From IMG/VR virus record IMGVR_UViG_3300047550_002401, positions 1 through 32,542 of that record: a DNA stretch of 32,542 nucleotides, one strand, 5' to 3'. This document shows, piece by piece, positions 1 to 32,542 of the stretch. The stretch's first letter is position 1; every line of letters begins with the position of its first letter. The stretch comes from a virus. The notes beneath the pieces were generated by a model. The model ran no database searches. It had not been told where the DNA came from and was given only the letters and a program-made list of their open reading frames with translations. The position numbers and the translations under genes are program-made.

Positions 1-24
1 CTCTTGAAGTGCTGTTGTGCCCAT
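1..24 (-). CDS. Start of a further minus-strand gene (partial, 8 codons)
   Basis: An ATG at 24-22 opens a frame reading MGTTALQE before the window ends. A purine-rich AGAGAG lies about 9 nt upstream, a weak Shine-Dalgarno. The gene would continue the replication operon, 23 nt after the zinc-ribbon gene. Too short to assign a function, and it could be a chance frame. Confidence 0.4.
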
Positions 25-47
25 TTAGGGTAGCTCTCTGTTTCTAA

Positions 48-416
48 TCATACTGAATAGTTAGAAGGATCGCCCTGCTGGAACAGGCCGGTGAATCCGC
101 AGTCGTAGCAGAGCGGTGCGGGAGACGGACCCCGACTGACCTCGCTGGTGCGGGAGAAGAAGTGGCCCCCACCGCATCTAGGGCAGGTGCGGGTCTCACG
201 TCGGTGGGCCTCGCCTCCCTGCCAGTGCTTTGTGGCCTCAAACAGATTCTCAGGGGTGACCCTGATGCTCGGAGAAGCCTGGAACTGTGGCGCATGAAAC
301 TGTGGCGTCTGGAGCTGCCGCACCAGCGCCGGGTAGTTCTGCTGAAACCCCGTCGGCTGTTGAGGCTGAGCCTGTGCTCGACCGAGTCGCCGGGCCCACC
401 AATCGTTGTCTGACAT
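48..416 (-). CDS. Zinc-ribbon protein, unknown function
   Basis: A 122-aa protein. The N-terminal half is rich in Gln and Pro (residues about 15-50) and looks disordered. The C-terminal half has two CxxC knuckles, CPRC and CYDC, spaced like a zinc ribbon. The ATG is preceded by a strong GAGGAGGA Shine-Dalgarno in the 11-nt gap after the DNA polymerase gene, so it is probably co-translated with the replication genes. Zinc ribbons of this kind bind nucleic acid or protein; whether this one acts in replication or transcription cannot be told. I do not recognise the family. Confidence 0.75.
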   Translation of the reverse strand: MSDNDWWARRLGRAQAQPQQPTGFQQNYPALVRQLQTPQFHAPQFQASPSIRVTPENLFEATKHWQGGEAHRRETRTCPRCGGGHFFSRTSEVSRGPSPAPLCYDCGFTGLFQQGDPSNYSV

Positions 417-427
417 CGCTTCCTCCT

Positions 428-2425
428 CTACTTAGCTTCGGCCCAAGACTTACCGATACCTGCCTCTGCTGTAAGAGGTACACCCCCCAGCATGGGGCGA
501 CCATCAAACTGCACACTCTCCATGACCCCTACTAGCAGGTCCCGAGCGTCTTCGACATCTGTTTCCGGGGCCTGGATGAGGATCTCGTCATGAACATTTA
601 GGAGAATCTTGAAGGGGCTTCCCGTAAGAGCGACGTGCAGATCTATGAGGGCCTGCTTCATGACATTAGCAGCGAACCCTTGAACAATTGAGTTCACTAC
701 TTGGCGCTCTGCGCGAGCCCGCAGCTTGTGATCGTCTGAATACAAGTCCGGGAGACGACGACGCCTCCCAAATGGAGGTATGACTGCGTACGGAACGTTT
801 CTAACGTCCCCACGCTTTCCCGTATTACGGGATTTAATCACCATGCTGTCTTTCCAGTTGGACAGCCCAGAGAATTGTTGGAAGTAACGGTCTATGAAGC
901 CCTTCGCTTCCTCTAGCGAACAGTTTGCTACAGCGGCAAGCTTACCGGGACCTGCACCGTAAAGGGTCCCAAAGTTTTGGGTCTTACCTATCTGGCGCTG
1001 ATCCCTGGTTACACCATCAATAGGCACCCCGAGCATCGCTGCCGCCGCCTGAGCGTGAATGTCCAGGCCTTCCAAGAATACCCTAAACATCTCCTTATCT
1101 CCCGATAAGAAGGCGGCACACCGAAGCTCCACTTGATCATAGTCAGCAACTACCAGCAGGTGCCCGGGATCGGCCACGAACGTCTTCCTAATTGCCCCGT
1201 CACGAGGTATCTGCTGAAGATTAGGATTGGTTGAGCTGAGGCGTCCCGTAACGGCACGATGCTGGTTGAACGACGTATGCAGTCGTCCGTTAATCATGCG
1301 GTCAGATAGCCCAGTAATAAAGGTGCTGATCAGCTTATCCTTCTCGGTCCAATCCAGAAGGAGTCTGGCCAACTCGTTGGTTGGAGCGTAGTACTCAAGA
1401 GTGGCCTGGTTGACTTGTGGGGAGTTAGTCTTAGGGCTAAAAGACAAGGGCTTCAAGCCTTGTCCACCCAATTTCTTAGGGCCGAAAAGATAGTTTCTCT
1501 TAGATGTCGGATTGCTGAGAGGAAACTGTTGCCCGCAAATGGACCAGATACGCCCAGCAGTAGCCTGCCTATCGTGTTCGTACTCTGCGCCAGCCCTAGA
1601 CAGGGCGTCCGTATCTATGCGGATACCCCTCAGCTCCATATCCATTAGGGCCGGATACAGGTCCATTTCCAGAGCAAATGCCCTCTGAAGGCCCGGAGTC
1701 TTCTCCAACAAGCCCTTGTGCTCACGATAGAAAAGGTGTGTATACCACACATCCTTGGCTAGATACCGGGCCACCTGGTCTATGGGCTGCTCGGAAACAC
1801 CTAACTTGCCTAGGTTAGGATAGAACTCGCTACGAAGCTTAGGGTTAGGCGGAACCTTCAGCCAGTCCATAACTAGGTCCTTCAGACCAAACCTATCAAG
1901 GTTTTCGTCAAGCACCTGAGTAAGGATGAGCGTGTCTACGTACGGACCTGGGATAATGGCACCACCGTAGTACTTTGCTATCGACTGAATATCGAACTTA
2001 ACGTTGTGACCTACCTTGACCCGATCACTAAACAGCAGTGGCTTGATCGCAGAAAACACCATGTCAGGTCGCAACTGAATACCAGGGTCACCGAACGTCG
2101 CTGGAACGACGAAGGTTTTTTTCGCCGTACTAAGGGAGCCGTTTTTCAAAACCCGGCGGTCATCGTCAGGTGGAACACGCTTTTCCCTGACCGACGGGGT
2201 AAGCATTACTCCCAAGGGATGACCCATGGGTATGAGAACTACGCGATCTGGTACCGCAAAGCCTATCCAAGAAACTTCGTTTACCTTCGGGTGGGCAAAG
2301 TTAGTCTCAACGTCCAAAACTAGGGTGTCATACCTACTTAGACAGCTAACTTCCCTAGCCAGGTCTTCCATAGTTCTAACAAGACGGGGGACAGCCCGCA
2401 GGCTGCCCCCCTGTACGATGGTCAT
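428..2425 (-). CDS. Family A DNA polymerase with 3'-5' exonuclease
   Basis: A 665-aa phage replicative polymerase. The N-terminal proofreading domain has Exo I LDVET (D38, E40), Exo II GHNVKFD (N141, D145) and Exo III YLAKD (Y221, D225), so all expected catalytic residues are present. The polymerase domain has motif A VVADYDQVELR (D428), the O-helix RQIGKTQNFGTLYG (R477, K481, F485, Y489) and motif C VHDE (H612-E614). Phe at the NFG position is the form that discriminates against dideoxynucleotides in E. coli Pol I. There is no 5'-3' exonuclease domain, as is usual for phage enzymes. It follows the SSB-like gene by 8 nt. The Shine-Dalgarno is weak, so coupling to upstream translation is likely. 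Family assignment is secure. Confidence 0.97.
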   Translation of the reverse strand: MTIVQGGSLRAVPRLVRTMEDLAREVSCLSRYDTLVLDVETNFAHPKVNEVSWIGFAVPDRVVLIPMGHPLGVMLTPSVREKRVPPDDDRRVLKNGSLSTAKKTFVVPATFGDPGIQLRPDMVFSAIKPLLFSDRVKVGHNVKFDIQSIAKYYGGAIIPGPYVDTLILTQVLDENLDRFGLKDLVMDWLKVPPNPKLRSEFYPNLGKLGVSEQPIDQVARYLAKDVWYTHLFYREHKGLLEKTPGLQRAFALEMDLYPALMDMELRGIRIDTDALSRAGAEYEHDRQATAGRIWSICGQQFPLSNPTSKRNYLFGPKKLGGQGLKPLSFSPKTNSPQVNQATLEYYAPTNELARLLLDWTEKDKLISTFITGLSDRMINGRLHTSFNQHRAVTGRLSSTNPNLQQIPRDGAIRKTFVADPGHLLVVADYDQVELRCAAFLSGDKEMFRVFLEGLDIHAQAAAAMLGVPIDGVTRDQRQIGKTQNFGTLYGAGPGKLAAVANCSLEEAKGFIDRYFQQFSGLSNWKDSMVIKSRNTGKRGDVRNVPYAVIPPFGRRRRLPDLYSDDHKLRARAERQVVNSIVQGFAANVMKQALIDLHVALTGSPFKILLNVHDEILIQAPETDVEDARDLLVGVMESVQFDGRPMLGGVPLTAEAGIGKSWAEAK

Positions 2426-2433
2426 CTTTTGAG

Positions 2434-3144
2434 TCAGTCTGAGCTGATTTCCAAGGCGATCTCGGTCAGCTCCGACTTCTTGGGAAAGCGGATGATAGAC
2501 GCAGTGTACACGCCCAGGCCACGCAAATCCTCGTCGGAGGGTACCGCTACTCCGTCCTCGATGAGGATGGATTTCCTCACGGGAATGATGTTGGTCTGGG
2601 ACGACTGGCCGTTACCGATCTTGGAGACGTAGAAAAACCCCTTCGGCAGAGGACCAACCTTGGCGTCAGTTGCAAAGGCCCGAAGAACTCCGAACTGTCG
2701 CGGGGACACATCCCACGAGTGAAGCGTGAGCGTACCGTCCTCGGCGATCTTGGCCACGTTAAACGCCGAGGTAGCGCTAGCGCGATGCCCAATATCGCAG
2801 AGCGGGCAGGACCGACCCACGGACGTCGGGCAGTTGTAAGGCCGAGTAACCCAGTGGCGCTTGTAATTAGCGTACGGGCCATCTTCCAGGAACTTGATCA
2901 ACGTCTGGTTAGCATCAATACGAAGATTGCTGGCAAATGGGCTGTCCGCCTGAACCTGAGCCTGGGCCGCTGCCCAGCCGCTAGAAACCTCTTTAGTGGG
3001 TTGATCGCCCTCTTCCTCGACTCCGTCATCGTCGTCGATTTGAGCCTGCTGCGGAGCAGCGCTGGGAGATGCGGAAGATCGCATGGTGCGGGGCCGGACC
3101 ACCGGGGGGACATCGTCGTCATCTTCGTCATAATCAAATGCCAT
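2434..3144 (-). CDS. Probable single-stranded DNA-binding protein
   Basis: A 236-aa protein with an acidic, low-complexity N-terminus (residues 5-50, rich in Asp and Glu) and a folded core starting near residue 70. A CPTSVGRSCPLCDIGH segment (C105, C113, C116, H120) looks like the zinc site embedded in T4 gp32-type proteins. The core contains several aromatic/basic strands (YKRHWVTRPY, KGFFYVSK) typical of OB-fold ssDNA binding. Unlike T4 gp32, the acidic stretch is N-terminal. It lies directly upstream of the DNA polymerase with AAGGGT as Shine-Dalgarno. The role is inferred from the zinc motif and position, not from a full family match. Confidence 0.7.
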   Translation of the reverse strand: MAFDYDEDDDDVPPVVRPRTMRSSASPSAAPQQAQIDDDDGVEEEGDQPTKEVSSGWAAAQAQVQADSPFASNLRIDANQTLIKFLEDGPYANYKRHWVTRPYNCPTSVGRSCPLCDIGHRASATSAFNVAKIAEDGTLTLHSWDVSPRQFGVLRAFATDAKVGPLPKGFFYVSKIGNGQSSQTNIIPVRKSILIEDGVAVPSDEDLRGLGVYTASIIRFPKKSELTEIALEISSD

Positions 3145-3149
3145 TAGAG

Positions 3150-3605
3150 TTACCCTTTATGTGTGTCAGTAGATAGAAGTTGCTTATAAAGCTCAAGTAC
3201 TTTGGTAGAGAAACTTAGAGTAGGGGCTTTGCCGTTTACAATAACCTGCTCCTCGTGAGCAATCCGTATGATACCGAGGATCTGCTCACGGGTCCAAAGC
3301 CTTTTTCCAACTGGCTTAGTACCTGGGAGCATGTCTCCTCGCGGTCTTGGAGACCTGAACGGTGTTCTGGGAAGAAGCCCCTTGTGCTCCCAGGACCTTA
3401 TCGTCACAACGGACTTGTTCAGTGCAGCGGCAAGGTGAGATATCGTGTAGAACTCCCGTTGCTGCCCACCGAACATGTACTTAATTGGCTTGGCATCCCA
3501 ACTCTCGTCAGAAGAACTCCCAACATCTTCTGAGTCCCTATTTGCGGGAGGCCGCTTACCGGGCCAATCCTTTATGTCCGAAAACAAGTCTAGAGGATCT
3601 CTCAT
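3150..3605 (-). CDS. MerR-type helix-turn-helix protein
   Basis: A 151-aa protein. Residues about 50-75 read FYTISHLAAALNKSVVTIRSW followed by EHKGLLP, the classic MerR-type winged helix: helix, turn, recognition helix, then a wing. A basic Arg/Pro-rich loop and LWTREQ follow, as in MerR/excisionase-like proteins. No effector-binding domain is present. Small proteins of this type are common in replication operons of actinobacterial phages. It may regulate the operon or act as an accessory DNA-binding factor. The start overlaps the stop of the upstream 49-aa ORF (ATGA), showing translational coupling. Confidence 0.75.
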   Translation of the reverse strand: MRDPLDLFSDIKDWPGKRPPANRDSEDVGSSSDESWDAKPIKYMFGGQQREFYTISHLAAALNKSVVTIRSWEHKGLLPRTPFRSPRPRGDMLPGTKPVGKRLWTREQILGIIRIAHEEQVIVNGKAPTLSFSTKVLELYKQLLSTDTHKG

Positions 3606-3751
3606 GCTTGGTACAACCTAGCCTCTATCTTTTTGTGAAGCTTGAGTACGTCTGTCTCCTGGTCAGGAGGTGCGGTTGACCTCTCCAAAATCTGGAGAAG
3701 CAAGAAAAGGTCAGCGCGAGTGAAGTCGCGACCCGGACCCTCATAGATCAT
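3602..3751 (-). CDS. Small hypothetical protein, 49 aa
   Basis: A short frame translating as MIYEGPGRDFTRADLFLLLQ and continuing to ERSTAPPDQE and a helical C-terminus (LKLHKKIEARLYQA). AGGTGGGG, a good Shine-Dalgarno, precedes the ATG. The stop overlaps the MerR-type gene start in an ATGA, and the frame fills the gap between two real genes, so it is probably genuine. It is mostly helical with alternating charged and hydrophobic residues. Function unknown. Confidence 0.7.
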   Translation of the reverse strand: MIYEGPGRDFTRADLFLLLQILERSTAPPDQETDVLKLHKKIEARLYQA

Positions 3752-3766
3752 AACCCCACCTCTAGT

Positions 3767-4252
3767 CTAACGACCCTTTGACTTCACAAGAACAAAGGCA
3801 AAGGACTCTTTTTCGGAGTACAAACCGGCGACAACGTCGTCCGGCAACCGCCCAGCGTAGTTAGCTGCCAAAAGAGCGTCCTCGTTGACAACCAACACAG
3901 TCTCAAGGCACTCAGACAACCCGAACTCCTCAATCGCCTTGAGGGCGGCGTCTTCGTCAAGACGCTGAGACAGTCGGCGCTCCCGCTTGATTGCCGACAC
4001 CTCACCTATGGGGCTAGGGAGTTGAAAAACTGAATTGCCCTTATCGTCTGCCTGGCACTCCTCGGCCAGGAATCTAAGCAGATTCTTCTTCGCCTGACCC
4101 TCTACAGCCTCAAGAGACTCCCGCCCCTTGCGGTACTCAAGGTACCGAGTGACCCACTGCATCGGGCCACCTACCAAGTCTGTGTTGAGATCCTCGTTCA
4201 CGATGCCATTCTCCGATGCGAATACTGGGTCTACGAAAGGTAGCCCGACCAT
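3767..4252 (-). CDS. Hypothetical replication-operon protein
   Basis: A 161-aa acidic protein without a recognisable family. The middle (residues about 45-110) is charged and helical (YRKGRESLEAVEGQAKK, KRERRLSQRLDED). The C-terminus is alpha/beta (ETVLVVNEDALLAAN, FAFVLVKS). No transmembrane segment, signal peptide or metal motif is visible. It starts 9 nt after the SNF2-type ATPase stop and lacks a clear Shine-Dalgarno, so it probably depends on translation of the ATPase. The tight coupling suggests it acts in DNA replication or repair, perhaps as a partner of the ATPase; that is inference. Confidence 0.65.
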   Translation of the reverse strand: MVGLPFVDPVFASENGIVNEDLNTDLVGGPMQWVTRYLEYRKGRESLEAVEGQAKKNLLRFLAEECQADDKGNSVFQLPSPIGEVSAIKRERRLSQRLDEDAALKAIEEFGLSECLETVLVVNEDALLAANYAGRLPDDVVAGLYSEKESFAFVLVKSKGR

Positions 4253-4261
4253 GCGGCGATG

Positions 4262-5821
4262 TCAACTACTTGACAGAAACTCCCGCAAACTTTCTAGGGT
4301 CAGAGGGAGTTGCCCTGAGGAGTCAAACTTTCCGTCGATGAACGCTTCAGCGATCCGCTTCTTCTGCCTAAGCATGTCGTACTGCCGCTCCTCAATAGTC
4401 CCCCGACAGAACATTGAGTCAATAAATATGGATTCACTTACCGAGGAAGTCCTATCAATGCGAGCAACTCGCTGGGCAAACGCCCCGGCCGACCAAGGGA
4501 GATCGTAACTTATCAGGTGCGTACCTGAGTTCAGGTTCACACCGTACGCCCCCGCATCCGACGAGAGAAACACTCTGCACCGGTAGTCAGAGTTGAACTT
4601 GACGATACTCTCGTCCCGGCTCTTAGAAGGTATATCCCCCGTTAGAAGAGTATATCCGTACTTAGCTTCCCGCAGTTCCTCGGAGATGATACTCAGCATT
4701 GCCTTAAATCCGCTGAAAACCACAACCTTATTTGAAGGATCTTCTCCCAATATGGCATCTATCTTATCCATCAGATACTTCAACTTAGGAGAGGTCTGGG
4801 GGGCACCAGAAAGTAACCCCCCTTCCCTCAGGGAGGCTGCATACTGAGACCCACCAAGAACATCGGGATCATCAAAGTCCTTGGCACTTTTGAGCAAAAG
4901 CTGCGGGTGTCCGCAGAGAAGCCTCATCGCCATGACCCTGGACATAACCATGCCCTTGAACTTCCCACCATCATCCTCGCCATCCGACCGTCCATAGGCG
5001 CCAAGAAGGTCGAAACCGCCCATACCGGCGTCAAGCGCCATGTCTAGGACGTTCAGCAGGTCGGAGCGTATGTGCCGGTACAGGCTCGTGCCCCAGGCAC
5101 CTAACTCTACCGGAGAGTCTACCGTGACCACGTCGGGCAGAAACTGCGAAATATCGTCCCGACTTTTTCTAAACATAGCAGCAGCCAACGTGGAGTGCAG
5201 GAGTCCTAGGTTCTTATAACTCCTAGGCCTCCCCCAATGGTCTCTAGATATAAACGTACGGTCGAACTTATCAAACCTTCCCAAAACCGAAGGGTCGACG
5301 AACTCCATGATTGAGAACAGCTCCTCGGGCCGGTTTTCTACAGGCTGACCAGACATACCAAACCGGAATGGGGTGTGCTTGCCGAGAGCTTTCAATCGCC
5401 GAGACTTTTGTGCTCGGAAGCTCTTTATATTCGTACATTCGTCAGCCACTAAAAAATCTATTGGTAGAAACTCCTGAATCAACTCCCAATCGTGAATCAG
5501 GGATTCATAGTTCAGAATGGTATAGAGGTGGCTAGACGCTGACATGTACAAGAGGCGACGCTTTTTGGCGTCTCCGTCTATGACCAGCACTGACTCCCCT
5601 GGAGCCCAGTGCTCAATCTCTCGCGCCCACTGAAACTTCGTGCTGTTCTGAACGAACACCGATCCGGCAATAACTTTGCCGGAGGCTGCCAGTGATTGAA
5701 CAGTCTCAATGGCAACACGAGTTTTGCCTGACCCCATGGTCATTGCCAGAAGCAGGCTGCCACGCTCACAGCACTTCTGAACAGCGTCTTCCTGGTAAGG
5801 TCGGAGAGGAGGTAGATCCAT
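4262..5821 (-). CDS. SNF2-type DEAD-like helicase/translocase
   Basis: A 519-aa superfamily 2 ATPase from the chosen start MDLPPLRPYQ. The frame is open further upstream to 5929, but that extension lies inside the primase gene; the start at 5821 is 4 nt after the primase stop and begins at the Q motif (LRPYQEDAV). Walker A is MTMGSGKTR (K33), motif II is VADECT (D127, E128), motif III is GMSGQPVEN, and motifs V-VI are GAYGVNLNSG and QRVARIDRTS near the C-terminus. GQPVEN together with QRVARIDR is characteristic of SNF2-family DNA translocases. In phage replication operons such proteins are thought to remodel forks or displace bound proteins. The specific job here is unknown. Confidence 0.92.
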   Translation of the reverse strand: MDLPPLRPYQEDAVQKCCERGSLLLAMTMGSGKTRVAIETVQSLAASGKVIAGSVFVQNSTKFQWAREIEHWAPGESVLVIDGDAKKRRLLYMSASSHLYTILNYESLIHDWELIQEFLPIDFLVADECTNIKSFRAQKSRRLKALGKHTPFRFGMSGQPVENRPEELFSIMEFVDPSVLGRFDKFDRTFISRDHWGRPRSYKNLGLLHSTLAAAMFRKSRDDISQFLPDVVTVDSPVELGAWGTSLYRHIRSDLLNVLDMALDAGMGGFDLLGAYGRSDGEDDGGKFKGMVMSRVMAMRLLCGHPQLLLKSAKDFDDPDVLGGSQYAASLREGGLLSGAPQTSPKLKYLMDKIDAILGEDPSNKVVVFSGFKAMLSIISEELREAKYGYTLLTGDIPSKSRDESIVKFNSDYRCRVFLSSDAGAYGVNLNSGTHLISYDLPWSAGAFAQRVARIDRTSSVSESIFIDSMFCRGTIEERQYDMLRQKKRIAEAFIDGKFDSSGQLPLTLESLREFLSSS

Positions 5822-5825
5822 GTGA

Positions 5826-6722
5826 TCATCCAAACTGCAGTGAAAGACTGGACTCCCAGATCTCTCGTAGTACGGAGTCGCTTTTAGCGTCTCCCGGGTC
5901 TTTAGCGCCGCCCAACCTACCGTAGTCAAACGGGACTACAACGCACCCCATGGAACGTAGAGACCCGAGAACACGGTTAGCAGACTTACCTGCTGCGTCG
6001 TTATCCATCCCGGCGACGACAAACCGTATGTTACGGCTAATAATAGACAGTTGCTCTTGACTTATACCTGCTCCGAAGGTAGCGATCGACGGCACACCGG
6101 CACCGTGAAGCCGCACGACGTCGAGCGGAGACTCAACGATCACGGCCCTGTCGCCGTCAACCAGATGGAATCCGAACAAGGTTTTAGACTTCTCCATACC
6201 TTTGGGATGGTTCAGTACCGACCCCTTGCGTCGAAACTGATAGCCCATAAGATCTCCTGACGGGGACCGTATCGGTATGACCCACATCTTTCTTGTGGGA
6301 TCCCACTTGATCCCAAAAGCATCCACAGATTGACGTAAAAGCCTCTTGATGTCCAATAGAGGCTGCGGCATGTCTCTGAACGAGTTGCTCAAAACCCATT
6401 CGTTCACGCTAGGACCGACTGGCTCCGGCGGCGAGGCGGACTGAGCAAAGGCCGATAATACAGAGGATTTCTTTATAGACCACTCAAGGTCCTCCGGCAC
6501 GGAGCCGGACAGATCTCGATAAAGACTTGACAAGGACCCTGCGTAGCCACAACTGAAACAGTAGTGTGCCAAGCTGACAGCGTTTATCGACCACGAAGGG
6601 TTTGAATCCGGCCTACCTGTGCGGATCTCGTGCATCGGGCACTTAGCAACAACCTCGTCGCCTGACAGCCTTATTACAGAGACCCCAAGGTCGAAGAGGA
6701 CGCTCTCAACATCAAGCGACAT
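5826..6722 (-). CDS. DnaG-type DNA primase (zinc finger plus Toprim)
   Basis: A 298-aa primase that makes RNA primers for lagging-strand synthesis. The N-terminal CHC2-like zinc site is formed by C28, H31, C55 and C58 (CPMH ... CFSC). The Toprim core has VIVESPLDVVRLHG (E197, D201) and VAGMDNDAAGKSA (D240, D242), the metal-binding acidic residues. It is about half the length of bacterial DnaG and lacks the C-terminal helicase-interaction domain. The start overlaps the DnaB-type gene by 11 nt, consistent with co-production of helicase and primase. Confidence 0.93.
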   Translation of the reverse strand: MSLDVESVLFDLGVSVIRLSGDEVVAKCPMHEIRTGRPDSNPSWSINAVSLAHYCFSCGYAGSLSSLYRDLSGSVPEDLEWSIKKSSVLSAFAQSASPPEPVGPSVNEWVLSNSFRDMPQPLLDIKRLLRQSVDAFGIKWDPTRKMWVIPIRSPSGDLMGYQFRRKGSVLNHPKGMEKSKTLFGFHLVDGDRAVIVESPLDVVRLHGAGVPSIATFGAGISQEQLSIISRNIRFVVAGMDNDAAGKSANRVLGSLRSMGCVVVPFDYGRLGGAKDPGDAKSDSVLREIWESSLSLQFG

Positions 6723-8031
6723 CGTCGTCCCAGAAGGCGTGCAATGATGAGGGATTGGGCCTACCAGACGAAGCGATCGGCTGGTGGTTGTTCACCAAGG
6801 CGTCGTACGTAGCGGAGTCAAGCTCTTCGATAAGACCTCGGCTCCAGTCAAAGCGCACAAAAGAATCCCCCTTGGGAGAGGACCTAGAAGCAATTACTTT
6901 GAAAGTAGACACGTCTGGTATCTGACCATGCGGCTCAACGCCAAAAACAATGTCTGAGTCCTGAGCAAAGGACGACGAGTACCCTATAGACTCCATCTTA
7001 AGACCGCCCTTAGACCTATACAGCATAGCCTGTGTCGAAATAATGATCGGTATACGCCGTGTCTGGGCCAGCCGCTTAAACCCACGGGTCAAGCTGGTCA
7101 AGGCTTGAGGAGTACCCTTGTCATTACCCGACTCGTCATCCATCAGGTATACGCCGTCTACGATAACCAGGGCCGGGTTGTACTGGTTTATCTTAGCCTG
7201 CACTCCCGACACAGTTATGGCTGACGACACATCGCTGGTAATGGTAAAGCCCCCCATAGCCGACCTGACTCGTAAGGCTTTACCGATCCTCTTCTCCTCA
7301 TCAGGAGAAAACGTACCGGTAAGTATCTTCGTCAGGCCAACGCCGGAGATTAGGGACACAAGGCGGTCTTCCTGCTCTTCAGTGGACATCTCAAAGGTAA
7401 CGAAGAGTACGTGGTTTCCGTTACGGTGAGCGTTGAAGGCAAGCTTCAACAACATTGAAGACTTACCCGCTTTAGGGGTTCCGACCATGGTTATGAGCTG
7501 TTCAGGCTGGAGCCCGCCTGTCAATCGGTCTATACCGTCCAACCCAGTAGTTATACCACGAAGAAATCCAGGATTATCCCGACGTTCACGAAGGCGATCC
7601 AAAACCCGCCCATACGACAAGAAGAAGTCGGTGTCTCTGCCCTGGCTGATCTCATGAGCGGCGTTGGCGAGACCTTGACGCATGATTGACTCAAGGTCAT
7701 CCCCAACGTCCAGACCCTCGTCTTCCTTTAACCGCTGTACAAAGTCTTGAACCGAGGCGGTAAGAATAACCTTCTTACGGTCCTGCTGAAGCTTGTGCAG
7801 GTAGAAAGAGGTCGGCTCAGGGTATGGTACGAAACCATACGTCGGGTAAGCGGCGTGAACAGCGTCCTCAGACGGCGGCTTACCGTACTTTTTATAGTGA
7901 TCAAGGACCATCTCCCAAACACGACAGTGAGAAGGGTCAGGGAAAAAATCCTTACTGATCTTGGACTCAATGAACGGTACGATCTCACCGGACAAGACAA
8001 TCTTCGACAAGCAGGCATTCTGAACATCCAT
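6712..8031 (-). CDS. DnaB-type replicative helicase
   Basis: A 439-aa RecA-fold hexameric helicase. The N-terminal helical domain (residues 1-100) includes VWEMVLDHYKKYGKPPSED, typical of DnaB N-domains. The C-terminal ATPase has Walker A GTPKAGKSS (K190), a glutamate-bearing FEMS strand (E214), Walker B VIVDGVYLM, and IIISTQA as the downstream glutamine sensor. The chosen ATG at 8031 overlaps the preceding stop as TGATG; a TTG three bases further upstream is possible but less likely. Together with the loader, initiator and primase it forms the fork-opening machinery. Confidence 0.93.
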   Translation of the reverse strand: MDVQNACLSKIVLSGEIVPFIESKISKDFFPDPSHCRVWEMVLDHYKKYGKPPSEDAVHAAYPTYGFVPYPEPTSFYLHKLQQDRKKVILTASVQDFVQRLKEDEGLDVGDDLESIMRQGLANAAHEISQGRDTDFFLSYGRVLDRLRERRDNPGFLRGITTGLDGIDRLTGGLQPEQLITMVGTPKAGKSSMLLKLAFNAHRNGNHVLFVTFEMSTEEQEDRLVSLISGVGLTKILTGTFSPDEEKRIGKALRVRSAMGGFTITSDVSSAITVSGVQAKINQYNPALVIVDGVYLMDDESGNDKGTPQALTSLTRGFKRLAQTRRIPIIISTQAMLYRSKGGLKMESIGYSSSFAQDSDIVFGVEPHGQIPDVSTFKVIASRSSPKGDSFVRFDWSRGLIEELDSATYDALVNNHQPIASSGRPNPSSLHAFWDDDVA

Positions 8032-8465
8032 CAAAAGTCACCGCCCCAAAATGACTGGAAAGCCTTGACGCCATAGTGCTCTAACCGCGAGCTATCCGAG
8101 TCCACCACGACATGCAAGTCTGGTCTCCATAGGATGGACTTGCAGAACCAGCCAAAGTCGTAGAACTCGCATGATGCCACGCGTATGTCGTACCGATACA
8201 CCCAGTCGGCGCAGCTATCTGCAACCTCTTGACTGGTAAACGTCACAATATCTATAGGTATGTTCAGTCGAAAGGCTTTGTCGTTGATAAGCCTGATGGC
8301 ATGGCCGGACCACTCCCACGTATCCGGTGAAGGAGTCGGTCCCACCCATCCTCGTCGGAGGAACTTACGCCCTGACACAGTCGCCGGAGGAACCTTAGCC
8401 AGTATACCCTCTAATACTACGGCCACCCGTCGCTCATTCCAGGAAGCCAAGTCTCCGCCCTGCAT
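8031..8465 (-). CDS. HAD-like protein with degenerate catalytic motif (tentative)
   Basis: A 144-aa protein between the loader and the helicase. Its layout resembles a small HAD-fold phosphatase: an N-terminal strand RRVAVVLEGILAKV where HAD enzymes have DxDGTL, a second strand IDIVTFTS where motif II ends in Ser/Thr, a Trp-rich helix, a Lys in FCKSILW, and LHVVVDSDSSRLEHYG where motif III/IV places acidic residues. If the alignment is right, the nucleophile Asp is replaced by Val and the second Asp by Glu, so phosphatase activity would be lost. It sits in an unbroken coupled operon. The fold call is by eye and uncertain. Confidence 0.55.
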   Translation of the reverse strand: MQGGDLASWNERRVAVVLEGILAKVPPATVSGRKFLRRGWVGPTPSPDTWEWSGHAIRLINDKAFRLNIPIDIVTFTSQEVADSCADWVYRYDIRVASCEFYDFGWFCKSILWRPDLHVVVDSDSSRLEHYGVKAFQSFWGGDF

Positions 8466-9025
8466 TACCTGACCTGCAGTTCTATAGTGTTACGCTCAAT
8501 GAGCGAGCGCATGCCGCTTGGAAGATTTTCCCAAAGACCGGTTTGGCAAGCCACGAGAGTGGGTAGACCTTTAGCCTCCCTAAACCTGAGCAGGTTCTCC
8601 ACTTCGTAGAACTGCATAGGAGAGTAACACCGGCCAACGTCATCGAGGAACAAGAACTTGCATTCCTTGAGATCCCACAAGGACCGTTCCCAGTCCAAGT
8701 ACTCCTTCCACAAGGCATCATCCCGTGCGTACTTCTGGGTCATGTCCTCCATGCGCCACAAGTTTCGTAGATCAGACAAATAATCGTACTCGGTCCAATA
8801 AATGATTTCCGTAGGAGAAGCGAAGTTGACTTCCAAAAGAAGATCAATCCCTGCAGAAGTTTTTCCTGAGCCAGAGGGAGCTACTAGGCGGGGAGCTAAC
8901 CCCTGATCCCAGGCTTTGGAGTTTATGTACTCACGGGCTATAGGGGTTTCGGAAACCTTGGTCTTAACTCGATTCTTGGCGGGCAAAGAGCCTGGTACAA
9001 AGGTCTTGTCAGGCAACCTAATCAC
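8465..9025 (-). CDS. AAA+ ATPase, probable DnaC/P-like helicase loader
   Basis: A 186-aa AAA+ ATPase with Walker A APSGSGKTS (residues 49-57), Walker B FLFLDDVGR (residues 124-132) and a sensor-like LVACQTG. It is short, and the layout matches DnaC/DnaI-type helicase loaders, which deliver DnaB rings to the origin. The start is GTG at 9025, overlapping the initiator stop by 8 nt. Position directly after an initiator and before a DnaB-type helicase is the lambda O-P order. It could alternatively be another IstB/DnaC-like ATPase, but context favours loading. Confidence 0.85.
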   Translation of the reverse strand: MIRLPDKTFVPGSLPAKNRVKTKVSETPIAREYINSKAWDQGLAPRLVAPSGSGKTSAGIDLLLEVNFASPTEIIYWTEYDYLSDLRNLWRMEDMTQKYARDDALWKEYLDWERSLWDLKECKFLFLDDVGRCYSPMQFYEVENLLRFREAKGLPTLVACQTGLWENLPSGMRSLIERNTIELQVR

Positions 9026-10133
9026 GACGACGGTCCTTTACCATCTGCCGAAACCGTTCCAGCTCCGACTCTTGATCAAGAACTGCTTCTCGGGAACTGC
9101 CGGACTTCTTACGAGCTATTCCCTCAAGCTTGGCTCTATTGAACCAGAAATCTTTCCATAGATCATCACTTTTCAAAACTACTTGACCGGTATCCACAAG
9201 TCTGAAAAATACCCTGACCATCTCAAGGGTCAAATCCAATCCTTGTTCAGAAATCAGTTGCTTAATTCGTGCCTGAAACACCGTCTTCATGGACCAGGGG
9301 TAGGCCAGGTTTTTGCGAGCCGTCCTGCTGTGGACCCACAGCTCGTAGAACAGGTTCAACACCTTAGTGCTCGGTGCTACCGAACCAGAGCCTTTCTTGG
9401 GATTGTCTCGCGGAACGTCAAAGTCGTCAAGGGAATCCTTGGGCGACGCCCACCCATCGTCAGACCGCATTGCTAATTCTTCCTCCCCTGGGGTCGCTGC
9501 GCCTTCGGCGCAGCGAGTACCCGTAGGGTACTCGCTTACTTCCTTGGTTTCTTCTTTGGTATGTAGGACAAACTTCCTGGTCACAGAGTCGCCCATGTTG
9601 TCCTGAGGACAAACTGTGTTGTCCTGAGGACAAACTGTGTTGTCCTGAGGACAAACTGTGTTGTCCTGAGGACCTAAAGGTGAGTCTTCCCCAGTCAACT
9701 TTGTTGACATTGAGGAAGAGCTGTCGGCCCGCAACTTTCCCAAAAAAGAGGATAGAGAGGAGTCCATGCTGGCCCTATCCTGGTACCACTGGCGGCACTC
9801 GGCAACCACACTGTCAGGGATTCCGAACCCCTTGACCCGCCGGAATCGAGAGTCGGATGAACTTCCTGAGAGGGGCACTAAAAGTCCCTTCTTGCGTAGC
9901 CTGAAAAGGCTCGATCGAAGCGTTGAGTGCTCCATGCACATGGACACTGACCAGTCTTGCTGACCCGTAGCAGGGAACCAAGAGAAGGCCATCGACGGTT
10001 CGGAACGCATCCCCCGCACCGCCACCCACATAAGTAGCTGGAAGTCATTAATCGACAGCTTGTGGTGCTGAGACCATCCGAACAAAAAGGCGTTCGACAG
10101 GTCTACTGCTCGGAACCCTGTGTTTCTTGTCAT
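9018..10133 (-). CDS. Winged-helix replication initiator
   Basis: A 371-aa protein. The N-terminal region (residues about 25-90) reads LSINDFQLLMWVAVRG, a long loop, then STLRSSLFRLRKKGLLVPL, a winged-helix DNA-binding domain like those of phage and plasmid initiators. A central linker (about 120-260) is low complexity and contains three and a half CPQDNTV repeats, encoded by a DNA iteron array. The C-terminal helical region (about 260-340, LFYELWVHSRTARKN) may contact the loader or helicase. The ATG at 10133 has AGGTTGGT just upstream. A lambda O-like role, binding the iterons in its own gene and recruiting the loader encoded next, is inferred from layout. Confidence 0.85.
   Translation of the reverse strand: MTRNTGFRAVDLSNAFLFGWSQHHKLSINDFQLLMWVAVRGMRSEPSMAFSWFPATGQQDWSVSMCMEHSTLRSSLFRLRKKGLLVPLSGSSSDSRFRRVKGFGIPDSVVAECRQWYQDRASMDSSLSSFLGKLRADSSSSMSTKLTGEDSPLGPQDNTVCPQDNTVCPQDNTVCPQDNMGDSVTRKFVLHTKEETKEVSEYPTGTRCAEGAATPGEEELAMRSDDGWASPKDSLDDFDVPRDNPKKGSGSVAPSTKVLNLFYELWVHSRTARKNLAYPWSMKTVFQARIKQLISEQGLDLTLEMVRVFFRLVDTGQVVLKSDDLWKDFWFNRAKLEGIARKKSGSSREAVLDQESELERFRQMVKDRRRD
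9495..9515. repeat. Perfect 9-bp hairpin inside the initiator gene
   Basis: CGCTGCGCC, a TTC loop, then GGCGCAGCG. It is GC-rich and lies about 80 bp from the iteron array. It shares its last three bases with the next hairpin, so both cannot fold fully at once on one strand. Confidence 0.85.
9513..9535. repeat. Perfect 10-bp hairpin inside the initiator gene
   Basis: GCGAGTACCC, a GTA loop, then GGGTACTCGC. It overlaps the preceding hairpin by three bases. Two perfect stems in coding DNA at this spot, next to iterons, suggest an origin structure or a translational control element. Confidence 0.85.
9598..9673. repeat. Iteron array: 21-bp tandem repeats, 3 full copies plus 1 partial
   Basis: Three identical 21-bp units begin at 9598, 9619 and 9640, followed by a 13-bp partial copy at 9661. 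Each contains TTGTCCTGAGGAC; the core TGTCCT-G-AGGACA is a perfect inverted repeat around one base. A degenerate half-site, AGGACAAACT, occurs at 9565-9574. A 21-bp period equals two helical turns, placing every site on the same DNA face. Confidence 0.93.
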
Positions 10134-10168
10134 ACCAACCTGGTACCTTGCGTTTCATCCTTTGAAAG

Positions 10169-10186
10169 GTGGTATGATTACACCAC
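10169..10186. promoter_or_regulatory. Operator-like palindrome upstream of the initiator gene
   Basis: GTGGTATGATTACACCAC has 5-bp perfect arms and seven of nine pairs matched. It lies 36 bp upstream of the initiator start. It contains TATGAT on the plus strand. A shorter palindrome, CCTTTGAAAGG, abuts it at 10159-10169. It may be a repressor or initiator binding site controlling replication genes. Confidence 0.45.
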
Positions 10187-10303
10187 TGTTCGGGGAGAGC
10201 GACAGTCGCCGCCCTTGGGTGTGAGGGGTTCGTCGCTGACGGCTCATCCCCGGCCACGGGCCTCTTTGCTACCGGAGGCCCGTGCTCTCTGAGAGAATAG
10301 CAG

Positions 10304-10331
10304 CAGGGGTCCCACAGGTGTGGGACCCCTG
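10304..10331 (-). terminator. Terminator-like hairpin after tRNA-Ile
   Basis: A perfect 13-bp inverted repeat, CAGGGGTCCCACA, GG, TGTGGGACCCCTG, beginning 3 nt beyond the tRNA 3' end. On the minus strand it is followed by CTGCTATTCTCTC, not a clean U-tract, so it may be a GC-rich terminator or processing signal. The symmetric stem could also stop plus-strand transcription. Confidence 0.6.
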
Positions 10332-10334
10332 ATG

Positions 10335-10407
10335 TGGGCCCGGTGGGGATTGAACCCACGACCAAACGAATATAAGTCGCCTGCTCTGACCGCTGAGCTA
10401 CAGGCCC
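10335..10407 (-). tRNA. tRNA-Ile, anticodon UAU
   Basis: A full cloverleaf: acceptor GGGCCTG/CGGGCCC with one G-U pair, D-arm GCTC/GAGC, anticodon stem GGCGA/TCGTT (two G-U pairs), loop CTTATAT, T-arm GTGGG-TTCAATC-CCCAC. The loop's central triplet is TAT, reading AUA. CCA is not encoded. It lies 18 nt after the upstream protein gene, so it is probably co-transcribed with it. Most bacteria read AUA with a lysidine-modified CAU tRNA, so a UAU tRNA is uncommon. Confidence 0.92.
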
Positions 10408-10425
10408 TTGAAACTGGTGGGGGTT

Positions 10426-11223
10426 TCAGAAGGTCAGTTGCGAGAACTGCTCAACTGTCAGGGAGTCCATAGAAATCGACTGATCGGGAAACACCGTCAG
10501 TAGGTAGTACTGACGGTCAGTACCTTTAGTGGCGGGCACGGTACCAGTATCAGTAGATACGCCAAGGATTGCCTCGATAAGAGACTCCTTTGACCTCATG
10601 TCCTTGGGCACTAGTCCTCGGGCCCCGACGATAGACTTCAACTCGTCCCTCGTAAGCTCCTCAAGCTCCTCACGGGTAAACCCGTCCAGTTGATCGGGAC
10701 TAACTTGGCTGGCCAGCTTGAGTGCCTCAAGCACGTCCGCCTCCTCAACTACGGGTTGAGGAGGGTCGATTTGTTCGACAACAGTGGGCGCATCTTGCTC
10801 GATGGTGAGCGGAGCCATCTGACCGCCGAGATCGAACACTTCTACCCCGTTATCGATGCAAGCATTGATAGCGAAGAGGGCGTCTTCATCGTGGTCGATG
10901 TCATGTGACATGACCAGGAGGCACCATTCCTCAGTAGGGCTGTCCGTTTCCGAAGCGGAGTGGGCCAAGGCACGCGCTACCGGCCGCTTAGCCGTGATGA
11001 TCCTGGCGCAATCCTTGTACTCGTCAAGGAGATCGAACGCAGCAGGCACTACTAGGTCGTAGTCAAACCGGTCACCCATCCAACTCAAGATGGCCTTGGT
11101 GGCAGGGGAGGGGTCCTCATACCCCACCAAGACAAACCTCGTATCGTCGTTGGCCAGAGACGCTAGAGTCTTGACCACTTCCTTAGTGTTAGGATTTCCG
11201 TTTCCGATGATGGTGTATCTCAC
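10426..11223 (-). CDS. Rossmann-like plus SAP/HeH-like domain protein
   Basis: A 265-aa protein that I do not recognise as a whole. Residues 1-135 alternate strands and helices (RYTIIGNGNPNT, TRFVLVGYED, EWCLLVMSHD, NGVEVFDLGGQ), like a Rossmann or nucleotide-binding fold. Residues about 185-225 read FTREELEELTRDELKSIV followed by an Arg/Lys-rich helix ending SLIEAILG, which matches the helix-extended-helix style of SAP, HeH and Rho N-terminal DNA-binding modules. The start is GTG with AGGAG upstream. It is the last protein before tRNA-Ile. A nucleic-acid-binding role is plausible, but no function can be assigned. Confidence 0.75.
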   Translation of the reverse strand: MRYTIIGNGNPNTKEVVKTLASLANDDTRFVLVGYEDPSPATKAILSWMGDRFDYDLVVPAAFDLLDEYKDCARIITAKRPVARALAHSASETDSPTEEWCLLVMSHDIDHDEDALFAINACIDNGVEVFDLGGQMAPLTIEQDAPTVVEQIDPPQPVVEEADVLEALKLASQVSPDQLDGFTREELEELTRDELKSIVGARGLVPKDMRSKESLIEAILGVSTDTGTVPATKGTDRQYYLLTVFPDQSISMDSLTVEQFSQLTF

Positions 11224-11251
11224 CGATTACTCCTATGTTTGTACGTACTTA

Positions 11252-11521
11252 TCAACGACGCCGCATGACGGACGCAACCGACTCGTCTGCTCTGGCGATG
11301 AGCAAGTTTTCCATAAGCTGGAGGAAGACTACTATACCAGAGGCCGCCAGCGGAGCAAGCCACGGTCGGTCACCTTCCCAAGGAATCAGAGCTAAGGCAG
11401 CCAAGGAGGGGTGCACTAAAGTCCACACCCATGAAGGGGCCTCTACCCACACCCGTGCAAGGCGCGTGACCCAGAATATTGACAGAGCAGTTACCAGCAG
11501 GGTTGTCATAGGGTACCCCAT
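11252..11521 (-). CDS. Small membrane protein, holin-like candidate
   Basis: An 89-aa hydrophobic protein. Two or three membrane segments are visible: about residues 5-20 (TTLLVTALSIFWVTRL), 32-47 (VHPSLAALALIP) and 55-75 (LAPLAASGIVVFLQLM), with a basic C-terminal tail (MRRR). AAAAGGAA precedes the ATG. Size and topology fit a holin, but the lysin-like gene is far away at the opposite end of the window, so other membrane roles are possible. It follows the last tail gene by 12 nt. Confidence 0.65.
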   Translation of the reverse strand: MGYPMTTLLVTALSIFWVTRLARVWVEAPSWVWTLVHPSLAALALIPWEGDRPWLAPLAASGIVVFLQLMENLLIARADESVASVMRRR

Positions 11522-11533
11522 TGTAGGTTCCTT

Positions 11534-13018
11534 TTAGCTCGTCTCCAAGAAAATCGTTACGCCCGCCTGACTTACATCTGAGATTGGGTAGAAGGCGTTG
11601 CCTTCCCAGTTACGGGGAGTATAGGCGGTAACTGCGTCCCAGTGGGCAACGATGTTGGCTCCTGTAGGGGCCCACTCCTCCACCATACCCGGCTTGTACG
11701 CCTCGTCGTTAGCGTCGTACCCGCCCATTAGACGAGTTTTTGCTAGTTGGTAGTTGTTGTACCACATGGAGAAGTGTTGATCGGCGTAGGCTGATCCGCC
11801 CATCCATCGGAAATCTCCGGGAAGCCCTTCGGTAGAGTTCCCATCAAAATAGGTGTATTGACCTTCGTGCGGGTCGACCAGCACGTTGTCAATCCATACG
11901 TTCCAAGCTTCGTCTGCGTCGGACGTGACCTTTATTCTGAGGCAGAGATCCACTGACCCATCGGGTACTTGGAACAACCCCGTGATCGTGTAGAAGCCTG
12001 TTGAAGCAGCCTCTTCACCTACTCCCAACGGGGTTGCTGTAAGGGTAGAACTTAGTGTAGAGGGCATGATTGGGAACTGGTAAGCTCCGTCAAACCCAAC
12101 TATTCCGTAGGTTACTGTTGCGTCAACGCTGCTTCGTATAAGGAAGCTTACGGACGCCCAATTGCCTACTACTGGGAAGTAGTTTGATTCAATGATTGCA
12201 GGCTCGCCAGCATCAATGTCAAGCTTTCCGCAGTAGATTCCGGGGCCCCTACCGCCGAGTACTTTGCTGAGCTGAGCGGCATCGTTAGTTCTCCACCCGA
12301 AGGGTTTGTCTGCAACGAGAGGACCTTCAAACGATGGGTTAGCGACGAAATTAGTGCGCTGAGGCTCGATCCATAGGTGCTGGGCGTGAGAACTTTCCCA
12401 CCTAGGTTCAGACGCCACGAGAGTTAGGAACCCGGCTGCGACGTCTGTACGTTGAGCACTGCTGCCTACACCACCGAACTGAGAAACCTTAACAGCGTAC
12501 ACCCCACCAGATGGCGCTGGTGTAGAGGTTTGTCCATAAAGCGCACCCTTATGGATGACAGACTCTCTACCTATTCCTTGGTTGGTTGCAAACAAAATTT
12601 TACCTATTAAATCGGGATCGGCGGCGTAATCCTTAATGTAAAAAATTACTGAGGATAGTTGTTCTTGAGAGTATGAGTCTATTTCCCAACCGGTAAAGTC
12701 TTCCACGGTTGCTAGTAGGTCCGTCGGAGACTGCTCGTAGACAAGTTTGAACGTAGTTACATCTCCATCAACATTTTTACTGAATCTAAATACTGGGGAA
12801 GAGGTAACGGTAGAAACAGCTACCGGTTGATTAGTACATGGGACCCACTCAGGGTTAGCCGGAAGGTTCTCCATCTCTTCAATTATTGAAAAAGTAGTAC
12901 CATACGACGGTATTAGGTCAGGAGATCTGGCGTAAAATTTCAAACCTATTTCAGCAACTTCCCAGTTTATGGTTGGGAAAAACTCGTTGAACCAGTTACT
13001 AGACAGCGTACCGGCCAT
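11534..13018 (-). CDS. Minor tail protein, carbohydrate-binding-like module
   Basis: A 494-aa structural protein, the last of the tail cluster. The middle begins TNFVANPSFEG and ends WIDNVLVDPHEG, the hallmark boundaries of a jelly-roll carbohydrate-binding-like module often found in minor tail proteins that touch the cell surface. The C-terminus ends in a beta-rich MGGYDANDEA region. The start ATG overlaps the previous stop as TGATG; a GTG one codon upstream is possible. Probably a receptor-contacting tip or fibre-base component; the exact role is inferred. Confidence 0.8.
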   Translation of the reverse strand: MAGTLSSNWFNEFFPTINWEVAEIGLKFYARSPDLIPSYGTTFSIIEEMENLPANPEWVPCTNQPVAVSTVTSSPVFRFSKNVDGDVTTFKLVYEQSPTDLLATVEDFTGWEIDSYSQEQLSSVIFYIKDYAADPDLIGKILFATNQGIGRESVIHKGALYGQTSTPAPSGGVYAVKVSQFGGVGSSAQRTDVAAGFLTLVASEPRWESSHAQHLWIEPQRTNFVANPSFEGPLVADKPFGWRTNDAAQLSKVLGGRGPGIYCGKLDIDAGEPAIIESNYFPVVGNWASVSFLIRSSVDATVTYGIVGFDGAYQFPIMPSTLSSTLTATPLGVGEEAASTGFYTITGLFQVPDGSVDLCLRIKVTSDADEAWNVWIDNVLVDPHEGQYTYFDGNSTEGLPGDFRWMGGSAYADQHFSMWYNNYQLAKTRLMGGYDANDEAYKPGMVEEWAPTGANIVAHWDAVTAYTPRNWEGNAFYPISDVSQAGVTIFLETS

Positions 13019-14946
13019 CACTCATCACCCAACTTGTAAACGGAACCAAGGTTCTCCGGGTGGCTTGACGTAGTAGGAATGCCAAGAGTCAGTGTCGGAG
13101 TACCGAGGTCTATCGCAAAGTCGGTAGAACTGTTCAACTCCTTGTAGAACATACAGGCCGCTACGAGCCTCTTACTATTATTTGAGAAAGCTATATAGGG
13201 TACAGCGTATACGTACGGTTGACCCAGTCTGGACATCGGAGCTTCTGAAGATACCGAGTATCTGACCATGTTTCCCTCGTGGTCGTCATCTCTAAAGGCG
13301 TCTTTAGATATGAAATCCTCAATTAAGTCAAATTCTCCAGTGGTCTTTGTGTCGTTAAACCACATAATGCCAACCTCAGTAACGCCTGGATCTGACCCTA
13401 AAACTGCTCTAGAAGAAAAGGCTGAAAACCAATAAACTACTCCCGGTACACATTTAATGCCGTGAAGTCTGGGGTAGAATGGGCTAAGGGTCTCTTTCTT
13501 CCAACGATTCTTAGTTGCGCCTGTGCCAAGGCCGCAGGCAAGGACTACTGCTCCCAAAGGCGTGACTTCCAAAGCGTTTCTACGGTCAACTATAGAGTCA
13601 GTTTCAGGTGTATCTAGGGAGAGAACCTGTTGGCGAACACTTTGAAATGTAGACGTAGATAGCGGGGGGTCCAGCCCAAGCCAAGACTGGCTGTTATAAA
13701 AAGACTCGTAAGTAGTATCAGTCGAAGCCGCCGATCCTAGGTCTCCCCACGACCCAGTACCTCCAGCGAACTCGGCGTCGTCAGTAAGGTTCATTAGATT
13801 GATACCGTCAATTATCTTACATCGATACTTAGTAGCGGCGAACGCCAGGTCCCTAATGCCTCGGGCACTTCCACGCTCGTCATAGAGCTGGCTGGCAGCG
13901 GCCAACAAGGACCTATACCTGGACGTGCCTAGAGAATGCTCGTGCTCAATGCCTAGGTTGCTGTCTCCGAGAAGCAGCATGAGAGGCTCACTGACTGAGT
14001 CTATGTCGTATATATGTTCTACGCCGTCAGCCAATGTTTTGGCATAGTCAAGCTCAAGACCTACTATAGACAGAAACCTCTTCAAAGTTCCCGAACTGCC
14101 GGTACCGTAGGCGAACTCTTGGTCCTTTGACTGATAGTAGGGAGGTACAAGCTCGTAAAGCTTGTCAGAGTGTTGAAAGTTGTTAGGAGTAAGGGCGTAC
14201 GACGACGCTGCTTTACGCCAAGTACTTACCAACCCTTCTTCGTCGGCATCAACTCCGCATAAGTAAAAGAATATCGAGTAGTAGTACCAGATGCCGGATC
14301 GCAAATTCCTGTCGTACAGGGCCAAGCCGTAGTTTGGTTTTCTGTAGTTGTCGTTCAGTGGCGGTTGCGTTTGAAAGTTGTCTGTAGAAATAACCCTTGT
14401 AGGAGAAGGAACAACGCTAGTGTAGCGCTCGTTCAGAACTTGAACTCCGTCAAGGGGAGAGACGGGCGCTCCAAACGAAGACCTAGATATTGCTACCCTA
14501 GGTACACGTCCATACTTTATGTCTGTCGTAGCCAAGGCCTCCACGGACTCGTCCACGGTCCAGGAAAGTCTCACAGTGTTGTAGTCCCAGAACTCTGCCG
14601 ACAGAGAAACTCGGGAACCTAGAGATTCAACAACCTGATCAGTGTTGGTGAACCGCACATACGCTGGAGATGGGGATATAGCCGAGCCGCCGGAAACGGC
14701 CTCAGAGAGAGCATACGCCGGTGCCACAGATTTATAGGAAAACGTGTTGTCGGTTACACCAACGATTACCCAGGTGCCGTCTACGTACTCGTCAACCCCG
14801 ATTACTTGAACTGACGCTCCTATAGAAAACCCATGAGTATCGCTTGTAGTTAGTGTGACAACTCCTGCTGTGGTTATGTCTTTATTAGTAATACTAATAG
14901 GGTAATTTCTTACAGTGTCTCTATCAGTAGTAAATGAAGACGTCAT
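13018..14946 (-). CDS. P2 gpI-like baseplate/tail protein
   Basis: A 642-aa protein. The segment at about residues 265-390 (LYELVPPYYQSKDQE, LDYAKTLADGVEHIYD, RGSARGIRDLAFAATKY) resembles the tail protein I family, which caps the baseplate wedge and holds fibres. An N-terminal module (residues 17-72) carries the HGF-x-x-G beta motif also present in the sheath and baseplate J proteins. The C-terminal third is beta-rich. The start overlaps the baseplate J stop as ATGA. Gene order gp25-like, J, I matches the P2/T4-type baseplate order, supporting the call. Confidence 0.82.
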   Translation of the reverse strand: MTSSFTTDRDTVRNYPISITNKDITTAGVVTLTTSDTHGFSIGASVQVIGVDEYVDGTWVIVGVTDNTFSYKSVAPAYALSEAVSGGSAISPSPAYVRFTNTDQVVESLGSRVSLSAEFWDYNTVRLSWTVDESVEALATTDIKYGRVPRVAISRSSFGAPVSPLDGVQVLNERYTSVVPSPTRVISTDNFQTQPPLNDNYRKPNYGLALYDRNLRSGIWYYYSIFFYLCGVDADEEGLVSTWRKAASSYALTPNNFQHSDKLYELVPPYYQSKDQEFAYGTGSSGTLKRFLSIVGLELDYAKTLADGVEHIYDIDSVSEPLMLLLGDSNLGIEHEHSLGTSRYRSLLAAASQLYDERGSARGIRDLAFAATKYRCKIIDGINLMNLTDDAEFAGGTGSWGDLGSAASTDTTYESFYNSQSWLGLDPPLSTSTFQSVRQQVLSLDTPETDSIVDRRNALEVTPLGAVVLACGLGTGATKNRWKKETLSPFYPRLHGIKCVPGVVYWFSAFSSRAVLGSDPGVTEVGIMWFNDTKTTGEFDLIEDFISKDAFRDDDHEGNMVRYSVSSEAPMSRLGQPYVYAVPYIAFSNNSKRLVAACMFYKELNSSTDFAIDLGTPTLTLGIPTTSSHPENLGSVYKLGDE

Positions 14947-17318
14947 GTGTTAGCCAGACCGCCTGATGCAGTAACCCAGGGAAGGGCTATAGCTGGGTTT
15001 ATACGAGGTATTCTAAAAGCGTTTTCATCGTTGCTGAACTCGTTTTCAGGTTCTCCAAAAACGTTTATATCTCGTACTCCGTCAGTTGACCCCGTCTCAA
15101 TCAGCTTATTTACAGTTATGTAAGACACACCCTCTACACCCAGCCCTGCCCTATAAACGTCACCTATAGAGATTCGCTTACCAAACTCCACGTTGTCATA
15201 CTTGAACACCTGCTCTATGGCATCCTGAACTGCGAAGCGTACTGCTTCGCGGTTGTACAGAGGGCGAACGCTGACAAATACGTTTAGGTCTACGTTCGTC
15301 CACTCAACAGGCTCCCCGTACACCACGGATCCGATAAGCTTCTTGTCTTCCAGATACTGTTCCAAGCTGTTTATTACTAGCTGCATAGACGGGTCAACGG
15401 TAGTAACTGTCGGTGTAGGGGAGGAGGACACGGCGACCCACTCGGACGTAGGCGTGTACCCCAGGCTCGTGTTTGTTATAGTAAACCCGTTTTGGCGAGA
15501 GGTAAACGCCTGTTGGTCGGACACAGACGTAGTACCAGAACCCAATGAAGAAGTCGCAGAAAATGTTACCGATGTAGCAGTGGCGCTTGTGACTACGTGA
15601 GTGGAGTTAAGTACCGAGGTAACCCCAGTTAAACCAGTTATCCTTATTGGCTGACCTACAGAGATACCGTGAGACGACACAGTAGTCACCTTTATTGTGT
15701 CAGGACCAGACACCGCTGAAGTTACTTCAATTGAATCAATTTTTACTGGAGTTGTGTTTTGAAACACGTTTACGGTACGTGTGCTGAAGTCACTAGCAAA
15801 TACGTTGTCTATATACACCAACTGCCCAGGAGTAGATATACCCGACGCAGAGTCAAGGGTTAGAGTTATGGTGTCAGTGGTTACGTACTTACCGCTTACT
15901 GTGTAAGTAGAGTAGGCCTGCGATTGGGGACCGGTAGCAATACGTACGTAGATAGTAGAGTAGTTAGAGCCGTACGCAACTGCCTTGGTAACTCCAGGAA
16001 CTTGCAGTGCAAGACTCACAAAATCGTCAAGGGTCACCGCCCGCTGCTTCAGGCTTGCAGACCTGGGTACCGAGTACCGCATTGACGCTATGGACTCCAC
16101 GTCCACACCGCCTACCGGAGAAGCGGTATTAGTTACTGTAACCCCAAGACTGGAGGCATACGAACTACCCAATTCGGTAATTGAATCTATACCTAGCCCA
16201 TTTGCCGCAGATCCTACTCCATACCGGTATTCAACGTATATTTCTACTCCTGATGGAGCAATACGCCCAGAAGAGTTGTCTCCGAAAAGAATGTGGGTGT
16301 AGTTCTGGTCGTCAACGTATACCGTGAAAACGGACTGAGTAGGTGATGCCAAGGACATCTTGTCGACCCTAGACCACTCAACAGCCTGGCCGCCCTCAAG
16401 GGTATACACCCTCACGGTTCTGTCTATAACACCTTCATTTGGGATAGTGAACTCAGCGTTAGGTATACCCTGACTGGTCCCAATGCGAGTTTTTTCTACG
16501 GATATACCTTCAAACGCCGTAGCTACTGCGTCTACGTACCTAGTACTGGCGCTCACGTCTTCTTGACTAGCGCTCATATCGAGAAGTATGTCTCTATCTA
16601 TCTCAAAAACTACGGGGTCTCCGTTGTTTGGAGCCTTGACCTTAGTTTTAGCAGGGATAATTACTGACATTCCCGAGGAAACTGTGCTCGCTGGGAGAAC
16701 AACAGTGCTGCTCTCGTATTCGTATGGGTACGCCCAGGGAGAAGTAGATGGAATGTTGAAATAGATAAGAAACGGACTATCGTCGGTAGGTTCCGTAACT
16801 TTGTCAACAATAAACTTAGAGTCTTCAGGTATGTTGGCACCGTGGGCGTCCGACAAACCTTTGACGGTAACTGTTTGACCGGCGATTATTTTTACAGCGG
16901 ATGTACCCGCCAACCCAAGGCATACCACGCCGTTGGTAGCCGATGCTTGGACTATGCTGTAGGTGTATTCGGGCAGTCCTTGCGGGTAGTTCTCAGTATT
17001 GTACTCCCAGTGAAACTTGACTGGAACGGATGCTGACCGCTGCCCCATTGGGCTATACCCAAGCATGTCCGCTATGTACATCACGCTTTGACGCCTAACA
17101 GCGGTGCTGAGGAAGGCTTCTGCCCCAACACGGTCTATGTAGTAGTGCATGACGTCGCCGACGTATGAGTACAGATCAAGGAGGAGGGTACCAAGATCAC
17201 CCGACTCTCCGACTGTCTGCCACTCAGGCATGGTGCCCCGAGCTAGCCCGACCAACGAGGCTCTGATTGACTTGTAGTCTCGGTTTGTGTAATCGAGCAC
17301 CACCCGCTTAGTTGCCAC
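14943..17318 (-). CDS. Baseplate J / gp6-like wedge protein
   Basis: A 791-aa protein. The N-terminus (DYTNRDYKSIRASLVGLA, GDLGTLLLDLYSYVGDVMHYYIDRVG) is typical of baseplate J-like proteins that form the iris ring of contractile baseplates. The core at about residues 335-440 has the conserved LFGDNSSGRIAPSG and TLDDFVSLALQVPGV. Residues about 465-605 are a beta-rich insertion with an HGISVG module. The C-terminus (EYLEDKKLIGS ... VEWTNVDLNVFVS) matches the family end. The start is GTG at 17318 with GGAGG upstream, overlapping the gp25-like gene. Confidence 0.93.
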   Translation of the reverse strand: MATKRVVLDYTNRDYKSIRASLVGLARGTMPEWQTVGESGDLGTLLLDLYSYVGDVMHYYIDRVGAEAFLSTAVRRQSVMYIADMLGYSPMGQRSASVPVKFHWEYNTENYPQGLPEYTYSIVQASATNGVVCLGLAGTSAVKIIAGQTVTVKGLSDAHGANIPEDSKFIVDKVTEPTDDSPFLIYFNIPSTSPWAYPYEYESSTVVLPASTVSSGMSVIIPAKTKVKAPNNGDPVVFEIDRDILLDMSASQEDVSASTRYVDAVATAFEGISVEKTRIGTSQGIPNAEFTIPNEGVIDRTVRVYTLEGGQAVEWSRVDKMSLASPTQSVFTVYVDDQNYTHILFGDNSSGRIAPSGVEIYVEYRYGVGSAANGLGIDSITELGSSYASSLGVTVTNTASPVGGVDVESIASMRYSVPRSASLKQRAVTLDDFVSLALQVPGVTKAVAYGSNYSTIYVRIATGPQSQAYSTYTVSGKYVTTDTITLTLDSASGISTPGQLVYIDNVFASDFSTRTVNVFQNTTPVKIDSIEVTSAVSGPDTIKVTTVSSHGISVGQPIRITGLTGVTSVLNSTHVVTSATATSVTFSATSSLGSGTTSVSDQQAFTSRQNGFTITNTSLGYTPTSEWVAVSSSPTPTVTTVDPSMQLVINSLEQYLEDKKLIGSVVYGEPVEWTNVDLNVFVSVRPLYNREAVRFAVQDAIEQVFKYDNVEFGKRISIGDVYRAGLGVEGVSYITVNKLIETGSTDGVRDINVFGEPENEFSNDENAFRIPRINPAIALPWVTASGGLANT

Positions 17319-17697
17319 TGGAAGTTCCCTCCATGTCGATGCCGACAGAGATAGACGAGTCTGGAGAAAAGGCAGATGCTTTGTACTTTATTTCAATATT
17401 TACAATATTGGGTTCGGAGTCTTTTACGTCTACACTTACGGACCTTATAATTACCCTAGGCAGCATGCCAACCAACCGGTCGCGGATATACGAAGCAGTG
17501 TCATACCTTTCAAGAGAAGATGACGGGTCGTACAGCACCGCATTTATGTTACATCCCCAATCAGGGTTCATAACCCTCTCACCCTGGTTAGTGGTTATGG
17601 CGTCAATCAACTGATCTCTGACGATTTTGTCGTAACTTACCGTGGTAGTTATAGAACCCTTAAGGGACACAGAAAAAGGCGACGAGAGTGCAATCAT
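17308..17697 (-). CDS. gp25-like baseplate wedge protein
   Basis: A 129-aa protein of the GPW/gp25 family. GERVMNPDWGCNINAVLYDP is the family hallmark (a Glu-Arg then P-x-F/W-G motif), followed by YIRDRLVGMLPRVIIRSVSVDV. It starts the wedge and bridges to sheath-initiator contacts in T4 and P2. Length is typical. It lies 25 nt after the hub gene and overlaps the baseplate J gene by 11 nt. Confidence 0.93.
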   Translation of the reverse strand: MIALSSPFSVSLKGSITTTVSYDKIVRDQLIDAITTNQGERVMNPDWGCNINAVLYDPSSSLERYDTASYIRDRLVGMLPRVIIRSVSVDVKDSEPNIVNIEIKYKASAFSPDSSISVGIDMEGTSSGN

Positions 17698-17722
17698 TGG
17701 ATCCTCACAGGGATGGGGTTAC

Positions 17723-18895
17723 TCAAGACTGTCCATTGATGATGTCGGGGGACGACCCCCACGAGGACTTCCATAGCCCAGAACTTTCATTTTTCAACAC
17801 CCTTGGGGCGCCCTTGGAAGAGTTCCAAAACCATGAGAACTGAGTGTTATTAGAGGGTATCTTCTCGTCCCCTTTGTCTCTCGACAAAGACAACAGGGTT
17901 TGAAACGAGTTATGGGTAAGGGAGTGCGAGACTTCTCTAACTAGCCACACCCCGTCAAAGTCGTTCGACTGAGAAATAAACGGGCTGGTTTTTATTGACA
18001 CGTTCATTCCGGGAGCTACCAGAGCGTTTCCATTTATACGAGCTTGTCCTGACTGCGTCCAAAATTCAGGACGGCGGTTCCAAGCGTCTTCGTACACCTT
18101 TGACATATCTCTATTCAACGTTACTGTACTTGTAAGGAGTCGGTATGGGCGCTCTATCTTTACCCTAGAAGACGACGGTTCACCGGCTTCAAAAAATCCA
18201 AAAGCAGGCTGTATGTTTTCACGCAAGTTCATCGACTGTGTTGTGGCTGTCCAGTCAATAAGCTCCCTAGACTTGTCAAGCACGTCGTCCCCCCGAACAA
18301 ATTGCTGAAATACTGGAGTGTTCCTCAAAACCCGAGCGGCATCTATCAACCTAACAACACCGCGATACGTGTATACGGAAAACCCTATTTTGTCAGCTAG
18401 GTGGAGTACGAACTCCCAGTCACTCAAGTCACACTGAGCAACGGCACTCCATATATACGGATGTGTCTCTATTTGGACACCAAGACCGTAAGACGATACA
18501 ACCTTGGAAAAAATAGATGGAACTGTGGAGTTACGCTCAAACCTCGGAGTTCCACTCTGCATCGGCCAAGTTACACCTATGCAAGATATCTCCACCGTAG
18601 TGTCCGTCTTGTATTCAGTAATAGGGTTTATTGTAACTACGTAACCGTAGAAAGAGTTAGAAGAAGACTTCCTTCCATAGGAAAACGACACAAGCTTATT
18701 TACAAATCTGTCTATCTGCTTTTTAGTCAACTGTATGGTAAGAACGGCCACTTCGTGACTGTTCTCTGAGTTAGTTATGTCTACTTTTTGTATTTCAGAC
18801 GTACTAGACAGTATTGTTTCGGAGTCTATTACTAGATCGTATACAAGTATTCTTTGTATAGACCCTAGAGCGGGGTTGCGTACGGATGACGGCAC
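17723..18895 (-). CDS. gpD/gp27-like tail hub protein
   Basis: A 390-aa protein matching the late control D / VgrG N-terminal hub family: a beta-barrel start (SIQRILVYDLVIDSET), TVEISCIGVTWPMQ, then SDWEFVLHLADKIGFSVYTYRGVVRLID, which is the characteristic helix and strand, and VREVSHSLTHNSFQTLLSLSR near the end. Such hubs attach tube to baseplate and carry the spike. The start is GTG with GGAG upstream, 5 nt after the LysM-like gene. No lysozyme domain is fused here; hydrolases sit on neighbouring proteins instead. Confidence 0.87.
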   Translation of the reverse strand: MPSSVRNPALGSIQRILVYDLVIDSETILSSTSEIQKVDITNSENSHEVAVLTIQLTKKQIDRFVNKLVSFSYGRKSSSNSFYGYVVTINPITEYKTDTTVEISCIGVTWPMQSGTPRFERNSTVPSIFSKVVSSYGLGVQIETHPYIWSAVAQCDLSDWEFVLHLADKIGFSVYTYRGVVRLIDAARVLRNTPVFQQFVRGDDVLDKSRELIDWTATTQSMNLRENIQPAFGFFEAGEPSSSRVKIERPYRLLTSTVTLNRDMSKVYEDAWNRRPEFWTQSGQARINGNALVAPGMNVSIKTSPFISQSNDFDGVWLVREVSHSLTHNSFQTLLSLSRDKGDEKIPSNNTQFSWFWNSSKGAPRVLKNESSGLWKSSWGSSPDIINGQS

Positions 18896-18900
18896 TGTAA

Positions 18901-19221
18901 CTACTCCGGCATGTGAATTACGTCGCCCGTTTTCAAATCTAGTGGATACCTTATGTGGGGGTTAGCGTCGGCTATAACCCACCACTGATACGGATCCTGA
19001 AACGCCTTATAGGCTAGAAGCTGAATATTGTCAGTCATCTTTACCATATACTGGCGAGGGGGCGTTAAAACCTGTTTAGTAGTGAGAAGGTACAGCGTGG
19101 GACGAAACACTTCTAGTGTGTCCCCGCTATCCTGGGTTTCGACCTTCCCGTACTCATCGTACATGTGTGAAGGAGCGTGCGCTGTATCAGCGGACGTGTA
19201 CCTAGAGTCACTGGTAATCAT
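18901..19221 (-). CDS. LysM-like small tail protein
   Basis: A 106-aa protein from the ATG at 19221 (MITSDSRYTSADTA). The frame is open to 19344, but that part lies in the upstream gene. The C-terminal half, MVKMTDNIQLLAYKAFQDP then WWVIADANPHIRYPLDLKTGDVIHMPE, follows the LysM pattern (DNIQLLA ... NP ... L..GDVI.MP). In contractile tails, short LysM proteins (T4 gp53, P2 gpX type) connect the tube/hub to the baseplate. The start has only a weak ribosome-binding site 17 nt after the upstream stop. Confidence 0.85.
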   Translation of the reverse strand: MITSDSRYTSADTAHAPSHMYDEYGKVETQDSGDTLEVFRPTLYLLTTKQVLTPPRQYMVKMTDNIQLLAYKAFQDPYQWWVIADANPHIRYPLDLKTGDVIHMPE

Positions 19222-19238
19222 TGATGCACCAATCTTTA

Positions 19239-20669
19239 TTATGGGATATACGACTGAGTATCGTAGGCACCCCAGAATACCCAGTGCCAGGCTTCGTTTT
19301 CGTACACGTAGAACGACCATCGCCATGCGTTGTTCTGCATCCAAGATTGCACGTCGGGCTGTGGGTAGTTACCCCACAATTCGCTTATGTCGACCGCTAG
19401 TCCCCACCCGTGCCTACTCCTTCCAGGAGCCGCTGCCTCAGCCCCACCATTGGTTATGTAGTTGTTGTAGATAGGTACCTGCTCTTCATACGTACGGTAC
19501 CCACTTGATGGTGTTATGGATATTCCGTCTTTAGCGGCAGCACCAACTAGGCCAAGAAACGCCTGTGCTGCCTGCCAGAACATTCGCTCACCGTTACCTA
19601 TGTCCGAAAGAACGTTGTCCGGTAGTTTCCCGTTTCCAATGTTCAAAAGAACCTCGGGAATAAATAGAGTGTCTCCAGGTCCGGGAGGGTTAGGCCTCGC
19701 ATTCAACCCGGGAGAAGAATAAGTACGTACACCTGTATAAGGTGTCTGGTATTGAGATACCGTGCTTGAGGAAGGTTCTACCAAAAACGTTGGACCGTTT
19801 GAGTCCTCTATAAAGTTTGTAGTAATAGTGTTGTAGGGGACCGTTGAAGCGTAGACGGTCTCAGACGATGACGTACTAAGAGTGAACTCGGGCCGCACCG
19901 GGCCTATATAAAAAACTTTCATAGACAAGCGTATAGTCATCCTAACCGGCGTCATCCTGTGGTCAAACTTCTGATAGATGACTTCAGCAGAATCCGCCTT
20001 CCCCTGAACGGAAATTTGCGGACTGAATACAACGGTGATGTTTTTTGGGTTTACCATAAGTATGCCGTTATCGGGAGACCCTCCCGGTACGGACTCAGGT
20101 ATAACGCCGCGAACTACAAGGTCAAAGTAATCAAAGTCACTCAAAACCCCTCGTGGCAGGTATCCGTTGGCGTTTTCGATCTGACGGTCGAAGAACATTT
20201 CAAAAGAGAAATCAAGAACTCCTGGAGGGGCCACAAGGTTGTTAGCCCCGAAAACCGTATTGAACGGGTCCAAAGCCTGTTGTTCAAGATAGGACACGTA
20301 GGTCCGAGTTATGACGTCAGGGTTATACATGAAGTTCAGTCGGTACCTACTGGTAGCATCAACCTTCTCCTCTATGTTGGACCTACGTATAAACCCCCTA
20401 ACCACCCTCGTATCCACATGTACGCCGCCACCGGCCTCTTCAGCCAGGAATCTATTGGATATGTAGTCTGTAGGTCGACCTGTGGAAGAGAACTTGAACG
20501 GCGGGTTGGCAGAGTCCATATACTCGCTTAAAGAGTCAGCCGTAACTCTTGCAGTATTTGACGGAGTAAGTACGTCATAAAGAGACACGTACGGCTCAGG
20601 TTGAGCCGAGACGCCCTCGCCGATTATGTGGACGTAGGTGTTCCTCTTGACAGTAGGAGAGTCGCTCAT
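19239..20669 (-). CDS. Hub/baseplate protein fused to M15 (VanY-type) peptidase
   Basis: A 476-aa protein. Residues 85-300 form a conserved scaffold (RGFIRRSNIEE, YRLNFMYNPD, EQQALDPFNTVFGANN, DFDYFDLVVRGV) shared closely with the adjacent upstream gene. Residues about 345-472 are a D-Ala-D-Ala-type M15 peptidase: SSGYRTYEEQ, SRHGWGLAVDI (H420, D427) and EAWHWVF (H462), the three expected zinc ligands. It would cut peptide crosslinks during tail penetration. The start overlaps the paralogue's stop as ATGA. The duplication with a swapped C-terminal enzyme is notable. Confidence 0.9.
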   Translation of the reverse strand: MSDSPTVKRNTYVHIIGEGVSAQPEPYVSLYDVLTPSNTARVTADSLSEYMDSANPPFKFSSTGRPTDYISNRFLAEEAGGGVHVDTRVVRGFIRRSNIEEKVDATSRYRLNFMYNPDVITRTYVSYLEQQALDPFNTVFGANNLVAPPGVLDFSFEMFFDRQIENANGYLPRGVLSDFDYFDLVVRGVIPESVPGGSPDNGILMVNPKNITVVFSPQISVQGKADSAEVIYQKFDHRMTPVRMTIRLSMKVFYIGPVRPEFTLSTSSSETVYASTVPYNTITTNFIEDSNGPTFLVEPSSSTVSQYQTPYTGVRTYSSPGLNARPNPPGPGDTLFIPEVLLNIGNGKLPDNVLSDIGNGERMFWQAAQAFLGLVGAAAKDGISITPSSGYRTYEEQVPIYNNYITNGGAEAAAPGRSRHGWGLAVDISELWGNYPQPDVQSWMQNNAWRWSFYVYENEAWHWVFWGAYDTQSYIP

Positions 20670-22009
20670 GCGCTACTTCTATCGAAAAACTCACGGGCTG
20701 CGGCAAGGTCTACTCTGTTGTATTTCCATACGTACCATGGAGACCAGTTAGAGCCACCATTAGACATTTCATACGCTTTCAGAGCATTAACCCAAGGATC
20801 TGTCCAGTATTCAACTGGCTTGGTTCCGTGGTTTATCGAGTTTATTTGAAAAAGTCCTACGTCAATTGACCCGTCATCATTTACTCCAGCTACGTTTGCA
20901 CGAAACCCCGACTCAGCCGCCGCTATAGCCCAAGCCTCTATAGCCCTATTGCGATCAGTCCACAACGATCTAACTATATTCATGACCTGGAGATCAGATA
21001 GCGTAACAGGATCTACAGGAGAGTTTACGTAAATACTGTTTGACGTACGTTCTATCCTCAGGTTAAAGGGTCCGCGAGGGATTCCCGCAGGAGGAACTCC
21101 CTCAGTAATAGTCCCCCCTGTACTCACCAGGGTGTAGGGATTTTTAAACCCCCCTGTAGTAGTAGCAACGGACGGCTCAAAGATAAACCTCGGGCCTTCC
21201 TTAGATTCCTCAAAGTTAGAAGCGACCTTCGTGTACTCGACGGTTGTAGAGTATTTAGTAATGCTGGCATCAGGAGCGCCGACACTTGAACTGCCAACAG
21301 ACCCCACGTAAAATGCCTTCATAGATATAGATATAGACATTCGGGTAGGAGTCATTCGGTGGTTGAACTTCTCAAACCTCACACTGGCGCTGTAAGCCCT
21401 TCCCCGAACCGCTAGGTATTTTCCAAATACCACAGTTAGATTGCTCGGGTTTACCATCATTACACCGTTGTCAGGTACTACATTTCCTGACGAAGTAGTG
21501 TTAGGAAACACACCCCTCACTACTAAATCAAAAAAGTCATAATCTACCTTAGTTCCCGGGTGAGTATGCGAAGAAGACACCTCAATGTGTCTATCGAACA
21601 AAAGCTCAAACCCGAAATCCACGATTCCCGGAGCAGCAGCCATGTTGTTAGACCCGAACATGGCGTTAGACGGGTCAAGGGCTTGCTGATTTAGGTAAGC
21701 GGTATAACTTCGACGCAGCGAATCAGGGTTGTACATAAAGTACAGTCGATACTGACTAGTAGGGTCAGCCTCATCCACGTCGGACCTGCGTATGTATCCT
21801 CTAAATATCTTATCTCCAGCCACAAGGTGGTTAGATCTAGAGGTCAATGCAAACTCTGGGTTTGCTCTTCCCAACTCCCTCAGGGTGGTTCGCCCGAGTT
21901 CGTACGATGACTCAACGGTCTCAGGGAGACGGTAGATAGATACGGCTGGTACCCCAGACCTTCCCAGGGGCGGACCGTTGTATTCGTTGGTGTCGACAAT
22001 ACGAACCAT
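20666..22009 (-). CDS. Hub/baseplate protein fused to lytic transglycosylase domain
   Basis: A 447-aa protein. Its scaffold (residues 65-285: FRGYIRRSDVDE, YRLYFMYNPD, NQQALDPSNAMFGSNN, YDFFDLVVRGVF, EKFNHRMTPTRMSI) parallels the downstream gene. Residues about 340-435 are an SLT/lysozyme-like domain with AAAESGF (E366, catalytic Glu), GLFQIN and YWTDPWVNALKAYEM, a classical transglycosylase signature. It would cleave glycan strands. The ATG at 22009 overlaps the tape measure stop as TAATG and has GGAGG upstream; a GTG at 22024 is less likely. Confidence 0.9.
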   Translation of the reverse strand: MVRIVDTNEYNGPPLGRSGVPAVSIYRLPETVESSYELGRTTLRELGRANPEFALTSRSNHLVAGDKIFRGYIRRSDVDEADPTSQYRLYFMYNPDSLRRSYTAYLNQQALDPSNAMFGSNNMAAAPGIVDFGFELLFDRHIEVSSSHTHPGTKVDYDFFDLVVRGVFPNTTSSGNVVPDNGVMMVNPSNLTVVFGKYLAVRGRAYSASVRFEKFNHRMTPTRMSISISMKAFYVGSVGSSSVGAPDASITKYSTTVEYTKVASNFEESKEGPRFIFEPSVATTTGGFKNPYTLVSTGGTITEGVPPAGIPRGPFNLRIERTSNSIYVNSPVDPVTLSDLQVMNIVRSLWTDRNRAIEAWAIAAAESGFRANVAGVNDDGSIDVGLFQINSINHGTKPVEYWTDPWVNALKAYEMSNGGSNWSPWYVWKYNRVDLAAAREFFDRSSA

Positions 22010-24600
22010 TACGTAGTCCTCCACTGTCGCCTGGAAAGCTCAGATTGGAGGTGGTCTACCACCATGGCAGCAACACGGCGAGCGTCCCCCGAAGAGCCCG
22101 ACCCACCGTTTATGGTGATAGGTGCGTTTATGACAACCGGGGAACCCATGTTCATGGACACAGAGGTTGGAGTGGAGGCCATCAACCCCGAAGGGTCGCC
22201 AAACAACCCTGAATCGGTAACGTCAAAGGCCTTAGGTGAAAAGCCCTTTGGTAGAGTTATGTTTGGAAGAGGGCGAGTTTCGTTGCCGCTTATAAGGCCG
22301 ATAATGTCCTGTTCAGACATAGACCCGGTTGATACAGACTCCCCACCTATCCTTATAAGGCCGGAAAGAGGGGCCATCATAAGTTTTGAATACAAACTCA
22401 CTGCTGTATCTACGATTTTAGAAAATGATCCTCCACTGAGGAGTTTAGTAAATATCCCCTGTATAGGTTCCAGTATTATATTACTGGCCTGAGTCATTAT
22501 CCATTTAAGACCCTCTACCAGGGGAGCCGCTAGGTTACCAAGAGCGGATGTCCCAGCGCCCACAACTTTACCTACAGCAGACGTTGACCATCCCTTGAGC
22601 TTGTCTAGCCAGTTACCGTCATCCCCAACTGGCATAGTGCCAGCCATCTGGATGTGCCACGGCTCACCTTGACTAGCCGCTGACTGGAGGCCGAACTTGT
22701 GGGCGTTGTTGGCCAACCACCCTCCCTCACTGGTAGGCCCAATATCCACTGCCCACCCTCTCGTGTGCTTGCTTCTTGACGACGGCGCCACCATTCCGTA
22801 ACCGCTTCGCCGGAGACGGTTCTGAGTGACCGTGTCGCGATACCCAGAGGAGACCCGCAGTCGAGGGTTAGCCCTCATCATAGACTTCACTCGGTTAGCC
22901 AAGTCTGGGCTAAGATGCGCTGTAGAAGTACCACCGGCATAGCCGTAGTCCCCTATTGGGTCGCCAATAGGCGGGTCGCCAAAGGAAGACAAGGCTCCCG
23001 CCAACCCAGCACTTGCCAGACCAAAGGGACTTGTTGCTAGCTGAGACATGAGGGGCATAAGTAGTTCCATGATGGGCGTAGGCAGCAGCGCCATCATGCG
23101 ACCTACGTTAGTGTCTCGAAACATGGACCCAAGCCCAGCGTCCAGACCCTGCATAATCATGTTAAACCGGCTATCAGAAGACTCACGCGCCCCGTACAAC
23201 GGGTACATCCCGGCACCCATTAAGAACTCTCGCCGAGACCCTTGAGTTACGTTCTTCAGACGCTCTACCCCGAGGTTCAGGCCGCGCTGACTGGCGGTAG
23301 CCCCAATCAACCCGGTAGCATCGAGATTTTCTCCCCCTCCGCTACCACGGGCAGTTAGTACGTACTGCCACCAGAAGTCAACCATGTCCTGAGGCACGCC
23401 CATCATCTGGAACCATGCATTTATGTTTGACCCCGGGAAGTTCTGCGTTATCAACTCTGCTGCTGTGAACTTCTTGCCTTGACCCCCGCCCAGTCGCTGC
23501 TTTTCCAGGAACTTAGTAATCCCTTCAGCCCACTCAGAAAGGGACTTGTATCTCCCACCTTGACCGACCATGGTGAAAGCCCCCTGCCCCAGGAAAGCTC
23601 CCAACTGTTGGGACCTCACGTTACCCATGTACCCTGCGAGAGAGGACCCGATACTCCCAGGAGACGCTCCTGGGTTGAGGGTCTGCATCTGTCGAGCACT
23701 TTCAAAGAAACCATTACGTTCCGGCGTACCAGCCATGAGGGCGCCGACCGATTGACCAGACAGGATCATGCTCAACATGTCATCGGGAGTACCCATGACC
23801 GGATACCTGCTAGCAAGACCCCGGAGCATGCCTGTCATGGTCATATTTGAGTTACCGGAGGCCGCCCTCATCATGGTCACATTGGGTGCCAGTGCTTGGG
23901 AAGCCCTGAGAGCAAACGCCTGGTTACCTTGAGGTCCATTTATCCGGTTATAAGCGTACTCTATGCCGGAACCGGCCAGGCTACTCATGGCGCTCATGCC
24001 CCCGAAGGCGACGGCACCTAGCGCAGACGATAGGTTCAAGGGGTTGGAGAGGGCACCTTTTATCGTGTCCCCAATGGCCCCAGCGATCTTCTTGCCAGTA
24101 TTTGACGCTGTATCGCTGTCCGTATAGGCGGGACCACCCCTTGAAAATACGGTCCCTCTTGACCCACGGTCTTCTACAATCCCGTTAGGATATGTGATGG
24201 GACGAGACCCCGGGATTGAGCCTCCAGAAGACACCCGGGCTTGTCTCTGCTCCTGCCATACCGTAAGCCCTGCGGAGAACGGGTTAGAGGTGGAAGACTG
24301 TTTAATAAGTCGCCCCAGAGACCCTACAGCTCCGCCAGCGGAGTCTGTGATCGCCTTTAGGTCGGCGGCCATCTTCTTACCGGCACCCTTGGTAGAGAAG
24401 CTCTCAAGGGCAGTCCTGAGAGACGTCATAGCCGACGTCAGCGACCGTACGTGTCTCTCCACTTCTGCTACCTTGGGTACCTCAAACCCCAGAGTAGTGG
24501 CAACCCTGGTTTTGGGAGTTATTCCCGTACGGGCCTGGTCGTCAGTCGTCCCCAGTCCCGGCAACGGGACGTTTCCCAAAGCGCTCGGTTCGTCAGCCAT
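22009..24600 (-). CDS. Tape measure protein with embedded M15 peptidase
   Basis: An 863-aa tail-length ruler. The N-terminal region is helical and low complexity (VAEVERHVRSLTSAMTSLR, Gly/Ser-rich stretches), with hydrophobic segments near 180-215 and 505-540 (AGAIGDTIKGALS, LLMPLMSQLATSPFGLASAGLAGAL). Residues about 562-655 hold an M15-type peptidase: SSGYRDTVTQ, KHTRGWAVDIG (H612, D619) and EPWHIQM (H649). Using the usual rule of about 0.15 nm per residue, the tail would be around 110-130 nm, an estimate only. It starts 8 nt inside the short chaperone-extension frame, the standard position for tape measure genes. Confidence 0.92.
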   Translation of the reverse strand: MADEPSALGNVPLPGLGTTDDQARTGITPKTRVATTLGFEVPKVAEVERHVRSLTSAMTSLRTALESFSTKGAGKKMAADLKAITDSAGGAVGSLGRLIKQSSTSNPFSAGLTVWQEQRQARVSSGGSIPGSRPITYPNGIVEDRGSRGTVFSRGGPAYTDSDTASNTGKKIAGAIGDTIKGALSNPLNLSSALGAVAFGGMSAMSSLAGSGIEYAYNRINGPQGNQAFALRASQALAPNVTMMRAASGNSNMTMTGMLRGLASRYPVMGTPDDMLSMILSGQSVGALMAGTPERNGFFESARQMQTLNPGASPGSIGSSLAGYMGNVRSQQLGAFLGQGAFTMVGQGGRYKSLSEWAEGITKFLEKQRLGGGQGKKFTAAELITQNFPGSNINAWFQMMGVPQDMVDFWWQYVLTARGSGGGENLDATGLIGATASQRGLNLGVERLKNVTQGSRREFLMGAGMYPLYGARESSDSRFNMIMQGLDAGLGSMFRDTNVGRMMALLPTPIMELLMPLMSQLATSPFGLASAGLAGALSSFGDPPIGDPIGDYGYAGGTSTAHLSPDLANRVKSMMRANPRLRVSSGYRDTVTQNRLRRSGYGMVAPSSRSKHTRGWAVDIGPTSEGGWLANNAHKFGLQSAASQGEPWHIQMAGTMPVGDDGNWLDKLKGWSTSAVGKVVGAGTSALGNLAAPLVEGLKWIMTQASNIILEPIQGIFTKLLSGGSFSKIVDTAVSLYSKLMMAPLSGLIRIGGESVSTGSMSEQDIIGLISGNETRPLPNITLPKGFSPKAFDVTDSGLFGDPSGLMASTPTSVSMNMGSPVVINAPITINGGSGSSGDARRVAAMVVDHLQSELSRRQWRTT

Positions 24601-24775
24601 TCTGGCCTCTTCTCCACTTCAGAAGGGTTATCCAGTAGGACCGTTCCCTTCGTGTCAAGTTCCTAATGTCCGACAAACCCCAACCTGGGTATTCCTTTGA
24701 AATTATGTCGTACTCCATGTACAGGAGGGCTGTACTACGGACGAAAGATGTCTCCCCACGAAAGGGGTACCCCAA
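24593..24775 (-). CDS. Tail assembly chaperone extension, probably made by frameshift
   Basis: A 60-codon frame overlapping the end of the chaperone gene and the start of the tape measure gene. Read alone it would need a TTG at 24775 or an ATG at 24718 (41 aa); the latter has no Shine-Dalgarno, since upstream is CCCTCCTG. The frame is +1 relative to the chaperone. Its sequence is charged and helical (SDIRNLTRRERSYWITLL), like T-segments of chaperone pairs, which are expressed as a fusion in most long-tailed phages. Independent translation is possible. Confidence 0.65.
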   Translation of the reverse strand: MGYPFRGETSFVRSTALLYMEYDIISKEYPGWGLSDIRNLTRRERSYWITLLKWRRGQNG

Positions 24776-25568
24776 TCTCGGCCCCGCAGCCGACGCACGA
24801 AAGAGGAATGTCTAGGTTAGGGCTAGGCTGTTCTTCAGAGAGTTTCTGCAGAAGAGCGGTGCGGTCACCCATGGATAGGGATCTGGCCGAAGAGGCTCCG
24901 TCAAACACGTTTTCGCCGTTTACCGATATAAGGCATTCAGCGATCATCATCGTGTTCTGTTCCGCAGACGAAGCGCCCTTGCGAGATAGAACTAGCGTTT
25001 GATCAGCCCCGGTAGCAAGGCGATATGTCAGGACGGTTCCCTTACTGGTGGTGAGGCTGTACGTAATAGTGTGAGGAGAAGACATTTCCTTGCACGATAT
25101 GTCTTCCGAAAGTACGACTACAGTCTCTATATCGAGGCCGCAGAACCGGCATTGGTGGTTTATAGTCTTCTCATCACCGTATGTAGCCCTGGCAATGTTC
25201 AAGAAAAGCGTCTCACGCTCACCGATGAGGAGGCCGGAGAGTACGAAGTTTCTCTCGGGGAATGTCATGTCTGAAAGCTGTTTGCTCCCTATACGAGCCG
25301 TGCCGTAGACAATGACGGCATTGAAGAAGTCTTCTGGGCTTTTGAATTTGGCAAGAGCCTCTTCATCGGACCCAGTAAGCTCTCGTACTTCGACCTCATT
25401 CTCCCACGACCCACCAATAAGGGCGCCACGAGGTAGTTCAAAAATAACGTTAGGTGTCTCCGGTATTACGGGTACTGATCCAGTCAGTACCCGCTGGGCT
25501 TCCTCCATCTTTTTCGATGGAGGAAGCCCAGAATCGTTGACATCATGCACAACTGTAGCTTTGCTCAT
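24735..25568 (-). CDS. Tail assembly chaperone / zinc-binding baseplate-hub-type protein
   Basis: A 277-aa protein between the tube and tape measure genes, the usual chaperone position. The middle has CRFCGLD and the end has CVGCGAE, two CxxC knuckles that could bind zinc together, as in the T4 gp26-type family found in many myoviruses. ERETLFLNIARATYG is helical. A GGAGA Shine-Dalgarno precedes the ATG. The C-terminal end overlaps the +1 frame discussed above. The role, keeping the tape measure soluble and aiding assembly, is inferred from position and family resemblance. Confidence 0.75.
   Translation of the reverse strand: MSKATVVHDVNDSGLPPSKKMEEAQRVLTGSVPVIPETPNVIFELPRGALIGGSWENEVEVRELTGSDEEALAKFKSPEDFFNAVIVYGTARIGSKQLSDMTFPERNFVLSGLLIGERETLFLNIARATYGDEKTINHQCRFCGLDIETVVVLSEDISCKEMSSPHTITYSLTTSKGTVLTYRLATGADQTLVLSRKGASSAEQNTMMIAECLISVNGENVFDGASSARSLSMGDRTALLQKLSEEQPSPNLDIPLSCVGCGAEIGVPLSWGDIFRP
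24764..24770 (-). promoter_or_regulatory. Candidate +1 frameshift site
   Basis: Read on the minus strand, the chaperone has codons GTA CCC CTT. A Pro tRNA on CCC can re-pair with CCC one base downstream, giving +1 entry into the extension frame. The shift would give 268 + 56 = 324 residues. The site lies 29 nt before the zero-frame TAG. Confidence 0.4.
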
Positions 25569-25634
25569 AGTTGTTATTCTCCTTTGTACTTTATTCGTTG
25601 TATAAAATAGCTACAGGTACAGCGTCCAGTGTAA

Positions 25635-26195
25635 CTAGCTAAACACCACGTCCATACCCTCATGGTGCAGGGTCAGTTGCTGCACCAATATGGCGTTTTC
25701 CATTGCATTGAGACCGGAGAAAGATATGTTGGCCACCCAAGCGTTGTAGAGCTTAAACCTCAACTTGGCGTTGGACGGAGAGCCGACTGTGACCGGATGA
25801 TCGAAGACATCTATATCTACGTTCATCCGATAGTCGGCTCCCTCCGGGAGAGTCCCCTCGCCCCACTGGACCGAGAACATCTGGCGAGCCAGGTCCCACA
25901 TACCGCTCTTCAAGGGAATGACACCGCTACTCATGGTAACTGGAGAAAAGTCTGTCATACCGGGAATCTTATGGGGATTGGTATTCCAACCACCCTCCCG
26001 ATACGGGATCATCTCCGTCGACATGTTCAGGCCCTCAACAGTGCTGAACCCCATTGAAGTGAGTTTCGTGGAGATGTCTTGGTTATTTGTACCCTCTATA
26101 GTACCCGCTACCCCCTGGTTGAGGAAGAAGGTAACTCCAAACTTGAAGTTTCTAATGGGGTCACTGCTAGTGCGGCTTCGGTCTTGAACTGCCAT
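25635..26195 (-). CDS. Tail tube protein (T4 gp19-like)
   Basis: A 186-aa protein matching the gp19 family. It begins DPIRNFKFGVTFF, continues GFSTVEGLNMSTEMIPYREGG, HKIPGMTDFSPVTMSSGV and ends with YNAWVANISFSGLNAMENAILVQQLTLHHEGMDVV, which is typical of the family. Residues assemble into stacked hexamers inside the sheath. GAGGAGGAA upstream is a strong Shine-Dalgarno, fitting high expression. The 66-nt gap after it, before the chaperone, is AT-rich with a weak TGGACG...TATACA promoter-like pair. Confidence 0.95.
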   Translation of the reverse strand: MAVQDRSRTSSDPIRNFKFGVTFFLNQGVAGTIEGTNNQDISTKLTSMGFSTVEGLNMSTEMIPYREGGWNTNPHKIPGMTDFSPVTMSSGVIPLKSGMWDLARQMFSVQWGEGTLPEGADYRMNVDIDVFDHPVTVGSPSNAKLRFKLYNAWVANISFSGLNAMENAILVQQLTLHHEGMDVVFS

Positions 26196-26209
26196 TATGT
26201 GTTTCCTCC

Positions 26210-28012
26210 TCAGCCCCGAGGCTGTACTTCGGCAGTGATCCCGCCGCTCTCAAACTGGGTAACCTTGATAACAATGAACTCAGCCGGATACTCAAGTGCA
26301 ACCCCGACCTCCATACGGACCTCGCCTGATTCCATAACGGCGGGGGTGTTTATGGTATCGTCGCACTTAATGAAGTAAGCCTGACTTGCAGTGGCGCCGC
26401 GCAATCCGCCTGCTTCCCACAAGGGAAGGAGGATGCGCTCAGCAGCTACCTCAAGCCGACGCCACAAAGCTCGATCGTTGTTCTCAAACAAAGCAAACGA
26501 AGTAGATTGTCGGAGCGTTTCCTTGAGGTAGATCAGCGTTCGACGGCCAGACACGTAGCGGTCGGCACCATACAATCGGCGAGTACGGGCCCCCATGATC
26601 GCTACACCAACACCGGGGACCGGGCGAATGACGTTTATATTTGCTGCGTTGAGGTCCCCAAGCTCGGCGTCCGTGTAGCGAGTGTCGACGCCGATGGCGT
26701 TTGAAATTGCCGCCACGACCCCAGCCGGGGCTCGAAAAACTCCGATCGTGCTGTCCACTCTACTCATGACTCCCGCCACGGCTCCGCCAGGGGGGATCGT
26801 TATCGTCGACCCAGACCGCCGAGGGTCAGGGATAATAATCCAGGGAGTGTAGGCGGCCACGTACGAGTCGCCGGTGAACTGCGTAAGAGTAGAGCTTATA
26901 AGAGATTTGTAGCTGGAAGACGACTGGTTGAAGGCTCGCGGGTCAACGGAATCGTTGATAATGAACACATCCGACCGATTCAAGAAGTTAGAAGAAGAAA
27001 GCGGCGACGGCGAGACAATCACACTTTCCGTGGAGGACTTACTCAAGAACCCGACCTGGCTGATCAAGATAGGGCCCTCAATCTTTGAGGCCCCGTCTAC
27101 AGCGGCATCAACAAAATCACCAGATTCAGGAAGAGACGGGTCTATCCCGCCAGTCAGGTTGATGGGGCTTAGAGCATTGGGCGTCAACAGAGGGTTGACG
27201 TCAGATACGCGAACTATATTCGACCCCGAATACGGGTCATTGACCGTAGACTCCACATTCCTTGTACCGGCAGGCCCGTCCTGGAACGCTGTGAGATGTT
27301 GGAACCGTTCGGTCTCAACCCCGTCAACGTACACCGACATGTTGAACACGCCCACGCCGCTGTCAGTAACCGTAATAGCCACGCTTATGTTGTTACCAGG
27401 GGTACCGACACTTATTGCTGTAACGGCGAAGCTTACTTGCGAGGAAGATGTGGCGGAGCCATCAATACCGCTTTCAGAACTAATCGACCCACCGCTAGTG
27501 GCGTAAGAAAAAGTGGTACTAGTTACACCGGTTATGGTAACCGTGCCATCGTAATCTATACCTACGTTGGTAATCTCAACAATGTCACCCACCTGGAACC
27601 CGTGCGCCCCGTCAGTGGTAAGTGTGGCAACCCCGTCTACCGCAACGGATGCAGTAACTGACGCAGTAGACGTCGAGCCTGAGGGAACTTCATATGACGC
27701 AGATTCACCGCCAGCTCCTATGGCTCGCTGAACGTAGGCAGGCCGTCCACCGTTCTGGAAGTACGTGTAAACGGAGTATGGGAGGTAGCTTGTAATAGAC
27801 GCCGTAGCGTCATCAGGGTCCGAAAAAGCCTCAAACCCGCCGAAGTTAAGGACGTAGTCCGACCAGGTATTGCACCTAACCGGAAAAACAGACGGCCCGG
27901 TGCGAGCCGCACCGACGAAAAGGGTGACGGTAGTAGCGGCGGACGTACCGGACGACCCTGCGAAAAGCGTCTCGTCTACGTAGACGCCGGGCTTTCGATT
28001 ATCTACAGGCAT
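26210..28012 (-). CDS. Tail sheath protein
   Basis: A 600-aa contractile sheath subunit. The N-terminus KPGVYVDETLFAG and WSDYVLNFGGF are family hallmarks. The C-terminal domain has VGVAIMGARTRRLYGADRYVSGRRTLIYLKETLRQSTSFALFENND and WRRLEVAAERILLPLWEAGGLRG, strongly conserved in sheaths. Residues about 117-172 are an inserted small beta module (GAHGFQVGDIVEITNVG). The start has GGAG upstream. With tube and terminator it proves a myovirus-type tail. Confidence 0.96.
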   Translation of the reverse strand: MPVDNRKPGVYVDETLFAGSSGTSAATTVTLFVGAARTGPSVFPVRCNTWSDYVLNFGGFEAFSDPDDATASITSYLPYSVYTYFQNGGRPAYVQRAIGAGGESASYEVPSGSTSTASVTASVAVDGVATLTTDGAHGFQVGDIVEITNVGIDYDGTVTITGVTSTTFSYATSGGSISSESGIDGSATSSSQVSFAVTAISVGTPGNNISVAITVTDSGVGVFNMSVYVDGVETERFQHLTAFQDGPAGTRNVESTVNDPYSGSNIVRVSDVNPLLTPNALSPINLTGGIDPSLPESGDFVDAAVDGASKIEGPILISQVGFLSKSSTESVIVSPSPLSSSNFLNRSDVFIINDSVDPRAFNQSSSSYKSLISSTLTQFTGDSYVAAYTPWIIIPDPRRSGSTITIPPGGAVAGVMSRVDSTIGVFRAPAGVVAAISNAIGVDTRYTDAELGDLNAANINVIRPVPGVGVAIMGARTRRLYGADRYVSGRRTLIYLKETLRQSTSFALFENNDRALWRRLEVAAERILLPLWEAGGLRGATASQAYFIKCDDTINTPAVMESGEVRMEVGVALEYPAEFIVIKVTQFESGGITAEVQPRG

Positions 28013-28071
28013 TGAGGCTCCGTATCATCTTGTAAGTTCTAGGGAAAATCGTTGGGTGATTCGTAATCCAT

Positions 28072-28830
28072 CTACGTACCAGGCGGCGGTTCTACGGTAA
28101 AAGGTTCGGCGTATGAGTGAGGGTCATCAAAGGAATGGCCAGTATCCTCAACTGTCGCCGGGGTTACGTCGCTGTACACGTCTACGTGTACCCTATGGAC
28201 ACTTTCGACTTCTTGTATCCGGGACACAGGTATTTCTGCGAGCATAGTTATGGTGTAGACCTTCCTAAACACCCGCTTGTTGCCCGACTCCGTAGTCTCG
28301 GAGTAATCGGCGGGTTGCATGGATATAAGCTCGCAGCGACGCCAAGTGTTGTCGGCGTCGACACCTATAAAAAACGACCTGGGGGGAAATACGTCCCCCA
28401 TGAACCTGCTTGCCAGGAATCTGTCGTGAAGCGCCGATCGGCAGTGGACCACTACTTGATAGGTGAGCAGGAAAGGCTGATAGGAGAGCATGACTTGATT
28501 ATGCGTGTTCTCTCTTCCCACAGTAATCGGGGGAATAGAGGTAGACGTAGATGGGACGTAGAGCCCCTCAGTGTCTAGATTGTGTACGCTCCTCCATAGG
28601 CCGTAGTTTGGCTCTATACCAAGAAAGTCTATGGTAATGAATGGGTATTTTATCCTGCGCTCCCCTTCAGGATACCTGAAGTAAACTTCTACAGTTACCG
28701 GGCCGTCCTTACCTGGTACGGTAAGGCCGCTCAGGTAACCCTTCAAGGCTGCGTCTTCGGCAAGAAGAAGACCAGTGTGTACAGAGAGGTCTATGTCTCC
28801 AATAAACCCTTCGTTATCCCAAAAAGACAT
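28072..28830 (-). CDS. Probable tail terminator / neck protein
   Basis: A 252-aa protein directly upstream of the sheath gene. It is beta-rich (VTVEVYFRYPEGERRIKYPFITIDFLGIEPNYG, LLTYQVVVHCRSALHDRFLAS, RKVYTITMLAEIP), with the helix then long-strand pattern of tail terminator/tail-completion folds. It starts 2 nt after the previous stop (TAATAATG). Tail terminators cap the tube and sheath before head joining. The assignment rests mainly on gene order; the C-terminal tail is Pro- and acid-rich and variable. Confidence 0.65.
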   Translation of the reverse strand: MSFWDNEGFIGDIDLSVHTGLLLAEDAALKGYLSGLTVPGKDGPVTVEVYFRYPEGERRIKYPFITIDFLGIEPNYGLWRSVHNLDTEGLYVPSTSTSIPPITVGRENTHNQVMLSYQPFLLTYQVVVHCRSALHDRFLASRFMGDVFPPRSFFIGVDADNTWRRCELISMQPADYSETTESGNKRVFRKVYTITMLAEIPVSRIQEVESVHRVHVDVYSDVTPATVEDTGHSFDDPHSYAEPFTVEPPPGT

Positions 28831-28832
28831 TA

Positions 28833-29198
28833 TTACCCATCCCCGAGAATCGATCGGTATACCGAGTCCATACGTTTGGACGCCCGTAGCGAAGAGCCCT
28901 GGGTCATTCTGATAATCGGAGATGGGGGCGTCGAGGAGCTGCCGTACTCGGCGTCTAGGGCCCGGCTCACTACATGAGGATCCCGAACCCCGACCATGGC
29001 CACACCGTCTTCAACCCAGGATTCAATGGAGTCGGAAAGACCAGCCCACTGTGGAGACTTGCTTGCCCTGTACTTGAAGTCGTTGACGATTTCGTCAACT
29101 CCGGCACCGCAGGCGGCGACATGGGCTGAGCATACGCCGTGGACGTACTCGTCCAAGGCGGCAAAAAACCCTGCACCTATGTGCAGCATTTCAGCCAC
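28833..29198 (-). CDS. HK97 gp10-like neck/tail-completion protein
   Basis: A 121-aa helical protein ending ALDAEYGSSSTPPSPIIRM, which resembles the EYG-x-PPxPxxR motif of HK97 gp10-like tail-completion proteins. The central FKYRASKSPQWAGLSDSIESW is helical. The start is GTG at 29198 with GGAGG upstream. It is the first gene after the promoter-like site at 29257-29286, so it probably opens the tail transcription unit. The family call is by motif only. Confidence 0.65.
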   Translation of the reverse strand: MAEMLHIGAGFFAALDEYVHGVCSAHVAACGAGVDEIVNDFKYRASKSPQWAGLSDSIESWVEDGVAMVGVRDPHVVSRALDAEYGSSSTPPSPIIRMTQGSSLRASKRMDSVYRSILGDG

Positions 29199-29256
29199 TT
29201 ACGCCTCCAGGGCAAATGATCAGGTGAGAAGGGGGCCGCTCAGCCACCTATAACTC

Positions 29257-29286
29257 ATTATCATACACCACTTTTTCGTATATCAA
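29257..29286 (-). promoter_or_regulatory. Promoter-like sequence before the tail operon
   Basis: On the minus strand TTGATA (29286-29281) is followed by GATAAT (29262-29257) at 18 bp; an alternative -10, TATGAT, is at 15 bp. It starts 7 nt beyond tRNA-Thr and leaves a leader of about 50 nt before the GTG of the neck gene. It is the best sigma70-like match I found in the window. Confidence 0.6.
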
Positions 29287-29292
29287 AGTGAG

Positions 29293-29365
29293 GGCCCGAG
29301 AGGGGAATCGAACCCCTGACCTCCTGTTTACAAGACAGGTGCTCTGCCGATTGAGCTACTCGGGC
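29293..29365 (-). tRNA. tRNA-Thr, anticodon UGU
   Basis: A complete cloverleaf: acceptor GCCCGAG/CTCGGGC, D-arm GCTC/GAGC, anticodon stem CCTGT/ACAGG with loop CTTGTAA, T-arm AGGGG-TTCGATT-CCCCT. The central triplet TGT reads ACA. No CCA is encoded. It sits 14 nt after the fibre gene and just before the tail-operon promoter-like site. Confidence 0.95.
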
Positions 29366-29379
29366 AGCTCCTTGAGGCC

Positions 29380-30930
29380 TTAGTAGTAGAACCCTATAAC
29401 GTCAATTATGAAGTGGGTAGACGCCCCTGGCGACGCTGGGGCCAAGATTTTTATGTTCTGACTAGAGTCCACCGGGGTGGACGTCTCGTTTACAATAATC
29501 ATTCCAACGCCGGTGTTTGTATACCAATTGATCGAGGACGTTTCCAGTGTACTTGGCGTTGCAACATCGCCAGCAACCAGGAGAAAGTGCCCGTTACCCA
29601 CGCAAGAAAATAGGGTTATGTTGACAAGCGCCCCTGTTGACCCAGCAGGTATGATCCCACTAAGTGGGATAGTCCTATCCGATACTGTGGATGTCAGCGT
29701 AAAGGTTCCCCCCGAGAGGCTGCTGTTGTACGCTCTCCGTGGAACTCTCAAGAAGTTCAGCCCAGTACCAGACATCCTGCTCCATTTGGAGCTAGTCCCT
29801 GAACCAGAAGTTTTGCAATACCAAAGATTCTGAGCGTTGTCGCGAATGACGTCTCCGGCAGCCCACGTTCCTGAAGATGGGGACATGTTAGGTGGAGTGG
29901 ACCCAGAGCCAGTCAGATCGAATGACACTGGAGAAGAGTTTACCAACCGTAGGTTGGGTCCACTGCTGCTGTTTGTAGCGGTGATTGCTGCTGCCGTAGA
30001 CGTGGACGTGGCGGAGAAAGTTTGAACTGTAGTACCGGACCCACCAGACACAGTCAGACCACCGGACAAGGCGGCCGCTCCGCTAACCCCAATAGTTCCA
30101 GTGATACTCAAAGATCCAGTCAAAGAGGATGGTCCTGTAACGCTGAGGCCGGACCCACCAGACACAGTCAGACCACCGGACAAGGCGGCCGCTCCGCTAA
30201 CCCCAATAGTTCCAGTGATACTCAAAGATCCAGTCAAAGAGGATGGTCCTGTAACGCTGAGGCCGGACCCACCAGACACAGTCAGACCACCGGACAAGGT
30301 AGACATGTTGGTAACGGCTAGGGTCCCGTTAGAGGAAACGCTAGAAGCAGTGAAACCCTTGTCGATAGACAGTCCGGCTGAACTAGTGGATAGGATTACT
30401 TCGTTTGACGATGTAGACGTAGTGTTTAGAGTAAGGCCACTTGCAGACCCCGCAAGGGCCCCGGAACCGGCTTTCAGCGAAGTGGTTCCGGTTACGGTTA
30501 GCGAAGATATAGAAGACGTAGTAGATACTAGGGACGTAACTGTACCCTTTGAAACGACTATGTCTCCGTTGCTGAATGTTATGGAAGGAGATCCGACGCC
30601 GGAATAAGCCAGACTAGAAGTAGTAGACGAGGAGTCAAATAGCTGGAGTGCGCTTGATGATAGAACCGTCTTATGTACAGGGGACGGGCTAACCGCTGTG
30701 GTAAACACGAGCCCAGACTTTGTGGTGCTGTAATACACCCTACCTACGTGGTCTCCGAGCAGGTTGTCGACAAGGACACTCGCAGGGGAGTCCCCGTCAA
30801 TACGCACGACAGACCTTTCCTGAAGCCACTCAGAGTCCTCAGCCCGCCAATTGTCTACGTAGTTTACCCAGTCTATGTCGCCTTTATCAGTAGACCCGGA
30901 AGTGACGGTACTTGAGTTTCCTACAGCCAT
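29380..30930 (-). CDS. Repeat-containing fibre protein
   Basis: A 516-aa protein. Residues about 60-330 are Ser/Thr/Gly-rich beta repeats, including two identical copies of a 38-aa unit (LSGGLTVSGGSGLSVTGPSS and onward) plus a partial third. The C-terminal 130 residues are a separate globular domain (LRVPRRAYNSSLSGG, SDRTIPLSGIIPAGSTGALVNITL, ending IDVIGFYY) of a kind seen in surface proteins and fibres of actinobacterial phages. Probable trimeric fibre. It lies among connector genes rather than after the baseplate, so it could be a head/neck fibre or tail fibre. AAGGAG precedes the ATG. Confidence 0.8.
   Translation of the reverse strand: MAVGNSSTVTSGSTDKGDIDWVNYVDNWRAEDSEWLQERSVVRIDGDSPASVLVDNLLGDHVGRVYYSTTKSGLVFTTAVSPSPVHKTVLSSSALQLFDSSSTTSSLAYSGVGSPSITFSNGDIVVSKGTVTSLVSTTSSISSLTVTGTTSLKAGSGALAGSASGLTLNTTSTSSNEVILSTSSAGLSIDKGFTASSVSSNGTLAVTNMSTLSGGLTVSGGSGLSVTGPSSLTGSLSITGTIGVSGAAALSGGLTVSGGSGLSVTGPSSLTGSLSITGTIGVSGAAALSGGLTVSGGSGTTVQTFSATSTSTAAAITATNSSSGPNLRLVNSSPVSFDLTGSGSTPPNMSPSSGTWAAGDVIRDNAQNLWYCKTSGSGTSSKWSRMSGTGLNFLRVPRRAYNSSLSGGTFTLTSTVSDRTIPLSGIIPAGSTGALVNITLFSCVGNGHFLLVAGDVATPSTLETSSINWYTNTGVGMIIVNETSTPVDSSQNIKILAPASPGASTHFIIDVIGFYY
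30037..30299. repeat. 114-bp tandem repeat in the fibre gene
   Basis: Two identical 114-bp copies (30037-30150, 30151-30264) and the first 35 bp of a third (30265-30299). No differences are visible between copies, and the length keeps the reading frame, so the duplication is recent or maintained by gene conversion. Confidence 0.95.
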
Positions 30931-30952
30931 TGTTTGAAGGCTCCTTTATCCT

Positions 30953-31492
30953 CTAATTCGGGAATAGATCGAACGTAAGTTCGTCAGAAGCCTGCGTTTC
31001 AATGCCAGAAACCCCAACTATGACGTCCTGACGAGCCCTGCCGCGAATATTGAACCCACTGATCTCGTAGTACCTGCCGTCGTAATAGACTACGTCATTC
31101 AGACGGTCGTCCCACCACGGCTTTCCTTCCGGCGGAGCGTCCCACAAGCGCCCCCCGTGGGCCTCAGTTGCCCCTATACCAGTCTCGTTCAGGCTTCTAG
31201 CCGAGCAGGCAAACCTTATCCTCTGAGTAGGCCGACGCCCTTCGGGGGAGTAAGCCTCTCCGTCCTCCACCTGGTCTACCCACAAAACTGGGACGGATAT
31301 TCCGGGTACATAGGACCTGCCGCCCTCATCATAGATGGCGTCATAGCTTGACTCTGGGTCAAACTTAAACCAGACAACGGACTCACCTATGTTGTTATGA
31401 AGCCGACCAAACTCCTTGAAGATGTGTCCTACTTCTCGTCTAGAGTCAATCACCAAGAACCGGTCCCGAGGGTGGTCCACCCAATGCCCCAA
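30953..31492 (-). CDS. Probable head-tail connector (head closure) protein
   Basis: A 179-aa protein with a strand-rich core (ESVVWFKFDPESSYDAIYDEGG, SVPVLWVDQVEDG) and a C-terminal DVVYYDGRYYEISGFNIRGRARQDVIVGVSGIE, which resembles the small beta-barrel of head-closure proteins. The chosen ATG makes a 43-nt overlap with the upstream gene; a GTG four codons later would shorten it only slightly. Position after the other connector gene and before neck genes supports the call. No definite family match. Confidence 0.6.
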   Translation of the reverse strand: MGHWVDHPRDRFLVIDSRREVGHIFKEFGRLHNNIGESVVWFKFDPESSYDAIYDEGGRSYVPGISVPVLWVDQVEDGEAYSPEGRRPTQRIRFACSARSLNETGIGATEAHGGRLWDAPPEGKPWWDDRLNDVVYYDGRYYEISGFNIRGRARQDVIVGVSGIETQASDELTFDLFPN

Positions 31493-32232
31493 GAGTCAGA
31501 AGCCGAGCAGGTTTCCTCCTCTTCGTCAGACGGCAGGTGGACTATGGGGTCTATAGGAGGACGAACCCTTACCGGGGGACAAAGGTCGTCAAGCTCCCTT
31601 GGTCGGTACACAGGGACAAGGCGGTTAGAGAGACGGGACACCCTGCGAAGCGTGAATGCCTCTATCTTCTTCAGGCCTACATTGAGCAAAGCTGCCTTCT
31701 CGTCATAACGAGACTGCCAGTATTGAATGAGCGCCTGGGTCTGCTGAAACCGCTGGTGTGCTGGGATACTTATACCTTCAGGAGATGACACGTCGATGTC
31801 TGTAGCGAACTCGGCCAGGAGCGACCACAGGGCCTGCACCAGGGCACCTATACCCATGACTTCTACTTCAGGGCCGGTGATGTCTTCAAGGGTTACCCTA
31901 GTGCGGTTGGCAATATGCTCTGCCGCCACGACTTCGGCAAAGAATTCAAGATCCTCTTCCAGAAACCATTGATAAAAGGTTCCTGTGACGAAAACTCCTT
32001 GAGGGTATAGGTAGGGAGTGTCCAGTTTCAAAAGTCCCTGTCTGGACATAACGGTGAAGTCGGTCACAGCGGAACCGTCTTCGTTAGAGGTGATGTCTAC
32101 AGAAGCCTGCTCCACCAGAGGGTGAGGCAGCCTAAGCGTGGTACCTAGAGAGGGAAAGTTGACCTCAAAAAAGGTGCCAAAGTCTCGGCTGAGTTTCCGA
32201 GACACTTGTGCAATTTCAGATACTGAGGTCAT
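31450..32232 (-). CDS. Probable head-tail adaptor protein
   Basis: A 260-aa protein. The N-terminal half is mixed alpha/beta (FGTFFEVNFPSLGTTLRLPH, DFTVMSRQGLLKLDTPYLYPQG). The middle is helical (HQRFQQTQALIQYWQSRYDEKAALLNVGLKKIEAF), reminiscent of adaptor proteins that join the portal ring. The C-terminus is Pro/Glu-rich. The ATG at 32232 is chosen; a TTG at 32250 overlaps the previous stop but has no Shine-Dalgarno. No definite family. Role inferred from position. Confidence 0.6.
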   Translation of the reverse strand: MTSVSEIAQVSRKLSRDFGTFFEVNFPSLGTTLRLPHPLVEQASVDITSNEDGSAVTDFTVMSRQGLLKLDTPYLYPQGVFVTGTFYQWFLEEDLEFFAEVVAAEHIANRTRVTLEDITGPEVEVMGIGALVQALWSLLAEFATDIDVSSPEGISIPAHQRFQQTQALIQYWQSRYDEKAALLNVGLKKIEAFTLRRVSRLSNRLVPVYRPRELDDLCPPVRVRPPIDPIVHLPSDEEEETCSASDSWGIGWTTLGTGSW

Positions 32233-32246
32233 ACTTTCATAGTAGC

Positions 32247-32402
32247 TCAAACGGGGTCATTTTGGGAAAGGTCCTCTGAACGCTCAGATCTGTCCTTCTG
32301 CAGATTGGCAAGGCTAACCTTTAGCAGTGCGTTGTCAAGAACTAGTTGCTTTATCTTGTCAAGAAGCTCGTTTACTACAGCATTTGCATCCACGGAATAC
32401 AT
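32247..32402 (-). CDS. Small coiled-coil protein, 51 aa
   Basis: A short frame with heptad-like Leu/Val spacing (VVNELLDKIKQLVLDNALLK, then SLANLQKDRSERSED). It is predicted to be one amphipathic helix. It sits between the probable lysin and the adaptor gene, and its stop abuts the next start. The upstream 44 nt are very AT-rich (TATATAC repeats), possibly a promoter; no Shine-Dalgarno is clear. A small assembly or structural helper is possible; function unknown. Confidence 0.6.
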   Translation of the reverse strand: MYSVDANAVVNELLDKIKQLVLDNALLKVSLANLQKDRSERSEDLSQNDPV

Positions 32403-32446
32403 TATTTAAGTATATATGTATATATCCACCGACCCAGGGGCGCTTA

Positions 32447-32542
32447 TCATACGGTCAACGCTCCCCACGTCACCGGGCCGACGATCCCGTCGATCCCAAT
32501 GCCCACAGCCGTCTGGAATGCTCTGACGGCTGTGGGCATTGG
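32447..32542 (-). CDS. C-terminus of peptidoglycan-binding protein (partial, probable lysin)
   Basis: The last 31 codons of a gene running off the right edge. They read VRAFQTAVGIGIDGIVGPVT and end WGALTV, the C-terminal part of a PG-binding type 1 domain (Q-x-x-x-G, DGIVGPxTWxAL). Such domains usually anchor endolysins to the cell wall. The catalytic part is outside the window, so the enzyme class is unknown. The segment contains an 18-bp inverted repeat reaching the last base. Confidence 0.85.
   Translation of the reverse strand, partial: PMPTAVRAFQTAVGIGIDGIVGPVTWGALTV
32496..32542. repeat. Perfect 18-bp inverted repeat at the window edge
   Basis: CCAATGCCCACAGCCGTC at 32496-32513 pairs exactly with GACGGCTGTGGGCATTGG at 32525-32542, with an 11-nt loop. 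The right arm ends at the final base of the window, so the true extent is unknown. Confidence 0.95.

Follow-up and report, generated by a model that had tools for sequence, protein, structure and literature searches.

The stretch of DNA analysed here (the window: the complete IMG/VR record IMGVR_UViG_3300047550_002401, 32,542 bases, a phage fragment) carries a tandem array of dyads within a replication initiator gene. This array is very probably the initiator-binding iteron part of a replication origin that lies inside the coding sequence of its own initiator and works like ori-lambda or SPP1 oriL. Intragenic origins are classical; the interest here is the turnover of the iteron motif within a fixed geometry. 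The features of the gene and of the array are as follows.

9018..10133, minus strand: replication initiator gene, 371 aa (open reading frame, AlphaFold2 model, Foldseek, relatives)
9723..10115, minus strand: predicted DNA-binding winged helix, aa 7-137, including the long helix that follows (AlphaFold2 secondary structure, recognition-helix comparison)
9384..9719, minus strand: predicted disordered linker, aa 139-250, holding the array and a second element (pLDDT <50 over 139-227 and 229-250)
9099..9374, minus strand: helical C-terminal domain, aa 254-345 (AlphaFold2; contact role from the lambda O layout)
9596..9673, unstranded: iteron array, 3.7 copies of a 21-bp unit, inside gene 9018-10133 (minus strand)
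9598..9612, unstranded: dyad 1, TTGTCCTGAGGACAA (motif scan)
9619..9633, unstranded: dyad 2, TTGTCCTGAGGACAA (motif scan)
9640..9654, unstranded: dyad 3, TTGTCCTGAGGACAA (motif scan)
9661..9674, unstranded: dyad 4, imperfect, TTGTCCTGAGGACC (one mismatch)
9563..9575, unstranded: possible fifth half-site, GTAGGACAAACTT (judged from the sequence)

Tandem Repeats Finder reports, at 9596-9673, a period of 21 with 3.7 copies and a 100% match. An earlier sequence-only reading had proposed tandem repeats with TGTCCT-G-AGGACA palindromes in an initiator gene, and this is confirmed; the span that it gave, 9495-9710, does contain the array but is wider, so that two GC-rich hairpins fall within it as well. 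The palindrome starts at 9599, 9620 and 9641, and with one mismatch at 9662, and has no other site in the window. When up to two mismatches are allowed, four matches are found against 0.85 expected, and none of 100 shuffled sequences gave four. In each copy the full dyad is 15 bp long, TTGTCCT-G-AGGACAA, and the possible half-site is offset by 41 bp, near two repeat periods, from the bases that it matches in dyad 1. At the protein level the 21-bp repeat encodes VCPQDNT units. The 19-bp core of the unit, TTGTCCTGAGGACAAACTG, was found in no other contig by an IMG/VR search.

The array encodes aa 154-180 of the initiator, within the predicted linker. The AlphaFold2 model was built from a six-sequence alignment and has low overall confidence (pTM 0.35), with pLDDT values of 75-94 for most blocks of both domains. 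Its layout is that of a DNA-binding N-domain, a flexible linker with the array and a C-terminal domain; by analogy with the domain layout of lambda O, the latter would be the part that contacts the loader or helicase (PMC6022878). With Foldseek, the whole model resembles phage HTH/replication-initiator models (best 6e-6), and the solved folds nearest to the N-domain are MarR-type winged helices (E about 0.008 for the best PDB match). These nearest folds are those of transcription regulators, which favors another reading, in which the array is an operator through which a phage regulator, be it the winged-helix protein or a different one, controls transcription of the replication operon, the origin being elsewhere. 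MarR-type regulators bind 16-18-bp palindromes, and autoregulation is common among initiators. Nevertheless, an operator appears unlikely. The array is located in the middle of the gene and not at a promoter, the gene stands directly upstream of those for the loader, DnaB and primase, its linker and C-terminal domain are arranged as in lambda O, and three regularly spaced sites together with a second conserved element suit an origin better. A double role of the array, as operator and as origin, is possible.

The initiator is followed by a set of replication genes, all on the same strand.

8465..9025, minus strand: AAA+ helicase loader, DnaC/DnaI type (phrog_50, E=3e-4; AlphaFold2 and Foldseek, 3ec2, E=3e-7)
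6712..8034, minus strand: DnaB-type replicative helicase (phrog_19, 1.8e-57; PF03796, 1.5e-25)
5826..6722, minus strand: DNA primase, zinc ribbon and Toprim (phrog_47, 1.4e-30; PF13155)
4262..5929, minus strand: SNF2-like helicase of the replication block (PF00176, 3e-22)
428..2425, minus strand: family A DNA polymerase, PolA (phrog_17, 1.5e-130; PF00476, 1.9e-88)

The order is thus initiator, AAA+ loader, DnaB and primase, then the SNF2-like helicase and PolA. The product of gene 8465-9025 contains Walker A (SGSGKT) and Walker B (FLFLDD) motifs, and its predicted fold is closest to the DnaC structure 3ec2, followed by 6qem (2.8e-6) and 2w58 (1.9e-5); it is therefore predicted to be a DnaC/DnaI-type AAA+ loader. 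The proposed succession of a winged-helix initiator gene and an AAA+ loader is in this way supported by predicted folds, and the DnaB-type helicase and primase attributed to the phage are established by PHROG and Pfam matches. Searches of GTDB genomes with the loader alignment gave no matches, nor did searches of named phages with initiator and loader, or a single-sequence search of IMG/VR with the initiator. This genomic setting also bears on the idea that the array serves in partition, packaging or recombination. Tandem dyads are known at centromere-like and packaging sites as well, but here a helicase loader is encoded next door, the dyads lie in the linker part of a winged-helix gene that belongs to a replication operon, and no terminase or ParA/ParB-like gene was found next to the array among the open reading frames examined. 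A function of this kind is very improbable.

Several smaller features surround these genes. Between loader and DnaB, a 144-aa protein with no assigned family (8031-8465) occupies the same place in all relatives, and the product of 3767-4252 shows weak similarity (E=0.02) to the Mu Gam family. Upstream of the initiator, gene 10426-11223 (start MRYTIIGNGNPNTKEV) is kept in relatives and seems related to BRock gp120 and pSt2308 XTS03745. These two proteins were considered as initiators and rejected, their sequence likeness being to this neighbor gene and not to the initiator. The window also encodes a tRNA-Ile with the rare anticodon tat (10334-10407), with a 16-bp inverted repeat at 10301-10334 after it, and a tRNA-Thr (tgt, 29292-29365); an Rfam scan of the window found nothing besides the two tRNAs.

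The origin reading can be examined in relatives. Scans with DnaB and the loader identified six related IMG/VR contigs, five of them distinct since two have identical initiators; the searched collections yield only these five, and all the relatives, like the window, are fragments. In 6/6 contigs, an array of about three dyad copies with a 21-bp period is found at the same spot of the same gene. Its letters differ. The motif is of TGTG[AC]C-N5-G[GT]CACA type in L003, L004, L005 and L007, of TGTGAA type in L006 and ACGATTC-N5-GAATCGT in L013, so that at least three unrelated repeat sequences stand at the same position and with the same period in homologous genes. Repeat peptides across the family read CPQDNTV (window), VPSGHID, VTSGHID, VKYSHTD and IVNDSDG. 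Since both motif and peptide differ among relatives, it is the geometry of the array that is conserved and not the peptide. In every record the array dyads are restricted to the initiator gene; G000 and G004 each have one additional, single match to the loose pattern TGTG-N9-CACA. L003, L004 and L007, whose motifs are all of TGTG[AC]C type, have one and the same recognition helix, LRKTLSRLRK; in L006, L013 and the window, where the array motifs are different, the helix is different as well. The family thus lets one ask which initiator residues read DNA, and how an origin and its protein evolve jointly if the same bases have to serve for both.

The repeats of the array are conserved as DNA beyond what the protein needs. 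Strong dyads exceed the expectation from synonymous recoding in the window (p=0.0013) and in every relative (p from <0.0004 to 0.03); lambda O, used as a positive control, gives p=0.0003, and p is about 0.01-0.09 in a version of the test restricted to a single unit. The 12 units of the TGTG group all have the arms ATGTG...TCACA unchanged and vary in the centre and spacer. Valine is encoded by GTG in all 12 units, against 14-22% of valines in these records, the 12 units counting as about four lineages because copies within one gene are not independent. Conservation of the iterons at the DNA level had been put forward as a check of the intragenic origin, and a peptide kept while the DNA repeat is lost as the outcome that would speak against it. 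The opposite of that outcome is seen: array geometry, dyads and a second element are kept and the peptide is not, which strongly supports the proposed intragenic origin.

The second element and its surroundings comprise the following features.

9558..9565, minus strand: partial second element, TACATACC, in the window (full form TACATACCCATGTA in relatives)
9536..9575, minus strand: purine-rich tract of 65% A+T, weak candidate for an unwinding element (stability scan of 40-mers)
9494..9516 and 9512..9536, unstranded: two adjoining GC-rich perfect hairpins (sequence; DNA fold z=-4.55)

Common to the relatives is the word TACATACCCATGTA followed by ACCC, located 28-31 bp past the array on the gene strand; ACCC motifs near it repeat every 12 bp (13 bp in L013). 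In L013 this 14-bp word is read in another frame than in L003, L004 and L007, and it is the sole out-of-frame word of at least 11 nt that L013 shares with these three. Codon-shuffled controls matched this shared-word length in 0/200 and 1/200 cases. Identity between L013 and the others is 82-85% in the region of the second element, 53-58% in the protein domains and 41-43% in the array. Across 2.9 million viral contigs the pattern was found in five, all of this family. The window retains only the partial form, plus AAACC 12 bp further on, at 9546-9550. Within the origin, the second element may serve for opening or loading, and its independence of reading frame makes it a concrete candidate for such a site.

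These results also bear on the view that the array is a protein-level feature or a neutral product of slippage, that is, a flexible repetitive linker without function as DNA. The array does lie in a predicted disordered linker, and other tandem repeats occur in these records; G003 and G005, for example, have low-complexity arrays. But chemically unrelated repeat peptides stand at the same spot in all relatives, the dyads exceed synonymous expectation with the arm codons fixed, and conservation of the second element persists across a change of frame. Because of the synonymous-site and out-of-frame tests this view is rejected, and we regard it as scarcely credible.

Under the preferred reading of the array as part of an origin, a nearby site of DNA opening would be expected. 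No 40-mer up to 150 bp from the array is less stable than the tract at 9536-9575. Equally or more unstable 40-mers make up 3% of the window record, as compared with 0.09% for the lambda tract, and the A+T content of the lambda control is higher, at 78%. The 40-mer stability scan found no A+T-rich tract of lambda strength beside the array. The twin hairpins within the initiator linker are of GCGCC and GTACCC types, with stems of 10-11 bp and loops of 3 nt. They occur in the window only and are absent from the relatives; their appearance suggests a palindromic element that was inserted just past the origin array. The element was not found in GTDB genomes.

Nucleotide skew had been suggested as a further check. 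Cumulative raw GC skew is uninformative because the records are fragments, and per-gene GC3 skew was used in its place. Measured on the coding strand, GC3 skew shows a rise at the initiator in G001 (p=0.0014), G004 (0.0054), the window (0.017) and G002 (0.044), and more weakly in G006 (p=0.089); the rise is not seen in G003 (p=0.92), which has only three upstream genes. It occurs although nearly all genes share one strand. The change coincides with the border between late and early modules and reverses farther downstream. GC3 skew is thus compatible with an origin here and weakly favors bidirectional replication from the initiator locus. Since all the records are fragments, a second origin elsewhere is possible.

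From these elements it can be proposed that the winged-helix domain binds as a dimer to the one dyad in each 21-bp unit. A period of 21 bp corresponds to about two helical turns, so three to four dimers would all sit on the same side of the double helix. Once assembled, this complex would open nearby DNA, probably on the side of the second element (9536-9566). The C-terminal domain and the DnaC/DnaI-type loader would then place the phage DnaB, which would recruit the phage primase, and replication would start here. At the level of the family, we slightly favor a view of the origin as a two-part cassette, in which the iterons are replaced together with the DNA-reading helix and a fixed second element would ensure opening or loading independently of specificity. 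The recognition sequence would have been replaced several times along with that helix, the 21-bp spacing and dyad geometry being kept. If so, the family would be a natural experiment in the co-evolution of initiator and origin within one coding sequence.

In lambda, four inverted-repeat iterons of about 18 bp, bound by O dimers, are located in mid-gene, in the flexible linker between the DNA-binding and loader-binding domains of O (PMC5043065; PMC6022878). The array starts at 0.39 of gene O and at 0.41 of the window initiator gene. Unlike lambda, which relies on the DnaB of its host and has an A+T-rich region of 40 bp, the window phage carries its own helicase and primase, and its unit is exactly 21 bp, with none of the 20-24 bp jitter that the lambda annotation shows. 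The term lambda-like therefore holds for the layout only, with no lambda O sequence match and no AT-rich tract of ori-lambda type. The Bacillus phage SPP1 has oriL inside gene 38, with gp38 as origin binder, gp39 as loader and gp40 as DnaB-type helicase; it uses the host DnaG and polymerases, and its origins have AT-rich islands (PMC6316719). As in SPP1, direct repeats of the origin within the initiator gene are followed by a loader and a phage-encoded DnaB. Unlike SPP1, the window phage encodes a primase and a family A polymerase of its own, its loader is a DnaC/DnaI-like AAA+ protein and no strong AT-rich tract is evident. The description of the phage as a hybrid design is thus only partly right, because in SPP1 a loader and a phage-encoded DnaB already accompany an intragenic origin; it becomes a matter of degree, since the phage primase and polymerase go beyond SPP1. 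Pfam and PHROG searches gave no match to lambda O at E<0.1, phage tblastn gave none between the initiator and the SPP1 gp38 family at E<=0.01, and the relatives' initiators have only weak PHROG replication-initiation matches (E 0.03-0.1). As the lambda O and SPP1 gp38 families are unmatched, membership is claimed for the intragenic iteron-origin kind only. In PLE RepA, which has three semi-palindromic iterons, the C-terminal domain is conserved, and variation in the DNA-binding domain goes along with variation in the iterons (PMC8263062). The co-variation is the same here; in contrast to the intergenic PLE origin, motif turnover takes place within the initiator's own coding sequence.

The nearest named genomes are those of the Streptomyces phages BRock and pSt2308 (DnaB 32-34%, PolA 31%), in which loader, DnaB, primase and helicase follow in the same order. 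They differ in the gene that immediately precedes the loader (in BRock, one gene lies between them), which encodes only about 152 aa (L035:16559-17014 and L036:6273-6734, in BRock-like Streptomyces phages). No tandem array was found in these genes. Sequence comparison suggests that their product perhaps resembles the C-terminal domain of the initiator only (hhalign probability 0.9%, E=0.064), which, if so, raises the question of where the origin of BRock-like phages is located. Elsewhere in the window, a perfect 114-bp tandem repeat of 2.3 copies (30035-30299) encodes a 38-aa repeat in the large gene 29380-30930, whose product is probably a tail-fibre-like protein.
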